Shown here: positions 1 to 64,000 of the stretch, one piece after another
Layout of the letters: the number at the start of each line of letters is the position of its first letter
Position numbering within the stretch: the first letter of the stretch is position 1
From: Arthrobacter oryzae
Lineage (GTDB): Bacteria; Actinomycetota; Actinomycetes; Actinomycetales; Micrococcaceae
DNA: 64,000 nt
Assembly (NCBI RefSeq): GCF_030812315.1
Contig: NZ_JAUSSM010000007.1
Span: 62,001-126,000, forward strand
Reading direction: 5' to 3'
The notes under the pieces: model-generated
Told to the model about the DNA's origin: nothing
What the model saw: only the letters and a program-made list of their open reading frames with translations
Databases searched by the model: none
Position numbers and translations under genes: made by a program

Positions 1-1010
1 TGCACCCGAAGATCTTCGCCGCCTTTTCCGCGGCCTGGGTGATCCCGTCCCTGGTGGGTCCCTTCGCCGCCGGAATCGTGGCACAGGCGGCCAGCTGGCA
101 CTGGGTGTTCCTGGGCGTGGTGGGGCTGGTTGTTCCGGCGCTCCTGATGATCGTCCCCGCCCTGCGCGGACTGCATGGCCGTCCGGCAACGGCTGAGGCC
201 TCCGCAAAAGCCGACGGCCACGGGGACACTGCCAGGATCAAGCGGTGGTCCTACGGACGGCTCGCGTGGGCTGCCCTCGCGGCGGTAGCCGTCCTCGGGC
301 TGAACCTCTCCGCGCAGGTCCCGGTAGCCGGCGGCGCGCTGGCGGCGGCCGCCGTCGTGATTGCGCTGGTGGCGGTGCGCCCGCTGGTGCCCCGCGGCAC
401 CCTGCTGGCCCGGCGCGGGCTGCCCAGCGTCATCCTGGCCCGCGGGCTGGTCTCGGCGGCCTTCTTCGGGGCGGAGGTCTACCTGCCCTACCTGCTGGTG
501 GAGCGGTACGCCTATTCACCCACCTTCGCCGGCCTGACCCTCACGTTCGGTGCAGTTGCCTGGGCCGCGGCTTCCGCGGTCCAAGGCAGGCTGGGTACGA
601 GACTGAATCACCGGCTGGCCATCGTGATTGGTTCAGCGATGGTGCTCGGCGCCGTGGTCGTCACCCTGGTGACCACCGTCCTGGGCTGGCCGGCCGCCGT
701 CGCGATCGCCGGCTGGATCTTCGCCGGCGGCGGCATGGGGCTGATGTATCCGCGCCTGAGCGTCATGACACTGGCCATGTCCACACCGGAGACCGAGGGC
801 TTCAACAGTTCGGCCATGTCCATCTCCGATTCCCTCGGCGGTGCGCTGGCCCTGGCCACCACCGGGATCGTGTTCACTTCATTGAGTACAACGACGACGG
901 CGGGCGGTGTGTCGGGCGCCTCCTTTGCGGGAGTGTTCGCCCTCACGGCCGCCATCGCCATCGTCGCTGTGGTGGTGGCGCCGCGGGTCGCGGCGCGTCG
1001 AACGTCCTAG
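1..1010 (+). CDS. MFS drug/proton antiporter-type transporter, 5' end outside window
   Basis: C-terminal part of a polytopic inner-membrane exporter of the major facilitator superfamily. The frame is open from base 3 to a TAG at 1008-1010, so the N-terminus lies upstream of the window. The first visible residues (FAAFSAAWVIPSLVGP) fit motif C of drug:H+ antiporters, where Gly-Pro follows a hydrophobic run. Several further hydrophobic spans follow a polar charged loop around the visible residue 60-70 (KADGHGDTARIKR). The substrate cannot be told. Its stop codon shares the bases CTAG with the stop of the convergent cycA gene, so there is no room for a separate terminator. Confidence 0.85.
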   Translation, partial: HPKIFAAFSAAWVIPSLVGPFAAGIVAQAASWHWVFLGVVGLVVPALLMIVPALRGLHGRPATAEASAKADGHGDTARIKRWSYGRLAWAALAAVAVLGLNLSAQVPVAGGALAAAAVVIALVAVRPLVPRGTLLARRGLPSVILARGLVSAAFFGAEVYLPYLLVERYAYSPTFAGLTLTFGAVAWAAASAVQGRLGTRLNHRLAIVIGSAMVLGAVVVTLVTTVLGWPAAVAIAGWIFAGGGMGLMYPRLSVMTLAMSTPETEGFNSSAMSISDSLGGALALATTGIVFTSLSTTTTAGGVSGASFAGVFALTAAIAIVAVVVAPRVAARRTS

Positions 1011-2524
1011 CTAAGGGTGCCTGCTCCTGTTTCAGCGGGAGCCTTGCCTGCGGCGGCTGTGCCTGCGGCGGAGACAGCCTTCCACTCTGCGATCCGTGCC
1101 TGCTGGAGCGGCGTTTTCCGGTTGAAGTGCCAGGCCGCGCCCAGGATCAGGAACCAGACGGGAGCCACGAACAAGGCAAGGCGGGTGTCGTCAGCCTGGG
1201 CCAGCGCCACCAGCATGAACACGAAGAACGCCAGCACCACGTAGGGCATGAAGGTGCCACCCGGCATTTTGAAGGCTGATTCTGCATGCAGTTCGGGCCG
1301 GCGGCGGCGGAACGCGATGTAGCTGATGAGGATCATGGACCAGACGAACATGGTGAGCACGGAGGCAACCGAGGTGACCACGGTGAAGGCACCGATGACG
1401 GAATCGCCCGAGTAGAGCAGTACCAGGCCGGCCAGGAGGAAAATGCAGGAGAACAGCAGCGCGTTCTGCGGAACCTTGCGGATGCTCAGCTTGCCGAACG
1501 CCTTCGGGGCGTTGCCGTCCTGGGCCAGGCCGTAGACCATGCGTGAGGTGGAGTAGATGCCGGAGTTTGCGCTGGAGGCCGCGGACGTGAGGACCACCAG
1601 GTTCACCACCACTGCTGCGATGCCCAGGCCGGCCAGGGTGAACATGCCGATGAACGGGCTGCCGGCGGCGTCGATGCTCCGCCACGGGTTGACCGCCATA
1701 ATGACCACCAGGGCTCCTACGTAGAAGAGCAGGACACGAATGGGGATGGAGTTGATGGCCCGCGGCAGGTTCTTCTCCGGGTCCTTGGTTTCGGCCGCCG
1801 CGGTGCCCACCAGTTCGATGCCGGCGAAGGCGAAGATGGCGATCTGGAAGCCGAGGATGAAGCCGAACATGCCGTGCGGGAACATGCCGCCGTCGTTCCA
1901 CATGTTGGCCAGGCTGGCCACGGCCCCGTTGGGGGAGGTGAAGTTCGTTGCGATCATCACGATGCCGGTGCCGATCAGCGCCACGATGGCCACCACCTTG
2001 ATGATGGCGAACCAGAACTCTGCTTCACCGAAGGCCTTGACCGTGGGGAGGTTCAGCAGGATCAGCACCACGGGAGTGATGAGCGCCGGGATCCACAACG
2101 GGGTTCCGGGTGCGAGCTTGTCCACGTAGCCGGCAATCGCCACGATGTCCGCGACTCCGGTGACAACCCAGAAGAACCAGTAGGACCAGCCGGTGAAGAA
2201 CCCGGCCCAGGGGCCCAGGAGGTCCCCGGCGAAGTCGCTGAAGGACTTGTAGTTCAGGTTGGACAGCAGGATTTCGCCCATCGCCCGCATCACGAAGAAC
2301 AGCATGAAGCCGATGATCATGTAGACGAAGATGACGGAAGGGCCGGCAAGGGAAATGGTCTTCCCGGAACCCATGAACAGGCCGGTTCCGATCGCGCCGC
2401 CGATGGCCAGCAGTTGAATGTGCCGGTTGCTCAGGGCGCGGGCAAGATGCGGTTCCTGGCTGTGGCCTCCGTTGGTTGGTTCCGTTGCAGTGTTCCTGGC
2501 AACCGTGGTGGTGCGTTCAGACAT
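1007..2524 (-). CDS. cycA: D-serine/D-alanine/glycine-type amino acid permease (CycA family)
   Basis: APC-superfamily proton symporter, 505 aa, about 12 membrane spans. Long stretches match what I know of E. coli CycA: LSNRHIQLLAIGGAIGTGLF, GKTISLAGPSVIFVYMIIGF and the SSANSGIYSTSRM motif. The ATG at 2524 is chosen because GGAAAG lies 8-9 bases upstream and the alignment with CycA begins soon after; an in-frame upstream extension to 2602 has no support. A poorly conserved Ala/Gly/Thr-rich tail follows the last span. Specificity for D-Ala, D-Ser and Gly is inferred from the family; related permeases for other amino acids share most motifs. Confidence 0.9.
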   Translation of the reverse strand: MSERTTTVARNTATEPTNGGHSQEPHLARALSNRHIQLLAIGGAIGTGLFMGSGKTISLAGPSVIFVYMIIGFMLFFVMRAMGEILLSNLNYKSFSDFAGDLLGPWAGFFTGWSYWFFWVVTGVADIVAIAGYVDKLAPGTPLWIPALITPVVLILLNLPTVKAFGEAEFWFAIIKVVAIVALIGTGIVMIATNFTSPNGAVASLANMWNDGGMFPHGMFGFILGFQIAIFAFAGIELVGTAAAETKDPEKNLPRAINSIPIRVLLFYVGALVVIMAVNPWRSIDAAGSPFIGMFTLAGLGIAAVVVNLVVLTSAASSANSGIYSTSRMVYGLAQDGNAPKAFGKLSIRKVPQNALLFSCIFLLAGLVLLYSGDSVIGAFTVVTSVASVLTMFVWSMILISYIAFRRRRPELHAESAFKMPGGTFMPYVVLAFFVFMLVALAQADDTRLALFVAPVWFLILGAAWHFNRKTPLQQARIAEWKAVSAAGTAAAGKAPAETGAGTLS

Positions 2525-2975
2525 CGATGCTTCTTTCCTTTTCACAGGCGGACTGCGTTGCGGTAAGAGTGCCGCGCCGCCATCCGCACGGAGCCGCCAC
2601 AATGTGACGGAGGTAACAGTTGGGGGTGTGAATCAAGACTAGGGGCAACGTTGCGGCCTTTTCGTGCACGGCGGGAGTGCGGGCCGCCCGGCGTAGAGGC
2701 CCGCTTCCGACGGCGGCCATCCGGGCGGCGCCCGGCGCGCCAAGGTGGGAAAGGGCGTTCACCGGCATGCTGCCGGGGTGCGTGGCTATCGGGGTGCCTC
2801 CCTGTTCCGTATCCCGGAAAGGGCGGGTCCGCCGCCATCCGCGTCGCTTGTTTCTCGACAAACGTCGAGCGTCAAAGCTGCAATTGTAGTCCGTTGTTGG
2901 ATGTCACAAGGGCTTCCGTGGCGTGCCCGGCTGGTAGTGCACGGCGGGCGGCGCGGCAGGTATCAGTGGGGCGCG
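2525..2975. other. Intergenic region upstream of cycA, no convincing gene
   Basis: About 450 bases carrying the cycA promoter region on the minus strand. All open frames here are Arg/Pro-rich and look like shadows. The only pattern I see is TGTGACGGAGGTAACA at 2603-2618, which loosely resembles a CRP-type site (TGTGA-N6-TAACA). I looked for glycine-riboswitch signatures upstream of this permease and did not find them. Confidence 0.4.
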
Positions 2976-3122
2976 TTAGTCCGATTCGCTCAGGCGTTGC
3001 CGGGCCTGCTCCACCCGGTCCTCGCGCTGAAGTTCTCCGTTGCCGGTCAGCCGGCCGGCCTGCTCCTTGGCGCCGCCGAGGTGGTGGATGACGACGTTGC
3101 GTCCCTTGTCTCCGAGTTCCAT
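2976..3122 (-). CDS. CsbD-like small stress protein
   Basis: A 48-residue highly charged protein. It starts at ATG 3120-3122 and ends at TAA 2976-2978. The central segment GGAKEQAGRLTGNGELQRED, followed by VEQARQRL, fits the CsbD family pattern (GGKAKEAAGKATGN-E-L-A-EGKADQAK). CsbD proteins are small, soluble and general-stress induced; their molecular role is unknown. The N-terminus (MELGDKGRNVVIHH) is less typical and the protein is shorter than most members, which usually run 55-70 residues. The ribosome binding site is weak (AGAAGA about 6 bases upstream). Family membership is a good match by eye; expression is unproven. Confidence 0.65.
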   Translation of the reverse strand: MELGDKGRNVVIHHLGGAKEQAGRLTGNGELQREDRVEQARQRLSESD

Positions 3123-3531
3123 GGGATGTCTTCTGTGTTGGTTCCGTTGGAAGGGATTCGGACCCGAACGGTGCAGAGATGGGTTGGCGGGATGGCTGGC
3201 AGAGCCTCCGGCAGGACCTCCCGCCGGCCCCGGAAACGGGAACCGCTGCCCGCGGATGCTAGACTGGTGGAACTTGATGTGCAGTGATGCCCACTTTGAT
3301 TCGGTTCATCAACCGGATCCCCCAAAGGATTTGTCCGGCAGGGAGTGGGTTTTTTTCATGTGAGAGGCACATCCTGCGTCGATGAACGCGTTCTATTTGG
3401 TCCCGGCTTCCGCCGCCGCAAGGTTGGTAGCAGCCCGGTTGACCACCTGACTTTTCTTCGGCGAACCCCTGGTCCAACCGGCACCGGGGCCGATATCCGC
3501 ATGGATACCGCCTGAAAGACCTTTGAAACAC
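3123..3531 (+). promoter_or_regulatory. Long leader region of the DEAD-box helicase gene
   Basis: About 400 bases without a credible gene ahead of the helicase. A -10-like TAGACT lies at 3260-3265, which would give a leader of roughly 260 nt. Inside it are a small hairpin (CGGTT-CATC-AACCG, about 3301-3315) and a run of seven T at about 3350. Long structured leaders are typical of cold-induced RNA helicase genes. The promoter has no clear -35 box, so the start point is inference. Confidence 0.35.
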
Positions 3532-5421
3532 ATGACTACTTTTGCTGCCCTCGGCACGCCCAAAGCGCTCGCCGACACACTGACCGCGCAGGGAATCGTT
3601 GAACCGTTCCCCATCCAGGTCAAGACCCTCCCCGACACCCTGGCCGGACGCGACGTCCTTGGCCGCGGCCGCACCGGCTCCGGCAAGACCATTGCCTTCG
3701 CAATCCCGCTTGTAGCACGACTCGCTGAGCGGGAAGCCAAGCACTTCCGCAAGCCGGGCCGCCCGATGGGCCTGGTCCTTGCGCCGACCCGCGAGCTGGC
3801 CACCCAGATCAACGCCACCATCGAGCCGATGGCCAAGGCCATGGGCCTGAACACCACCGTGATCTACGGCGGTATCTCCCAGGCACGCCAGGAGAAGGCG
3901 CTGCGCGCCGGCGTCGACATCGTCATCGCCTGCCCGGGCCGCCTGGAGGACCTGATCCGCCAGCGCATCCTGACCCTCGAAGCTGTCGAGGTCACCGTGC
4001 TCGATGAGGCGGACCACATGGCAGACCTCGGCTTCCTGCCCGTGGTCAAGAAGCTCATGGACATGACCCCCAGCCAGGGCCAGCGCCTGCTGTTCTCCGC
4101 CACTCTCGACAACGGCGTGGACAAGATCGTCCAGCGCTACCTGTCCAACCCGCTGACCCACTCCGTGGACGACCCGCAGGCCGCGGTGACCACCATGGAA
4201 CACCACGTGCTGGTAGTCAACGACCAGACCGTCAAAAAGCAGCTGATTGTTGAGCTCGCTTCGGGTGCCGGCCGCCGCGTGCTCTTCATGCGCACCAAGC
4301 ACCACGCCCGCAAGCTTGCCAAGACCCTGACCGACGCCGGCATCCCCGCCGTCGACCTGCACGGCAACCTGTCGCAGAACGCCCGTGACCGCAACCTCGC
4401 CGAGTTCTCCTCCGGTGACGTCCGCGTCCTGGTGGCCACCGACGTCGCTGCCCGCGGTGTCCACGTGGACGACGTCGAACTGGTTATCCACGTTGACCCG
4501 CCCACGGAGCACAAGGCATACCTGCACCGCTCCGGCCGTACGGCCCGCGCCGGTTCCGACGGCACCGTGGTCACGCTGACCCTGCCGGAGCAGCAGTCCG
4601 ACGTCAAGAAGCTGATGAAGGCTGCCGGCGTCGAGGTCAACTTCGAGCGCGTCACCGCCAACTCCCCGCTGGTTGCCGAACTGGTGGGTGAAATGGCCGA
4701 CAAGATCGATCCCCGGACCCGCGCCGCACTGCTGGCCGCCAAGTCCAACCAAGGCGGCGGCAGCTCCACCGGTGCCAACGCCGAGCGCAAGCGCGCCCGC
4801 CGAACCACCCAGGCTGCACCCACCGCGGGTGGCCGGGGCGGCCGTGGCGGACGCGGACGCGTCGGAGCTGAAGCTCCCCGCACGGATCTTGCGCGTTCCG
4901 AGCGCCGTGCCGTGGCCTATGAAGGCCAGGCCGCTGCCCGTAACGCCGCTGAGCGCGTTGCCGAGAAGAACCAGGACCGCGCCGACGCCGAGCGCGCCGA
5001 GCGCCGCAACGCACGCGGCCGTGGCCGTTCCACCGCGTATTCGCACCACAACGATGTTCCCGCAGCAGGCGGCCGTGCATCGGCCGGCCGCGGGTCTGAC
5101 GCCCGTACGTCCGACGCACGCGGCGACGCCCGCGGCGGTGCAACCCGCACCAGCGCACCTCGCGGTGGCGCACCCCGCACCGGTGCGGCAACGGGTGGCC
5201 AGCGCAGCGGACGTCCGGCCACGGGCCAGCGCGCCGCTGCCGGCGCCAAGTCCGGCTCAGCCGGCGGCAACGCTGCAGTCTGGTCCTCCAACACCGGCGG
5301 CACCTCGGGCGGATCTTACTCCGGTGGCGGCAACGGCCGTTCCGGCGAAGGCCGTCCGGCACGCTCCGGCGGCCCCCGCCGCGCGTCAGCTCCGGCGTCG
5401 AACGAACGCCGCAGCCGCTAA
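3532..5421 (+). CDS. DEAD-box ATP-dependent RNA helicase (RhlE-like) with long basic RGG tail
   Basis: A 629-aa cytoplasmic RNA helicase that would unwind structured RNA, for example in cold or ribosome assembly. Motifs in order: Q motif with FPIQ near residue 27, Walker A GRTGSGKT (Lys 52; the usual Ala-x-T is replaced), Ia PTRELATQ, Ib with CPGR instead of TPGR, DEAD at 158-161, SAT, then helicase-C VATDVAARGVHVDD and HRSGRTARAG. The last ~210 residues are low-complexity Arg/Gly/Ala/Ser with RGG repeats, a likely RNA-binding tail. ATG 3532 is preferred over TTG 3523 because GAAAG sits about 12 bases upstream and the family N-terminus is short. Confidence 0.92.
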   Translation: MTTFAALGTPKALADTLTAQGIVEPFPIQVKTLPDTLAGRDVLGRGRTGSGKTIAFAIPLVARLAEREAKHFRKPGRPMGLVLAPTRELATQINATIEPMAKAMGLNTTVIYGGISQARQEKALRAGVDIVIACPGRLEDLIRQRILTLEAVEVTVLDEADHMADLGFLPVVKKLMDMTPSQGQRLLFSATLDNGVDKIVQRYLSNPLTHSVDDPQAAVTTMEHHVLVVNDQTVKKQLIVELASGAGRRVLFMRTKHHARKLAKTLTDAGIPAVDLHGNLSQNARDRNLAEFSSGDVRVLVATDVAARGVHVDDVELVIHVDPPTEHKAYLHRSGRTARAGSDGTVVTLTLPEQQSDVKKLMKAAGVEVNFERVTANSPLVAELVGEMADKIDPRTRAALLAAKSNQGGGSSTGANAERKRARRTTQAAPTAGGRGGRGGRGRVGAEAPRTDLARSERRAVAYEGQAAARNAAERVAEKNQDRADAERAERRNARGRGRSTAYSHHNDVPAAGGRASAGRGSDARTSDARGDARGGATRTSAPRGGAPRTGAATGGQRSGRPATGQRAAAGAKSGSAGGNAAVWSSNTGGTSGGSYSGGGNGRSGEGRPARSGGPRRASAPASNERRSR

Positions 5422-5436
5422 GGTCCCTTAACCGAC

Positions 5437-5496
5437 ATCGAGTGTTCCCTAACCGCCGTTGAGAAGGTTCATGACGGCAGTTGCGGAGCACTCGAT
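5437..5496. repeat. 60-bp dispersed palindromic repeat, copy 1
   Basis: An imperfect palindrome between the convergent helicase and hydrolase genes. It begins ATCGAGTGTTCC and ends GGAGCACTCGAT. The reverse complement of 42314-42373 differs from it at 7 of 60 positions by my alignment. The left arm here has mutated (TTCCCTAAC instead of CTCCGCAAC), while the right arm matches the other copy. Both copies lie between two gene ends, so a role as a bidirectional transcript end or a REP-type element is plausible. Confidence 0.75.
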
Positions 5497-5513
5497 CGGT
5501 TGTTAACCGGGTA

Positions 5514-6164
5514 TCACCAGCCGCGGGCGCGCCACTCCTCAAGGTGCGGGCGCTCGGCACCGAGCGTTGTGGGCTTGCCGTGGCCCGGATGGACCACGGT
5601 GTCGTCCGGATAGACAACGAACAACCGCTCGCTGACATCGTTGATCAGCTGGGCGAACCGTTCGGGATCGTTCTGTGTGTTACCCACTCCGCCCGGAAAC
5701 AGTGAGTCGCCGGAGAAAATGTGCGCAGGTCCTTCCGGGTCCTGGTACACCAGTGCCACCGACCCCGGGGTGTGGCCCCGGAGGTGCACGGCGGTCACGT
5801 CGAAGCCGTCGAAGTTGCCCACGTCCCCATGGTCCAGCAGCACATCCACCGGGACCGGCAGCTCGGGGGCGTCATCCGTCCCGGCCGCCGTCTTTACCCC
5901 GGTGGCCTCGACCAGGCCCGGCAGCGCACGGACATGGTCCCAGTGCTGGTGGGTGGTGGCAACCAGCGCCAGCTTCGGCGTCGCGGAGGTATCCGCGGCG
6001 GCGTCGGCAAGCAGCCCCTGGATGGCGGCCAGATCATCGGCCGCATCGATCAGGAGCTGCGCCCCGGTTGCCTTGCTGGTCAGCAGATACACGTTGTTGT
6101 CCATCTCGCTGACCGAAATCCGGCGGATGGTGATGTCTCGCAGGTCGTGAATGAGGGAATCCAT
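5514..6164 (-). CDS. Metallo-beta-lactamase-fold hydrolase (glyoxalase II-like)
   Basis: A 216-aa cytoplasmic hydrolase of the MBL superfamily. The zinc-binding signature THQHWDH (HxHxDH) is near residue 92, followed by LRGHTPGS, FSGDSLFPGGVGNT and HPGHG, which supply the other metal ligands. The spacing is that of thiolester hydrolases such as glyoxalase II and of persulfide dioxygenases, but the specificity loops do not identify the substrate. It starts at ATG 6164 and sits 21 bases downstream of the aldo/keto reductase gene on the same strand, so the two are probably cotranscribed. Confidence 0.85.
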   Translation of the reverse strand: MDSLIHDLRDITIRRISVSEMDNNVYLLTSKATGAQLLIDAADDLAAIQGLLADAAADTSATPKLALVATTHQHWDHVRALPGLVEATGVKTAAGTDDAPELPVPVDVLLDHGDVGNFDGFDVTAVHLRGHTPGSVALVYQDPEGPAHIFSGDSLFPGGVGNTQNDPERFAQLINDVSERLFVVYPDDTVVHPGHGKPTTLGAERPHLEEWRARGW

Positions 6165-6185
6165 GGGCTTCAGTCTACGGAAACG

Positions 6186-7208
6186 CTATTCACGGCCCTG
6201 GGACACCCAGTTGGGGTCCGCAGAGCGGGAGCCGACGACGGCGTCCGCGGCGGAGTCGAGCCTCGCCAGTTGCGCCGGGGTGAAATTGAGCGCCAGGGCG
6301 CCCAGGTTCTCGTCGATCCGTTCCGCCCTGCGTGTGCCGGGGATGGGCACGACGGGCAGGCCGAGCTTTTTGCCCTGGGCAAACAGCCACGCGAGCGCCA
6401 CCTGGGCCGGTGTGGCGGTTCGTCCTGCGGCCGCCATTTCGGCGCTGAGTTCGGTTGCCACCGACTGCACTGCGGCCACCACTCCCTGGTTGGCGTCCGC
6501 TGCATCTTCGGCAAAGCGGGGGATGTTGCGGCGGAAGTCGCCGCTCCCGAGCTTCGAAGCGTCCACTGTGCCGGTGAGGAATCCCCGGCCCAGCGGAGAA
6601 TAGGGCACAAAACCCACCCCTAGCGCGACTGCCGCGGGAACAACGTTGCGTTCCACATCGCGGCTCCAGATGGACCACTCGCTCTGGACCGCGGCGATGG
6701 GGTGGACGCTGCTGGCCTCCCGCAGCTCCTCGGCCGTCACCTCCGACAGGCCGAGGTGCCGCACCTTGCCTTGCTGCACCAGCGCCGCCATGGCCTCCAC
6801 GGTTTCCACAATCGGAACGCGGAGGTCCCGGCGGTGCATGTAGTAAAGGTCAATGGTGTCGGTGCCCAGGCGGCGGAGACTGGCCTCCACTGCCTGCCGG
6901 ATGTACTGGCGGTCGCCGCGGATGTCCGTATAGCCGCTGCTGGGAGTACCCACCAGCCCGAACTTGGTGGCCAGCTGGACTTCGTCCCGGCGTTCCTTCA
7001 GCAGCCGGGCGATCAGATCCTCGTTGCTGCCGCCGCCGTAGATATCCGCGGTGTCGATGAAGCTGACGCCCGCGTCCACAGCATGGTGCAGGGTCCGCAG
7101 TGCCTCGCCCTGGTCCACTACACCGTAGACCGGGGTGAGGGCCATGCCGCCGAATCCCAGGGGGCTGACGCGAAGGCCGTCGCCGAGGTGTACTGATGGT
7201 GCCGTCAT
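6186..7208 (-). CDS. Aldo/keto reductase
   Basis: A 340-aa NADPH-dependent TIM-barrel oxidoreductase. The catalytic tetrad is visible: Asp and Tyr in FIDTADIYGGG, Lys in LATKFG, His in YYMHRRD. The C-terminal cofactor loop includes VVPIPGTRRAERIDENLGAL, typical of AKR families that reduce small aldehydes (AKR11/13-like). ATG 7208 is preceded by a GGAG at a suitable distance. With the downstream hydrolase it may form a carbonyl-detoxification pair, which is inference. Confidence 0.9.
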   Translation of the reverse strand: MTAPSVHLGDGLRVSPLGFGGMALTPVYGVVDQGEALRTLHHAVDAGVSFIDTADIYGGGSNEDLIARLLKERRDEVQLATKFGLVGTPSSGYTDIRGDRQYIRQAVEASLRRLGTDTIDLYYMHRRDLRVPIVETVEAMAALVQQGKVRHLGLSEVTAEELREASSVHPIAAVQSEWSIWSRDVERNVVPAAVALGVGFVPYSPLGRGFLTGTVDASKLGSGDFRRNIPRFAEDAADANQGVVAAVQSVATELSAEMAAAGRTATPAQVALAWLFAQGKKLGLPVVPIPGTRRAERIDENLGALALNFTPAQLARLDSAADAVVGSRSADPNWVSQGRE

Positions 7209-7273
7209 GATGCGCTCCGTTCGGTGTGATCCCGTGTCCCTGCCAACAACCCCGGTGCGAAGGCCGGTATTCC

Positions 7274-9466
7274 TCAGGAATCAACCGCTTCCTCAAGCGC
7301 CGCGGGGCCGGGCTGAAGGCGGGCACCCGAAGCCAGCAGTGCTTTGATCGCCTCGGCGGACCCGGGGCGGGCAAGCAGGTAGCCTTGCCCCATCCGGCAG
7401 TCCAGGGCGCGGAGAAGGTCCAGCTGCCCGGGTTCCTCCACGCCTTCGGCGATCACTTCGAGGGACAGCATGCGGGCCAGCCCCAGGATGCCCTCGAGCA
7501 TCGCCGCCGATTGCGCCTCGGATGCCTGCCGCCCGAGGAACGAACGGTCAATCTTCAGGATGTCTGCCGGAAGCACAGCCAGCGAGCTGAGGGAGGAATA
7601 ACCCGTCCCGAAATCGTCGATGGCCACGCGGACGCCCGTGCCCTTCAGCGTCTTGAGTGCAGCTACTCCGCCGTCCGTGCTGCCCGCCAGGGCTGTTTCG
7701 GTGACTTCCAGAACCACCTTGTCCGCTTGCGCCGCCGGGTCGGAAAGGATGCCTTTGATGGCCGCCAGGTTCCGGGGATTGGGGAGCTGGATGGTTGAGA
7801 GGTTGATCGCAATCCAAACGTTTTCGCACCGCGGCAAGGACTTCCGCCAGCCGGCCGCCTGACGGCTTGCGGTGTCCAGCACCCAGCAGCCAACGGCGTC
7901 GATGTCGCCGGTCTCCTCGGCGAGCGGAATGAATTCGGACGGGGCCAGCAGTCCCAGGGTAGGGTGCTGCCAGCGCACCAGTGCCTCCACGCCGAGGATT
8001 TCTCCGCTGTTCAAGTCCGCAATCGGCTGGTATTCGAGGCGGAGCTGGCCACCGCTCACCGCCGTGGCGAGGTCCCGCTTGAGGGCGGCCCGATACGTCA
8101 TATGGTCGTAGCCCTCGGCATCAAACAGCTGATAGCGGGCTTTGCCGCCATGTTTGGCGAGGTACATCGCGAAATCCGCCTGGCGCAGCAGTTCGGCCGC
8201 ATCACTTGTGCCGGGCCGCCGCTGGGCCGCGCCCATGCTGGCCGTCACTGTCCGCCGGTCCTCGCCTAAGAAGAACGGTGTACGCAGTGCCTCATGGATC
8301 CGTTCCGCGACCCCCGCGGTAACGGAGCCGGCGTCGTCGTCCATCACAACTATCGCGAATTCGTCCCCGCCGACCCGGGCAACGAGGTCGTGGGTGCGCA
8401 CGCACCCTTGGAGGCGCGCGGCCAGCTGGACGAGCAGGTCATCGCCACGCTCGTGCCCCAGCGAGTCATTGACGTCCTTGAAGTCGTCGATGTCAATGAA
8501 CAGAAGTCCCTCGCTCCGGTTCCTGCGGGTGCTCCCGCGGCCAAAGGATTCCGTGAGGCGTTCCATCAGCGCCGCACGGTTGGCCAGCCGTGTGAGGGGG
8601 TCATGGGTGGCGCGATGCGTCAGGTTCAAATGGCTGTTGTGGACAGCGGCGGCCATGCCGTTAAACGCCTCCGCCAACTCGCCGAGTTCGTCGCGGCGGA
8701 AGACCTCGATGCGGTGGTTGTAGTTCCCGCCCCGCAGCTTTTGGACGCCCTTATGCAGGCTTTCCACCGGCCGCATGAGGTCCTTGACCATCCTCCGGCG
8801 GAAGTACACCGTAACTCCCACCGCCACTACAAACAGAGCAATGCGCCCGATGATCAGGAGCTGTTCGAGCTCGGCATTGTGCGCGAGGCCTTTATCCATT
8901 TCCAGCAGGGAATAGTGTCGGATCTCCGCCACGCGCTTGCGAACTTCCGCGCTGGCTGCGGCCAATGCCGGAGACTCGTCCACATGGTTGCCTTGGAGCG
9001 ACTGCACCTGGCCGCCCCACAGCCCATGTGCTGTCAAGGCTTCCTGCCAGGACTGACGGGCGGTGGCAATCGTATCCCGCATGCCCGTCTCACCTGGCAG
9101 GATGGCGGCGGTTTCCTGGAACAGCCGGGAGATCTCCTCCTGCTGCCTGAGGAAGGCCGAACGGTCGCCCGGTGCATTGGAGAGCATCTGGTGACCCAGC
9201 TGCTCGTGGGCGTCGAGGGCTGAACGCAGGACCTCCACCTTGTCCAGTCGGAGATGGAGCTCGGCGGACGTAGCTTGCACTTGGTCCATCAGGCCGCGCA
9301 CACCCACGATCGTTACGGCGGCGCCGATCAGCAGGGCTGCGAGCATTAGCAGGAAGGCCCTGGACCATTCGCGCTGCAGGCTCCACGTGCGCCCGGCCCC
9401 CTCCATACCGGTGTCCGCCGCTGTGGAGACCGGCCCTGAAGCCTTGCCCGGCACGTTCCCATCCAT
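7274..9466 (-). CDS. Membrane GGDEF-EAL cyclic-di-GMP signalling protein
   Basis: About 730 aa. Layout: a membrane span near residues 36-57, an extracytoplasmic helical sensor region, a second span near 203-222, a HAMP linker, then a GGDEF domain and an EAL domain. GGDEF is intact (366-370) with an RxxD inhibitory site (RTHD) five residues before it, and the EAL motif (494-496) is followed by DDFGTGYSS and EGVEE. Both domains therefore look active, making synthesis and hydrolysis of c-di-GMP possible. ATG 9466 is chosen for its AGAGGA box; a GTG at 9511 would add 15 residues but lacks one. Confidence 0.9.
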   Translation of the reverse strand: MDGNVPGKASGPVSTAADTGMEGAGRTWSLQREWSRAFLLMLAALLIGAAVTIVGVRGLMDQVQATSAELHLRLDKVEVLRSALDAHEQLGHQMLSNAPGDRSAFLRQQEEISRLFQETAAILPGETGMRDTIATARQSWQEALTAHGLWGGQVQSLQGNHVDESPALAAASAEVRKRVAEIRHYSLLEMDKGLAHNAELEQLLIIGRIALFVVAVGVTVYFRRRMVKDLMRPVESLHKGVQKLRGGNYNHRIEVFRRDELGELAEAFNGMAAAVHNSHLNLTHRATHDPLTRLANRAALMERLTESFGRGSTRRNRSEGLLFIDIDDFKDVNDSLGHERGDDLLVQLAARLQGCVRTHDLVARVGGDEFAIVVMDDDAGSVTAGVAERIHEALRTPFFLGEDRRTVTASMGAAQRRPGTSDAAELLRQADFAMYLAKHGGKARYQLFDAEGYDHMTYRAALKRDLATAVSGGQLRLEYQPIADLNSGEILGVEALVRWQHPTLGLLAPSEFIPLAEETGDIDAVGCWVLDTASRQAAGWRKSLPRCENVWIAINLSTIQLPNPRNLAAIKGILSDPAAQADKVVLEVTETALAGSTDGGVAALKTLKGTGVRVAIDDFGTGYSSLSSLAVLPADILKIDRSFLGRQASEAQSAAMLEGILGLARMLSLEVIAEGVEEPGQLDLLRALDCRMGQGYLLARPGSAEAIKALLASGARLQPGPAALEEAVDS

Positions 9467-9652
9467 GTGCTGTTGTCCTCTGCGTCCAGGAGCCACGGGG
9501 GACCCAGCCACCGGCTGAGACCCGTTGATGGTCCGGTGATCCTAGGAGCAGGCTAACAGGGCTGCGGGGTCCGGGCGGTGCGCCCCTGAAAAAGACTTCA
9601 GGAAAACTCCGTTTCAGGCTGCGGGGAACGCGCAGTGAACGGACCGGAAACG

Positions 9653-10333
9653 CTAGGACCAGGGAATGATGCGGTCGGCGGCAGGGCGGGTCGACTCGAT
9701 GAGCCGCGCGTTGGCCTCATCGGAGCCGCCGGCCCATTCCTCCGCCGCAGGCCGGTCCATGCCGAAGTTCACGTGCCTGTCCACCAGCCGCTCGAGGCGA
9801 AGGTCCGGGGGAGTGTCCATGAACCAGACCTCATCCAGTTGCGCGCGGACCTGCCGCCACACGGGGTAGTCCGCCAGGAGGTAGTTCCCTTCGGTGATCA
9901 CCAGCGGCACGGAGGCCGGGACCGCAATGGAGGCGGCCACCGGTTCGTCGATCTGTCGGCGGAAATCCGGTGCATAGACCACTGGCTCATCGCGCCGCGC
10001 CAGCCGCTGCAGCAGCGAGAGGTAACCGCCGACGTCGAAGGTGTCGATGGCCCCCTTGCGCTGCCGCAGCGGCGTGCCGTCGATGATCGCGTTCCCCAGA
10101 TGGAATCCGTCCATGGGCACCACCACAGCGGTGCCGGCCTCAAAGAGGGCGTGCAGGGCGGCCGCGAAGGTCGACTTTCCGGACCCCGGCGATCCCGTGA
10201 TGCCGAGCAGTATCCGCTTCCCGGACGCGAGGCGGGAGCTCAGGTCCGCCACGGCCGTCCGTACCTCAGGATGCCGGAGCACGGCGGCTGCCGGCCGCGG
10301 GACAGGGCTCGGGTCCACCGGGGAAGTCGCCAT
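9653..10333 (-). CDS. Nucleoside/nucleotide kinase family protein (P-loop)
   Basis: A 226-aa soluble kinase related to uridine kinase and pantothenate kinase. Walker A is GSPGSGKS near residue 46, followed by VPMDGFHLGN, where the Asp is the probable catalytic base, then TFDVGGYL and ITEGNYLL. This is the fructose/nucleoside kinase-like group often annotated only as nucleoside/nucleotide kinase family. The phosphate acceptor cannot be named from sequence. It is a single gene, 58 bases downstream of the pullulanase gene on the same strand. Confidence 0.85.
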   Translation of the reverse strand: MATSPVDPSPVPRPAAAVLRHPEVRTAVADLSSRLASGKRILLGITGSPGSGKSTFAAALHALFEAGTAVVVPMDGFHLGNAIIDGTPLRQRKGAIDTFDVGGYLSLLQRLARRDEPVVYAPDFRRQIDEPVAASIAVPASVPLVITEGNYLLADYPVWRQVRAQLDEVWFMDTPPDLRLERLVDRHVNFGMDRPAAEEWAGGSDEANARLIESTRPAADRIIPWS

Positions 10334-10391
10334 GACACCAGCCTAGTCAGTGCTGCGGGTCCCCTCCGGTTTTGCGTCGCCCTGCCCGCTC

Positions 10392-13300
10392 TTACTTGGC
10401 CTGGAACACCGCCACGGTGCGGGCAGGGACGGTGAAGGTCCCGGACGCCGCGTCATGGGAGGCCGCCTTGACTACGGAGTCGATGCCACCTGCCTGCACC
10501 GGATGCAGGGTGTAGGCGGACCCTGCGGTTCCGGCCACGCTCTGCCGGGTGGCCTCGTCCGAGGCGTTGAACACCACCACCAGTCCGCGCAGGTTCCGGT
10601 CCACGTCCGTCCCGGCGGAGTCGTCAATCTGCATCACAACCACACCCGGAGTCTGCTCGGGGCCACCGCCCGGGAAGGACACCTTCTGCTGCACCAAATG
10701 CGCCTCGCCCAGGTGGAACAGCGGGGTGCTCTTGCGGATACGTAGCAGTTCCTCGGCGCGCCCGCGGGCGTCGGCGATCTCTGCGGAAGCCGGCTTCTGC
10801 GCGGGATCTGCCAGGAGCGGGCGCATGTAGTCGTACTTGTCCTCGTTGTCGGCCTTGGGCGGCAGACCCCGGCCGAAGCCGTTGGTGGCATCTGTGTGGT
10901 CCAGGACATTGAACCAGTCGCCGGAATCGTAGCTGTTGCGGTCCAGTGACTTGCTGCGCAGCGATTCCCCTCCGGCGTGCCAGAAGGAGATGCCCTGGCC
11001 CAAGGCTGTGGTGCTGAGCGCCAAGGTTTGCATCCGTGTCCGGTCGGCCATTGTCGTGTCCTGGGGCAGCTTCAGGGCAAGGGCATCGAACAGCGTCTCG
11101 TTGTCGTGGGCCTCCACGTAGGTGATGGCTTCCTGCGGATCGCTCGTGTAACCGGCGGGGACGCCGTTATAGGGTACGTCCGAGCCCTTGGCGGCGGCGC
11201 CCGTGCGGTCAATGAAGGAGTAGTCCTTCAGGTTGCCGGTCAGGCCCACCTTCACCAGGTCCTGCGTGAGGAGGAGGGCAGCTTTCTGCTGTTCCGGAGT
11301 GCCGTTGGCCGGGGAATCATTGGGATCGGTGAACAGGCCGGAGGCGAATCCTTGGACCCGCGGGTCCGGATCGAACGGGCCGCCGCCGCGGACTGCGTCG
11401 CGCAGGCGGTCGTTGAACGTGCCGATGCCGGTCCCGGCCATGTTTGCCTGGGTAGCCTGGACGAACCTGGCGTTGTTGGCCACCTCGCCGAAGTTCCAGC
11501 CCTCACCGTACAGGGTGATGTTCTTGCCATCCACGCCGTCCTTGGGCAGGGTCAGCTCATCGAGGGCTGCCCTGATATCCAGCATGTTCTGCTTAGAGTG
11601 GTGCCCCATCAGGTCAAAGCGGAAGCCGTCCAGCTTGTAGGTCTTGGCCAGCGTCACCAGCGAATCCACCATGAGCTTTCCCATCATGGCGTTCTCGGTA
11701 GCGGTGTTGGCACAGCACGTAGACGTCTCGAGGGATCCGCTGGCGGCATTCAAGCGGTGATAGTAGCCGGGAACAATCCGGTCAAGGTTGTTACTCCCGG
11801 ACTGGCCAGCACTCGAGGTGTGGTTGTAGACAACGTCCTGGACCACCCGCGCCCCCGCGGTGTTGAGTGCGGCCACCATCCCGCGGAATTCCGTGATCCT
11901 GGCAGGCCCGGCCGGGTTGGTGGAGTAGGAGCCTTCGGGCGTTGTGTAGTGCAGGGGATCGTAGCCCCAGTTGAAGCCGTCCTTGGCCGCGGTCTCTGCC
12001 ACGCACGCCTGCTGCTCCTCTGAATCGGCCGGCAGGGCGGCGAGGTCGCAGAGCGGTTCAAGCTGCTCGCTGCGGCGCTCTTCAATGGTGCCAATGTCGT
12101 TGACGGGCAGCAGGTGGACTGCGTTCATCCCGGCGTCCACCAGTTCCTGCAGGCGCTTCATGCCGTTGCTGCCGGTTTCCGTGAAGGCCTTGTAGGTGCC
12201 GCGGTGCTCGGCGGGAACGGAGTCGTCGGTGATGGAAAAATCGCGGACGTGCAGCTCGTAGAGGGAAAGGTCCTCCGGTTTGCTGAGTGCCGGCTTCTGC
12301 AGCTTGGCCCAGTCGGCCGGCGCCAGGGACTTGTCCTCAAGATCCACGAAAAGACTGCGTTCGGAGTTGGCGGAGAGACCCACGCTGTAGGGGTCCGTGA
12401 CGAGGTTCCGCTCAACCTTGCCGGTTTCCGGGACGAAGACCTCTACCTCGTACAGGTAGTAGGCACCGTTCCAGTCCTTTTCCCCTGTAACGGACCACAC
12501 GCCGTCGCCGGCCGGTTCCATGGCCCTGCTCGAGGCGGGATCCCCGCCGGAACCGGAAGCGTAGGTGTGGACGGTGACGCTGCGGGCCGTGGGGGCCCAC
12601 AGGAAAAGCTCGGGGCGCTTTCCCTTCCAAGTCAGTCCAAGTTCCTGCTCCGCCGCCCCGGGGTGGAGCGAGTCCAGGACGCCGGGGACCTGGACACCGG
12701 TAGCGGCGGTGACCTTGCCGTCCGACCCGATGGCGGCCACGAGCAGCTGGCCTTTGAGCAGTTCCTTGGCCCGGAGCGCGTCGGTTTTCGGCAGCCGCAG
12801 GGCGGCAAAGCCTGCCAGATGCGGATATCTGGCCGAGAGGCCGGCAGGCAGGCCTTGGGTATCCTGCTCGAGGGGGAGGGAGGACGCTCCGGTGACCTCT
12901 CCGTCAGCAACCGCCATCCCGCCGTCGGGAGCGCTGTAGAGCCGGTACTTCGTGCCCGCGGCTGCGGGGGCCTGCCATGCGATCGTGTCTGCCGTCAGCC
13001 AGTGCGCGCCGGACTCAGCTCGCAGTGCATCCGGAACTTCGTCCGTGAGGGTGTGGCTGACGTGGTCGTAGGTGAATGCTACGGGTCCTCCCGGCGCATT
13101 GAGCACGATGTCGCCACCTCCGGCCACTCCTCCCGCACCGTAGTTCTCGTCCCATGAATTGTTAAGGGCAACCTTCATGCCGTAAGTTCCGGCGGGGACT
13201 TCGAAGGTTGCTCGGTAGAGGGTGGTGGATCCCTCCACCGGCAGCAGCCTGCTGGCGGCGCATTCCGGCTGCCAGTCTCCGGGGCAGCCGATTTCGGACT

Positions 13301-13469
13301 GCAACGATCCTACGAGTGATACAGCCGCGGGCACGTTGCTGTGGTCTGCAGACGCGGGAAGGGCAAGACCTCCAAGGGCCAGCGGAGTTACACAAGCTGC
13401 TGCCAGGGCTGACAGGAGTCTCTTGTTGAGCGTGGGCGGGGATCCGGACGGGCGGGAGTGACGAAGCAT
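10392..13469 (-). CDS. pulA: Secreted pullulanase-type alpha-1,6-glucosidase
   Basis: A 1025-aa GH13 enzyme that cleaves alpha-1,6 branch points of pullulan, amylopectin and limit dextrins outside the cell. Residues 1-42 form a signal peptide (basic n-region, hydrophobic h-region, LPASADH cleavage area). Starch-binding and pullulanase N-terminal modules come first, then the GH13 barrel: NWGYDP, DVVYNHT, GFRFDLMGHH (nucleophile Asp), YGEGWNF (acid Glu), EAHDNETL (third acid). A C-terminal beta domain closes it. ATG 13469 has AAGGAAGG just upstream. The divergent LacI gene and palindromes between them suggest repression by that regulator in the absence of maltodextrins (inference). Confidence 0.93.
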   Translation of the reverse strand: MLRHSRPSGSPPTLNKRLLSALAAACVTPLALGGLALPASADHSNVPAAVSLVGSLQSEIGCPGDWQPECAASRLLPVEGSTTLYRATFEVPAGTYGMKVALNNSWDENYGAGGVAGGGDIVLNAPGGPVAFTYDHVSHTLTDEVPDALRAESGAHWLTADTIAWQAPAAAGTKYRLYSAPDGGMAVADGEVTGASSLPLEQDTQGLPAGLSARYPHLAGFAALRLPKTDALRAKELLKGQLLVAAIGSDGKVTAATGVQVPGVLDSLHPGAAEQELGLTWKGKRPELFLWAPTARSVTVHTYASGSGGDPASSRAMEPAGDGVWSVTGEKDWNGAYYLYEVEVFVPETGKVERNLVTDPYSVGLSANSERSLFVDLEDKSLAPADWAKLQKPALSKPEDLSLYELHVRDFSITDDSVPAEHRGTYKAFTETGSNGMKRLQELVDAGMNAVHLLPVNDIGTIEERRSEQLEPLCDLAALPADSEEQQACVAETAAKDGFNWGYDPLHYTTPEGSYSTNPAGPARITEFRGMVAALNTAGARVVQDVVYNHTSSAGQSGSNNLDRIVPGYYHRLNAASGSLETSTCCANTATENAMMGKLMVDSLVTLAKTYKLDGFRFDLMGHHSKQNMLDIRAALDELTLPKDGVDGKNITLYGEGWNFGEVANNARFVQATQANMAGTGIGTFNDRLRDAVRGGGPFDPDPRVQGFASGLFTDPNDSPANGTPEQQKAALLLTQDLVKVGLTGNLKDYSFIDRTGAAAKGSDVPYNGVPAGYTSDPQEAITYVEAHDNETLFDALALKLPQDTTMADRTRMQTLALSTTALGQGISFWHAGGESLRSKSLDRNSYDSGDWFNVLDHTDATNGFGRGLPPKADNEDKYDYMRPLLADPAQKPASAEIADARGRAEELLRIRKSTPLFHLGEAHLVQQKVSFPGGGPEQTPGVVVMQIDDSAGTDVDRNLRGLVVVFNASDEATRQSVAGTAGSAYTLHPVQAGGIDSVVKAASHDAASGTFTVPARTVAVFQAK

Positions 13470-13565
13470 GGGAGACCTTCCTTGGCAATGCCCCAGAACG
13501 CCATCAGCGGTGAGCGGGGATACCTAGGAGCCTAGATACATGTTGCGGGGCACGTCAACGATTTG

Positions 13566-13625
13566 CTGAAAATTTTGCGTCTTGTTTTCAGTTAAGATGG
13601 CGTGTTGCTTCCGTACACTGGAAGC
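13566..13625. promoter_or_regulatory. Two inverted repeats between pulA and the LacI gene
   Basis: The divergent intergenic region holds CTGAAAA at 13566-13572 facing TTTTCAG at 13585-13591, and GCTTCC at 13607-13612 facing GGAAGC at 13620-13625. Both lie where a LacI-family repressor would control the pullulanase gene and itself. Neither has the classic CG centre of LacI operators, so which one is bound is unknown. Confidence 0.45.
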
Positions 13626-13664
13626 ACGATGACTTCCGGACGGCCGTTCCGGTGAAGGAGCCTT

Positions 13665-14750
13665 ATGAGCATGACAGCGGGCCGCGCAAACCCGGCCGCC
13701 CCGGAGCGACCGAAGCTGGAGGATCTGGCCCGGAAGGTCGGTGTCAGCATCGCCACCGTGTCCCGCGTCGTCAATGGCCGCAAGGGAGTTTCGCGTGAGG
13801 TGCGGCAGTCGGTTCTCGCGGCGATGGATGACTTGGGCTATGAGCGCCCGGACCGTGCCCGCAGCACCACCAGAGGGCAGGTGGGCATCATCGTCCCGGA
13901 CCTTACCAATCCCATTTTTCCGGCAATTGCGGAGACTGTCGTGTCGCTCCTTTCCCAAGAGGACTTCATTCCGATTCTCTGTGCACTGCCGGGCGGGGGG
14001 CGCTCCGAGGACGAGTACATCGAGATGCTCGTAGCGCAGGCGGCGTCCGGCATCATTTTCATCTGCAGCTCACACGCCGACGGCCAGGCCAGCCTGGAGC
14101 GCTACCACCGTCTCCGTGGCCGCGGCATCCCTTTCGTCCTGGTCAACGGCACCCGCCCGGAACTTGCGGCTGCTTCCGTGTCCAATGACGACGCCGCAGC
14201 AATCAACACCGCAGTTCAGCACCTCGCCAGCCTGGGGCACCGGAAAGTGGGGCTGGCCATCGGTCCGCACCGGTTCGTTCCCAGCCAGCAGAAGCTGGCC
14301 GGGTTCCGCTCCGCCCTTGCCGAATACTTGGGAACCGACGACCCGGAACCCCATACGGCCACCAGCATGTTCACTGTGGAAGGCGGCCAGAGCGCGGCCA
14401 ATGAACTCCTGGACTCCGGCCACACAGCCATTGTGTGCGCCTCCGACATCATGGCGCTGGGCGCCATTCGCGCGGCCCAGTCCAGGGGATTGCGCGTGCC
14501 GGACGATGTGTCCATCGTCGGCTTCGATGACTCCCCGCTGATGGCGCTCACCAATCCGCCCCTGACCACGCTCCGGCAGCCTGTCGCCGCAATCGCGCAC
14601 GCCGCCGTCCACGCCCTGGCCGCCGAAATTGCGGGCGAACATTCCACCCGATCGCCGGTGGTGTTGGCGTCCGACCTTGTACTGCGGGGCTCTACCGGTC
14701 CTGCGGCAGGAGCTTCAGCCCTGCCGCGCAGCCAACAATCCCGGCAATGA
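13665..14750 (+). CDS. LacI-family transcriptional regulator, probably of maltodextrin/pullulan use
   Basis: A 361-aa repressor. The N-terminal helix-turn-helix (LEDLARKVGVSIATVSRVVNG, hinge helix to residue 65) is followed by a periplasmic-binding-protein-like sugar domain ending in DVSIVGFDDSPLM and LTTLRQP. ATG 13665 follows AAGGAG at good spacing. It is divergent to pulA, which names its most likely target. The last 59 bases overlap the 3' end of the convergent SMR gene, so its Ala/Ser/Gln-rich C-terminal tail is also antisense to that gene. The inducer is not known. Confidence 0.9.
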   Translation: MSMTAGRANPAAPERPKLEDLARKVGVSIATVSRVVNGRKGVSREVRQSVLAAMDDLGYERPDRARSTTRGQVGIIVPDLTNPIFPAIAETVVSLLSQEDFIPILCALPGGGRSEDEYIEMLVAQAASGIIFICSSHADGQASLERYHRLRGRGIPFVLVNGTRPELAAASVSNDDAAAINTAVQHLASLGHRKVGLAIGPHRFVPSQQKLAGFRSALAEYLGTDDPEPHTATSMFTVEGGQSAANELLDSGHTAIVCASDIMALGAIRAAQSRGLRVPDDVSIVGFDDSPLMALTNPPLTTLRQPVAAIAHAAVHALAAEIAGEHSTRSPVVLASDLVLRGSTGPAAGASALPRSQQSRQ

Positions 14751-15030
14751 ACAGCAGCTTGAGCGGACTGGCAGGCTCGACGCCGGTGGCCATGGCCCAG
14801 CCGACGGTCAGGGCAGCCCCTACGCCCACCCACACGGCGTAGCCAGTCCCCAGCGGAATCGACTTCACGGCGATCCCCAGGCCCACCATGCTCAGCGTGG
14901 CGGTGACGGCAAAAACCAGTGTCGGGAGCGCCTGGGAGAAACCGTCGGAGAGCCCAAGGGCGGTGGCCCAGACGGCCTCAAGCACAGCGGAACCGAGCAG
15001 GATCAGCCAGGCGGCATTCTTGCTAAGCAT
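14692..15030 (-). CDS. SMR-family exporter subunit, Gdx/SugE-like (second of pair)
   Basis: A 112-aa four-helix inner-membrane protein of the small multidrug resistance family. The conserved membrane Glu lies in GSAVLEAVWATALG and the loop motif is GTGYAVWVGVG. Together with the preceding gene it resembles paired SMR exporters that work as heterodimers. The riboswitch upstream indicates guanidinium export. The ATG at 15030 overlaps the previous TGA by one base, implying translational coupling. Its 3' end overlaps the convergent LacI gene by 59 bases. Confidence 0.87.
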   Translation of the reverse strand: MLSKNAAWLILLGSAVLEAVWATALGLSDGFSQALPTLVFAVTATLSMVGLGIAVKSIPLGTGYAVWVGVGAALTVGWAMATGVEPASPLKLLFIAGIVGCAAGLKLLPQDR

Positions 15031-15353
15031 CACGCCACCACCTTCAGGCCCACCACGCACGCGGCGATCCCGGCGAGCAGCAGCAGCCGCGCCGCCGTCG
15101 CGCGTTCCACCTTGGTGATGATCGCGTAAGCGGACGTCAGCACCACGCCCACACCAACCCAAACGGCGTAGGCCGTGCCAGTGGGAATGGACTGCATCGC
15201 GATGGCGAGGCCGCCTGTACTCGCAATGACGGAGACCAGGAAGATCACCGCGGGCAGCACGCGCCGGCGGCCTTTGGCCTGGGAGGTGCGGTGCAGCGCT
15301 GCGGCCCAGACGGCCTCGAGCGTCCCGGAGAGGATAAGGATTAACCACGACAT
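15030..15353 (-). CDS. SMR-family exporter subunit, Gdx/SugE-like (first of pair)
   Basis: A 107-aa four-helix membrane protein. It opens MSWLILILSGTLEAVWAAAL, very close to SugE/Gdx, with the essential Glu at position 13 and Trp at 16, and carries GTAYAVWVGVG. Gdx proteins exchange guanidinium for protons. The SD sequence AAAGGA (15360-15365) directly abuts the 3' edge of the guanidine-III riboswitch, so translation is probably what the aptamer controls. The two SMR genes overlap by one base and should form one transcript. Confidence 0.9.
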   Translation of the reverse strand: MSWLILILSGTLEAVWAAALHRTSQAKGRRRVLPAVIFLVSVIASTGGLAIAMQSIPTGTAYAVWVGVGVVLTSAYAIITKVERATAARLLLLAGIAACVVGLKVVA

Positions 15354-15365
15354 GACAGATCCTTT

Positions 15366-15406
15366 GGCCAGTCTTGTCGCGTGCCGGGTACTGAACCGTC
15401 GTCCGG
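15366..15406 (-). ncRNA. Guanidine-III riboswitch (ykkC-III class)
   Basis: On the minus strand the leader reads CCGGACGA, a short arm, GTACCCGG, a spacer, then GACAAGAC and TGGCC. These are the conserved blocks of the ykkC-III/guanidine-III aptamer in the right order. CCGG can pair with the second CCGG, and GGTTCAGT with the downstream ACTGGCC, giving the H-type pseudoknot of this class. The SD box AAAGGA follows immediately, consistent with ligand-controlled translation of the SMR exporters. Class assignment is from remembered consensus; a covariance search would settle it. Confidence 0.85.
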
Positions 15407-15478
15407 AGGTTCCGTAGGGGAACCTTGATCCCAGCGTAGCAACGCCCGACGCCGGGAGGCCACCTATGGTGGTTAAGG

Positions 15479-16093
15479 TCACCGCCGCCCGACGGGCCGG
15501 TGCGGGATCGATGAGGCGAGGGCCAGCACAACGATGAACGACGCCCCCAAGACGGCAACCCAGGCACCGCGCGGTTCGGTGATGGCGAGCGCGGGGCCGG
15601 CGATCCCGGGCCCCGCCAGGGCGAGTGCCGCGGTGAGTGCTGCGCTGACCAGGCCGCTGGTGAGCCTGGCCCAGAGCGGCCCACGCCGGGACAAAGCGTA
15701 GCCGCCGCCGATCGCCATCAGGGCGACGGCGACCGCGCCTCCGCCGAGGCCCTGCGTGAGCAGGGCGGCAAGGGCACCGGGCATGAGCAGCGGTGCGATA
15801 GCGAACGCGAGCGGCGCGAGGGCGAGCCAGCGCCACCCCCGCCGGCCGCCTGCGCGCCGGAGTGCTTCCGCCCACGCCAGCAGTCCGCCAACGGTGGCTC
15901 CAGGCAGGAGGATCGCACCGAACGTCCCCCACCAGTCGAAGGTGGAGGCCGGCCCGGCGAGTTCGACCATGTAGCCGCGGAAACCTGCGGCCCAGGCAAT
16001 CCCGCACGTCATGCCGATCGCTACGAGGGGCGCGGTCCGATGGAGGGCGGGACCGGCGTCGCGCGAGGCTTGCGCGGATTCCTTTTCGGGCAT
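15479..16093 (-). CDS. Hypothetical multi-pass membrane protein
   Basis: A protein of 204 aa with about five hydrophobic spans and Gly/Ala-rich loops. I do not recognise the family. A conserved-looking stretch is GIAWAAGFRGYMVELAGPASTF near the first span. ATG 16093 (GGAG six bases upstream) is preferred to an in-frame GTG at 16105 that has AGGTGA slightly too close. It lies upstream of the riboswitch in the same direction, but the riboswitch sits between it and the SMR genes, so it is probably a separate unit. Confidence 0.6.
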   Translation of the reverse strand: MPEKESAQASRDAGPALHRTAPLVAIGMTCGIAWAAGFRGYMVELAGPASTFDWWGTFGAILLPGATVGGLLAWAEALRRAGGRRGWRWLALAPLAFAIAPLLMPGALAALLTQGLGGGAVAVALMAIGGGYALSRRGPLWARLTSGLVSAALTAALALAGPGIAGPALAITEPRGAWVAVLGASFIVVLALASSIPHRPVGRR

Positions 16094-16172
16094 GGTCAGC
16101 TCCACGGATTCACCTGGTAGCTGGAGACATTAGGGCACTGATGGCGAGAGATCAAGATCCCCGAAGTTGGGG

Positions 16173-17267
16173 TTAGCTGGGACCGGGTGATGCCAGCGGC
16201 AGCGGAATCCGTTCCACTACGCGCGGCGCGAGGAGGAGTTGCCTGGCCGGCGGTGCGCCGGCCCCGCTTCGGGCTGCCGCCGCCTTGCCCGCCAGCTCGT
16301 GAGTCAGCAGGCCGATGATGTGGCGCGCGGCCTCCTCGACCGGCTGGGCGACGCTGGAGAGTCCCAGTGCGGCGGCCACGGGGGTGTCGTCAAAGCCTAC
16401 GATGGCCGCTCGCCCGGCCGGGCCGGCAGGCTGCCCGGAGAGGAAAGCGCCGGGCTGTGCTTCGCGCAGCTTCTCCATGGCTCCCAGGGCCAGCGAATCG
16501 CTGGAACAGACCATAGCGGTGGCACCCCTCGATGCCAGCAGGGCCGCTCCGGATGCTCCGCCGGCAACCGTGTCTTCCGCTTCCACGCCGAGGACGTGCA
16601 GATCCTGGCCGTGTCCTGCCGCCGTCATGGCCCGCTCCCATCCTTGGCGGCGGTCGGCGCCCACCGGGCTGCCCGTGTGCCAGCCCAGGAAGCCGATCCT
16701 CGAGTGGCCCTGGGTCAACAGCATCCTCACGGCCTCTTCCGTTCCCGCGGCGCCGTCCACGTCCACCCAGGGGTGGTCCGCCGGCGCGGAGTGTCCGGCG
16801 GCATCCCAGGGCCGGCCGAAGACGGCGAAGGGGGTGCCGCGTTCCCCCAACCAGTGCGTCCGAACGTCGTCGGGCCTGCTGGAGGTGAGGATGAACCCGT
16901 CCAGCCCGGCGACATCCAGAAGCTGTTCGTACTGGCGGACTTCCTCCTCGTCCGAGTCTGCGCAAAAGAGCGTGAGCCTATAGCCGGCGGACTGGGCCGC
17001 TTCCGTGAGCGCGTGCAGGAAGCGGTCCAGGATGGCGCCGTTTATGCCGTCCGTGGCGGGAAAGAGCCGCATCCCGAAGTTCATGGAGCGCTGCGTGCGC
17101 AGTTGGCGTGCGGCCGCGCTGGGCCGGTAGCCGGCGGCCGCGATGGCGGCCTGGACGCGCTCCCGGGTAGCGGGTTTGACCTTGTGCGGCGCATTCAGCA
17201 CGTTGGAAATGGTCTGCCGCGAGACACCGAGTTCGCTGGCGAGGCTGGCGAGAGTGTGCCGGGACAA
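16173..17267 (-). CDS. LacI-family transcriptional regulator facing the debranching enzyme gene
   Basis: A 364-aa repressor with an N-terminal HTH (TLASLASELGVSRQTISNVLN), hinge helix (SAAARQLRTQRS) and sugar-binding domain ending AIVGFDDTPVAAAL and SSVAQPVEEAA. The start is TTG 17267, supported by AAGGAG six bases upstream. It is divergent from the glycogen debranching-like gene across a perfect 22-bp palindrome, so that gene and itself are the likely targets. The effector is unknown. It is unlike the other LacI protein in the window outside the family motifs. Confidence 0.9.
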   Translation of the reverse strand: MSRHTLASLASELGVSRQTISNVLNAPHKVKPATRERVQAAIAAAGYRPSAAARQLRTQRSMNFGMRLFPATDGINGAILDRFLHALTEAAQSAGYRLTLFCADSDEEEVRQYEQLLDVAGLDGFILTSSRPDDVRTHWLGERGTPFAVFGRPWDAAGHSAPADHPWVDVDGAAGTEEAVRMLLTQGHSRIGFLGWHTGSPVGADRRQGWERAMTAAGHGQDLHVLGVEAEDTVAGGASGAALLASRGATAMVCSSDSLALGAMEKLREAQPGAFLSGQPAGPAGRAAIVGFDDTPVAAALGLSSVAQPVEEAARHIIGLLTHELAGKAAAARSGAGAPPARQLLLAPRVVERIPLPLASPGPS

Positions 17268-17345
17268 ACGGGGCTCCTTGGAATTCGGGTGGGGCCTGGC
17301 GGTGTCGGAGGCATTCCGTGACGGCTGCAGCCGCTGGCCTTTCCT

Positions 17346-17400
17346 TCACACAGTAACGTGTGAGACGATCTAAACGCACAAATTTGATCGATCAAATTTG
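17346..17400. promoter_or_regulatory. LacI operator candidates: perfect 22-bp palindrome plus second inverted repeat
   Basis: At 17379-17400 the arm CAAATTTGATC is followed directly by its exact reverse complement, a perfect 22-bp palindrome. At 17346-17363 TCACAC and GTGTGA face each other over six bases. Both sit between the divergent LacI and debranching genes. A perfect even-length palindrome with a central CG is what LacI-family dimers bind, so this is a strong operator candidate. Confidence 0.7.
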
Positions 17401-17475
17401 CGGCCCCAGATGCCCGCCGGCAATGCGGACGGCCGCTTTGACCGCCAATCCAATATCACCAGGAGTTGTTTATCC

Positions 17476-19443
17476 TTGGCCTCTGAACAGCCATACCTGC
17501 ACAATCTTTCCGGCGTCTTCAGCGCCCCCATCCAGGCGTGGTCCGACGCGCACGGGCAGATCCGGCATGCCGGCGCGCAGGGGATCTACTGCGGTGATGA
17601 CCGTGTGCTCAACACCGCGGTCCTCAGTGTAGACGGGCGGGAGCCGGAATGGGTATCAACCCAGCTGCGTTCCTCCACGGAAACCGACTACATCTACTTT
17701 GTGCGAGCGGACGCCGAGGTGGCCGACCCCCTGCTCTCCTTGGTGCGCACGCGCACAGCCGCGTCCAGCCGTCTCCGCGCGGGCGAAGCCACCGAGACGC
17801 TCACTGGCTGCTCCGGGACGGTTGCGGAGACGCTGCTTTTCGAATCGGCCATGCGGCAGCCGGTGACGTTGCACATCCGGCTGACCCTCGGCGCCGACAA
17901 CACCACCATGGAGCAGGTCAAGCAGGGCGGGCGCGGTCCCGCTCCCGTGGAACCGCAGGCGCCCACATGGTCCTGGCGGGACAAGGACACCACGCTGACC
18001 CTGACGGCGGACAACGCAGCCATCAGCATGCAGGGCAGCAAGGTGACCATCGACTGGGCCGTGGACGTGATGCCCGGAGTGCCCGTCCAGCTGGGCTGGG
18101 CCGTGGACCTGACTGATACGGATTCACCGATGCTCGCGGCAGACGGGGCGCCCATTGTCGCTCCGGCATCGGACGATCCCCGGCTGAACCGGCTCCTGGA
18201 GCGGTCTGTCAGCGACCTCAATAGCCTGCGCCTGGCGCACTATTCGCATCCGCATGACACGTTCCTGGCAGCAGGGGCACCGTGGTTCTTCACCATGTTC
18301 GGCCGCGATTCGATCATTGCGGCACGCATGCTGCTGCCCATCAACACGGCCATTGCGGGCGGAACACTCCGTGCCCTCGCCGGCCGGCAGGGCACCGAGA
18401 CCGACCACACCACGGCCGTCCAGCCGGGCAAAATCCTGCACGAAGTCCGCCGGACCGTCCTGACCATGGCCGAGACCGGCCAGGCCTTGCGCCTGCCGCC
18501 CGTGTACTACGGCACCATTGACGCCACCCCGCTGTGGATCTGCCTCCTGCACGATGCCTGGAAAGCCGGCATGCCGGACGCCGAGGTGGAGGAGTTGGTG
18601 CCCAACCTGCTGGACGCCCTCGAATGGCTCCGGGACCACGGCGACCTGGACGGGGACGGCTTCCTGGAATACCTGGACGAGTCCGGGGCTGGCCTGGTGA
18701 ATCAGGGCTGGAAGGACTCCGGCGATGCCATCCGCTGGCACGACGGTTCGCTTGCGAAGGGGCCGATCGCGCTAGCCGAAGTCCAGGCCTACGCCTACGA
18801 GGCCGCCATGGTGGGGGCAGAAATCCTCGACGCCTTCGGACGGCCGGGGGCAGCGGAATGGCGGGAGTACGCAGCCGGCATGGCCGAGCGTTTCCGAGCG
18901 CAATTCTGGTGCGAGGACGAGCTCGGTCCGTATCCTGCGCTCGCGCTGGACGCTGACAAGCGCCCGGTGGACGGCGTGACCTCCAACATGGGGCACCTGC
19001 TAGGAACAGGGATCCTGAACGAGGAAGAGCGGCTCATCGTGGTGCGCCGCGTTATGGACCCCACCATGTTTTCCGGTTACGGAGTGCGGACGCTGTCCAC
19101 CACCAACGGCGGCTACTGGCCTACCCGCTACCATGCCGGCGCGGTCTGGAGCCATGACACGGCCCTGATCATCAGCGGCATGCTGGCCGACGGCTTCCCG
19201 GCTGAAGCGGCTCAGCTCGCCACCGGGCTGCTGCAGGTGGCCGAGGCCAATGAGTGGCGGCTCCCCGAGCTCTTCGGGGGCCACGGCTCTGACACCATGC
19301 GCACGCCCGTGCCGTTCCCCGCGAGCTGCCGTCCGCAGGCGTGGGCCTCGGCCAGTTCCGTGGTGATCGCCGCGGCCCTCACTCCCGTGGGGCCGGCGCA
19401 GGAGAAGCTCCTGCAGTCGTCCGGCGCCACCGCCGGCCGCTAG
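17476..19443 (+). CDS. Glycogen debranching-like amylo-alpha-1,6-glucosidase
   Basis: About 655 aa, cytoplasmic (no signal peptide). An N-terminal glycogen-debranching beta domain (residues ~1-230) is followed by an (alpha/alpha)6 barrel of the amylo-1,6-glucosidase type. Visible motifs: GAPWFFTMFGRDSIIAARM, PGKILHEVR, DGDGFLEYLDESGAGLVNQG and WKDSGDAI. The start is TTG 17476 with AGGAG ten bases upstream; the frame stays open further upstream without a better start. It is a paralogue of the enzyme at 56654-58810. The natural substrate could be branched maltodextrin or another oligosaccharide. Confidence 0.85.
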   Translation: MASEQPYLHNLSGVFSAPIQAWSDAHGQIRHAGAQGIYCGDDRVLNTAVLSVDGREPEWVSTQLRSSTETDYIYFVRADAEVADPLLSLVRTRTAASSRLRAGEATETLTGCSGTVAETLLFESAMRQPVTLHIRLTLGADNTTMEQVKQGGRGPAPVEPQAPTWSWRDKDTTLTLTADNAAISMQGSKVTIDWAVDVMPGVPVQLGWAVDLTDTDSPMLAADGAPIVAPASDDPRLNRLLERSVSDLNSLRLAHYSHPHDTFLAAGAPWFFTMFGRDSIIAARMLLPINTAIAGGTLRALAGRQGTETDHTTAVQPGKILHEVRRTVLTMAETGQALRLPPVYYGTIDATPLWICLLHDAWKAGMPDAEVEELVPNLLDALEWLRDHGDLDGDGFLEYLDESGAGLVNQGWKDSGDAIRWHDGSLAKGPIALAEVQAYAYEAAMVGAEILDAFGRPGAAEWREYAAGMAERFRAQFWCEDELGPYPALALDADKRPVDGVTSNMGHLLGTGILNEEERLIVVRRVMDPTMFSGYGVRTLSTTNGGYWPTRYHAGAVWSHDTALIISGMLADGFPAEAAQLATGLLQVAEANEWRLPELFGGHGSDTMRTPVPFPASCRPQAWASASSVVIAAALTPVGPAQEKLLQSSGATAGR

Positions 19444-19458
19444 CGCTCGCCGGTAGCG

Positions 19459-20142
19459 CTAGCCGGTGACCCGGTCGATCGAGACGACGGCCAGGAAACC
19501 CCGGCCCAGGATCTCGGGTGTCCGGGAGTCGGAGCCGACGACGGCGTCGTAGCGGCCCAGCGTCTCCGGCTCGCCGGACGCCGGGGGTGCTTCGGGTGCG
19601 TCGTCTTCGCCGGACACAGCGGCTGCTGGCTCCGCAGCGGCATCGGACTCAGCAGCTGCATCACCGGTATCTGCATCACCGGCGGAACCCGGGCTCACAG
19701 TGGCCTGGCCCTGCAGCAGGATGCCCAGCTGGCCCTCGAACACCGGGTGGGCGCGCTTCTTGGAGAGCTCGATGATGGACGTGTACCCCTTGAATGCACC
19801 GTTCCGGGTGATCACATTGAGGTCGCGGATGTCGCCTGTGGGCAGGGCGCTGGCTGTGTCGGACTCGCCGGAGAACCGGAACGGCCGGTACTTCTCCAGA
19901 GGGTGCTCAGCGCCGTCCACGGTCAGGACCAGGAGTTCACCGTCGATCACGGTCAGCACGCGGTCCATGCCGGGAAAGGTGGAGAACGCGCCCGCCTTGG
20001 ATACCTCGGCGATGCTCACGCGCCAGTCCCAGGCATCGTCCTGCGCGGAGGCCGCCTTCGGATGGCTGGCCAGTTCGCGGGTTACGCCGCCCCTGTTGCG
20101 CCACGGTTCGGCTCTGAGTTCGGCATAGCGGATGATCTCCAT
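19459..20142 (-). CDS. HutD/Ves family cupin-fold protein
   Basis: A 227-aa protein of the HutD family, named after a gene in histidine-utilisation operons and thought to bind small metabolites. The family start MEIIRYAELRAEPWRNRGGVTREL is obvious, as are DWRVSIAEVSKAGAFSTFPG and DRVLTVIDGELLVL. An acidic, Ala-rich insertion of about 45 residues near 150-195 is a low-complexity linker not usual for the family. No hut genes are nearby, so its role here is open. Confidence 0.85.
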   Translation of the reverse strand: MEIIRYAELRAEPWRNRGGVTRELASHPKAASAQDDAWDWRVSIAEVSKAGAFSTFPGMDRVLTVIDGELLVLTVDGAEHPLEKYRPFRFSGESDTASALPTGDIRDLNVITRNGAFKGYTSIIELSKKRAHPVFEGQLGILLQGQATVSPGSAGDADTGDAAAESDAAAEPAAAVSGEDDAPEAPPASGEPETLGRYDAVVGSDSRTPEILGRGFLAVVSIDRVTG

Positions 20143-20283
20143 GGGCCCAGCCTATCGGCCGGACGGCAGGCCACGTCCATATGAAGACGGCCATCGGACA
20201 GCCGCCTCCGGGCGTAACCTCGGCGCGGGCCGGGCGGGCTTGCTAACGTCAGGTGGAGGAAGAGTTCGCAGGAGGAGCCAGGG

Positions 20284-20880
20284 ATGTTCGTCAAGGTGTG
20301 TGGCCTGAGTACGCCGGAGTCGGTCCTGGCAGCGGCAGGAGCCGGGGCGGACGCCGTCGGATTCGTCCTGACCAAAAGCCCGCGGGAGGTCACGCCCGCC
20401 CGGGCCCGGGAGCTCCTTGCCCACGTTCCGGCGGGCACCCCGGCAGTGGGCGTGTTCCGCCACGAGCCGGTGGCGGACGCCGTCGCCGTCGCCCGCGAGG
20501 CGGGCCTGGAGTGGATCCAGCTCCACGGGGACCGCGCGCCGGAGGAGGTCAAAGCAGCGCACGACGCCGGCATGAAAGTCATCAGGGCAGTCACCATGGG
20601 TGCCTCCCCGGAAGCGTTCGGCAGCTGGGGTGAGGAACTGCTGCTGATTGACGCCGCTGTGCCCGGTTCCGGCGAGGCCTGGGACTACGGTTCGGTGCAG
20701 GCCAAGGGGCTGGGCGGGCGGAACTGGCTGCTGGCCGGCGGCCTTGACCCCCTGAACGTCGCCCGGGCCGCGAAGGAAGCCGGTGCGTGGGGAGTGGATG
20801 TCTCCTCCGGCGTCGAAAGTTCCCGCGGCGTGAAGGACCTCGCGAAGATCAGGGCGTTCGTCTTGGCAGCGAAGGGCTAG
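20284..20880 (+). CDS. trpF: Phosphoribosylanthranilate isomerase
   Basis: A 198-aa TIM barrel for the third step of tryptophan synthesis (PRA to CdRP). The catalytic Cys is in VKVCGLS at the N-terminus and the general acid Asp in LLLIDAAVPGSGEAWDYG. Phosphate-binding loops are LAGGLDPLNV and GVDVSSGVE. ATG 20284 follows GGAGGAG. It stands alone, away from any other trp gene in the window. Many actinobacteria lack trpF and use the dual enzyme PriA, so a separate trpF is notable. Confidence 0.92.
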   Translation: MFVKVCGLSTPESVLAAAGAGADAVGFVLTKSPREVTPARARELLAHVPAGTPAVGVFRHEPVADAVAVAREAGLEWIQLHGDRAPEEVKAAHDAGMKVIRAVTMGASPEAFGSWGEELLLIDAAVPGSGEAWDYGSVQAKGLGGRNWLLAGGLDPLNVARAAKEAGAWGVDVSSGVESSRGVKDLAKIRAFVLAAKG

Positions 20881-20955
20881 CGGCCCCGCCGTAGCGGTCG
20901 GCCGGCAAGCTCAGCCTGCCGGAATGAAGAGCGCAGGGTTCTTGTTGCCGCAGTC

Positions 20956-22020
20956 ATGAAGCGCATCGGATTTCTTTCCTTCGGCCACTGGGGCAACGTA
21001 GAGGGGTCCCGGACTCAGACTGCCCGCGACGCCCTGCTGCAGGGCATCGAGCTGGCAGTGGCCGCCGAGGAGCTGGGGATCGACGGCGCATTCTTCCGCG
21101 TGCATCACTTCGCCCGGCAGCAGGCCTCGCCGTTCCCGTTGCTGGCCGCCATCGCCGCCCGCACCAGCAGGATCGAAATGGGCACGGGCGTAATTGACAT
21201 GCGGTACGAAAATCCCCTGTACATGGCGGAGGAAGCATCCGCCACAGACCTGATCAGCGGGGGCCGGCTGCAACTGGGCATCAGCCGCGGTTCACCCGAA
21301 CCCGCCCGGGACGGCGCCGCGGTGTTCGGCCACGTTCCGGCCGAAGGCGAGACCCCTGCAGACATGGCCCGCCGGCATGCCTCGGTGTTCCGGCACGCCA
21401 TCACCGGTGCCGGCGTGGCCGAGGGCGATCCCCGCTTCGGCGGGGGCACCGGCAAACTGCCGGTCCAGCCCAACTCACCGGATCTGGCCCGCCGGGTCTG
21501 GTGGGGCGCCGGATCCCGCGCCACCGCGGTGTGGACAGCTGAACAGGGAATGAACCTGATGAGCTCCACCCTCCTGACCGAAGACACGGGTGTGCCGTTC
21601 GACGAGCTCCAGGCGGAGCAGATCAGCATGTTCCGCAACGCCTGGGCCGAGGCCGGCCATCAGCACACACCCCGGGTATCGGTCAGCCGCAGCGTGCTGC
21701 CGATCGTGGATGAGGAGGACCGCCGGTACTTCGGACTCAGCGCCCTGCGGGAAAGGCGGGACCAGGTGGGCGTCATCGACGGACTGGTGGCGAGGTTCGG
21801 GAAGAGCTACGTGGGTGAGCCGGAAGCGATCGCCGAAGAGCTGGCGGCAGACGCCGCCGTGCAGGCGGCCGACACACTCCTCCTCACTGTCCCCAACCAG
21901 CTTGGTGTGGACTTCAACGCCAAGCTTTTGGGCAACATTGCCCGCCACATTGCCCCCGCCATCGGCTGGCAGCCCAAGTGGTCCACGGTTGCCGCTCCTC
22001 GCACGGACACGCGGGCTTAA
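20956..22020 (+). CDS. LLM-class flavin-dependent oxidoreductase
   Basis: A 354-aa luciferase-like monooxygenase TIM barrel, using FMN or F420. It opens with GFLSFGHWG and has FRVHHFARQQASPFPLLAAIAART, typical of this class, and GRLQLGISRGSP in the flavin-binding region. The substrate cannot be inferred. No clear SD precedes ATG 20956. It is followed by a tandem repeat and then yceI. Two similar 22-bp blocks directly after its stop codon may be transcript-end sequences. Confidence 0.87.
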   Translation: MKRIGFLSFGHWGNVEGSRTQTARDALLQGIELAVAAEELGIDGAFFRVHHFARQQASPFPLLAAIAARTSRIEMGTGVIDMRYENPLYMAEEASATDLISGGRLQLGISRGSPEPARDGAAVFGHVPAEGETPADMARRHASVFRHAITGAGVAEGDPRFGGGTGKLPVQPNSPDLARRVWWGAGSRATAVWTAEQGMNLMSSTLLTEDTGVPFDELQAEQISMFRNAWAEAGHQHTPRVSVSRSVLPIVDEEDRRYFGLSALRERRDQVGVIDGLVARFGKSYVGEPEAIAEELAADAAVQAADTLLLTVPNQLGVDFNAKLLGNIARHIAPAIGWQPKWSTVAAPRTDTRA

Positions 22021-22064
22021 CGGGCTGTCCTGCAGGTTCACCGGGGCTGTCCTGCCGTTTCACG
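22021..22064. repeat. Two tandem 22-bp blocks after the LLM oxidoreductase gene
   Basis: GGGCTGTCCTGCAGGTTCAC and GGGCTGTCCTGCCGTTTCAC follow each other immediately after the TAA. They differ at two positions. This is a simple local duplication with no obvious hairpin. Confidence 0.6.
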
Positions 22065-22165
22065 GGAGGCTAGCCGTGGCTATTGGTGTTCGCTAGCATT
22101 CAGCTGGGGAGCACCCCGAAGAACAGGCGGTCCAAGCCCGCCAACCCAGTCGAAGGAGACCCGTT

Positions 22166-22711
22166 GTGACTCTTCCCCAAGGCATTACCCCCGGCATCTG
22201 GACCCTCGACATGGCCCACAGCGAAATCGGCTTCACGGTCCGCCATGCCGGCATCAGCAAAGTCCGCGGCCGGTTCACCGACGCCTCGGCGGAAGCGCAC
22301 GTGGGCCCGTCGCTGGCAGCTTCAAGCCTGCACGCCACCGTGAAAACGGCAAGTTTCGATTCCGGCGACGCGAACCGCGACGGCCATGTGCGCGGGGCGG
22401 ACTTCTTCGACGTCGAAAACTACCCGGAGATGACGTTCCGGGCTACGGGCATCGAAGGTGACGGCGAGGACTACACCGTCACCGGCGACCTCACCATCCG
22501 CGGCGTCACCAAGCCCGTGGAACTCGAAGTGGAATTCAGCGGCGTGGCGGTTGATCCGTTTGGCGCCACCCGGGCCGGGTTCAGCGCCGAGGCCGAAATC
22601 AGCCGCAAGGAGTTCGGGCTGACGTGGAACGCCGCCCTCGAGGCCGGCGGACTGCTGGTCAGCGACAAGGTCAAGATCAACGTGGAAGCGGCCCTCGTCA
22701 AAAAGGAGTAG
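22166..22711 (+). CDS. YceI family lipid-binding-like protein
   Basis: A 181-aa lipocalin-like beta barrel of the YceI family, members of which bind polyisoprenoids. Family signatures are GIWTLDMAHSEIGFTVRHAG, SFDSGDANRDGHVRGADFFD and LTIRGVTKPV. It has no signal peptide, so it would act in the cytoplasm, as is common in actinobacterial members. The start GTG 22166 follows AAGGAG. Its TAG and the TAG of the convergent serine hydrolase lie in one 16-bp palindrome at 22709-22724. Confidence 0.9.
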   Translation: MTLPQGITPGIWTLDMAHSEIGFTVRHAGISKVRGRFTDASAEAHVGPSLAASSLHATVKTASFDSGDANRDGHVRGADFFDVENYPEMTFRATGIEGDGEDYTVTGDLTIRGVTKPVELEVEFSGVAVDPFGATRAGFSAEAEISRKEFGLTWNAALEAGGLLVSDKVKINVEAALVKKE

Positions 22712-22721
22712 GCAGGCCTGC

Positions 22722-23882
22722 CTAGGTCCAGGGCATCCGGAGGATCAGGGAGAACAACGTGGCGTAGTCGTAACTCGTGGTGCTGTTGGACATGATCACG
22801 ATTCCCCTGCCCCTTTCCGGGTACAGGCGCATGATGTTCCAAAATCCCAGCCCGGTGCCGAAGTGCTCCACATAGGATCCGTGCGGCCCGTTCGTATGCT
22901 TCCGGAACCAGCCCGCGGAATGGTCAAACTGTGTTCCCTTGACGTGGATGTCGCGCATTGCCCGTGCCGTCGATTCCAGCAGGATGCGGCGCCCCTCAGA
23001 AGCCACTGAAGCCCCAGAAGCCCCGGTAGCCTCTGATGCCCCCGAAGCATAAGGACCCGCAACGGTTTCCGGCGGTACCGCCAGGCCGTCATTGAGGTGC
23101 AGCCGGGCAAACTCGGCTGCGTCCAGCACCGTTCCCACCAGGCCTCCGTAGCCGGCCCCGTCCACCAGGAACGGGTTGATCGAAGAGTAGCTGCCGGGCC
23201 TGGAACCGAGTGTCCCCGGCGGGAGGACTCGTGCCAGCACCGGCGCGATGGGGCGGGGGATCCGGACATAGCCTGTGGCCGAGGGACGCCCCGGCGGGTA
23301 GGAGAAACCGGTTGAATCCATCCCAAGCGGGCCAAGGATCTCGCGTTGCACATAGCTTGTGAAAGGTTCCCCGGAAACCTGGCTGATGATTTGCGCCGCC
23401 ACAAGATACCCGACGTTTGAATAGTGCCCCCTACCGCCCACCCGGTAGCGGAACGGACGGCGCCTGGCCATGAGTTTCCGCAGCATGCCTTCCTGATCCG
23501 GCCCCGGCGCGTCCGCCGGGTGAATCCACTTCACGGGCAACGGATTGCCCAGCCCGGATGAATGGGTCAATAGTTGCCACACGGTGGGCTGGACGGGGCC
23601 GGGGGCCCGCAGCCAATCGAGGTATTCGTGCACGGGTGCCTGCAGTTCCAGGAGCCCTTGGTCGGAAAGGCGCAGGGCCGCAGTGGCTGTCAACGGCTTC
23701 GTCATGGAAAACCACGGATAGACCGTCCCTGCCGTTGCGGGTGTGAGGGCATTTAGGTCCGCGTATCCTGTCCCGCCGGAAAAGAGGACCCTGTCCCGCG
23801 AGACGACGGCCAGGGACATTCCAGGAACGTGGGCCCGTTGAGCCGTGTCGGCCAGTGCGGCGCGGAGCGCGGTCAGATCCAT
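22722..23882 (-). CDS. Serine hydrolase, class C beta-lactamase/esterase family
   Basis: A 386-aa penicillin-binding-protein-like hydrolase. The nucleophile is in FSMTK (SxxK, Ser 59, Lys 62), the YxN motif is GHYSNVG (Tyr 154), and the third element is HFG near the C-terminus in place of KTG. There is no signal peptide, which favours an esterase or peptidase role over beta-lactamase. A short low-complexity stretch rich in Ser, Ala, Gly and Glu near residues 280-295 comes from degenerate codon repeats. The ATG overlaps the end of corA by ten bases, so the two genes are translationally coupled. Confidence 0.87.
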   Translation of the reverse strand: MDLTALRAALADTAQRAHVPGMSLAVVSRDRVLFSGGTGYADLNALTPATAGTVYPWFSMTKPLTATAALRLSDQGLLELQAPVHEYLDWLRAPGPVQPTVWQLLTHSSGLGNPLPVKWIHPADAPGPDQEGMLRKLMARRRPFRYRVGGRGHYSNVGYLVAAQIISQVSGEPFTSYVQREILGPLGMDSTGFSYPPGRPSATGYVRIPRPIAPVLARVLPPGTLGSRPGSYSSINPFLVDGAGYGGLVGTVLDAAEFARLHLNDGLAVPPETVAGPYASGASEATGASGASVASEGRRILLESTARAMRDIHVKGTQFDHSAGWFRKHTNGPHGSYVEHFGTGLGFWNIMRLYPERGRGIVIMSNSTTSYDYATLFSLILRMPWT

Positions 23883-24889
23883 TTGTTGCGCTTAAACGCC
23901 GTGTACAGTGCCACGCCCATGCCCGCCATCAGGCCGAGGGCCATGGGGTATCCGAAGATCCAGTCGAGCTCGGGCATGGTGCGGAAGTTCATTCCGTAGA
24001 TGGTGCCCACCAGCGTGGGGGCGAAGAGGATGGCGGCCCAGGAGGAGATGCGTTTGACCTGCTCGCTCTGCGCGAAGCTGGATTCTGTCAGGCGCCGCAT
24101 CTCATCATTCTGCCGCTGGGCCACCAGGGCGGCGTTGACCGTGAGCGCGTTTTGCAGGAGGGCCCTGAAGGAAGCGGTCCGTTCACCCAGCCGCAGCACA
24201 TGGTCCAGGACGTCACGCAGGTGGTCCTGCAGTTCCGTCCCGGGCCGGTGTTCCGGTGTTCCGGCGAGCAGGGCCTGCAGGATTCCCGCCAGCGGACTGG
24301 TCCCGCGCTGGAACATAATGACCTGGCGCGAGAGTTCATAGATCCGGCGTGACACGTCCGGGTCTCCGCCAAAGAGGTCATCCTCGATTTCGTCGATGTC
24401 GTTCTCGAGCCCGGCCACCACAGGCTCGTACTCATCCACCACCTGGTCCAGGATCGCGTACAGCACCGCATCCGGCCCCAGTGCCAGGAAATCCGGCAGG
24501 GATTCCATCCTCCGGCGGACGCGTGCCAGGTCCGGTGACTCGGCATGGCGGACGGTGACCACAAAATCCGGGCCCACAAAAACGTGGATCTCACCGAACT
24601 CAACCTTTTCGACGTCGTCGAGATAGCGCGCAGGGCGCAGCACCAGGAACAGCGTCTCGCCGTAGTGTTCAAGCTTTGCCCGCTGGTGCCCGGTCAGGGC
24701 GTCTTCCACTGCCAGGTGGCTGAGGTCGAACTCATCCGCCACGGAACGCAGTTCCTGCGAGTCGGGCCGGTACAGTCCGATCCAGGCCATTCCCTGACGC
24801 TGCCGCAGCAGGAAGTAGGTCTCCTCGAGCCCTTCCGGGTCAGTGGTCCGGTGGCCATTCACATAGACGGCGTTGTCAACTATGGTCAC
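23873..24889 (-). CDS. corA: CorA-family magnesium/cobalt transporter
   Basis: A 338-aa cation channel subunit. A large N-terminal cytoplasmic alpha/beta domain is followed by two C-terminal membrane spans, with the GMN selectivity motif in IYGMNFRTMPE. GTG 24889 is chosen because AAGGAGG lies eight bases upstream; an in-frame extension to 24967 contains unrelated sequence. Mg2+ is the usual substrate, but Co2+, Ni2+ or Zn2+ are transported by some members. The gene ends inside the start of the serine hydrolase gene. Confidence 0.92.
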   Translation of the reverse strand: MTIVDNAVYVNGHRTTDPEGLEETYFLLRQRQGMAWIGLYRPDSQELRSVADEFDLSHLAVEDALTGHQRAKLEHYGETLFLVLRPARYLDDVEKVEFGEIHVFVGPDFVVTVRHAESPDLARVRRRMESLPDFLALGPDAVLYAILDQVVDEYEPVVAGLENDIDEIEDDLFGGDPDVSRRIYELSRQVIMFQRGTSPLAGILQALLAGTPEHRPGTELQDHLRDVLDHVLRLGERTASFRALLQNALTVNAALVAQRQNDEMRRLTESSFAQSEQVKRISSWAAILFAPTLVGTIYGMNFRTMPELDWIFGYPMALGLMAGMGVALYTAFKRNKWI

Positions 24890-25117
24890 GGCTGCGCCTC
24901 CTTCTCCGTAAGGCCCTCGAGCTTGACGGTGGCCTTTCCCCGGCACGCTGCCAACAGTATGCGCCACCGTAGCCGTGAAGGGGCGGGATGCTGGCCTAAG
25001 GATTCCGTAAAGACGGGGGGGGCAGGCCGGGCGGTCCGGTGCCGCGGCCCCGAATTCAGGGCCTAGTCAGGGCAATCCCCGACGCGGGATCAGGCGGGCG
25101 CGGGGGAGAATGGCGGT

Positions 25118-25519
25118 ATGAAGACATTGCTCAACATCATTTGGCTGGTATTCGGCGGACTCTGGCTGGCGCTCGGGTATTTCTTCGCGGGGATCATCTG
25201 CTGCCTCCTCATCGTGACTATTCCGTGGGGAATCGCGTCCTTCCGGATCGCGTCCTACACGCTTTGGCCCTTCGGCCGCATGGTGGTGGACAAACCGGGC
25301 GGCAACGGCGTGTTTGCTCTGCTGGGGAACGTGATCTGGCTGCTGGTCGCAGGCATTTGGATCGCGATTGGCCACGTTGTGACGGCGTTCGCCATGGCCA
25401 TCACCATCATCGGCATCCCGCTGGCCATCGCCAACCTGAAGCTGATCCCGGTCTCGCTGATGCCTCTCGGCAAGCAGATTGTGCCGACTGACCGGCCGTT
25501 CGTCACCAGCTACCGCTAG
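25118..25519 (+). CDS. YccF domain-containing membrane protein
   Basis: A 133-aa inner-membrane protein with two tandem YccF repeats. The motifs IPWGIASFRIASYTLWPFGR and IIGIPLAIANLKLIPVSLMP are characteristic. It has about four membrane spans. The family function is unknown. It is a single gene with a promoter region of about 100 bases upstream and is convergent with the ComB-like gene, four bases away. Confidence 0.88.
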   Translation: MKTLLNIIWLVFGGLWLALGYFFAGIICCLLIVTIPWGIASFRIASYTLWPFGRMVVDKPGGNGVFALLGNVIWLLVAGIWIAIGHVVTAFAMAITIIGIPLAIANLKLIPVSLMPLGKQIVPTDRPFVTSYR

Positions 25520-25523
25520 CCCG

Positions 25524-26303
25524 CTACGCCTGTCCCCATGCCTTCCCTGCGCCCTCCCGGCGGAACGCACCGTCGTCGAGCAGTGCGACGGCGGCGCTCC
25601 GGTTGAGTTCCGCGGCGATCTCCACGTCCTCCTGGTAACCGCCGAAAACCAGTTCCCGTCCGCTGGAGCATTCCAGCAGTGTGCCGCCGAGCCGCGGCCC
25701 GGCAGCGTCGAACGCGTCCAAGGCCCACCGGGCTTCGGGGGAGAAACCGGCCCGGCGGTGCTCAGGCAGCGACGCCAGGAACGCGCCCGCGCCCAACTGG
25801 TCCTCAAGCGCCGGGCGGAGTCCGCCGTCGGGCCATTTTTCGCCAGCCGCGATGACCGCGATCGCTGCAGCAGGCGGAAGGTTCCGGGCGGCCCAATCGG
25901 CCGTGGCGCGGGCATTGCGCAGGCACACCGCCGCCACTCGCGGCACCGTTCCCGCCAGCGAGTGGGCAACCGCCGAGCCGTTGGGCGACGGCAGCACCAC
26001 ACGATTAAGGGTGGGCGCGTCCCGCAGGCTTGCTGGCGACAGGCTTACGCCGCTGCCGCCGCGACGGCCGGCCAGCACGGCCTCCCGCTGCGCGGCGAAA
26101 TTAGCCGCCGAGCTGTCCTTCCAGGGGTAGGGGAACACTTCGGCTCCGCGGTCCACGGCGACGCTCACGCACGTGGTGAAACACAGGACGTCCACCACCA
26201 CGGCCAGTTCAGCCCCGGGTGCGACAGCCAAGGCGCCGTCGTGCCCCCAGTCGAAGCGGACCGTAAACGGCAGCTGCCGGTGCGCGGCGGGCACCTCGAT
26301 CAC
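25524..26303 (-). CDS. 2-phosphosulfolactate phosphatase family (ComB-like)
   Basis: A 259-aa Mg-dependent phosphatase of the ComB family. The core motifs VVVDVLCFTTCVSVAVDRGA, LPSPNGSA, CLRNARATADW and IAAGEKWPDGGLRPALEDQLGAG are all present. In methanogens ComB makes sulfolactate for coenzyme M; actinobacterial members have no assigned substrate. Its ATG overlaps the TGA of the upstream HD-domain gene (26300-26303), so the pair is one unit. Confidence 0.82.
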   Translation of the reverse strand: MIEVPAAHRQLPFTVRFDWGHDGALAVAPGAELAVVVDVLCFTTCVSVAVDRGAEVFPYPWKDSSAANFAAQREAVLAGRRGGSGVSLSPASLRDAPTLNRVVLPSPNGSAVAHSLAGTVPRVAAVCLRNARATADWAARNLPPAAAIAVIAAGEKWPDGGLRPALEDQLGAGAFLASLPEHRRAGFSPEARWALDAFDAAGPRLGGTLLECSSGRELVFGGYQEDVEIAAELNRSAAVALLDDGAFRREGAGKAWGQA

Positions 26304-27187
26304 GCCGGCTTGCCTTCGGGGCTGAGTTCGCCTTGAAGGTTGCGCCGGGCGGGATTCAGCCAGAGTTCCCGGCCGCGGTCCGTGTTGAATAGAGGGTCCA
26401 GTTCCAGCAGGTGACGGACGACGGCGGCGCGTCCGGCCGCGAAGTCAGCGTCGCCGATGTGGGCGAAATCTTCCCGGACGGCGTTGAGGTAGCGGCCGTA
26501 GGCCTTGGGTTCGCCGCCGAGCACGGACAGGTCCGCGTCGCAGAGGAGGGCGCCGTCGTCGTCCCCCGCATCCGGCCGGTGGTCGGCAGTGAGCCTGACC
26601 AGCCGCCCCACTTCGTACGCTTCGTCCGCGGACAGGCCTGCGGCCAGGAGCCGGTCCTCGGCCAGCCTGGCCGATTCCTCCTCGTCCTGGCCGGCGATGC
26701 CGCGGTACACGGCATCGTGGAACCACGCCGCAAGGACGACGGTGCGCGGCGGATCTGCCGGTTCGGCGAGCAGGTCCAAGGCCTCGAGAACGGACAGTAG
26801 GTGCGTGCGGCCGTGGTATTTGCGGTGCTCCTCGCCCCACCGGTCCAGGAGGTCCAGGAACAGGGCGTCGTGGCCGGGAAGTATGGCGTTCCAGCGGTTG
26901 AGCAGAGGCACCTTGAGGGCTTTGCCGCGCTCGCGGGCGGGGATGCGGAGCCCGCTGGCGATGAGCTTGCGGACCAGGACCCGAGCTTCCACGGGGATGG
27001 CACCGGACTCCAAAAGGGCGTCATAGCGGGCTTCGGAGACGTCGTAGTGATCGCCGTCGAACGCCCGTTCCGGAATGCCGGCGGCCTCTGCAAACCGGTG
27101 CAGTTCGTCGAGGGACGTGTCCGAGATCAGGTGCGAAAAGTGGGTTCCGTGGGCTGGCCAGAGCGGCGGATCGAGGTAGACGGCCAT
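26300..27187 (-). CDS. DUF4031 domain fused to an HD-type phosphohydrolase-like domain
   Basis: A 295-aa protein in two parts. Residues 1-85 (MAVYLDPPLWPAHGTHFSHL, DHYDVSEARYDALL) match DUF4031, found alone in many actinobacteria. Residues ~95-280 form an HD-like domain: KYHGRTHLLSVLEAL, AAWFHDAVYRG and LCDADLSVLG carry the His and Asp ligands. Substrates of such HD proteins are often unknown nucleotides or phosphates. It starts at ATG 27187 and is coupled to the downstream ComB-like gene. Confidence 0.8.
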   Translation of the reverse strand: MAVYLDPPLWPAHGTHFSHLISDTSLDELHRFAEAAGIPERAFDGDHYDVSEARYDALLESGAIPVEARVLVRKLIASGLRIPARERGKALKVPLLNRWNAILPGHDALFLDLLDRWGEEHRKYHGRTHLLSVLEALDLLAEPADPPRTVVLAAWFHDAVYRGIAGQDEEESARLAEDRLLAAGLSADEAYEVGRLVRLTADHRPDAGDDDGALLCDADLSVLGGEPKAYGRYLNAVREDFAHIGDADFAAGRAAVVRHLLELDPLFNTDRGRELWLNPARRNLQGELSPEGKPA

Positions 27188-27359
27188 GAGGGAAGTCTAG
27201 CGCCGTGGGTTCCTATGAATGGCTAGCGGTGTACCTCTGCGGAGCGGAGGTCTTTTTGTCTGACCCCTTTGGCAGAGTTATCCCAGGGAAGCCGTTGGAG
27301 AACTCGCCCTGAACCAGGCCCCGCGCCTAGGGCAGGTTTCCAGCGCGCCGTTCGAGCCA

Positions 27360-29171
27360 GTGCCGCTGATCCGGACACTTCGCGCCGTTCCTCCGGCTGG
27401 CCGCTTCGGCCGCAGTTCCAGCAGCCAGCCGGTGTCCGACGGCGGCGGGTCCGGTGGTCTGGCCCGGAGCCGTGAGCTGCTCGAGGGCTTTGAGTTGCTT
27501 AAGAGTTTGAGTTCGACGGCGGCCGAGGACGCCGCGCTGTTGAGCTTCCGTGAGGCTGCGGACTTCGCCGACAACGTCGAGGAAGTCTCCCGGGTAGTCG
27601 AATACCTGCAAATCGTCGCGGCCGGGGCAGTGGACCGGACCCGGCGTGAAGCAGCAGCGGCTGCGCGGTCAGCGGCAGTCGGCTCAGGAGCGGCGGGGTC
27701 AGCGGGCTCGGGCGGGGCTGGCCGGGCTGCCGGCTGGGTCACCGGATGGGGCGCAGAACCGACTGAAACGGCCGCTTCGCCCCAGGCGCCTGCCGCCGCC
27801 GGCAAAGCGTCAACCGTTGCGGGGCCGGACCCTGCCGATGACGGGTGCCGGAACGCTGCGGAGTTCCTCCGGGCCCGGCTGCGGATCAGTGTCGCCGAGG
27901 CCCGGCGCAGGATGGCCCTCGCGGCCGATCTGCTGCCCCGTGCCGGGTTCGCCGGCCACACCGGGCCTCCGGTCCGGCCCGAACTCGCCGCCGCCGTTAC
28001 CGCCGGGACCGTCGCATCCCGGCCCGCGACCATCATCACCCTTGCCCTGGAGCGGGTCCGGCACCACGCCGACGAGGACACCACGGCCCGGATGGAACAT
28101 GCCCTGACCCGCACCGCGGCCGAAAACGACACGGATTTCCTGACCCGGGTCGCCCGGCAATGGACCGACGCGATCGACCAGGACGGATCCGAACCCTCCG
28201 AAGAGGAACTCCACCGCCGGCAGGGCGTATTCCTCCGCCGCGCCCGCCGCGGGCTCCACCATCTGGAAATCTTCGCCACCCCGGACCAGTACGAATCAAT
28301 GCTGACCGTGATGAACACCGCCACCAACCCCCGCACCCAGGCAGGCGGCACCGACGGCAGCAGCGACGTCCCGGTACCAGGAGACACTGACGGAACCGCC
28401 AGGCAGGACACCAGCGAAGGCCCGGACGCGGCCGCCAGCAGAGAAGCTGTCCAGGACCTGGACCAGGACCTGGATCAGGGCCAGGATCTGGACCGGCGGA
28501 CCCGGCCGCAGCGGCTCCTGGACGGCCTCGTCGGCGCCTGCAAAGCGGCCCTGACCACCGGCGCACTCCCGGCCGCGGGAGGACTCCGCCCGCAGGTCAT
28601 GGTCACCATCGACTACCGCGACCTCCTGGAACGCCTCGAACAGATCACCGCCCAAGGACCCCGCTACCGCACCCCGGCCGCAGGCACCGGAACAAGTACC
28701 AGGGACAGGCCAACCGGATCACCCGGCATCCCCGGCATCCCCGGCATCCCGGGCACGGGCTCGTTCACGTTCACCGGACCCGTCACCGCCTCCACGGTCC
28801 GGAAGATCGCCTGCGACGCGGACATCATCCCCGTCCTGCTCGGCAGCGAAGGCCGCATCCTGGACATCGGCCGCACCACAAGGATTTTCCCGCCGCACAT
28901 CCGCAAAGCCATCACCGCCCGCGACCAGGGCTGCGCCTTCCCCGCCTGCACCATCCCCGCCACCTGGTGCGAAGCCCACCACATCACCTACTGGTCACAC
29001 GGCGGACCCACCAGCACCGACAACGGGACCCTCCTCTGCTCCCATCACCACCACCTCATCCACAAAGAACAATGGACCATCCAGGTCAAAACCGGCATCC
29101 CCTGGTTCATCCCGCCACCCCACATCGACCCACACCAAAAACCCCAACGGAACAACTACTTCAAAACCTGA
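27360..29171 (+). CDS. DUF222 domain HNH endonuclease-like protein
   Basis: About 603 aa. A helical DUF222 region is followed by a C-terminal HNH motif (CAFPACTIPATWCEAHHITY, then HGGPTSTDNGTLLCSHHHHL). This is a large paralogous family in actinobacteria, often linked to mobile or decaying DNA; activity is rarely shown. Two in-frame tandem repeats are visible: an Asp-Leu-Asp-Gln repeat around 28450-28490 and three Gly-Ile-Pro units around 28725-28752. GTG 27360 is the first start after an in-frame stop; it has no clear SD, so the true start may be inside. Confidence 0.75.
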   Translation: MPLIRTLRAVPPAGRFGRSSSSQPVSDGGGSGGLARSRELLEGFELLKSLSSTAAEDAALLSFREAADFADNVEEVSRVVEYLQIVAAGAVDRTRREAAAAARSAAVGSGAAGSAGSGGAGRAAGWVTGWGAEPTETAASPQAPAAAGKASTVAGPDPADDGCRNAAEFLRARLRISVAEARRRMALAADLLPRAGFAGHTGPPVRPELAAAVTAGTVASRPATIITLALERVRHHADEDTTARMEHALTRTAAENDTDFLTRVARQWTDAIDQDGSEPSEEELHRRQGVFLRRARRGLHHLEIFATPDQYESMLTVMNTATNPRTQAGGTDGSSDVPVPGDTDGTARQDTSEGPDAAASREAVQDLDQDLDQGQDLDRRTRPQRLLDGLVGACKAALTTGALPAAGGLRPQVMVTIDYRDLLERLEQITAQGPRYRTPAAGTGTSTRDRPTGSPGIPGIPGIPGTGSFTFTGPVTASTVRKIACDADIIPVLLGSEGRILDIGRTTRIFPPHIRKAITARDQGCAFPACTIPATWCEAHHITYWSHGGPTSTDNGTLLCSHHHHLIHKEQWTIQVKTGIPWFIPPPHIDPHQKPQRNNYFKT

Positions 29172-29318
29172 CCTCAGGCTGAAGCAAGTCGCCGCCGCGC
29201 ACGAAAAGCCGGCGAACGCAGCAGGCCCGTTAGGGTCGATCCGGGCGCGCCCACTAGCGCCTGATGAACGTGCCTTTGTCAAGATGCCGTCGTCAATGAT
29301 TGCTAGGCCGGGGGATTG

Positions 29319-30653
29319 CTAGGCCGGGGCGGGCGGGATGTTCTGGTTGCCGCGGAAGACGTTGTCCGGATCGAACGCGCGTTTCACTTGGGACAGGCGG
29401 ACGAAGTTCTCGTTCCCGTAGGCCGCGCGGACGCGGGCCTGGCCTTCATCGCCGATGAAGTTCAGCCACACCCCACCCGTAGCGTAGGGCGCAATGTCGT
29501 GACGGAAATGCTTCACCCAGGCCTTGGCCTCCTGGCCCTCCTCCGGTGTTTCACCCAGACCGAACGGGTGGCTGACCCAGCTCGCGTTCCGGTTCAGCAG
29601 CGGTGAGGCGGCTGCGCCTGGCCCGCCCACCGCACCTCCCCAATGCGCAATTAGCTGCTGGGAGTGCTGGCCGGGGAGCTTGCGCGCCGAATCGATGATG
29701 ACGTCGAAGGCGTCGTCGGAAAGCTCATCGTGGTAGTCGGCGCTCCAGTAGTTGTACATGCCCGGAGGATCGTCCAGCGAGCATTGGAAGTCGGCGTAAC
29801 CGGTGTCTCCCAGCAGATCCACTGCGGGTCCGAGCGCCTGGTAGGGCTTGGCACGTTCCCTGCCTTCGCCTGCATCCCCGGCATAGATGTACACCACGGC
29901 AACGGCCATCTTGCCCACCATCTCCGGGGGCACGAACGGTTCGGGCGGAGCTGTCAGGTAGATGAGGGCTGCGCACTCTTCCCCGGGGGCCGCGAGGGCG
30001 AGTTCACGGTATCCGCGGCTGACATCGGTGGCCGCTTCACCGGGCCAAAGCATCAGGCCCGCATGGACGGTCGGGCCCAATTCACGGAGTGCAAACGTGA
30101 AGGACGTGGCGACACCGAAGTTTCCGCCCCCACCGTGCAGGGCCCAGAACAGCTCGGAGTTCTCCTGTGCGCTGGCGGTCACCAGTTCGCCGTCTGCGGT
30201 CACGAGGTCCACAGAGACCAAGTGGTCGCAGGCAAAGCCGAATGCCCGTTCAAGCCAGCCGGAGCCGCCGCCCAGCGTGAAGCCGGCCAGGCCTGTGGTG
30301 GACACGCGGCCCCCGGTCATGGCCAGGCCGTGCTCCTGCGTCGCACGGTCAAACTCGCCGCACGTCAGGCCGGCTCCGGCGGTGACCGTGCGGCTTTCCG
30401 GATCCACGCTCACCGATTTCATCGGCCGCACATCCACCACCAGGCCGCCGTCGTTCATGGACATCCCGGCGACGGAATGCCCGCCTGCACGGACAGCTAC
30501 GGCCAGTTCGTTGTCGCGTGCATGTTTCAGGGCCTCGGCCACTTCGCCGGGCGTGCTGCATTGGGCAATTACGGCCGGTCGCCGGTCGATCATTGCGTTG
30601 AAAAGCTTCCGGGATTCGTCATAGTCCGGACTGTCAGGCCTGATCCAATTCAT
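29319..30653 (-). CDS. BBE-type FAD-binding oxidoreductase
   Basis: A 444-aa berberine-bridge/oligosaccharide-oxidase-like flavoprotein. The FAD domain has VRAGGHSVAG with the His for covalent FAD attachment, and TTGLAGFTLGGGSGWLERAFG. A second covalent Cys is not evident. The C-terminal BBE segment is FDPDNVFRGNQNIPP. ATG 30653 has GAGGAG eight bases upstream. Substrates in this family range from sugars to alkaloids, so none is assigned. No secretion signal is seen. Confidence 0.88.
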   Translation of the reverse strand: MNWIRPDSPDYDESRKLFNAMIDRRPAVIAQCSTPGEVAEALKHARDNELAVAVRAGGHSVAGMSMNDGGLVVDVRPMKSVSVDPESRTVTAGAGLTCGEFDRATQEHGLAMTGGRVSTTGLAGFTLGGGSGWLERAFGFACDHLVSVDLVTADGELVTASAQENSELFWALHGGGGNFGVATSFTFALRELGPTVHAGLMLWPGEAATDVSRGYRELALAAPGEECAALIYLTAPPEPFVPPEMVGKMAVAVVYIYAGDAGEGRERAKPYQALGPAVDLLGDTGYADFQCSLDDPPGMYNYWSADYHDELSDDAFDVIIDSARKLPGQHSQQLIAHWGGAVGGPGAAASPLLNRNASWVSHPFGLGETPEEGQEAKAWVKHFRHDIAPYATGGVWLNFIGDEGQARVRAAYGNENFVRLSQVKRAFDPDNVFRGNQNIPPAPA

Positions 30654-30767
30654 TGCAACGCTCCTCGGCGCCGGCGGCTCCGCCCCCTCGAAAAATCGTA
30701 CTGCGGCAGCCAGCGGTGGGCTATGGCGTATTTTCAGGGCAAAGAGCCACCGCGGGAACAATTCCTG

Positions 30768-30802
30768 ATTTGCGGATGAATTAGCCTTCCTTGTCCGCAA
30801 AT
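30768..30802. promoter_or_regulatory. Inverted repeat ahead of the molybdate operon
   Basis: ATTTGCGGA at 30768-30776 faces TCCGCAAAT at 30794-30802 (perfect 9-bp arms, 17-bp spacer), ending 20 bases before the start of the TOBE-domain regulator gene. The position suggests autoregulation of the mod operon by that regulator. Confidence 0.5.
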
Positions 30803-30821
30803 GAGCGAATAAGCTGGACGG

Positions 30822-31232
30822 ATGCCAACAATTAGGATCGCGGAAGCTGCCAGGTTCCTGGGCGTCAGCGACGACACCGTCCGCCGCTGGACCGAGAACG
30901 GAAGTCTCACTTCGGTGAAGGACGAATCCGGCCGCCTGGCCGTGGACGGGTTCGAGCTGGCCAGCCTGGCCCGCGAACAGGCGCAACTCCCGGAGGATCC
31001 CACCCGGGTGGGCAGCTCGGCCCGGAATCGGTTCGTCGGCCTCGTCACAGGCATCACCGCGGATAAGGTCATGGCCCAGGTCGAACTGCAGTGCGGGCCG
31101 TTCCGCGTGGTGTCGCTGATGAGCAGCGAGGCCGTCCGGGAACTGGGCCTGGAGCTCGGCTCGGTGGCCACCGCCGTTGTCAAGGCCACCACCGTGATCA
31201 TTGAAACGCCGCAGGGAAAGAGTGTCGTTTGA
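30822..31232 (+). CDS. HTH-TOBE molybdate-responsive regulator
   Basis: A 136-aa protein. Residues 1-50 form an excisionase/MerR-like DNA-binding domain (TIRIAEAARFLGVSDDTVRRW). Residues ~66-130 form a TOBE/Mop domain (NRFVGLVTGITADKVMAQVE, then GSVATAVVKATTVII) that would bind molybdate. It is therefore a short functional analogue of ModE with a different HTH. It is the first gene of the operon and overlaps modA by four bases. Little room for an SD suggests a short or leaderless transcript. Confidence 0.82.
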   Translation: MPTIRIAEAARFLGVSDDTVRRWTENGSLTSVKDESGRLAVDGFELASLAREQAQLPEDPTRVGSSARNRFVGLVTGITADKVMAQVELQCGPFRVVSLMSSEAVRELGLELGSVATAVVKATTVIIETPQGKSVV

Positions 31233-32047
31233 AGATCCGGAATCCGCGCATGGCCGCATTGCTCACGGCTGTCGCGCTCACCGCCGGCTTGGCCGGCTGC
31301 GCTCCCGCATCCCAGTCACCTGCGGCTGCCTCCTCCCCGGACGGGACTGGCCCGCAAGGGGCCGGGCAGCTCTCCGGGACCGTCACCGTTTTTGCTGCGG
31401 CCTCGCTCAAGGCCACGTTCACACGGCTTGCGGACGAGTTTGAGGCAAAGAACCCCGGTACGAAGGTGACACTCAGCTTTGCAGGTTCTTCGGACCTGGC
31501 CACGCAGATCACCCAAGGTGCGCCAGCCGATGTGTTTGCCTCAGCGGACACCAAGAACATGGCCAGGCTTTCCGACGCGAAACTGATCGACGGAACGGCG
31601 ACGAACTTCGCCACGAACGTCCTGGAAATCGCCGTCCCCTCGTCCAACCCGGCGTCTATCGCGTCCTTTGCCGACCTCGCGAGGCCGGGCATCAAGGTGG
31701 TTGTTTGCGCCAGCCAGGTCCCGTGCGGCGCCGCGACGGACACCGTCGAGAAGGCGTCCGGCGTCACCCTTTCGCCGGTCAGCGAGGAATCCTCCGTCAC
31801 GGATGTCCTGGGCAAGGTGACCTCCGGTGAGGCCGACGCCGGCCTGGTCTACGTCACCGACGTCAAGGGCGCCGGCGACAAGGTGAAGGGAATCCCCCTC
31901 GCCGAAGCCGGCAAGGCCGTCAACACCTATCCCATTGCCACAGTAGGCTCAAGCAGGAACAAGGACCTGGCCTCGGCCTTCATCGCCATGGTGACCGGTA
32001 CCGAGGGCAGGAAGACCCTCGCTGACGCTGGCTTCGGCGCACCGTAA
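31229..32047 (+). CDS. modA: Molybdate ABC transporter substrate-binding lipoprotein
   Basis: A 272-aa periplasmic-type binding protein anchored by lipid. The start is TTG 31229 inside the previous TGA; this gives a lipoprotein signal with LAGC and Cys 24. After a Ser/Pro linker the mature domain begins [20 protein letters not shown]. ModA features are [24 protein letters not shown] and a C-terminal [16 protein letters not shown]. It would capture MoO4 or WO4 and deliver it to ModB. Confidence 0.93.
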
Positions 32048-32054
32048 GGGGATC

Positions 32055-32954
32055 ATGGAACAGTCCACGGGCGGCGGATACCACGGCATACCGCGCTGGA
32101 TCTACGCGATCGCCGCTGCGGGCGGCCTGTTCGTCCTGTTGCCGCTCGCAGCCATGGCGGCCAGGGTCAACTGGCCCCAGTTCATCCCGCTGATTACGTC
32201 CGAATCCTCCCTGACTGCTCTCGGGCTCAGCCTGCGGACCTCGGCGGCGAGCACGGCCCTGTGCATCGTCTTCGGCGTGCCGCTTGCACTGGTGCTGGCC
32301 CGTTCGACGTTTCCGGGCCAACGGCTGCTGCGGGCTTTCGTGCTGCTGCCGCTGGTGCTGCCGCCGGTGGTGGGCGGCATCGCGCTCCTGTACACCTTCG
32401 GCCGCCAGGGCCTGCTGGGCAGGAGCCTTGAGGTTGCCGGAATCCAGATTGCGTTTTCGACGACGGCGGTGGTGCTGGCGCAGACGTTCGTGGCGCTGCC
32501 ATTCCTGGTGGTGAGCCTGGAAGGCGCCCTGCGAACTGCCGGCGGACGGTACGAGGCCGTGGCCGCAACCCTCGGAGCCCGGCCCACCACTGTCCTTCGC
32601 CGCGTCACCTTGCCGCTGGTGCTGCCAGGCCTGGCGTCCGGGGCGGTGCTGTCCTTCGCGCGAAGCCTCGGCGAATTCGGCGCGACGCTCACTTTCGCGG
32701 GGAGCCTGCAGGGGGTGACACGGACCCTGCCGCTGGAAATCTACCTGCAGCGGGAAACGGACGCCGACGCCGCCGTCGCACTTTCCCTCGTGCTGGTGGC
32801 CGTCGCCGTGACGGTGGTGGGGCTGACGTACCGCCGCCCCGGCACGCCGGGGCGGCGTAGTGTCCTGGAAGGCCCCGGCCTGGCAGGCGCCGGGGCGGAA
32901 GGCGCCGGCCTCCAAGGCTCTGCCGCCGGCGGACGACCTGGCGGCACCCGATGA
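32055..32954 (+). CDS. modB: Molybdate ABC transporter permease
   Basis: A 299-aa inner-membrane permease with about six spans. The EAA loop reads [20 protein letters not shown], followed by [20 protein letters not shown] and [11 protein letters not shown], classic for ModB/CysT-type permeases. The C-terminal ~40 residues are Gly/Ala-rich and look like an unstructured extension. ATG 32055 follows AAGGGG. Its TGA overlaps the ATG of modC. Confidence 0.93.
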
Positions 32955-34009
32955 ACTTTCGGGTGCAGGCAACCGTGGGCGCCCGCGGATTCGACGTCGG
33001 GCTGGACCTCGCGCCGGGCGAAACTGTGGCGGTACTGGGCCCCAACGGGGCAGGGAAATCCACCCTCCTCAGTGTCGTTGCCGGACTCCTGCGGCCCGAT
33101 TCCGGCCGCGCCGAAATCGATGGGAAGGTGCTGTTCGACCTCGACGGCGGCGCCAAGACCTGGACCGCACCGCACCACCGCGGCACGGCCCTCCTCGCGC
33201 AGGAACCGCTGCTGTTCCCGCACCTCAGCGCCCTGGAAAACGTGGCCTTTGGACCCCGCAGCGCCGGGATTCCGAGGAAAACCGCCCGGGAGTCGGCCCG
33301 GAAGTGGCTGGCCGCCGTGGATGCCGGGGAACTCGAAACACGGCGGCCCGCCGAACTCTCCGGCGGACAGGCCCAGCGCGTTGCTGTGGCCCGGGCGCTC
33401 GCGGCCAACCCTGAGGTGCTGCTACTGGACGAGCCGATGGCAGCCCTGGACATCCATGCCGCGCCGCTGCTGCGCAGGCTCCTGAAGAGGGTCCTGGCCG
33501 GGCGCCGCGCCATCATCATCACCCACGACGTTCTTGACGCCCTGATGCTGGCCGATCGCGTGATCGTCCTGGAGGGCGGCAGGATCACCGAGGAGGGGCC
33601 TACCCGGGAGGTCCTGCAGCGGCCCCGGAGCCGGTTCGCCGCCGGGCTGGCCGGACTCAACCTCATTCCGGGGACGCTCACCTCCACCGGGATCCGGACA
33701 GCAGAGGGCCTGGAAGTGGCCGGACACCAGGACGAGGAAGTATTCCCGGCCGGCGCCGGGCAGCCCGGCGTAGCCGCCTTCCCGCCGTCGGCCGTCTCGG
33801 TGTTCCTGACCGACGCGCACGGCAGTCCGCGGAACTCTTTCGCCGTAGCGGTGACGGACCTGGAGCAGCACGGGGACCAAATCCGGGTCCGGGCCGACGG
33901 GATGTCCGCCGACATCACTCCTGCAGCATCGGCGGACTTGGGACTCGCGCCGGGCATGACGGTCTATTTCGTGATCAAGGCCGCCGCTGTCGCCGTCTAT
34001 CCCGCCTAG
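32951..34009 (+). CDS. modC: Molybdate ABC transporter ATP-binding protein
   Basis: A 352-aa ATPase. Walker A GPNGAGKS is at 30-37, the Q-loop is [13 protein letters not shown], the signature LSGGQ is at 136-140, Walker B is VLLLDEP, and the switch His is in IITHD. A C-terminal Mop/TOBE-like domain (about 280-352) would bind molybdate and give feedback inhibition. The gene closes the operon regulator-modA-modB-modC. The neighbouring formate dehydrogenase-like protein 20 kb away is a possible consumer of the molybdenum. Confidence 0.93.
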
Positions 34010-34026
34010 CAAACGCCCCGAGACTC

Positions 34027-34536
34027 CTAACGCGCCTCGGATTCATCCTTGGCTTCCCGCCGCACGGGGTGCTGGCTGGTGATGGACACGCGGTTGAAAG
34101 CGTTCATGGTGATGACCAGCCAGCTCACAGCCGAATACTCGGCCGCATTCAGGTGCTGCCGGGCGTAGCCGTCCTCGCGGTCCCGGGTGTGGGCGTCGGG
34201 CAGGGTGGTGATGGACTCGGCCAGCGCCAGGGCCGCGCGTTCCTTCTCGGTGAACAGGGCGGTGTCCCGCCAGGCTGCCAGAACGGCGAGTCGCTGCGTT
34301 GTTTCACCCTTCTTGAGGGCATCGGCAACGTGCATGTTCAGGCAGTAGGCGCAGCCGTTGATCTGAGAGATGCGGACGTTGAGCAGTTCGGTGAGCGCCC
34401 TGCTGATGCCGGCTTCGTCGGCGGCTTCCCGTGCCTTGAGGCCCAGCCCGTTCAGTGCGCGCCAGACGGACGGGCTCTCCTTGTCGATGAAGATGTGCTG
34501 CGTGGTGGGATGGGCGGCTTCGCGGGTCTGGTCCAT
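34027..34536 (-). CDS. Carboxymuconolactone decarboxylase/AhpD-like protein
   Basis: A 169-aa protein of the CMD family. The CxxC-His active site of AhpD-type peroxidase partners is in INGCAYCLNMH, followed by RLAVLAAWRDTALFTEKERAALALAE. Such proteins reduce peroxides or act on hydroperoxides with alkyl hydroperoxide reductase. ATG 34536 is taken as start, though GGGAG lies unusually close (2-3 bases); GTG codons slightly upstream are alternatives. A perfect palindrome at 34558-34580 sits over the probable promoter. Confidence 0.85.
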   Translation of the reverse strand: MDQTREAAHPTTQHIFIDKESPSVWRALNGLGLKAREAADEAGISRALTELLNVRISQINGCAYCLNMHVADALKKGETTQRLAVLAAWRDTALFTEKERAALALAESITTLPDAHTRDREDGYARQHLNAAEYSAVSWLVITMNAFNRVSITSQHPVRREAKDESEAR

Positions 34537-34557
34537 GGCTCCCAGAATACTCACCAC

Positions 34558-34580
34558 ACTATGACAACTCTTGTCATAGT
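34558..34580. promoter_or_regulatory. Perfect 23-bp palindromic operator candidate
   Basis: ACTATGACAA and TTGTCATAGT face each other over CTC, 22 bases upstream of the AhpD-like start codon. Perfect 10-bp arms with a 3-bp centre are typical of TetR or MarR-family operators. No such regulator gene lies next to it. Confidence 0.65.
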
Positions 34581-34680
34581 CGTGACGCCTCGACGAAAGC
34601 ATTGTAGTGTTTTCAACGGATCGCCCGCCCGCCCCGCGGCGGGCGGCGGTCCGCCAAAGAAATCTCTGTGCGGAGCCGGG

Positions 34681-34758
34681 CAACAATGCGCCGGCCGCCC
34701 GCACCAGCCGGAGGGCGGTTCCTTGGGGGAACCGCCCTCCTGCATGTTCGCATTGTTG
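34681..34758. repeat. Nested inverted repeats (stem-loop inside outer arms)
   Basis: An inner stem of 13 perfect pairs (GGAGGGCGGTTCC at 34710-34722, loop of five, GGAACCGCCCTCC at 34728-34740) sits within outer arms CAACAATGCG (34681-34690) and CGCATTGTTG (34749-34758). There is no T-run on either side. It lies just past the 3' end of the YCII gene and upstream of the AhpD gene, so a transcript-end or small MITE-like role is possible. Confidence 0.65.
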
Positions 34759-34793
34759 GCCGGAGCGGGGGATGCCGCCCCGCAAGGCCGGCC

Positions 34794-35129
34794 CTACGTT
34801 CCGGGCATGTCCAGTGCCTCGTACGTCCGTATGCTGGCGCCGGGCAACATGAGGTGGGGATGGCCCTCCAGCAGGGCGAGTGCGCCAGCCATGTCTTCGG
34901 CCTGCAGTACGCTGTAGCCGCCCACGATGCTCTCCGCGTCTGTGACGCCGGTACTGGTCACTTCCTTGCCTCCGCCCAGTGGTGTTCCGAGGTCCGCCAG
35001 GCCGTCACCTGCCTTGTCGGCCCATTGCATCCACGCCTTCATGCCTTCCTGGGCCGCTTCGGGCGAGCTCTCCGCCATAAGTTCCTGTGCTGACTGGGTT
35101 GCGATGTAAAGAACTACAAACTTCTTCAT
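34794..35129 (-). CDS. YCII-related (DGPF-domain) protein
   Basis: A 111-aa ferredoxin-like-fold protein of the YciI family. It begins MKKFVVLYIA, has the pattern WMQWADKAGDGLADLGTPL, and near the end AALLEGHPHLMLPGASIRTYE-type sequence. Family members are proposed small enzymes; some associate with ECF sigma genes, but none is adjacent here. The substrate is unknown. Start ATG 35129 is followed by the typical family N-terminus; an AG-rich box is weak. Confidence 0.82.
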   Translation of the reverse strand: MKKFVVLYIATQSAQELMAESSPEAAQEGMKAWMQWADKAGDGLADLGTPLGGGKEVTSTGVTDAESIVGGYSVLQAEDMAGALALLEGHPHLMLPGASIRTYEALDMPGT

Positions 35130-35324
35130 GAGAGGTCCTCGTCTTTAGTGGCTTGCGGTTGCGGGTGCATCACCCGTCCGATTCACAGGCTCGAGCCTAG
35201 GCGGAACGTTCGTCCGGGTCTACGGGCTGGAGCGGAATTTCGCGCCCGCCGGTGACGGGGCCGATCGCCCCTAGACAGCCATTTCGCCGTCGGCAAACAT
35301 GGACCCTAAGGCGCATCCGTCAAA

Positions 35325-35345
35325 GTTGAGCGTTGTACACTCAAC
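35325..35345 (+). promoter_or_regulatory. HAIR operator (HspR-type) upstream of clpB
   Basis: GTTGAGC, seven bases, then ACTCAAC, close to the HspR-associated inverted repeat CTTGAGT-N7-ACTCAAG. It lies 35 bases before the clpB start codon. HspR represses clpB and dnaK in actinobacteria, so heat-induced derepression is the likely control. The outermost bases deviate from consensus symmetrically. Confidence 0.75.
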
Positions 35346-35379
35346 TTTAAGAGTTGATCTATCCCGAAAGGAGCTCTCT

Positions 35380-38061
35380 TTGGACGCCAAATTCACCACC
35401 AAGAGCCAGGAGGCTCTTTCGGCGGCAGCCATGAACGCCTCCACCGCAGGAAACCCGCAGGTTGAGCCGGCCCATTTGCTTAAGGCACTTATGGACCAGC
35501 GGGAGGGTGTCGCCGTCGCGCTACTCCGCGCCACCGGCGCGGATCCGGACGCCGTCAGTGTCCAGGCCAGCACCGCCATCAAGGCACTGCCCGCGACGTC
35601 GGGAGGCTCCACGCAGCAGGCCCAGCTGTCCCGGCCCGCGCTGCAGGCCATCCAGAACGCCAAGAACGAAGCTGACAAACTTGGCGACACCTTCGTGTCC
35701 ACCGAGGTCCTCCTGCTGGGGCTCTCGGCCGGAAGCGACGCCGTCGGGCGGTTAATGCGCGACGCCGGCGCCTCCCATGAGGCGCTCCTCGCTGCCCTGC
35801 CGGGTGTCCGCGGCGACCGCAAGGTCACCAGCCCGGATCCGGAAAACACCTTCCAGGCCCTGGAGAAGTTCGGCACGGACCTCACCGCGATGGCACGCTC
35901 GGGCAAACTGGACCCGGTGATTGGCCGCGACACCGAGATCCGGCGGATCATCCAGGTCCTGAGCCGCCGCACCAAGAACAACCCCGTCATCATTGGCGAG
36001 CCCGGGGTGGGCAAGACGGCCGTCGTCGAGGGCCTTGCCCAGCGCATCGTCGCCGGCGATGTCCCGGAAAGCCTGCGCGGAAAGACCCTCATCGCCCTGG
36101 ACCTCGCTTCGATGGTGGCGGGAGCCAAGTACCGCGGTGAATTCGAGGAGCGGCTCAAGGCCGTCCTGGAGGAAATCAAGAACTCGGACGGGCAGATCGT
36201 CACCTTCATCGACGAGCTTCACACCGTGGTGGGTGCAGGCGCCACCGGGGACAGCTCCATGGATGCCGGCAACATGCTCAAGCCCATGCTGGCCCGCGGC
36301 GAACTGCGCCTGATCGGCGCCACCACGCTGGACGAGTACCGCGAGAACATCGAGAAGGATCCCGCCCTGGAACGCCGCTTCCAGCAGGTCTATGTAGGCG
36401 AGCCCAGCGTGGAGGACACCATCGGCATCCTCCGCGGCCTCAAGGAACGCTACGAGGCCCATCACAAGGTCGCCATCGCAGACTCCGCCCTCGTGGCCGC
36501 CGCCACGCTGTCCAACCGCTACATCTCGGGACGCCAGCTGCCGGACAAGGCCATCGACCTGGTGGACGAGGCCGCCTCGCGCCTGCGCATGGAGATCGAC
36601 TCCGCTCCGGAGGAGATTGACCAGCTGCGGCGCCAGGTGGACCGGCTGACCATGGAGGAGCTGGCCTTGGCCAACGAGAAGGACGCCGCCTCCGTAGAGC
36701 GCCTGGCCGCCCTGCGGGCGGACAAGGCGGACAAGAAGGAGGCGCTGGCCGCCCTGAATGCCCGTTGGGAAGCCGAGAAGGCCGGGCTGAACCGCGTTGG
36801 CGATCTGAAGGCAAAGCTGGACGAGCTCCGCTCCAAGGCGGACAAGGCCCAGCGCGAAGGCGATCTGGAGACGGCGTCGCGGGTGCTGTACGGCGAGATT
36901 CCCGCGCTGGAACACGAGCTGAACGCTGCAGCTGAGGCAGAGTCCGCACGGGTGGCCGGCGGTGGCGCCAAGCAGGAGCTCATGGTGGCCGAAGAAGTCA
37001 CCGCGGACGATATTGCCGAAGTGATTTCCGCCTGGACCGGCATCCCTGCCGGACGCATGCTGCAGGGCGAAAGCCAGAAGCTGCTGCACATGGAAGAGGA
37101 GCTCGGCAGGCGGCTGATCGGCCAGTCGAAGGCTGTGGCCGCCGTTTCCGACGCGGTCCGCCGTGCCCGCGCCGGCATCAGTGACCCCAACCGGCCCACG
37201 GGTTCGTTCCTGTTCCTCGGACCAACCGGCGTAGGTAAGACGGAGCTGGCCAAGGCACTGGCTGATTTCCTGTTCGACGACGAACGCGCCATGGTGCGGA
37301 TCGATATGTCCGAGTACGGCGAGAAGCACTCGGTGGCGCGGCTGGTCGGAGCACCTCCGGGCTATGTGGGCTACGAGGAGGGCGGCCAGCTGACCGAAGC
37401 CGTCCGCCGTCGGCCCTACTCGGTGGTCCTGCTGGACGAGGTGGAGAAGGCCCACCCTGAAGTCTTTGACATCCTCCTGCAGGTGCTCGACGATGGCCGC
37501 CTCACCGACGGCCAGGGCCGCACCGTGGATTTCCGCAATGCCATCCTGGTGCTCACCTCCAACCTGGGCAGCCAGTTCCTGGTGGACCAGTCGCTGGACG
37601 CGCAGGCCAAGCGGAACGCCGTGATGGCCACGGTGAACGCCTCCTTCAAGCCGGAGTTCCTGAACCGCTTGGACGAAGTGGTGCTGTTCGACGCCCTGAC
37701 TTTGGATGAGTTGGCGAGGATCGTGGAGCTGCAGGTAGCCGAGCTCGGGAGGAGGCTGCACGAGCGCAGGCTCTCCCTGGAGGTTACTGACGGTGCCCGC
37801 GCCTGGCTTGCCATGTCCGGCTTTGATTCGGCCTACGGCGCGCGACCGCTGCGCAGGCTGGTCCAGCGCGAAATCGGCGACCGCCTGGCCAGGGCCATCC
37901 TCGCCGGCGACATCAACGACGGGGACACTGTGCTGGTGGACACCGCGGCCGACGTCGACGAGCTCACCATTGAGGGGCTTGAGGCCCTGGCGGATCCCGA
38001 CCCCGGCGCCCCCGCCGGCAGCGGACTGTCAGTGCGGCGGAAGAGCCAGGGCTCGGCTTAG
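35380..38061 (+). CDS. clpB: ATP-dependent disaggregase ClpB
   Basis: An 893-aa Hsp100 chaperone that works with DnaK to resolubilise aggregates in the cytoplasm. Layout: Clp-N repeats (1-150), AAA1 with GEPGVGKT at 206-213, coiled-coil M-domain (about 405-530, rich in Lys, Glu, Arg), AAA2 with GPTGVGKT at 614-621, and a C-terminal D2-small domain. The start is TTG 35380 with AAAGGAG six bases upstream; an upstream in-frame ATG would run through the HAIR operator. The last ~30 residues form a loose tail. Confidence 0.95.
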
Positions 38062-38106
38062 CTTAGGGGACGGGGCCTCAGGGCGTGGGATCCGGGGAGA
38101 TAAGCC

Positions 38107-38886
38107 TCAGGGGATGAGGGACTCCATGATGATGTTTCCCTTGTCCGCTGTGACATAGCAGTCCACCCGCCGGTCGCCCTGCTCCCAGCTGGTGTCGCTG
38201 GGGTAGGCATTGCGTTGCATCAGGACGTAGTTGGCCACGGCGTCGGTCAGTCCGGCGCCCTGGCAGATTTCGCGGCCCTTTTCCCGCAGCGCGGCAATGC
38301 CCGGGTACGAGTCCGATTCCGGGTACCGGTGCACTGCAACCAGCTGTGCCGAGTGGCCGGTGGTGCAGGGCACCACCCGGGATTCAGTAGCTTCGGGGTC
38401 GAAATTCTCGAAGCAGTCGCCCAGCTGATAGTCCAGGGCGCCCACGCCATCGAGGGGAAGCTCACCCCTGGTTGCCTGAGCGGACGGGGACGCTGAGTCT
38501 GTCGTGGCCGGTGCCGGGGTCTGGTTCGCGGCCTGCTGGGTGCCACTGGCGATCAGGGCGGCCACCCACCAGGCGAGCAGGCCCAGGACAACCAGCCCCG
38601 CCACCACGAATCCGGCCTTCAGCAGGGTCTGCTTCGACTCAGCCGCCGGGGTGTCATCGGCCGGGGTGTCTTCGGGCGTACTGTCATTTGCCGGGGCGTC
38701 AGCCGCCGGAGCAGCACCCGCCGGGGCGTCCTTGGGCGGGGGGCCGGCCGGAGCGGCCGGCGGCTGGACGGGCAGGCTGCTGGTCGGCGGCCGGGCAGGG
38801 GGAGGCGGCACGACTGGCGGCATTCCGGGTCCCGGGGTCGGTTTCGGGTTCCCTTTGCTGTTGCCTGTTTCGTTCTCGTCATTCAC
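38107..38886 (-). CDS. Membrane protein with septum formation-type domain
   Basis: A 259-aa protein. A long cytoplasmic Pro/Ala-rich N-terminus (1-85) leads to one membrane span (about 90-113), then an extracellular Ala/Thr/Ser linker and a domain with GDCFENFD, VVPCTTGHSAQLV and DCYVTADK. The paired Cys and the GDC-F / C-x-x-x-H pattern match the septum-formation (Septum_form) family of actinobacteria. The exact role is unknown. The start is GTG 38886, with a weak SD-like GGAAGG 12 bases upstream. Confidence 0.75.
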   Translation of the reverse strand: MNDENETGNSKGNPKPTPGPGMPPVVPPPPARPPTSSLPVQPPAAPAGPPPKDAPAGAAPAADAPANDSTPEDTPADDTPAAESKQTLLKAGFVVAGLVVLGLLAWWVAALIASGTQQAANQTPAPATTDSASPSAQATRGELPLDGVGALDYQLGDCFENFDPEATESRVVPCTTGHSAQLVAVHRYPESDSYPGIAALREKGREICQGAGLTDAVANYVLMQRNAYPSDTSWEQGDRRVDCYVTADKGNIIMESLIP

Positions 38887-39166
38887 GTGAGGATTCGCCC
38901 TTCCGGCGTCTTTTTGCTCGGCGGACCACCGTGGATGCGGCCGCTGGCGTGGAGTCGCTCAAACGACTCTACCGAAGAAAATCGGCAGGCCAATATGGCC
39001 GGGACCAGCACAAACGTGGCAACACTGCTCCGGAGGTGCCCAGCCGGGGAGCAGTTACCGCTGAAAGCATGTAATCTAGGTGTACGACAAATTGACCAAA
39101 CATTCCGGGGCCTCACTAACGCCAATGGTGACCACCTCCGGTCCGAGTACAAAAGGGGGTCACGCC

Positions 39167-39400
39167 ATGGGGCGCGGCCGTCAAAAGGCAAAAGCTACCA
39201 AGCAGGCTCGGGATATTAAGTACTATTCCCCGAACACTGACTACTCTGCGCTTCAGCGTGAGCTCAAGAGCTCAGAGGGTCGTGCACCGAGCCGTTTCTC
39301 GAGTGAGCCGGTTGAACCGGATTATTCGGCTTATGTGGACAAGTACGCGGATGATTTGGAAGACGACGACGACGAGGTAGACACCCGTCGAATCGGCTAG
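39167..39400 (+). CDS. DUF3073 family protein
   Basis: A 77-aa soluble protein conserved throughout actinobacteria. The N-terminus MGRGRQKAKATKQARDIKY is basic and the C-terminus DDLEDDDDEVD is strongly acidic; YSPNTDYSALQREL is a family signature. Function is unknown. ATG 39167 has AAAGGGGGT at good spacing; in-frame codons further upstream are outside the family. A strong terminator follows. Confidence 0.92.
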   Translation: MGRGRQKAKATKQARDIKYYSPNTDYSALQRELKSSEGRAPSRFSSEPVEPDYSAYVDKYADDLEDDDDEVDTRRIG

Positions 39401-39524
39401 TTGTCGCCCGCTGAACCTGCCGTAAGGCAATCAGTGGCGTGCCGCCGTCGTACTTTTCACCACAGTGGCCCGTACGACAAGTCGGCTCTTCTTTCCGGCA
39501 CCCCGTGTGCTGACTTCAGTTATC

Positions 39525-39572
39525 AGGCCCGTCAGGGCATGCCGGTTTCCGGTGTGCCCTGACGGGCCTTTC
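39525..39572 (+). terminator. Strong stem-loop terminator after the DUF3073 gene
   Basis: AGGCCCGTCAGGGCA (39525-39539) pairs perfectly with TGCCCTGACGGGCCT (39555-39569) around a 15-base loop, followed by a short T-rich stretch (TTCTGCTGTT). The stem is long and GC-rich, which fits a rho-independent terminator in a high-GC genome. It also lies past the 3' end of the convergent hydrolase gene. Confidence 0.8.
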
Positions 39573-39626
39573 TGCTGTTAAGCGCTTGCTGTCATCCGTC
39601 TGCTGTGTCCGCGCCGGTCGTCCTCG

Positions 39627-40400
39627 CTATGCACGCGCGCGCCGAATCGGCATAAGCGTCCGGGGCGGGCCGGAGGCAACCAAAAAGGCAAGGATAAGGC
39701 GGTTGAGGGCCGCCGGCTGTTCCAGCGGAAGCCCATGGGAGGCGCCGGGAACCACGGCCAGCTGACCCTCCGGGAGGGCTTCGTACAGGGAGACAGTGTG
39801 GGGCAGCGCAACCAGGTCGTCGTCGCCCGTCACCACGAGCACCGGTTGGCTGATGTGGGCGATGTCAGCCGTTGTAAGGGTGGGCTCCGACCGGAACATC
39901 CTGAAGCTCTTGTTCATGACGACTTCCAGGTGGGCAGCCCCGTCCGGCGATCGCGCGACATAGGCCTCGCCTAGTTCTTCCGGCACAGGCGAATCAGGGT
40001 CCGTCTCCGCAGGGACGGTTCCCTCGAAGTGGTAATTGGCGCCTACGACCACGAGTTTGCGCACCAGGTCCGGGCGGCGGAGCGCGACCAGCAGCGCAAT
40101 GATGCCGCCGTCGCTCCAGCCGACAAGGTGGGCCGGGCCGCCCACCACTGTCTCGAGTACGCCTATCGTCTCGTCCGCCATGTCCGCGTAATGGAAGTCG
40201 GCATCGGTATCCGCGGTATAGCCGTGGCCCCGGCGGTCGAAGGCTACGACCCGGAAAATTTCCGACAGCCCAGGGCCGATGCTGTTGAGCAGGTCATCGC
40301 TGTTACCCAGGCCTCCGTGCAGCAGCAGCAGGGGCTCGCCGTCGCCGCCGCGGTCATCCACCCAGGTCGGGTGCCCGTTGATGTCCACGGTGCTGGCCAT
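39627..40400 (-). CDS. Alpha/beta hydrolase
   Basis: A protein of 257 aa with a complete alpha/beta-hydrolase fold: oxyanion loop LLLLHGGLGN, nucleophile elbow GWSDGG, acid VTGDDD and catalytic His in PGASHGLPLEQP. Related proteins include haloperoxidase-like and C-C bond hydrolases; the substrate is unknown. ATG 40400 is chosen over an in-frame ATG at 40412 because the latter lacks any purine-rich box. A tandem 18-bp repeat (40415-40454) lies directly upstream. Confidence 0.85.
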   Translation of the reverse strand: MASTVDINGHPTWVDDRGGDGEPLLLLHGGLGNSDDLLNSIGPGLSEIFRVVAFDRRGHGYTADTDADFHYADMADETIGVLETVVGGPAHLVGWSDGGIIALLVALRRPDLVRKLVVVGANYHFEGTVPAETDPDSPVPEELGEAYVARSPDGAAHLEVVMNKSFRMFRSEPTLTTADIAHISQPVLVVTGDDDLVALPHTVSLYEALPEGQLAVVPGASHGLPLEQPAALNRLILAFLVASGPPRTLMPIRRARA

Positions 40401-40651
40401 GGAACACTCCATTCCGGCAGTCGGTCGGCGGTCGTTCGGCAGTCGGTCGGCGGTGATTCGGCGCGCCGTCGGCGGCGACGGACCGTCTTTGCCGCCATTG
40501 TCCTCCAGCGATGCCCGGCGCTACAACATGCCGGCGACGGCACCGGCGGCGATGTTGTCAGCGCTGTTGTCAGTGTCGGAGCCCCGTACTAGGTTGATCG
40601 TGGGCTGTTCCATTGACGGGTCCATTCGCGGTCGGAGGGGATTGGTTTTTC

Positions 40652-41446
40652 ATGCCGGAAGTTGAGAGCTACAAGCAGGGCGCACCGTGTTGGGTGGACC
40701 TCTCTGCTAGCGACATCGAGGCGGCCAGGGAGTTCTATTCGCAGCTGTTCGGCTGGGAGCTGGACGCCATGCCCACGGGACCCGACATGACGTACTACAT
40801 GGCCAGGCTGCAGGGCCGCTACGTTGCCGGCATGATGCAGCAGATGCCGGACACCGCGGCAACCGGGGTGCCGTCGTACTGGGCCAGCTACCTTGCCGTG
40901 GACAATGCCGACGAAGCAGCCGCCAAGGTCGCTGAGGCAGGCGGAACCGTGCTGTATCCCGTGGATGACGTGGAGAACGGCAGCGGACGGATGTTCTTCG
41001 CTGCGGATCCCACCGGCGCCCAGGTGGGCTTCTGGCAGGCCGGGTCCCACATCGGGTCCGGGTTGGTGGACGAACCCGGCGCCCCGGTCTGGAGCGAGCT
41101 GCAAACGAACGACGTTCCGCGGGCTATCCGGTTCTACGAGGCCGTGACCGGCTGCACCACGGAGACCGCACCCGCTGGCGAGCTCAGCGAATACACCAAT
41201 TTCATTGTGGACGGAAAGCCCGTGGCCGGAGCCTTGAAGCAGCCAATGGGAGGGGTGCCGTCTTTCTGGATGACCTACTTCAAAGTCGAGGACGTGGACC
41301 TGGCCGCGGCCCGTGTAGCCGACCTCGGCGGCCAGATCCATGTGCCCGGGTTCGACGTCCCGGGGGTGGGCAGGCTGGCCGTCCTGACGGACCCCAACGG
41401 CGCGGCGTTTAGCATCATGGCTGCCGAAAGCGCAGGCACACGATGA
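40652..41446 (+). CDS. Two-domain VOC family protein (first of pair)
   Basis: A 264-aa protein with two glyoxalase/bleomycin-resistance-like beta-alpha-beta modules (about 5-125 and 135-260). Each starts with the characteristic PCWVDLSASDIEAAREFYSQ or PVWSELQTNDVPRAIRFYE. Such proteins bind metals or small ligands; the enzymatic role is not evident. ATG 40652 has GGAGG 12 bases upstream. Its TGA overlaps the next gene's ATG. Confidence 0.85.
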   Translation: MPEVESYKQGAPCWVDLSASDIEAAREFYSQLFGWELDAMPTGPDMTYYMARLQGRYVAGMMQQMPDTAATGVPSYWASYLAVDNADEAAAKVAEAGGTVLYPVDDVENGSGRMFFAADPTGAQVGFWQAGSHIGSGLVDEPGAPVWSELQTNDVPRAIRFYEAVTGCTTETAPAGELSEYTNFIVDGKPVAGALKQPMGGVPSFWMTYFKVEDVDLAAARVADLGGQIHVPGFDVPGVGRLAVLTDPNGAAFSIMAAESAGTR

Positions 41447-42309
41447 CCGGACGCACCACTTTCAACGCGGGCGAGATCTGCTGGACAGACCTGCAGACCA
41501 GGGATGTGGAGGCCGCCAAGGCTTTCTACGCCGCGGTTTTCGGTTGGCGTTATGAGGACCTGCCCACGCCGGACGGTCGGAGCTACGCGAAGGCGTATCT
41601 CGGCGACGACCTGGTCACTGTCATTGCGCCGCAGGACCCCCAGCAGGAAGCCTCCGCCACTCCGGGGCAGTGGAACATCTACTTTGCCGCCGCTGATGCC
41701 GGCGCCATTGTGGAGGAGACCCCGCACGCGGGCGGCACCGTGGAGTTCGGCCCGGAAGAGGTTGAGGACACTGGCGTGATGGTCTTCGTGGCGCCGCCCG
41801 GAGGCGGCACCACCGGAGTGTGGCAGCCGGGAACCCACACCGGCGCCGCCCGGTACAACGAGCCCGGCGCCCTTGCCTGGGCGGAGCTCCTGACTCCCGA
41901 GCCGCAGGCGGCCGTCGCCTTCTTCCAGCAGCTGTTCGGGCATGAGGTCACCGAATACCCGCAGGACGACGGCGGTACGTACACCACGCTGATGGTGGAC
42001 GGCGCGGAGGTGGCTGGAATCGCACCGCTGCCGGAGGAGGACGAAGACGAGGACGAAGCGGAGTTTTGGGGTGCGGAGCCGGAGTATGCCACCGGGGACG
42101 AAGCGGAGCCGGACGAGCACGCACTGCAGACGGGCTGGCAGGTGTACTTTGGCGTCTCCAGTGTCGCGGACGCCGTGTCGACAGCGGTGGCTGCGGGCGC
42201 CGTCGTCCTGATCGAACCGGAGGGTGGCGGCAGCGATGACGAGGAAGCCGGAAGCGTGGCCACGCTGAAGGATCCGCAGGGCGGGGTGTTCAGCGTGCTG
42301 GAGGTCTAA
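41443..42309 (+). CDS. Two-domain VOC family protein (second of pair)
   Basis: A 288-aa VOC protein, paralogous to the previous gene (GEICWTDLQTRDVEAAKAFY; LAWAELLTPEPQAAVAFFQQ). Its second module carries an unusual acidic insertion of about 25 residues near 195-225 (EEDEDEDEAEF). The ATG overlaps the preceding stop codon at 41443-41446, so the two are coupled and may form a hetero-oligomer. It is followed by the dispersed palindromic repeat. Confidence 0.85.
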   Translation: MTGRTTFNAGEICWTDLQTRDVEAAKAFYAAVFGWRYEDLPTPDGRSYAKAYLGDDLVTVIAPQDPQQEASATPGQWNIYFAAADAGAIVEETPHAGGTVEFGPEEVEDTGVMVFVAPPGGGTTGVWQPGTHTGAARYNEPGALAWAELLTPEPQAAVAFFQQLFGHEVTEYPQDDGGTYTTLMVDGAEVAGIAPLPEEDEDEDEAEFWGAEPEYATGDEAEPDEHALQTGWQVYFGVSSVADAVSTAVAAGAVVLIEPEGGGSDDEEAGSVATLKDPQGGVFSVLEV

Positions 42310-42313
42310 ACAG

Positions 42314-42373
42314 ATCGAGTGCTCCGCAACTGCCATTATGAACCTGCTTAACGGCGGTTGCGGAGCACTCGAT
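42314..42373. repeat. 60-bp dispersed palindromic repeat, copy 2
   Basis: ATCGAGTGCTCCGCAAC (42314-42330) faces GTTGCGGAGCACTCGAT (42357-42373), 17-bp perfect arms, with further imperfect pairing inside. It lies between the convergent VOC and purM genes. Inverted, it aligns to 5437-5496 over all 60 positions with 7 differences. Confidence 0.82.
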
Positions 42374-42388
42374 GAGGTTTAAGGACCC

Positions 42389-43552
42389 TTAGGCGTAGGC
42401 GTTCACCAGGCGGACTGCGCCGCCGTCGACACCCTTGGCGCCCTGGACGTAATCCGGGCCGGTCTTGACGATGGAGTCCGAGTTCTGCTCGACGATGCCC
42501 ATGATCCAGGACGGCAGGCCGCGGTCGTTGAGGCGGTTCACGGCGGCGTCGGCAGCTTCGGCCGAGACGATGGCCACCATGCCCACGCCGAGGTTCAGCG
42601 TGCGCTCGAGGTCGGCCAGCGGGACGTTGCCCAGTTCCGAGACCAGCTTGAAGATGGCGGGCAGTTCCCACGTGGCGCGGTCAACGGTGGCAATGAGGCC
42701 CTGGGGGAGGACGCGGGCCAGGTTGGCCGCGAGGCCTCCGCCGGTGACGTGGCTGAAGCCGTGGACGGCCTGGCCGGCCGCCGAGCCGCTAACCGGGAAA
42801 GTGCGGGCCAGGTCAAGGCAGTCCGCGGCGTAGACGCGGGTGGGCTCCAGGAGTTCCTCGCCCAGGGTGCGGCCAAGTTCCGAAACCTGGCGGTCCAGTG
42901 CCCAGCCGGCGTGGTTGATGACGCGTCGGACCAGGGAGTAGCCGTTGGAGTGCAGGCCGGAGGATGCCATGCCGATCACTACGTCGCCGGCACGCACACG
43001 GTCCGGGCCCAGCAGTGCGTCAGCTTCGACTACACCGGTGGCGGCGCCGGCGACGTCGTACTCGTGCTCGCCCAGTAGGCCCGGGTGCTCGGCGGTTTCG
43101 CCGCCAACCAGGGCGGTGCCGGCCACGGAGCAGGCCGCTGCGATGCCGCGGACGATGTCCGCGATGCGCTCCGGGACAACCTTGCCGCAGGCGATGTAGT
43201 CGGTCATGTAGAGCGGTTCGGCGCCAACCACCACGATGTCGTCCACCACCATGCCCACGAGGTCGAACCCGATGGTGTCGTGGATGTCCATGGCCTGGGC
43301 GATGGCAACCTTGGTGCCCACGCCGTCGGTGGACGTGGCCAGCAGCGGGCGCTTGTACGTGAGGAGCCTGGACACGTCGTAGAGGCCTGCGAAGCCGCCC
43401 ACTCCACCGATTACCGAGGAATTGTGGGTGGCCTTGACGGCGTCCTTCATCAGTTCAACGGCGCGGTCGCCTGCTTCGACGTCCACGCCGGCAGAGGCGT
43501 ACGTGATGCCGCGGGCTGAGGAGTTACCGGCGGCGGGTGATGCGGAAGTCAT
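42389..43552 (-). CDS. purM: Phosphoribosylformylglycinamidine cyclo-ligase (AIR synthetase)
   Basis: A 387-aa cytoplasmic enzyme of step five of purine synthesis (FGAM + ATP to AIR). Family signatures are ITYASAGVDVEAGDRAVELM, ATSTDGVGTKVAIA, YIACGKVVPERIADIVRGI and GETAEHPG. The C-terminus ends with GIVEQNSDSIV and a variable tail. It is the second gene of purF-purM with ATGA overlap at 43549-43552. Confidence 0.96.
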   Translation of the reverse strand: MTSASPAAGNSSARGITYASAGVDVEAGDRAVELMKDAVKATHNSSVIGGVGGFAGLYDVSRLLTYKRPLLATSTDGVGTKVAIAQAMDIHDTIGFDLVGMVVDDIVVVGAEPLYMTDYIACGKVVPERIADIVRGIAAACSVAGTALVGGETAEHPGLLGEHEYDVAGAATGVVEADALLGPDRVRAGDVVIGMASSGLHSNGYSLVRRVINHAGWALDRQVSELGRTLGEELLEPTRVYAADCLDLARTFPVSGSAAGQAVHGFSHVTGGGLAANLARVLPQGLIATVDRATWELPAIFKLVSELGNVPLADLERTLNLGVGMVAIVSAEAADAAVNRLNDRGLPSWIMGIVEQNSDSIVKTGPDYVQGAKGVDGGAVRLVNAYA

Positions 43553-45207
43553 ACGGACTCTTTCTTGTCAGAGGTCAGACGGTCAGCGTCGGTCAGCAGG
43601 TTCTCAAACTCGGCGTCGGGCCCCGGGTCGCAGCCCGTGGCGCCGGCCTTTTCGGCCGGGTCCTCGCTGTCTTGGAGGGGGGACGCCGCCAGTGCCGCCG
43701 TTGCGACGGGGAGGGCGACGGGCGACGGCGTCAGGCCGCCGAGGTCCGTGCGCTCCAGCAGGTTCTTGCCGAGCTTGTCCGCGCCGGGCAGCTCGATGGG
43801 GTACTTGCCGGTGAAGCAGGCGGTGCAGAGACGTTCGCGCGGCTGCCGCGTGGCGTCGATCATGCCGTCTTCGGAAATGTAGGCGAGCGAGTCGGCGCCG
43901 ATGGCCTGTGAGATTTCCTCGATGGTGGCGCCGTTGGCGATCAGCTCCGCGCGGGAGGCGAAATCGATGCCGTAGAAGCAGGGCCATTGCACGGGCGGGG
44001 AGGAGATCTTCACATGCACGGATGCGGCGCCGGCTTCGCGGAGCATCCGGACGATGGCGCGCTGGGTGTTGCCGCGGACGATCGAGTCATCCACCACCAC
44101 AACGCGCTTGCCGCGGATCACGGACTCGAGGGCGTTGAGCTTGAGTCGGATGCCCAGCTGGCGCAGCGTCTGAGAGGGCTGGATGAACGTGCGGCCCACG
44201 TAGGAGTTCTTGACGAAGCCGTGCGCGAAGGGGATGCCGGATTCCTCGGCGTAGCCCACGGCGGCGGGAGTGCCGGACTCGGGCACCGGGATGACGATAT
44301 CCGCTTCCTGGGTGTTTTCGCGGGCCAGTTGGCGGCCCATCTCCACGCGGGATTCGTACACGGAGCGTCCGGCGATTGCGGCGTCCGGACGGGCGAGGTA
44401 GACGTATTCGAAAACGCAACCCGCCGGCGTCGGCTCCGCAAAGCGCTGGGACCGCACGCCGTCTTCATCAATGGCGATGAATTCGCCGGGCTCGATCTCA
44501 CGGATGAAGCTTGCGCCCACCGTGGCCAGGGCCGACTGCTCGGAGGCGACCACCCAGCCGCGCTCCAGCCGGCCGAGGACCAGCGGGCGGATGCCGTAGG
44601 TGTCGCGTGCCGCGTAGAGGGTACCTTCGTCCATAAAGACGAAGCAGAAGCCGCCCTTGATCTTGGGCAGCAGCTCTATGGCGGTCTGTTCGAGGGACTT
44701 GCCCTCTTCGCCCTCCAGCAGTGCCGTGACCAGGGCGGTGTCCGAGGTGTTGCCCTGCTTCATTTCGCCGCTGAGCTGGCCGCCGTTGCGCTCATTGATC
44801 ATGGCGTTCAGCTCGGCGGTGTTGGTGAGGTTGCCGTTGTGGGCCAAGGCCACGGTGCCCGTGGCGGTGGCGCCAAGGGTGGGCTGGGCATTGGCCCAGT
44901 GGCTGGCGCCCGTAGTGGAATAGCGGCAGTGGCCGACGGCCAGGTGCCCGGTCAGGGTGTTCAGCGTGGTCTCGTCGAAGACCTGGGATACGAGGCCCAT
45001 GTCTTTGTAGACGTTGATCCGCTTGCCGTCGCTGGTTGCTATGCCAGCCGACTCCTGACCGCGGTGCTGCAATGCATACAGCCCGTAATAGGTGAGTTTT
45101 GCTACTTCTTCACCTGGTGCCCAGACCCCGAAGACGCCGCAAGCGTCCTGAGGGCCTTTTTCGCCAGGGAGAAGATCATGAGAAAGTTTTCCATCGCCGC
45201 GTGCCAC
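43549..45207 (-). CDS. purF: Amidophosphoribosyltransferase
   Basis: A 552-aa enzyme of the first committed purine step (PRPP + Gln). A 22-residue propeptide is expected to be removed so that Cys 23 (DACGVFG) becomes the N-terminal nucleophile. Gln-amidotransferase motifs are ALQHRGQESAGI and HNGNLTN; the PRPP loop is VVVVDDSIVRGNT. The C-terminal ~60 residues are an Ala/Ser/Pro extension. The start GTG 45207 lacks an SD; a -10-like GATAAT about 12 bases upstream suggests a leaderless transcript. Confidence 0.96.
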   Translation of the reverse strand: MARGDGKLSHDLLPGEKGPQDACGVFGVWAPGEEVAKLTYYGLYALQHRGQESAGIATSDGKRINVYKDMGLVSQVFDETTLNTLTGHLAVGHCRYSTTGASHWANAQPTLGATATGTVALAHNGNLTNTAELNAMINERNGGQLSGEMKQGNTSDTALVTALLEGEEGKSLEQTAIELLPKIKGGFCFVFMDEGTLYAARDTYGIRPLVLGRLERGWVVASEQSALATVGASFIREIEPGEFIAIDEDGVRSQRFAEPTPAGCVFEYVYLARPDAAIAGRSVYESRVEMGRQLARENTQEADIVIPVPESGTPAAVGYAEESGIPFAHGFVKNSYVGRTFIQPSQTLRQLGIRLKLNALESVIRGKRVVVVDDSIVRGNTQRAIVRMLREAGAASVHVKISSPPVQWPCFYGIDFASRAELIANGATIEEISQAIGADSLAYISEDGMIDATRQPRERLCTACFTGKYPIELPGADKLGKNLLERTDLGGLTPSPVALPVATAALAASPLQDSEDPAEKAGATGCDPGPDAEFENLLTDADRLTSDKKESV

Positions 45208-45254
45208 TGGTCGATTATCTCACGTGATGGGGTAGGACTTTTCCGGTCGCCCGT

Positions 45255-45605
45255 TTATGACTGATTGCCGGCAGCGGTGCCGTTGCCGGTGCCTTCGGCC
45301 GGATCGCTGCCGGACTCGGTCTCCGGGACGGCTTCGACGACGGCGTGCTCGGCGCGCCTGACGCTGAGCCTGTCCAGCAGGAGCGCAACAACGGCGCCCA
45401 AAATCACGCCGCCGGCGCCGAAAAGAACCATAAAGAAGCCGAAGACGGAGCTGGGCTCGTAATTCGGGTCCCCGGGCAGTGCAAACGCAATGACTGCCGC
45501 CACGATGATGCCCACAAGGCCGCCCAGTATGAGGAACGGCACGTATTTGGGCGCCCGGCGGACGGTGATTTCGCGCCGCTCGGCGGGGGTGTCTTCAGAA
45601 GCCAT
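45255..45605 (-). CDS. Small two-span membrane protein, function unknown
   Basis: A 116-aa protein with two hydrophobic helices (about 21-43 and 54-80) joined by a short outward loop containing PGDPNYEPSS, and a Glu/Gly/Ala-rich C-terminus. I recognise it only as a conserved actinobacterial small protein that often sits ahead of purF. ATG 45605 is the natural start (MASEDTPAERREITVRR). Its function is unknown. Confidence 0.7.
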   Translation of the reverse strand: MASEDTPAERREITVRRAPKYVPFLILGGLVGIIVAAVIAFALPGDPNYEPSSVFGFFMVLFGAGGVILGAVVALLLDRLSVRRAEHAVVEAVPETESGSDPAEGTGNGTAAGNQS

Positions 45606-45629
45606 GCCTTCTAGCCTACTGCCCCGCGT

Positions 45630-45684
45630 TTTTGTCCACATAATGCGCCTTTGGGGCGCGTTTGGTCGCGTTATGTGGACAAAA
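45630..45684. repeat. Long inverted repeat between small membrane gene and uraH
   Basis: TTTTGTCCACATAA (45630-45643) and TTATGTGGACAAAA (45671-45684) are perfect 14-bp arms, extendable to 18 with one mismatch, around a 19-27 base loop. On the minus strand it lies downstream of uraH and ends in a T-run, so it could terminate uraDH transcription. The AT-rich arms stand out from the surrounding GC-rich DNA. Confidence 0.7.
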
Positions 45685-45719
45685 CTCTCTGGGCGTCGTG
45701 GGATCGGGCCTGTTGGGAG

Positions 45720-46061
45720 TTAGCTGCCGCGGTACGTCGAGTAGGCGAACGGGCTCAGGAGCAGGGGCACGTGGTAGTGCTCACCGGCGTCGGACACTGC
45801 GAACACCAGGTCCACCTCCGGGAAGAAGGTGGCCGTGCCCAGGCCCTCATAGTAGGCCCCCGTGGCGAAGTTCAGCCGGTATGTCCCGGCGGGGAGGAGT
45901 TCCGGGCCCAGGTCCTTCGCCCGGCCGTCGGCATCGGTGGTGCCGGAAGCAACGAGGTTCCAGCCGCCGCCGTCGCGCGCGTAAAGCTCGACGGCGACGC
46001 CGGCGGCCGGGCGCCCGGCCCCGGTGTCCAGGATGTGGGTGGTCACCTGTGAAACGGTCAT
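45720..46061 (-). CDS. uraH: Hydroxyisourate hydrolase (transthyretin-like)
   Basis: A 113-aa enzyme converting 5-hydroxyisourate to OHCU in urate degradation. Diagnostic motifs are the N-terminal VTTHILDTGAGRPAAGVAVEL and the C-terminal tetrapeptide YRGS; a His in EHYHVPLLLSP completes the active site. Overlaps the uraD stop by four bases. A urate oxidase gene is not in the window. Confidence 0.95.
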   Translation of the reverse strand: MTVSQVTTHILDTGAGRPAAGVAVELYARDGGGWNLVASGTTDADGRAKDLGPELLPAGTYRLNFATGAYYEGLGTATFFPEVDLVFAVSDAGEHYHVPLLLSPFAYSTYRGS

Positions 46062-46555
46062 TCGCTGATCACTCCTTCGAGCCGGAGCAGGGCGATTTCG
46101 CGCAACTGCTGGGCCACTATGGCGTCTTCCTGGTCAGGGGTGTGGGTAAGGCGTTCGTGTAGCGCCGCCAGGATTTCCGGGGCCGTGCGCCCGGAGGCCC
46201 GAATCAGGAACACCCGGCCGAATTTTTCCTCGTAGGCGCGGTTGCCCTCGGCCAGCGCGGCGCTCACGTCCTCGTCCGCCGGATCCACCCCGGCCTGCTC
46301 CGAACGGGACATGGAGGCCTCGGTGGTGGAGGCCGTGGGTCGTTCGCCGATTCTTGGATGGTGGGCCATGGCGGACTCCACCTCGTCCGATGTGAACGGG
46401 GCGGCGGCGTCGCGGGCGAAGTCCAGCAGGGCCTGGCTGCTGGCGAACGGCCGGGCGTCCGCGATCTGGTCCACCCAGCGCTGGACATCAATGCAGGGGC
46501 GAAGTGCCGCGGTGACTTCCGCGCGGTCCGCCCCGTTGAATACGGCAAGCTGCAT
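46058..46555 (-). CDS. uraD: OHCU decarboxylase
   Basis: A 165-aa helical enzyme making S-allantoin from OHCU. HPRIGERP contains the catalytic His and substrate-binding residues; SRSEQAGVD and YEEKFGRVFLIRASGRT are family motifs. ATG 46555 is the start. It is the first gene of the uraD-uraH pair; the candidate operator 46671-46685 lies 116 bases upstream. Confidence 0.95.
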   Translation of the reverse strand: MQLAVFNGADRAEVTAALRPCIDVQRWVDQIADARPFASSQALLDFARDAAAPFTSDEVESAMAHHPRIGERPTASTTEASMSRSEQAGVDPADEDVSAALAEGNRAYEEKFGRVFLIRASGRTAPEILAALHERLTHTPDQEDAIVAQQLREIALLRLEGVISE

Positions 46556-46670
46556 GCTTGTTCATCCCTCGTGCAAATGCTGGCATCCATGGCGTCGGCT
46601 ATGCGGAAAAGGGAGTGCCCCGCTGTAGTGCCCGCCGTGGCTCATGCCTGGCCGCAACAGTCGTTCTACA

Positions 46671-46685
46671 TTCCGCATCATGGAA
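46671..46685. promoter_or_regulatory. 15-bp palindrome upstream of uraD
   Basis: TTCCGCATCATGGAA has arms TTCC and GGAA with a further symmetric CATCATG-like core. IclR-family purine-catabolism regulators (AllR type) bind 15-bp palindromes of this kind. Its position upstream of uraDH makes it a reasonable operator. Confidence 0.4.
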
Positions 46686-46827
46686 CTGTTATTTCAGCAT
46701 GCGTAATAGTCAACCGGAAATCAACGGTTGGTGTCAAGAGACTACCGCACCCCTCACACGGCGGATCGGCTGCGCTAGACTCCTGCGGGGTGGCTTTGCA
46801 CTGCGACTATCGAGGCCTTTGCGCTGA

Positions 46828-46968
46828 TGCCCTGCGCCAACCCCTTTCCTCGCCGACGAGTTCGACCTCCGCCTCGGGAACATCTGGCTGAACACGGCGG
46901 CCTATGCGGCGATCGTGTCGCTGCTGTGGGTCATGGTCCGGACCAAGTTCCTGTTCTTCATCACCCCC
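46828..46968 (+). pseudogene. Possible remnant of a membrane-protein gene
   Basis: After a stop at 46825-46827 one frame reads FLADEFDLRLGNIWLNTAAY and continues with one clear membrane helix (AAIVSLLWVMVRTKFLFF). It runs directly into the 32-bp repeats without a stop of its own. Codon use and sequence look like a real C-terminal fragment, but upstream the frame is broken. I cannot name the parent family. Confidence 0.4.
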
Positions 46969-46969
46969 A

Positions 46970-47024
46970 CCGGACGCTCTCTCACTTCCTGCGGCCCAAG
47001 TCCGGACGCTCTCTCACTTCCTGC
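46970..47024 (-). repeat. 32-bp repeat array, left part (2 units, inverted)
   Basis: Two units start at 46970 and 47002 and contain CGGACGCTCTCTCACTTCC. They are the reverse complement of the five-unit array at 47791-47940, with the same 32-base period. With it they bracket the broken methyltransferase gene. Confidence 0.85.
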
Positions 47025-47102
47025 GGGAGGGCCGCGCAATTCGTTGTCCCGGAGGGTGGGGCGGAGCGGACTGCTGCCCACTCACGAGCAAAGCAAACGG
47101 CT

Positions 47103-47770
47103 ATGGCAACTGATTCAGAGCAGATCAGGGACCAGCAGCGTGAAACCTGGGCAGCTGTTCCACCGGCTGGAAGAGGTGGGACGACGACGTCGTACGGTGG
47201 CTGGCACCCTTCGGCGAGGCCATGATCGGCCAGGCGGGCCTGAAACCGGATTCGCAGGCGCTGGATGTGGCTGCAGGGACCGGCGAACCCGGCCTCATCG
47301 CGGCTGCAAAGGTGTCCGAGGGAAGCGTCACGATTACGGACCTGTCCGAAAATATGCTGACGGTGGCCCGCGAAAAGGCCGCGGCCGCCGGCCTGGAGAA
47401 TGTTCGCACTTAGGTCAGCGAAGCCGCGGCCCTGCCTTTTGAGGACCGCCGTTTCGATGCCGTCCTGTGCCGCCCCGGGATTTATGCTGAAGGCCTTTGC
47501 GACGCCGGCCTCACCGACATTAGTGAGGAGACGCTGTCCGTGGACATGGTCCACGAATCCCCTGAGCGCTACTGGGAATTCATGACGGACGTCGCTTCCG
47601 CAGTTGTGTCCAGCCTGGCCCAGACGGACAGTGGCCCGCGCGATCTCATCCGGACACAGGTTCTGGATGCGGCACGGACTCATGAACGCACGGCGCAATC
47701 CGGCTATCGTCCGCTGCCACGATCGTGGTGGGAACGGTCCAGCCACGCGAGCCAGATCATCTCAAATGAA
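47103..47770 (+). pseudogene. Broken class I SAM-dependent methyltransferase gene
   Basis: Three frames together spell a UbiE-like methyltransferase. It starts MATDSEQIRDQQRETW in one frame, shifts near 47165 to WDDDVVRWLAPFGEAMIG, then carries motif I ALDVAAGTGEPGLIAA and TDLSENMLTVA. A TAG at 47410-47412 interrupts VRT-VSEAAALPFED, and the segment after DAVLCR is deleted and shifted before DISEETLSVDM and ESPERYWEFM. Frameshift, nonsense codon and deletion together show it is non-functional. Confidence 0.88.
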
Positions 47771-47790
47771 GGAGTGTCGCCGAAGAACCC

Positions 47791-47940
47791 GCAGGAAGTG
47801 AGAGAGCGTCCGGGTTTGGGCGGCAGAAGTGAGAGAGCGTCCGGGTTTGGGCGGCAGGAAGTGAGAGAGCGTCCGGGTTTGGGCGGCAGGAAGTGAGAGA
47901 GCGTCCGGGTTTGGGCGGCGGGAAGTGAGAGAGCGTCCTG
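47791..47940 (+). repeat. 32-bp tandem repeat array, right part (5 units)
   Basis: Units begin at 47791, 47823, 47854, 47886 and 47918, each with the core GAAGTGAGAGAGCGTCC followed by GGGTTTGGGCG. The second lacks one G and the last has minor changes. Unlike CRISPR there are no unique spacers. The array stops two bases before the end of the IclR gene. Confidence 0.92.
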
Positions 47941-47943
47941 GGG

Positions 47944-48768
47944 TCAGGCCGGGGCTGGGGATGCGCCGCCGAGGCGGGCCGTGACGCGGTTCGCGGCTGC
48001 CTTGCAGGATTCCCCGAGGCTTTGCAGCGTGTCCGGGGAGACCCGGAAGCGCGGCGCCGGGATGAGGACGGCCGCTACGATGTCGCCTCGGTGATCGAAG
48101 ACTGGCGCGGCCAGGCCCACCTCGTCCAGTGAGGACTCGCCGTAGTTGATGGCCCAGCCGCGCCTGGCGACGTCATCAAGCCGGATCAGGTAGGCCTCGA
48201 GGCTGGTGTCGTCCAGGCCTGGATAGGAAATTTCGCCGCTCTTGAGCAGCACGCGTACGCGTTCGGCCGGTTCGGCGGCGAGGAAGACCTGGACGGAGGC
48301 GCTGAGGGCGTCGTTGTATCGGGCGCCCAGCGGGGTGGTGTGCTTGATCTGGTGATGGCTGGCGATCTGTTCCACGCACATCGATTCGGACCCGTTCCAC
48401 ACCATGAGGGCGCTGGTTTCCCCGGTTTGCTCCGTGAGTTCGCGCAGGACGGGATACGCCACGCGCCGCTCTTCGAGTTCGGCCAGCAGAGGCCCGGCGA
48501 CAGCGATGAGGCCCAGGCCCAGGCGGAACCTGCGGGTCTCCGGGTCGCGCTCCACCAGGTGTTCCTGTTCGAACGTGGCCAGGATGCGGGAGACGGTGCT
48601 CTTGTGCAGGCCAACGCGGTTGGCAATCTCCGTGACGCCGAGCAGCGGCTCGTCCGCGGTGAAGCTTCGCAGGACTGCGATGGCGTTGACGATGACGGAC
48701 GTGCCCTTGGCGTCGCCGTTGCTGCTGGTTTCGGGAGCTTCTGCAGAGGTCATGGTGTCCACCATCAT
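47944..48768 (-). CDS. IclR-family transcriptional regulator of the creatinase cluster
   Basis: A 274-aa regulator. The winged HTH is at about 35-95 (GVTEIANRVGLHKSTVSRIL), the effector domain follows with ETSALMVWNGSESMCVEQIA and the C-terminal GLAAPVFDHRGDIVAAVLIP. It is the third gene in the direction MFS-creatinase-IclR, 72 bases after creatinase, so it probably controls creatine use. The two ATGs at 48768 and 48765 are equally possible starts. Confidence 0.9.
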   Translation of the reverse strand: MMVDTMTSAEAPETSSNGDAKGTSVIVNAIAVLRSFTADEPLLGVTEIANRVGLHKSTVSRILATFEQEHLVERDPETRRFRLGLGLIAVAGPLLAELEERRVAYPVLRELTEQTGETSALMVWNGSESMCVEQIASHHQIKHTTPLGARYNDALSASVQVFLAAEPAERVRVLLKSGEISYPGLDDTSLEAYLIRLDDVARRGWAINYGESSLDEVGLAAPVFDHRGDIVAAVLIPAPRFRVSPDTLQSLGESCKAAANRVTARLGGASPAPA

Positions 48769-48840
48769 TCCGTATGTAAGCCGTCAAGCGGCGCCACGGA
48801 TGAGGTGGCGCCGCTTAGACAGAGACAGGCCGTGGTGCTG

Positions 48841-50097
48841 TTATGCCCCGATGATGTTGTATTCCGGACCGAACGGGAACTTGGTGATGTTCTCCGCGCC
48901 GTCTTCGCCGACCACCAGGATGTCGTGCTCGCGGTAGCCGCCGGCACCGGGCTGGCCGTCCAGGACCGTGATCATCGGTTCCATCGAAACCACCATGCCG
49001 GGCTCAAGTACGGTGTCGATGTCCTCGCGGAGCTCCAGCCCGGCTTCCCGGCCGTAGTAGTGGCTGAGGACGCCGAAGGAGTGCCCGTAGCCGAAGGTGC
49101 GGTTGGCCAGGAGGCCGTGGCCGACGTAGATCTCGTTCAGTTCGGCGGCGATGTCCTTGCAGACTGCGCCGGGCTTGATGAGTTCGAGGCCGCGCTTGTG
49201 GACCTCTACGTTGATGTTCCAGAGTTCCAATGAGCGCGCATCCGGTTCGCCGTAGAACAGGGTGCGTTCCAGGGCCGTGTAGTAGCCGGAGGTCATGGGG
49301 AAGCAGTTCAGCGACAGGATGTCGTGCTCCTGGATCTTGCGGGTAGTGGCCCAGTTGTGCGCGCCGTCCGTGTTGATGCCGGACTGAAACCATACCCAGG
49401 TGTCCCGGATCTCCGAGTCCGGGAACGTGCGGGCGATCTCGTGGACCATGGCCTCCGTTCCGATCAGCGCCACTTCGTATTCGGTGATCCCGGCGGTGAT
49501 GGCGTTGCGGATGGCCTCGCCGCCCAGATCGCCGATGCGCGCTCCGTGCTTGATGACCGCGATCTCCTCGGCGGACTTGATCATCCGCTGGCGCATTGCA
49601 GCCTGGGCCACATCGACGAGGGTTGCGGAGGCGAAGGCGGCCTGGATCTTGTTGCGGTTGTCCAGCGGCAGCGAGTCATCCTCGACGCCGAGGCGGCGCG
49701 GGTTGATGCCGCGGGTGCGCAGGACTTCCTGGATGGCGAAGATGTAGTTGTCCCGGCGCCAGTCCGTGTAGACGATGTTGTCGCCGAAGCTCCGGCGCCA
49801 CGGCATGCCGGCGTCGATATTGGCCGTCACGGTGACGGTGTCATCCTTGGTGACCACCATGGCGTAGGAGCGGCCGAAGGTGGTGAAGAGGAAGTCGGAG
49901 TAGTACTTGATCGAGTGGTAGCTGGTCAGGACGACGGCGTCCAGGTCCTTCTCTGCCATGATCCGGCGCAGGCCGGCGAGGCGGCGCTCGAACTCCGTAT
50001 CGGAGAATGTCAGCGTGACCTTTTTGCCGTTCTTGAGGACCTTGAGTCGCTCCAGTTCGGCGACGGACGTTGCGTTCTCGGATGCTGTGGTGGTCAT
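48841..50097 (-). CDS. Creatinase (creatine amidinohydrolase)
   Basis: A 418-aa pita-bread-fold enzyme hydrolysing creatine to sarcosine and urea. It is far closer to bacterial creatinase than to M24 aminopeptidases: TSYHSIKYYSDFL, SANIDAGMPWRR-like segment, NIVYTDWRRDNY, WFQSGINTDGAHN with the catalytic His 247, LNCFPMTSGYYTALERTLF, and FGYGHSFGVLSHYYGREAG. Metal ligands of true aminopeptidases are absent, as in creatinase. The ~15-residue N-terminal extension is longer than the Pseudomonas enzyme. It is 60 bases downstream of the MFS gene. Confidence 0.93.
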   Translation of the reverse strand: MTTTASENATSVAELERLKVLKNGKKVTLTFSDTEFERRLAGLRRIMAEKDLDAVVLTSYHSIKYYSDFLFTTFGRSYAMVVTKDDTVTVTANIDAGMPWRRSFGDNIVYTDWRRDNYIFAIQEVLRTRGINPRRLGVEDDSLPLDNRNKIQAAFASATLVDVAQAAMRQRMIKSAEEIAVIKHGARIGDLGGEAIRNAITAGITEYEVALIGTEAMVHEIARTFPDSEIRDTWVWFQSGINTDGAHNWATTRKIQEHDILSLNCFPMTSGYYTALERTLFYGEPDARSLELWNINVEVHKRGLELIKPGAVCKDIAAELNEIYVGHGLLANRTFGYGHSFGVLSHYYGREAGLELREDIDTVLEPGMVVSMEPMITVLDGQPGAGGYREHDILVVGEDGAENITKFPFGPEYNIIGA

Positions 50098-50157
50098 TGT
50101 GGTGGTGCCTTTCTGTGGTGCAGTTACTTGTATTGGGAAGAAGCGGAAGAAAGTCTT

Positions 50158-51561
50158 CTAGTCGTGGCGCAGCGGTTCTTTGCAGGTTTCCTTAGAGAGC
50201 GCGACGGCGATCAGGGAGATGGTTGCCGCAGCGACGAGGTACCAGGCCGGAGCCAGATCGCTGGCGGTGGCGGCGATCAGGAGCGTTGCCATGAACGGTG
50301 CTGTGCCGCCGAAAAGGGCGTTGGAGAGGTTGAAGCTGACCGCGAAGCCGCTGTAGCGGACACGGGTGGGGAACATCTCGGCAAGGAAGCTGGGGAGCGT
50401 CCCGTCGTTGAGCGTGAGCATGGCGCCCAGCAGGACCTGGACCAGGACGATCACCAGGAAGTTCCCGGTGCCCAGCAGGGCAAATGCGGGCACGGTCAGC
50501 ACGATGAAGGTGATAGAGGCGCTGATAAGCACCTTCTTGCGTCCGTAACGGTCAGAGAGCATTCCGGTGAGGAAGATGAACCCGATGTACGTCAGCAACG
50601 CGATGGTGGTGGCCAGGAATGATTCGGTCTCACCGAGGCCCAGCTCTGAGGACAGGTAGGTGGGCATGTAGCTGAGGATCACATAGAAGCCGACGGCGTT
50701 CAGCAGCACGGCTCCGACGGCCTGCAGCAGCTGCCGCCAGTGGTTCCGGAACAGGCTGGAAACTGGCGCCTTGACAGCCTCCTCCTCCGCTGCCATTTCG
50801 CGGAACACCGGGGTGTCTTCCAGCTTGGTACGGATGTAGCGTCCGATCAGTCCCATCGGGGCAGCCAGCAGGAACGGCAGGCGCCAGCCCCAGCTTTGCA
50901 TCGCGTCGGAACTGAGCAGGACTGTCAGCAGGCCTGCCATCAGGGAGCCAAGAAGCAGGCCTGCTGCGGTGCTCGCGGGAACCACCGCGGCGTAGAGGCC
51001 GCGCCTGTTGGCGGGGGCGTACTCGACCAGGAAGGCCGACGCTCCTGCGTACTCCCCTGAGGCTGAAAAACCCTGCACGACCCTGATGATCAGAAGCAGG
51101 ATCGGAGCCCAGATGCCGATTATGTCGTAGCCCGGTATGAGAGCTATGCAGAAAGTCGCTCCGGACATGATCAGGATGGAAAGGGAGAGAGCGGTCCGCC
51201 GGCCCACCCTGTCACCTATATGGCCCCAGACGAATCCGCCGAGCGGGCGAACCAGGAATGAAATCGCGAACAGGGCAAAAGTCAGCAGCAGTCCGGTCTG
51301 GGGATCTGATTCAGGAAAAAAGACCGTTGCGATCGTTACAGCCAGGTAGCCGTAAACGGCGTAGTCGAACCATTCAACGAAGTTGCCGATGAAGCTGGCC
51401 GCGATGACCCTGCGGCGCGTTTCCCTGCTGACACCGTTGTCAGCAGGGGAGAAATTCTGGCCGCTCAACGTGCTGCGGCCAGCGCGGGGGCCTTCGTTCG
51501 CGCCATCCGGCTCCGCGCCAGGGCCTCCCGCAAGAGCGGGAGAGGAAGTGTCGTTTGTCAT
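50158..51561 (-). CDS. MFS transporter, metabolite:H+ symporter type, probably creatine
   Basis: A 467-aa member of the MHS group (ShiA/ProP-like). Twelve spans; the family start is ASFIGNFVEWFDYAVYGYLA, with RPLGGFVWGHIGDRVGRR (motif A), GFSASGEYAGASAFLVEYAP and SDRYGRKKVL. MHS proteins import zwitterions and organic acids. Next to creatinase the substrate is likely creatine or sarcosine, which is inference. ATG 51561 has a GGTGG box; an upstream extension to 51594 runs into the operator region. Confidence 0.88.
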   Translation of the reverse strand: MTNDTSSPALAGGPGAEPDGANEGPRAGRSTLSGQNFSPADNGVSRETRRRVIAASFIGNFVEWFDYAVYGYLAVTIATVFFPESDPQTGLLLTFALFAISFLVRPLGGFVWGHIGDRVGRRTALSLSILIMSGATFCIALIPGYDIIGIWAPILLLIIRVVQGFSASGEYAGASAFLVEYAPANRRGLYAAVVPASTAAGLLLGSLMAGLLTVLLSSDAMQSWGWRLPFLLAAPMGLIGRYIRTKLEDTPVFREMAAEEEAVKAPVSSLFRNHWRQLLQAVGAVLLNAVGFYVILSYMPTYLSSELGLGETESFLATTIALLTYIGFIFLTGMLSDRYGRKKVLISASITFIVLTVPAFALLGTGNFLVIVLVQVLLGAMLTLNDGTLPSFLAEMFPTRVRYSGFAVSFNLSNALFGGTAPFMATLLIAATASDLAPAWYLVAAATISLIAVALSKETCKEPLRHD

Positions 51562-52150
51562 GTGTCCACCAAGAGGTTTTGGAGTTGCATTCAACGCAAC
51601 GCTGTTGCACCAGAGTAGGCGTGACTTGTGACACAGTCAATCCCGCGTGCTTCAGATTCGTGAATTTTGCGCACGGCATCGCAACTTGGAAGCAGAGCGA
51701 CGGCCTGGTTTGCAGGAATGTGTTGCACTGAAGGCGACTCTGTTGCGGGATTGAGCTTCCCAAACAAGGGTTCGTCATGATGACTCGATGTAGCACTCGG
51801 GTGGCCTGTTGACACTCCGTGTGAGGGCTGTCATATTCTCAAGTAAGCGCTATGTGCATCGTGTTGTGTAATACGCAATTCAACGGACACCGCTTCCGCA
51901 GGACGCACTGAGCACGAACCGGCTTCCCGATCAGGGGAAGGGCCGGGCGTCACGACGCCGGGTCCGCACGACGTGCAAGGCGACTTTGCAGAATGACAGA
52001 GACCGGCAACGTCGCCAGTTCCCTCTGCGAGGAGACGAAGGAACTCCCCGGACCTCAGCGACCCCAAGGTCACGGTGCGGATTCTGCGGAAGCGGTTGCT
52101 GAAGAAGTGGCCGTTACCGGACGCAGGAAGGACCAGCAACAGCACCGAGC
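51562..52150. promoter_or_regulatory. Creatine-cluster promoter region with two similar 15-bp palindromes
   Basis: About 590 bases without an intact gene. TTGCATTCAACGCAA (51585-51599, flanked by G and C) and TTGTGTAATACGCAA (51864-51878) share the layout TTG-N9-CAA with matching ACGCAA halves. Further TGTTGC half-sites occur at 51603, 51721 and 51741. They fit binding by the IclR regulator of the cluster. The first lies 24 bases before the MFS start codon. The rest of the stretch I cannot assign. Confidence 0.5.
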
Positions 52151-52162
52151 CGGGCTTCTGCC

Positions 52163-52459
52163 TTGGGCAAGTGGGGGCTGCCGGTCAACATCCTGGCAGT
52201 GCTGCGGGGCGGTGCCATGACGCTCAACCTGGTCTGGCCACGCCCCGGGATCTAGAATTCGGTGCCGCCCTTTGAGTGGTACCTCCAGTGGGGAGGCGTC
52301 CTGTTCGTGGGGGCCGTCGTCGTCATCGGTGTCCTGCTGTACCGCCTGAAGATCAGGCACCGGACAGGCATCCCCGCGGGGCATGCTGCTCCCGCGACGG
52401 ATGCTACCGTGGCTGGCGAACCCGTCACGCGTGATGAGGATCTCGAACCAGCCCAATAG
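52163..52459 (+). pseudogene. C-terminal remnant of an APC amino acid permease gene
   Basis: One frame reads LGKWGLPVNILAVLRGGAMT and NLVWPRPGI, then a TAG at 52253-52255 where family members have Tyr, then NSVPPFEWYLQWGGVLF, a final membrane helix and KIRHRTG before the natural stop. This is the conserved end of a large actinobacterial amino acid permease family. No upstream part remains in frame. A GTG after the stop opens a 65-codon frame that could be mistaken for a small gene. Confidence 0.82.
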
Positions 52460-52579
52460 CCATCCGTTTGGGTGCCCCTGGCCATCCCTTTGGGTAGCCG
52501 CCAGCAGGCGCCCCAGCTTCTAGTATTTGTTAGTCGGATCGGCGATATTCGTCCGATCAACGAAAGGAACACAAGCTAA

Positions 52580-53719
52580 ATGGTTCACAAAGTCAAGGCT
52601 GTCATTGCCAAGGAAAAGAACGCTCCGGTCTCGGTTGAGACCATCCTGGTGCCGGATCCCGGACCGGGAGAGGCCCTGGTGGACATCCTCACGTGCGGTG
52701 TCTGCCACACGGACCTGCACTACAAGCAGGGCGGAATCACTGACGATTTCCCCATCCTGCTGGGCCACGAGGCCACCGGTGTGGTCAGCGCCGTCGGACC
52801 GGACGTCACTGAAGTGGCTCCCGGTGACCGGGTCATCCTGAACTGGCGCGCCGTGTGTGGAGAATGCCGCGCCTGCGCCAAGGGCCAGCCGCAGTACTGC
52901 TTTAACACGCACAACGCCACGCAGAAGATGACGCTGGAGGACGGCACGGAGCTCTCGCCCGCGCTGGGCATCGGCGCCTTCGCCGAGAAGACGCTCGTCG
53001 CCGCCGGGCAGTGCACCAAGGTTGACGAGGACGCCGATCCCGCCGCCGTCGGACTGCTCGGCTGCGGTGTGATGGCAGGCATCGGCGCCGCCATCAACAC
53101 CGGTGAGGTCAAGCGCGGCGAATCCGTGGCCGTGATCGGCTGCGGCGGTGTGGGCATCGCCGCCATTGCCGGCGCAAAGCTGGCCGGTGCCACCACGATC
53201 ATCGCCGTGGACATCGACGCCAACAAGGTGGAAATGGCCAAGTCGCTCGGCGCCACCCACGGCGTGGACTCCACCAAGGAAGACCCCATCGAGGCCATCC
53301 GGGCGCTGACCGGCGGCAACGGTGCCGACGTCGTGATCGAGGCTGTGGGCCGCCCCGAAACGTACAAGCAGGCGTTCTACGCCCGGGACCTCGCCGGGCG
53401 CGTGGTGCTGGTGGGTGTTCCGACGCCGGACATGTTGCTCGAGCTGCCCCTGCTGGATGTTTTCGGCCGCGGCGGGTCGCTGAAGTCCTCCTGGTACGGC
53501 GACTGCCTGCCGTCCCGCGACTTCCCGATGCTGGTGGCGCAGTACAAGCTGGGCAACCTGGACCTGGACGCTTTCGTCACCGAGCGCATCACCATCGACC
53601 AGGTGGAGGAGGCCTTCGGCAAGATGCACGAGGGCAAGGTGCTGCGTTCCGTGGTGGAAATCCGCCCGGGCACCGAGACCGTCACGCCCGCCGGCGCCGT
53701 TAGTGCGGTGTCCGTATGA
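52580..53719 (+). CDS. mscR: S-(hydroxymethyl)mycothiol dehydrogenase
   Basis: A 379-aa class III zinc alcohol dehydrogenase for mycothiol-dependent formaldehyde oxidation (also S-nitrosomycothiol reduction). Catalytic zinc ligands are in TCGVCHTD (Cys 42), GHEATGV and [11 protein letters not shown]; structural zinc ligands are in [15 protein letters not shown]. The NAD Rossmann fold is [15 protein letters not shown]. The Arg/Tyr pattern [14 protein letters not shown] matches mycothiol enzymes. It starts a tightly overlapping three-gene operon. AAAGGA lies upstream of ATG 52580. Confidence 0.93.
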
Positions 53720-54336
53720 GCGTCACCATCGAGAACCTGGTCACCTCGGGGACGTTTTCGCTAGACGGCGGCACCTGGGACGTGGACAACAACGTCTGGA
53801 TCGTGGGAAACGAGGATGAATGCGTGATCATCGATTCCCCGCATGATGCCGAAGCGATCATCAGCCAGGTCCGCGGCCGGAAGGTCCTGGCCATCCTGCT
53901 CACGCACGCGCACAACGACCACATCGGCGCCGCGCGCGCCGTGGCGGAGGCCGTGAAGGCCCCGGTCTACCTGCACCCGGACGATCTGGTGCTCTGGGAG
54001 CAGGTCTACCCGGACGCCAAGCCGGACCGCTACCTTGCCGACGGCGACGTGTTCCAGGTGGGCGGGGCGACACTGCGCGCCCTCCACACCCCGGGCCACT
54101 CGCCGGGATCCACCTGCTTCCACCTTGAGGATGAGGGGACGGTCTTTACCGGGGACACGCTGTTCGACGGCGGCCCCGGCGCCACCGGCAGGTCCTACAG
54201 CGACTACCCCACCATCCTCACCTCCATCCGCGAACGGCTGCTGACGCTGCCTGCCAGGACTGTGGTGCGCACCGGCCACGGGGACAGCACCACCATCGGG
54301 GCGGAGCGGGAGACGCTGGCCAAGGTCAGCCAGTGA
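53716..54336 (+). CDS. MBL-fold hydrolase of the mycothiol-formaldehyde operon
   Basis: A 206-aa metallo-hydrolase. Zinc motifs are [12 protein letters not shown] (HxHxDH), [24 protein letters not shown] and RTGHGD. In its operon position, after mscR, it is the likely S-formylmycothiol hydrolase that releases formate and mycothiol; this is inferred from context, as the fold alone does not show it. It overlaps mscR by ATGA and the next gene by GTGA. Confidence 0.88.
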
Positions 54337-56657
54337 AAGGCGTGCCCATCAAGTTCGGCAGGCAGCCGGCTCCGGTTTCGGACATCAACGAGGACGAGTT
54401 GGAAGTCCATCAGCCGAAGACGCAGGCGGCCGGCGTCAAGGCCGTGATGGTGGCGCTGGAGCGTGCCGTGGCCCAGGCCGGGGTGTCCCGGACGGCGCAG
54501 TCGCTGTTGCGCCTGAACCAGCGCGGCGGTTTCGACTGCCCGGGCTGCGCCTGGCCGGAATCGGACAAGAAACGCAAGGTGGCCGAGTTCTGCGAGAACG
54601 GCGCAAAGGCCGTGGCGGAGGAGAACACCCTCCGCACGGTCGGGGCCGAGTTCTGGGCCAGGCACTCCATCGCGGAGCTGTCGGGCAAGACGGAGTACTG
54701 GCTGGGCAACCAGGGCAGGCTCAGCGAACCCGTGGTCATCCGGGAAGGGGAGACGCACTATTCGCCGATCTCCTGGGCGGACGCCTTCGAGCTGATCGGT
54801 GAACACATGCGGGCCAGCACGCCGGACCGCTGTGTCTTCTACACCTCCGGCCGCACGGCGAACGAGACTGCGTTTATGTACCAGCTGTTCGCCCGGGCCC
54901 TGGGCACCAACAACCTGCCGGACTGCTCCAACATGTGCCATGAATCCTCCGGTTCGGCGCTGAATCCGACCATCGGCATCGGCAAGGGGACCGTCTCGCT
55001 GGACGATATCCACGACTCGGAGCTGATTTTCGTGGTCGGGCAGAACCCCGGCACCAACCATCCGCGGATGCTCTCGGCGCTGAAGGAGTGCAAGGACAAG
55101 GGCGGCAAGGTGGTGGCGGTGAACCCGCTGCCCGAGGCGGGCCTGTTCAACTTCAGGGACCCGCAGACCATTTCTGGTGTGGTCGGCGGCGGCACGCCGC
55201 TGGCCGATGAATACCTGCAGATCAAGGTCGGCGGTGACCTGGCACTGTTCCAGGCCCTCGGCCACCTGCTGCTGGCGGAGGAGGAGCGGAACCCCGGCAC
55301 CGTCGTCGACCGTTCCTTTGTCGAGGCGCAGACGGAGGGTTTCGACGCGTACCGCGACGCCCGCCGGGACCTGGACTGGGACGAAATCGAGAAGGCCACC
55401 GGCCTGGCCCGGAAGCAGATCGAGGATGTGGCCGGAATGCTGATCCGGTCCAAGGCCACGATCTTCTGCTGGGCCTTGGGCGTGACGCAGCAGCCGCACT
55501 CGGTGGACACCATCAAGGAACTGGTCAACGTCCTGCTCCTGCAGGGCAACTTCGGCAAACCCGGCGCCGGGGCCTGCCCGGTCCGCGGGCACTCCAACGT
55601 CCAGGGCGACCGGACCATGGGCATCTGGGAAAAACCCAAGGAATGGCTGCTCGAAGCCCTCGACAAGGAGTTCGGAATCCAGTCTCCGCGCGGCCACGGC
55701 GTTGATGCCGTGGAGACCATGGAAGCCTTCGAACGCAACGACGTTGACGTCTTTGTGTCCATGGGCGGCAACTTCTCCCTGGCCTGCTCCGACACGGAGG
55801 CCCTGGAGGCGGGGATGCAGCGGATCGGCCTGACCGTGCACGTGTCCACCAAGCCGAACCGGTCCCACGTGGTGCACGGGCGCACCTCGCTCATCCTGCC
55901 CACGCTGGGCCGGACGGACAAGGACGACAAGCACCCGGGCGGGGCCCAGTTCCTGTCCGTGGAGGATTCGATGTCCGTCGTCCACTCCACCCAGGGCAGG
56001 CTCCAGCCGGTCTCCGAGCACCTGCTCGCCGAACCGGTGATCATCGCCCGGATGGCCGACGCCACCTTCGGCGAGGACCATCCGGTCAACTGGAAGGCCA
56101 TGGCCGCGGACTACGACGTGGTCCGGGACCACATCTCCCGCGTCATCCCGGGCTTCCAGGACTTCAACAAGCGGATCCGGACCAAGAACGGCTTTGTGCT
56201 GCCCAACCCGCCGCGCGATACCCGGTCCTTCAAGACGGACATCGGCCGGGGACGCTTCACGGTCAGCCCGCTGGAATACCTGACGCCGCCGGACGGCCAC
56301 CTGGTGCTCCAAACGATGCGCAGCCACGACCAGTACAACACCACGTTCTACGGCCTGGATGACCGTTACCGCGGGATCTCGGACGGACGCCGGGTGATCC
56401 TGGTCCACCCGGAGGACCTCACCGAGCTCGGGTTCCAGGACCGGGACCTGGTGGACGTGGTCAGCACGTTCCGGGGGCACGACCGGCAGGCGGACAAGTT
56501 CCGTTTGGTGGCCTACCCGACGGCGAAGGGCTGCGCTGCGGCGTACTTCCCCGAGGCCAACGCCCTGGTCCACAAGGAAAACGTGGCCAGGGAATCCAAC
56601 ACCCCCGGCTTCAAGGCCATGTTCGTCCGGTTCGTACCGCACGAGGCTGATGCTTAG
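54333..56657 (+). CDS. FdhF/YdeP-type molybdopterin oxidoreductase (formate dehydrogenase-like)
   Basis: A 774-aa molybdopterin enzyme without an N-terminal ferredoxin domain. FDCPGCAWPE near residue 67 is the YdeP-type Cys pair, and the molybdenum ligand is the Cys in CSNMCHESSGSA, the place of Sec/Cys in formate dehydrogenases. GQNPGTNHPR and ACPVRGHSNVQGDRTMGI bind the cofactor. In this operon it would oxidise formate from the previous step to CO2. The start is GTG 54333. The electron acceptor is unknown. Its stop overlaps that of the convergent debranching gene. Confidence 0.9.
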   Translation: MKGVPIKFGRQPAPVSDINEDELEVHQPKTQAAGVKAVMVALERAVAQAGVSRTAQSLLRLNQRGGFDCPGCAWPESDKKRKVAEFCENGAKAVAEENTLRTVGAEFWARHSIAELSGKTEYWLGNQGRLSEPVVIREGETHYSPISWADAFELIGEHMRASTPDRCVFYTSGRTANETAFMYQLFARALGTNNLPDCSNMCHESSGSALNPTIGIGKGTVSLDDIHDSELIFVVGQNPGTNHPRMLSALKECKDKGGKVVAVNPLPEAGLFNFRDPQTISGVVGGGTPLADEYLQIKVGGDLALFQALGHLLLAEEERNPGTVVDRSFVEAQTEGFDAYRDARRDLDWDEIEKATGLARKQIEDVAGMLIRSKATIFCWALGVTQQPHSVDTIKELVNVLLLQGNFGKPGAGACPVRGHSNVQGDRTMGIWEKPKEWLLEALDKEFGIQSPRGHGVDAVETMEAFERNDVDVFVSMGGNFSLACSDTEALEAGMQRIGLTVHVSTKPNRSHVVHGRTSLILPTLGRTDKDDKHPGGAQFLSVEDSMSVVHSTQGRLQPVSEHLLAEPVIIARMADATFGEDHPVNWKAMAADYDVVRDHISRVIPGFQDFNKRIRTKNGFVLPNPPRDTRSFKTDIGRGRFTVSPLEYLTPPDGHLVLQTMRSHDQYNTTFYGLDDRYRGISDGRRVILVHPEDLTELGFQDRDLVDVVSTFRGHDRQADKFRLVAYPTAKGCAAAYFPEANALVHKENVARESNTPGFKAMFVRFVPHEADA

Positions 56658-58810
56658 TCCTTTTTGGGCATCCTGGCCCGCTGGACCAGGTCGGCCATCC
56701 AGGGCCGGGTTCCGTGGTGGAGGACCATACCTTCGGGCAGCCCCTTGATGGTCGCGTCTGAGCCGGAAACGTCGATGGTGATCCGGCCGCCCGCCATGGG
56801 CGCGTTGGTGATGTGGAGGTCCCCGTAGGATTCCGGAAGTACGGGGTCCATCCACAGCCCGCCCTCGGAAACGTGGGGGTTGTAGCGCATCAGGTTCGTC
56901 ACGAGGTAGATCGGTGTGGTGGCTGCCCATGCCTGCGGCGAACACGCCGTGGGGTAGGGCACGGGAGCGGTGAAGTGCTGCCGGTCGAAGCCGCAGAACA
57001 GTTCCGGCAGCCGCCCCTCCGAGTACTCGGCCGCGTCCAGCAGGGCCGTGGAGATCCGCTGCGCTTCCTCCACGAACCCGTAGCGGAGGAGGCCGGCCTG
57101 GATGATGGCATTGTCGTGCGGCCAAACCGAGCCGTTGTGGTAGCTCGCGGGATTGTAGGCACCCATATCGGAGGCCAGGGTCCGCACTCCCCAGCCGCTG
57201 AACATTTCCGGGGACATCAGGCGTTCCACCACCATCGGCGCCTTGTCCTCGTCGATGATGCCGTTCCACAGGCAGTGGCCCATGTTGGAGGCGCACGCAT
57301 CGACCGGACGCTTGTCGCGGTCCAGCGCTATGGCATAGTAGCCGCGCTCGGGCAGCCAGAACTGTTCGTTGAACTGCTTCTTCAGCCGGGCCGCGCGGTC
57401 CCGGAGGTCGGAGGCCAAAGCCTCGTCACCGGCGTCGTACGCCAACCACGACCGCGCCATGTACGCGCCGTAAACGTAACCCTGCACCTCGCACAACGCG
57501 ATCGGTGCCTCGGCCATGCGGCCGTCGGCGAAATTGACGCCGTCCCACGAATCCTTCCAGCCCTGGTTGATCAGGCCCCTTTCGTTGAGGCGTGCGTACT
57601 CGACGAACCCGTCGCCGTCGCGGTCCCCGTATTTCCGGATCCATTCCATCGCCCGGTCCGCATGGGGCAGCAGGGCGGCAATGGTGTCCGCGGCAAATCC
57701 CCAGCGGCTCACCTCGCCGAGGACTATCACGTACAGCGGCGTAGCGTCGACGCTGCCGTAGTAGGCCGATTTTCCGCCCAGCGCCAGCCCGCTGGAGACG
57801 TCGAGCCGGACTTCGTGGAGGATCTTGCCGGGCTCCTCCTCGCTCATCAGGTCCACCGTGCTGCCCTGGCGGTCGGCCAGCGTCTGCACGGTGCCCAAAG
57901 CGAGGGACGGGTCCACAGGCATCGACATGATGGAGGCAAACAGTGAGTCGCGTCCGAACAGCGTCATGAACCAGGGCGCGCCGGCGGCCACGACGATCCG
58001 GTCCGGGTGGTGCGGATCCTCAATCCGTAGGGCACCCAGGTCGTCATAGCTGCGGCGGATGGTCCGTTCGATCGAGCGGTTGCCCATGTGCAGCACTGGG
58101 ATCTTGGACACCCAGGCCTGCCGGCGGAGGTCGCGCGGGGACATTTCCCCGGCTGCCGTGTGGGCGAACGGCGCAGCGGGGCCGGCGCCGTCGACCTTGG
58201 GCACCACGCTGACCCAGGTGCTCCACTCTCCGTGAGGCGGGATGACCGTCCGGTAGGTCAGGGCCTCCGGTTCGATGTCGGCGCCACCTGCGTTGACGAC
58301 GACTCCCTTCCGGACGTCTTGCCACGTAGCCCGGATGGTCAGCGTGTCACCGTCCGGCTCGCGGCTCTCTTCCCAACGCCGCTGGATCCTTGCCTCCTTG
58401 ACCTCGAAGAGATCCGCGAAATCAGCTCCGACGCTCAACTCCACCACGCACTCGGCGGCATCAGCGGAGTAGTTCATGACCGTGATCTCCTCCAGGATTC
58501 CCGCACCCAGTTCACGCAGCCGCTCCACGATCAGCGGGCTGTCCGCATATCCGTCCGAGCGGGGAACCCGGCCGGCAAACCGTGCACGGTACGGCTCCTT
58601 CGTCTCCGCCGCCAGTGGTTCGATGGACTGGCCGTTGACCGTCAGGTTCCAGCGGGACAGGATCCGGGTGTCTTCATGGAAAACCCCGTGCGGGTGTTCC
58701 GGATGGATGTCTCCGTTGGCCGAGGAAATACAGAATGATGACCCCTCCACCAGGGTGACCGTCCCGGACCCCAACGGGCCGGCAGCTGTATCCGCGTTCC
58801 ATCCGGCCAT
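56654..58810 (-). CDS. Amylo-alpha-1,6-glucosidase/glycogen debranching-like enzyme
   Basis: A 718-aa cytoplasmic enzyme paralogous to that at 17476-19443. An N-terminal debranching beta domain (SSFCISSANGDIHPEHPHGV, residues 1-260) precedes the (alpha/alpha)6 catalytic barrel. Motifs: GAPWFMTLFGRDSLFASIMS, PGKILHEVR, DGDGFVEYARLNERGLINQG, WKDSWDGV. ATG 58810 has AAGGAG seven bases upstream. A perfect palindrome 50 bases upstream is a probable operator. Natural substrate not known. Confidence 0.87.
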   Translation of the reverse strand: MAGWNADTAAGPLGSGTVTLVEGSSFCISSANGDIHPEHPHGVFHEDTRILSRWNLTVNGQSIEPLAAETKEPYRARFAGRVPRSDGYADSPLIVERLRELGAGILEEITVMNYSADAAECVVELSVGADFADLFEVKEARIQRRWEESREPDGDTLTIRATWQDVRKGVVVNAGGADIEPEALTYRTVIPPHGEWSTWVSVVPKVDGAGPAAPFAHTAAGEMSPRDLRRQAWVSKIPVLHMGNRSIERTIRRSYDDLGALRIEDPHHPDRIVVAAGAPWFMTLFGRDSLFASIMSMPVDPSLALGTVQTLADRQGSTVDLMSEEEPGKILHEVRLDVSSGLALGGKSAYYGSVDATPLYVIVLGEVSRWGFAADTIAALLPHADRAMEWIRKYGDRDGDGFVEYARLNERGLINQGWKDSWDGVNFADGRMAEAPIALCEVQGYVYGAYMARSWLAYDAGDEALASDLRDRAARLKKQFNEQFWLPERGYYAIALDRDKRPVDACASNMGHCLWNGIIDEDKAPMVVERLMSPEMFSGWGVRTLASDMGAYNPASYHNGSVWPHDNAIIQAGLLRYGFVEEAQRISTALLDAAEYSEGRLPELFCGFDRQHFTAPVPYPTACSPQAWAATTPIYLVTNLMRYNPHVSEGGLWMDPVLPESYGDLHITNAPMAGGRITIDVSGSDATIKGLPEGMVLHHGTRPWMADLVQRARMPKKD

Positions 58811-58859
58811 CGCCGACTCCTTCAATGGATTGACACCGCTGAGGCGGCGCCCGGCCGCA

Positions 58860-58878
58860 ATTGTGGCCCGGCCACAAT
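58860..58878. promoter_or_regulatory. 19-bp palindrome upstream of the second debranching enzyme
   Basis: ATTGTGGCC, one C, then GGCCACAAT: perfect 9-bp arms, 50 bases upstream of the start codon of the debranching enzyme. It differs from the operator at 17379-17400, so another regulator is likely. Confidence 0.6.
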
Positions 58879-58946
58879 CCAGTGACCACACTCCAGCGAC
58901 GCCGCCCATTGTCTGTGTAAAAGACGCTACGCCTAGCTGCACCGCG

Positions 58947-59372
58947 ATGCCAGAGCGGACTCATGCCCGGGTCTTGAGCCAATCCTTGCAATGGCTTGAG
59001 CCGATGCTGAGCCACTTTCGCGACACTCGAAGGGAACAGTTCAAGGAAGATCTTGTCCGCGCACTGGGGATGGTGAAGGTCCGCATGGAAAATATTCAAG
59101 CCGGTGAGAAACTGCTGGGCGAAGCCCTGGCGCGCGCCGCCGTCCAGCTGCTGAGGCAGAGCCCGGAGTACCGGAGGCGGGCCCTCCACTACCTGAAGCA
59201 CGCCTGGAAGGTGTACTCCCTGTCGCGGGTCCTGGCCAAAGCCCTCGAAGACTCCAGGGAGGCCTCCAGCTGGCCCGGCGACCGGCTTCAGGTCGGCACG
59301 TATATGTCTGAACGGGTCGAAAAGGTCACCAAGCTCATTCAGCGTGAAGCCAAAACCTACGCGGCGGGCTAG
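58947..59372 (+). CDS. Hypothetical helical protein
   Basis: A 141-aa soluble protein, predicted nearly all helical, rich in Arg, Leu, Glu and Lys, with no membrane span or known motif. Segments such as EYRRRALHYLKHAWKVYSLSRVL are amphipathic. I do not recognise a family. ATG 58947 is the first in-frame codon after the promoter region of the divergent debranching gene, but there is no SD, so a leaderless transcript or another start is possible. It is convergent with the sigma factor gene. Confidence 0.6.
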   Translation: MPERTHARVLSQSLQWLEPMLSHFRDTRREQFKEDLVRALGMVKVRMENIQAGEKLLGEALARAAVQLLRQSPEYRRRALHYLKHAWKVYSLSRVLAKALEDSREASSWPGDRLQVGTYMSERVEKVTKLIQREAKTYAAG

Positions 59373-59418
59373 CCGAAGAAAACCTACAGGCGGTCTGGCG
59401 CCATATCTGCAAATAGCA

Positions 59419-60576
59419 TTATTGGGATGACCGGGTCCCTGCCCGCAACTGGAGGTAATCCGGGGCGGCGGCTGAACGGTGCACGCATCCGACGGATGTT
59501 CCGTAAGGGCCGCAGCCACCGAGGCGGCCGGGGGGTTCCAGCTCGGGTGTTGCAGTGTTCGGTGCTGCCGGCAGGACCATGAGCACGACGACCGCCGCCG
59601 ATGCGCCAATCGCTTTCAGTCCTTGGAAGAGCGTACGTGCAACGTCAGCAGAATCATTGATGGTCTCCGCAATGCTGCCCAAGGGGAAACGGGGCTGGGA
59701 TGACAGGACTTCGAGGATCCGGACAGCGGTGAGTGGCGAGAGCACCGCCGGCAGGAGGCCCGGATTCAGGAGTCCCCGCATCCTGGAACGGACATCACGC
59801 AAACCCTGGAGCGCCCCGCGGCAGTCCCGGCACGTGCGGAGGTGTCCGTCGACTTTGGCCTGGCTCGCCGCTGTGGTGCGGTCGAGAGCATATTCGGTCA
59901 ACATCCGCAGCATGGAGTCACAGCCGCGGCTTTCGGAGTCGCGCAGATATACCAGGAGGTAGGCCTGGCGAAGCCCTTTGCGAGCACGCCGGAGGAGGGC
60001 AGAGAGTGCGTTGGGGGCGATGTCGAGAAGCGGCGCGGCCTCGCGCGGCTTCAGTCCTTCAATCTCGACATACCAAAGAACTCTTTGCCAACGAAGGGGG
60101 AGGGTCGCGAAGGCCTCCGCGACGAAGTCGTGCTCCCGGGAGCTGCTGGGGAGCCCGTCTGTGTTCTGACCGTCAGCCAGCTCGGTGATTCGCCCTGACG
60201 GATGCTCTGCGGACGAATGGCGGTCGGATGCCGCAGTGCGGACAGCCCTCAGGAGATAAGGCCTGACCGGGCCGTCCGGCCCTTTTCCGCGTCGCATTGC
60301 AGTCAGGGACTTGAGGAAGGCCGTAGCGGCGAGGTCCTCTGCATCATGTGGAGATCTGCTCAGGGCGTTGGCATAAGCCAGGGCCGGTTCCCAGTGGGTT
60401 CTGAACAATTCCAGAACGGCCCCGGTCTTGCCTTCCCGGCAGTCCTGTACGAGCCTCGCTTCAGCTTCAGCTTCAGCGTCGGCGGCTCCCGTACCCGCCG
60501 ACGCGCCGTCCGGCGGGGATGCGGTGGCCTTCACAGTACTGCCCGGCACGCGGACGCGAGACGTGATTGACGGCAA
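59419..60576 (-). CDS. ECF sigma factor fused to a zinc-finger anti-sigma-like region
   Basis: A 385-aa protein. Sigma region 2 is at about 43-118 (LFRTHWEPALAYANALSRSP, DAEDLAATAFLKSL) and region 4 at about 152-208 (LPLRWQRVLWYVEIEGLKPR). These are followed by a zinc-binding HxxxCxxC (His 245, Cys 249, Cys 252) as in anti-sigma factors, a linker and one hydrophobic segment (321-338). A fused sigma plus membrane anti-sigma domain is unusual but known in actinobacteria. The start is TTG 60576; internal GTGs at 60549 and 60534 are alternatives. Confidence 0.82.
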   Translation of the reverse strand: MPSITSRVRVPGSTVKATASPPDGASAGTGAADAEAEAEARLVQDCREGKTGAVLELFRTHWEPALAYANALSRSPHDAEDLAATAFLKSLTAMRRGKGPDGPVRPYLLRAVRTAASDRHSSAEHPSGRITELADGQNTDGLPSSSREHDFVAEAFATLPLRWQRVLWYVEIEGLKPREAAPLLDIAPNALSALLRRARKGLRQAYLLVYLRDSESRGCDSMLRMLTEYALDRTTAASQAKVDGHLRTCRDCRGALQGLRDVRSRMRGLLNPGLLPAVLSPLTAVRILEVLSSQPRFPLGSIAETINDSADVARTLFQGLKAIGASAAVVVLMVLPAAPNTATPELEPPGRLGGCGPYGTSVGCVHRSAAAPDYLQLRAGTRSSQ

Positions 60577-60720
60577 ACTGTGGACATAGTGACTCCGGGC
60601 GGACGACTAATTTCCTGGTGACGCGGGATGTGGTAACGCTCACATAATCACCGAATGAAGCGTCCAATGCGTTTTGGTCATAAAAAACATGAACAAGTCA
60701 GCACGTGACGGTGGCGGCCT

Positions 60721-60954
60721 CTACTCGCGGTGCTCGGCGCCCGAGGGGGCCTTGCTGTCCTCGCGGTCGATCGAAGCCAGCAACCGGTCCAGGGACCGCA
60801 ATACCCCGCCGGTGCACCGTAGGGTGAGAACTGGGTCGACCGGGCTTGATCCGGCACTGGTTGCGGCAAGATAGTCAGCCCACTCACGGTTCAGATTCTC
60901 GAACTCCCGCCGGCCCACCGACACGGTCAGCCGCCCATCAGGTCCTTCAGACAT
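60721..60954 (-). CDS. Hypothetical small protein
   Basis: A 77-aa soluble protein (MSEGPDGRLTVSVGRREFEN and beyond). No motif I know. It begins at ATG 60954 with a GGGGGTGA box seven bases upstream, so translation is credible. It sits between the sigma genes and the alpha-CTD-like gene, all on the minus strand, and may be cotranscribed with the latter. Confidence 0.6.
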   Translation of the reverse strand: MSEGPDGRLTVSVGRREFENLNREWADYLAATSAGSSPVDPVLTLRCTGGVLRSLDRLLASIDREDSKAPSGAEHRE

Positions 60955-61189
60955 ACCGATCACCCCCCATTGCCGCGCACGCTGATTGGTCCACATTTTA
61001 CCGGTCAGCGGCGGTCCGGCTTCTCGACAGGCCCGGAGCTCCCGTGCAGGAACGGCCGGCCGCAGTTGCGTTGCTGCCAGCCGCAAACGAATCGCCGGCC
61101 ACGATCTGTCAGCTTGCAATCGTTTCGTGAGGATTGTTGGACCACGCGGCCGGTACGGACCAGGGAGGACGGCGGAAAGCGGCAATACT

Positions 61190-61540
61190 TCACTGAACTC
61201 CGTCCGCCTCTTTCAGGACCGGCACGCCCGCCAACCATGCCTGGTGGTTCCGGGCATGCCGGCTGAGTGGACGCCTGTACCGCAACGCTCTGCCGGCAGC
61301 GGCGAGGCTTAAGTCTTCCCGCTTCAGGGCCTCCTCAATGTCCCTGATGCTGCCGATCCCGAGGCCGTGAAACTCGTTCCTCAGATCCTGCCGCGAGCGT
61401 GCAATCAGCTGTCCGATGGTGTTCACGCCGTGTCGGGCAAGGCCGTTTGCTGCCCGTGCAGGCAGGCGCAGTTCAGATATCGGACGTGCCTGCTGCAGCT
61501 CAACGGAACGCGTTGACAATGTCCTCTGGCCCTCCGGCAT
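61190..61540 (-). CDS. Free-standing RNA polymerase alpha C-terminal-domain-like protein
   Basis: A 116-aa protein. Residues 21-80 resemble the alpha-subunit C-terminal domain: ISELRLPARAANGLARHGVN then LGIGSIRDIEEALKREDLSL. Arg 29, Asn 32, Gly 61 and Ser 64 line up with E. coli alpha Arg 265, Asn 268, Gly 296 and Ser 299, which contact UP-element DNA. The N-terminal dimerisation domain of alpha is absent. A basic tail (84-100) follows. ATG 61540 has GGGAGGA upstream. Function unknown; DNA-binding modulation of transcription is inferred. Confidence 0.75.
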   Translation of the reverse strand: MPEGQRTLSTRSVELQQARPISELRLPARAANGLARHGVNTIGQLIARSRQDLRNEFHGLGIGSIRDIEEALKREDLSLAAAGRALRYRRPLSRHARNHQAWLAGVPVLKEADGVQ

Positions 61541-61790
61541 TACAAGAATCCTCCCGCAATAATCAGGGTCCCGCCGTGACGGCGGAATCACACGGAGTCT
61601 TAACCGTGCTGCCCGGGGTCCGTGACGGAGCACCTACGGGCCGGACCCCAAAGGCCCGAACTTGCCACCCACTGCAAACGCTTTCACAACAATTTTGGTT
61701 TCCGCGTCATGAAACAGGCTCGCCCGCGGTAAATGGTGTGAGGCGCTTGCGGTGCGTTCTCGCTTTTTCGCATCGAGGGCAGGCAACCAC

Positions 61791-62423
61791 ATGGAAACAA
61801 TTGATCACGTTTCACAGGGGGGCGGGCATCTGCGCCGTGCAGCATCCGAGGAGGCATCCGGCGGCGTCCAGGGCGATGAATCGGATTTGATTGCCGGCGT
61901 CCGGGCCGGGGACGCAGGGTCCATGGCGGTGCTGTACGAAAAGTATCGCGAGCCGGGGCTCCGGTTCATCCGGAGTCTAATGTCCGGCGCCCAGGAGTCC
62001 GAGGATGTGCTCCATGACGCTTTCGCGAAGGCTGTTGGCGCGATCAGGAACGGATACGGGCCCACGGAGGTGTTTGGCCCGTATCTGAGCACCGCAATCC
62101 GTTCCGTCGCAATGACGTTCTGGAACAAACGTGGTCGTGAGCAACCGGCACCCGACGAAGACCTGGATCCGGGACCTGTCGACGACCAGCGACTCGAGAC
62201 GGTCCTGACTGTGTTCGAGCAGGAACACGTCGCGGCCGCGATGCGTTCCCTGCCGGAGCGGTGGCGGATGGTGCTCTGGTACGCCGAGGTCATGGGCGAG
62301 AAGCCACGAAACATAGCGCCGATCCTGGGCCTGGAACCCAACGCGGTGTCCGCATTGCTAATCCGTGCCAAGGCTGGGCTGCGCGCCGCGTACGAGCAAC
62401 AGAGCGGATCGGAACTGAGTTAG
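61791..62423 (+). CDS. ECF-type RNA polymerase sigma factor
   Basis: A 210-aa sigma factor. Region 2 is at about 30-105 (VLYEKYREPGLRFIRSLMSG, ESEDVLHDAFAKAVGA) and region 4 at about 145-200 (RSLPERWRMVLWYAEVMGEK, APILGLEPNAVSALLIRAKA). It is clearly paralogous to the sigma part of the 59419-60576 protein, which also has the RVLWYVEIEGLKPR pattern. No anti-sigma gene is adjacent. ATG 61791 has a weak purine-rich box. Confidence 0.9.
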   Translation: METIDHVSQGGGHLRRAASEEASGGVQGDESDLIAGVRAGDAGSMAVLYEKYREPGLRFIRSLMSGAQESEDVLHDAFAKAVGAIRNGYGPTEVFGPYLSTAIRSVAMTFWNKRGREQPAPDEDLDPGPVDDQRLETVLTVFEQEHVAAAMRSLPERWRMVLWYAEVMGEKPRNIAPILGLEPNAVSALLIRAKAGLRAAYEQQSGSELS

Positions 62424-62478
62424 GTTCGCCGGCTTGGATTGATTCGCTGGCTCGGATTGATCCGGGCGAAAATTCTCG

Positions 62479-62667
62479 TCAGGCTGTGCCCGTGCGGTCC
62501 ACTATGCCCCCGGTGACTGCTGCTTCCCGCACGGCCCAGATCCCGGCAATGGCGACGTCCTCGTACGCGTAAGCCTCCGAGGTGAGCATCACCTCACCAT
62601 CGTCTGCGACCAGTCGGAACCTGAAGCAGTCTTCCGCGTCCATATACAGTTCGAACAAAGCGGCCAT
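62479..62667 (-). CDS. YegP/DUF1508 family small protein
   Basis: A 62-aa protein matching the DUF1508 pattern: FELYMDAEDCFRFRLVADDG, then EVMLTSEAY and a Gly-Ile-x-Ala-Val motif. These small proteins are widely conserved with no known function. ATG 62667 has AGGAG nine bases upstream. Confidence 0.8.
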   Translation of the reverse strand: MAALFELYMDAEDCFRFRLVADDGEVMLTSEAYAYEDVAIAGIWAVREAAVTGGIVDRTGTA

Positions 62668-62776
62668 GGGTCGTTCTCCTAACGTAATGCGAATCCTTCA
62701 CGACGCAGGGTCTTAACCGCATGGAGGGGTGATCGTGACGGCAGCAGCCGCCCCGGTGACCCTGTTTAAACCCAAG

Positions 62777-62819
62777 AACGACGGCGACACTCCGGACCCG
62801 CCGGGGTGTCGCCGTCGTT
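62777..62819 (-). terminator. Strong hairpin terminator downstream of the second IclR gene
   Basis: AACGACGGCGACAC (62777-62790) pairs with GTGTCGCCGTCGTT (62806-62819), 14 perfect pairs around a GC-rich loop. On the minus strand it lies just past the IclR transcript and ends in a T-rich run (TTCTTGGGTTT). It insulates the IclR unit from the DUF1508 gene. Confidence 0.75.
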
Positions 62820-62856
62820 CTGGCGCAAAAGAGGTCAGGACGGTGCGCAGGGAGCG

Positions 62857-62967
62857 TCAGCCGCGCAGCCGCTCCATTCCGGGGTCGAACAGAGGCTCGG
62901 CCGTGACACGTTCGACCGCGATGCCATCCTCCGCGGAGGGCAGCAGCCCGGCTGGATACTCGATCAC
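62857..62967 (-). CDS. 36-codon frame coupled to the IclR stop, possibly a gene remnant
   Basis: GTG 62967 overlaps the IclR TGA (GTGA) and the frame runs IEYPAGLLPSAEDGIAVERV, then TAEPLFDPGMERLRG to a TGA. The end resembles the C-terminus of folate-binding aminomethyltransferase/dimethylglycine oxidase proteins (EPLFDP-x-M-x-R-x-R). Either it is a deletion remnant fused to the end of the regulator gene or a very small coupled gene. Short length makes both uncertain. Confidence 0.3.
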   Translation of the reverse strand: MIEYPAGLLPSAEDGIAVERVTAEPLFDPGMERLRG

Positions 62968-63776
62968 CGGCCTCCGGTGTAGCCCATCTTTGCGCTGATC
63001 TGCAGGCCCGCCTGTTTCAGTGCCTCGAGGAGTCCCGGCGCCTTCTCCGGATCGAAGCGGAAGGCCGGGCCGGAGATGCTGACTGCCCCGATGACCGCAC
63101 CCAGATGGTTGTACACCGGCACGGACATGGAGTTGAGTCCGATTTCGAACTCCTCCCGGACCACTCCATAGCCCTCGCGGGCGACGACGAGGAGCTGGGT
63201 CTCGAGCTTGTTCCTGTTGGTGATGGTCCGAGGTGTCCGGGCCGGAAGCCCGGTCTCCTTCAGCACGCGGTCACGCTCATCCGCGGACAGCGCTGCCAGC
63301 AGGACTTTCCCGCTTGAGGTCGCGTGGAGCGGCGTGAGGCTGCCCACCCAGTCGTAGGTGGCCAGCGTTGACGGGCCCATGGCCTGGTCCACGTTGACTG
63401 CGTAATTGGAGCGCAGGACGGCGAGGTTCACCGTCTCCTTGAATTCCTCAGCCAGGCTTTCCAGTACGGGCCGGGCCTCGCGGACCAGGCTGAGCCGCCC
63501 GGGGATGGAGCTTGCCAACCTCAGGATGCCGAACCCCAGCTGGTACTTTCCGCGGTCGCTGTTCTGGTGGACCATTTCCCGGGTTACCAGCGAACCAAGC
63601 AGGCGGGAGACGGTGGACTTGTGGATGCCCATCTCTTCGGCGATTTCACTCACGCCGGCATGGCCGTCACGCGCCAGGATTTCCAGGACCGCCAGGGCCC
63701 GGTCCACTGACTGGACGCCGCCGTGCTGGCCTGACTCCGCATCGACGTCGGATTCGGGGTCATTCTTCGAAGCCAT
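62964..63776 (-). CDS. IclR-family transcriptional regulator
   Basis: A 270-aa regulator with winged HTH (GVSEIAEEMGIHKSTVSRLL) and effector domain (ATYDWVGSLTPLHATSSGKV, LNSMSVPVYNHLGAVIGAVS, KAPGLLEALKQAG). ATG 63776 is used; a TTG five codons upstream is possible. It is distinct from the other IclR protein in this window. Its target is probably outside the window or the gene cut by the right edge. Confidence 0.9.
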   Translation of the reverse strand: MASKNDPESDVDAESGQHGGVQSVDRALAVLEILARDGHAGVSEIAEEMGIHKSTVSRLLGSLVTREMVHQNSDRGKYQLGFGILRLASSIPGRLSLVREARPVLESLAEEFKETVNLAVLRSNYAVNVDQAMGPSTLATYDWVGSLTPLHATSSGKVLLAALSADERDRVLKETGLPARTPRTITNRNKLETQLLVVAREGYGVVREEFEIGLNSMSVPVYNHLGAVIGAVSISGPAFRFDPEKAPGLLEALKQAGLQISAKMGYTGGR

Positions 63777-63939
63777 GATCCATACTCTCAAGTAGTTTCT
63801 GCGGCTTGCTTACCTGCCACCAGGCCGCTGTAGCGTCCTCTCGGTTAGTTCCGCACTTTCGATCCTATGCCGTGTGGTGTGACGGGGCCGACATTGCGTT
63901 AAGCGGTTTGACGCGCCCTGCGTACCAGCGGATGCCCGC

Positions 63940-64000
63940 TCAACGCAGGTCCCTCCGCATCACCACGCGGGGGAAGCCATTGATGACGGAGTCGGTGTCG
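63940..64000 (-). CDS. C-terminal end of an unidentified gene cut by the window edge
   Basis: A minus-strand frame enters from the right and ends with TGA at 63940-63942; the last 19 residues are DTDSVINGFPRVVMRRDLR. It is in the same direction as the IclR gene, 163 bases upstream of it. Too short to name. Confidence 0.5.
   Translation of the reverse strand, partial: DTDSVINGFPRVVMRRDLR

Follow-up and report, generated by a model that had tools for sequence, protein, structure and literature searches.

What would the DNA-reading domain of an RNA polymerase subunit do as a protein of its own next to ECF sigma factor genes? This domain, the alpha-CTD, belongs to the alpha subunit and is normally joined to the polymerase. 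In the window, which is the whole 64,000-nucleotide stretch of Arthrobacter oryzae DNA that was analysed, an earlier note had placed a stand-alone protein of this kind between two ECF sigma genes. The reading preferred here, to which a probability of about 40% is given, is that the detached alpha-CTD might be part of an ECF regulon and might bind DNA near the promoters of that regulon in trans. The features concerned are as follows.

59419 to 60534, minus strand: ECF sigma factor P0004 with a fused zf-HC2 anti-sigma-type domain (Pfam, TIGR02937)
60721 to 60954, minus strand: gene of a 77-amino acid protein, modelled as two helices
61190 to 61540, minus strand: stand-alone alpha-CTD protein P0001, ATG at 61540, 116 amino acids, domain at residues ~16-80
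61600 to 61627, minus strand: promoter-like element before the alpha-CTD gene, with the form CGTCACG-N14-CGGTTAA, one of two exact copies in its own genome
61683 to 61701, plus strand: A+T-rich stretch (14 A or T among 19 bases) that directly precedes the P0003 element
61705 to 61733, plus strand: variant promoter-like element of P0003, CGTCATGA...CGGTAAA, with a spacer one base longer
61791 to 62423, plus strand: ECF sigma factor P0003, 210 amino acids, without C-terminal extension (Sigma70_r2, TIGR02937)
62479 to 62667, minus strand: DUF1508 protein, 62 amino acids (PF07411, E 8.4e-11)
62713 to 62740, minus strand: promoter-like element before the DUF1508 gene, with the exact pattern CGTCACG-N14-CGGTTAA

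The gene of P0001, with GGGAGG read a few bases 5' of its ATG, is under purifying selection. Among six orthologues (15 pairs) dN is 0.084 and dS is 0.265, and the resulting dN/dS of 0.315 (shifting the frame gives 1.13 and 2.19) rules out a chance ORF. In Pfam, RNA_pol_A_CTD (PF03118) matches P0001 with E 8.7e-12 and 45.0 bits versus a curated cut-off of 23.8, and it is the sole domain found at E ≤1; zf-HC2 or any other anti-sigma domain is absent from this search, as are sigma families from Pfam and NCBIfam at the same threshold. Of 57 PDB sequences matched at E ≤1, 49 are RpoA (best, 1.2e-5), and each of the remaining eight has an E above 0.2. The AlphaFold2 model, built from an alignment of 12 sequences of the genus, has block pLDDT values of 83-88 at residues 21-80 and below 60 from residue 81 onward. 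It contains the two helix-hairpin-helix units of the alpha-CTD fold; its top VIA-align 2 match is the alpha-CTD 1z3e_B (Z 12.4, 1.0 A over 67 residues), and all 50 Foldseek matches listed are RNA polymerase structures, which disposes of an unrelated helix-hairpin-helix protein, the outcome of structure prediction that would have spoken against the earlier proposal. By sequence and predicted fold, residues ~16-80 are thus a true alpha-CTD. As had also been claimed, the alpha N-terminal domain is absent from the frame, which comprises 147 codons at its longest from start to stop, and the NCBIfam RpoA models match over their last ~60-70 positions only (best, 37.8 bits versus a cut-off of 277). 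P0001 lacks the N-terminal dimerisation and assembly domain of RpoA. The PF03118 profile finds in the same genome one RpoA, P0001 and one weakly matching 72-amino acid helix-hairpin-helix protein (L003:1435-1650); the latter, at 17.8 bits, is below the cut-off and probably represents a different family.

In an alignment with the RpoA of the same genome, the four residues that had been named as kept are in place, namely R265 (R29 of P0001), N268 (N32), G296 (G61) and S299 (S64); changed are K298 (G63), C269 (G33), K271 (A35) and E302 (D67), and position 261, acidic (D) in RpoA, is R25 in P0001. The positions 261, 265, 268, 269, 271, 296, 298, 299 and 302 are given in E. coli alpha numbering, and their roles are taken to be those commonly assigned there. 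P0001 would accordingly be a putative binder of the A+T-rich minor groove, judged from the kept equivalents of 265, 268, 296 and 299, albeit with K298 lost. Since both K298 and the acidic residue 261 are lost, an RpoA-like contact with sigma region 4 is doubtful. The calculated pI is 11.4, compared with 5.0 for the CTD of RpoA. Behind the domain follows a basic tail, RHxxNHxAW, at residues 94-102, of which R94, N98, H99 and W102 are invariant in 12 aligned members (11 of 14 stand-alone loci of the genus plus strain Soil736). The conserved tail would suggest a specific contact. It was not seen in L044 (G022), L046 (G076) and L047 (G019); at L046:7219-7659 the stand-alone alpha-CTD is followed instead by a helix-turn-helix-like region with weak Pfam matches. 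In the five other tail-bearing stand-alone members compared, N268 and G296 are kept throughout; position 265 is M in L039, and position 299 is G in L042, T in L041 and M in L043. From residues and charge taken together, P0001 likely touches DNA.

Both flanking sigma genes match TIGR02937 (NCBIfam) above its cut-off of 42.9 bits, P0003 with 44.3 and P0004 with 47.2, and in both the Pfam region 2 match is above cut-off; region 4 stays below the cut-off of 25.7, with 22.6 bits (Sigma70_r4_2) for P0003 and 24.0 for P0004. On these profile matches, both are real ECF sigma genes. In P0004, a hydrophobic segment was read behind the zf-HC2 domain; for P0003, no neighbouring anti-sigma gene of the zinc-finger type was seen. 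The unit runs from P0004 through the 77-amino acid protein gene to P0001, and divergently from P0003 to the DUF1508 gene, so that the location of P0001 between two ECF sigma genes holds as far as both are real and flanking, with the qualification that the 77-amino acid protein gene separates it from P0004. For the 77-amino acid protein there was neither a Pfam match nor a PDB fold match of its model at E 0.001 or better. It belongs to a family of 73-87 amino acids with the core DPVxxLxxTGxVL, whose genes adjoin ECF genes in G051, G049, G062 and the window clade (members at 60721-60954, minus strand, and in L042, L062, L064 and L097); one of those in G051 overlaps the end of an ECF gene by 4 bases. 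The family is a candidate ECF-linked regulator.

Conservation of this neighbourhood, which had been put forward as a check, was found in part. All six close genomes retain the unit DUF1508 - P0003 - alpha-CTD - 77-amino acid protein - P0004, the five others having the same gene order and alpha-CTD proteins 82-90% identical; the 77-amino acid protein gene is interrupted in L038 (G082), and in L037 the unit sits between two genes, one glycoside-hydrolase-like and the other oxidoreductase-like by their sequence, which in the window stand together on one side. In the more distant relative G051 the cluster is enlarged and rearranged: the orthologue of P0003 (70% identity), the DUF1508 gene (57%) and the alpha-CTD gene (47%) lie on one strand, with the DUF1508 gene between the two others, and the cluster further holds ECF genes, relatives of the 77-amino acid protein gene, an adhesive protein of ice-binding-like type (PF20597) and proteins with DUF7507 repeats. 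Within G051:C8:74000-106000 (L042, L065, L066), several ECF genes, small helical proteins, the adhesive protein and DUF7507 proteins, the latter of up to 2,119 amino acids, were noted. With its common promoter-like elements, the G051 cluster is a candidate surface-protein regulon. Against general conservation stand eight of the 14 stand-alone loci of the genus (G043, G054, G009, G074, G022, G004, G076 and G019, that of G009 being cut by a contig end), where no homologues of P0003, P0004 or the 77-amino acid protein were found within ~7 kb on each side and no promoter-like element in the stretches examined. A sigma-like ORF followed by an anti-sigma-like ORF, both recognised by reading (L043, 13246-14501), lies ~5.6 kb from the alpha-CTD gene and was missed, so the homologue test can overlook sigma genes. 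Also against it, G049 and G062 carry P0003 orthologues (62-66%) together with one PF03118 match each, of RpoA strength in the 150-genome scan, and the stretches examined there contain nothing related to P0001; the ECF factor can thus do without the alpha-CTD. With the sigma neighbourhood present at only six of the 14 loci, the sigma link is a local recruitment.

How far such proteins are spread was followed by profile scans. In the genus, 147 of 150 genomes gave an alpha-CTD match at E 0.001, mostly RpoA, and at least 14 had a match outside RpoA scoring above RpoA itself (the eight named above and G000, G106, G148, G141, G082 and G051); this number is a lower bound, since G020, G097, G098, G101 and G130 have a second match each, which may be of the 72-amino acid kind. 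P0001-like proteins occur in the named relatives Arthrobacter sp. ISL-5, Soil736 and Y81. In the scans of the family (245 genomes, 32 genera) and the class (296 genomes), which scored 14-17 first-look candidates per genome, no stand-alone alpha-CTD outside the genus was recognised among the matches listed. Among those of the family scan, more than one match at E 1e-7 was found in the window's genome only, the other frames all having at least 333 codons; in the class scan the other frames listed have at least 237 codons, and second matches occurred in G398, G434, G437, G605 and G639, the one of G434, among the matches listed, having 280 codons. A second scan of 248 relatives at E 1e-8 yielded no new stand-alone member, with frames of RpoA length beside the known ones. 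Two contexts without sigma homologues were noted in passing. In G043 and G054 (L039:5785-7606, L040:6930-8722) genes for a LacI-type regulator (named from sequence), a monooxygenase-type protein and a stand-alone alpha-CTD stand in a row, the monooxygenase-type gene being of the antibiotic-biosynthesis type (PF03992, tested in L039) and alpha-CTD position 265 being the Met already mentioned; in G004 (L045:5611-7917) aminotransferase-like, alpha-CTD and hydrolase-like genes (names read from sequence) overlap on one strand. As sources of P0001, phages were rejected because none of 50,697 phage records matched at E 0.001, and plasmids because 72,556 plasmid records contained just two partial matches of less than 50% identity, one being annotated as RpoA. 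A PHROGs search at E ≤1 gave no match, and on viral contigs 0 of 14 pattern stretches were confirmed. An old transfer from phage or plasmid may still be compatible with these negatives.

This distribution leads to the best surviving alternative, according to which P0001 would be a general small DNA-binding transcription factor of the genus, recruited to varied operons and in no need of contact with sigma factor or polymerase. Eight stand-alone members in other contexts, and a tail kept across these contexts, are what such a factor would be expected to display. Retention of the unit with its common elements in the window clade, and partly in G051, argues to the contrary, and the alternative is considered somewhat unlikely.

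Within the preferred reading, that of a detached alpha-CTD in an ECF regulon, the strongest case is the one for co-regulation of the alpha-CTD gene with an ECF factor of the unit, as judged from the promoter-like elements. The element was first picked by eye from upstream stretches. The orthologues retain the elements of the unit, L036 (G148) having a mismatch in the one that precedes its alpha-CTD gene. By hand count, 12 of the 13 exact copies of CGTCAYG-N14-CGGTTRA in the six cluster genomes (two each in G000, G106, G148, G141 and G082, three in G051) lie inside the cluster, the sole copy outside being found in G148; G049 and G062 have two exact copies each, none at a stand-alone alpha-CTD gene. 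In a scan of four genomes, nine of nine exact copies were in the cluster and eleven one-mismatch copies were scattered, the total of 20 matches with one mismatch allowed showing no excess over the 22 of the reversed-pattern control. With two mismatches in the 64-kb window, 9 of 100 shuffles had as many matches. The wider pattern CGTCAYN{14,16}CGGTTRA gave 37 matches in eight genomes versus 9 for its reversed control, an earlier pattern, CGTCAYN{16,18}CGGTWRA, gave 30 versus 25 control matches, and the generic ECF pattern GGAA-N-GTC gave 50 matches in the window versus 36.8 expected, with 4 of 100 shuffles reaching as many, and was uninformative. The element stands out by exactness and placement only. 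A related, longer pattern, GTCATRAAAN{11,15}GGTRAA, had seven matches in eight genomes, all seven in the cluster, versus one control match; it occurs once upstream of P0003 in each of five window-clade genomes, twice in G051, at the P0003 orthologue and at the adhesive protein gene, and not at all in G049 and G062. The exact copies of G051 precede the alpha-CTD gene (~290 nt upstream of its start), another ECF gene and the gene of a 2,119-amino acid DUF7507/SdrD_B protein with a C-terminal hydrophobic anchor (by reading); of the three, only the copy at the ECF gene had been fully contained in the sequences used to derive the motif. The elements would most plausibly be promoters that are read by an ECF factor of the cluster. 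The A+T-rich stretch upstream of P0003, mostly kept in the six orthologues, with changes in L038, is the presumed place of DNA contact by the alpha-CTD. Two palindromes ahead of the alpha-CTD gene, at 61571-61585 and 61619-61629, share the core CCGTCACGG, the first lying in the likely leader.

Summarizing, the proposed pathway, with certainty falling from the driving of genes by the ECF factor to DNA binding by the alpha-CTD and finally to its action at ECF promoters, would be as follows. An ECF factor of the cluster, most likely P0003, would drive its own gene together with those of the alpha-CTD and the DUF1508 protein. P0001 would bind DNA by itself via R29, N32, G61 and S64 and the basic tail, and it would do so beside cluster ECF promoters, such as at the A+T-rich stretch of P0003. 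The occurrence of the same tail in other contexts suggests that its partner is DNA or core polymerase, present in every cell, and not P0003 alone. Through contact with polymerase, sigma factor or the CTD of RpoA, it would raise ECF-dependent transcription in a feed-forward loop; at these promoters it could equally act as a brake. A free alpha-CTD that displaces the RpoA CTDs from upstream DNA or from activator surfaces would lower housekeeping or ECF transcription as negative feedback, which would suit DNA-contact residues kept without a tether, the arginine at acidic position 261 and an ECF-type element before the gene; no sequence feature prefers brake over activator, the conserved tail hints at a specific contact, and a brake as the actual role is judged unlikely. 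Very improbable is an anti-sigma or co-sigma factor binding P0003 directly, a thought that arises because P0003 has neither a C-terminal extension nor an own zinc-finger anti-sigma gene seen beside it and has the alpha-CTD gene as divergent neighbour in six close genomes (on the same strand in G051, with the DUF1508 gene between), since P0001 contains no anti-sigma domain, orthologous ECF factors occur without alpha-CTD in G049 and G062 and the small two-helix protein encoded next to ECF genes is an equally good candidate. Carried to its end, the regulon reading would have an ECF factor switch on its own free alpha-CTD, which reads upstream DNA and redirects the polymerase to surface-protein genes and to the factor's own genes, upstream specificity being supplied in trans, so that detached alpha-CTDs would form a trans-acting class; in this full form it is a doubtful proposition.

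If true, a free alpha-CTD under sigma control would mean that a protein acting in trans can provide the recognition of upstream promoter DNA, and it would offer a small two-protein system for testing the cooperation of alpha-CTD and sigma region 4 with upstream DNA. As concrete candidate target promoters there are the elements described above, and the cluster of G051 suggests large surface proteins as targets of such a regulon.

Among known systems, the CTD of RpoA (PF03118) shares with P0001 the fold and most DNA-contact residues; P0001 differs in having no alpha N-terminal domain, in being basic instead of acidic, in one extra residue before the second hairpin, in its own conserved tail and in the non-acidic position 261. 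Alpha-CTD-like folds outside RpoA are also met in phages. Three structures of the BFVD matched at E 0.001 or better are proteins of uncultured Caudovirales annotated "RNA polymerase alpha subunit C-terminal", with weaker matches in Rhodococcus phage Finch (E 0.06) and Mycobacterium phage Mithril (E 0.23); these are 16-38% identical to P0001 and stand in a phage context. Because stand-alone alpha-CTD proteins are so annotated in phages, the kind is already known by name, and a stand-alone alpha-CTD as such is not unheard of. Among the matches listed from titles and abstracts of the open-access literature there was no paper on a stand-alone alpha-CTD; the nearest related work among them (PMC3294249) concerns two non-identical alpha subunits in Francisella. 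The architecture of P0004, with fused zinc-finger anti-sigma domain and membrane segment, resembles ECF48, ECF52 and ECF53 as described in extracts of PMC8999054, which also ascribe a carbohydrate-binding end to SCO4117 (ECF52); in P0004, no such end was found by Pfam. The closest parallel to a transcription domain detached in this way is the two-subunit sigma factor SigO-RsoA of Bacillus subtilis, in which a domain of the transcription machinery is likewise a separate protein; there, according to PMC8103513, it is sigma regions 4 and 2 that are split, whereas the separate part here is an alpha domain and not a sigma region. New in the present locus is that the alpha-CTD and DUF1508 genes share the exact element CGTCAYG-N14-CGGTTRA, a variant of which precedes one of the sigma genes.
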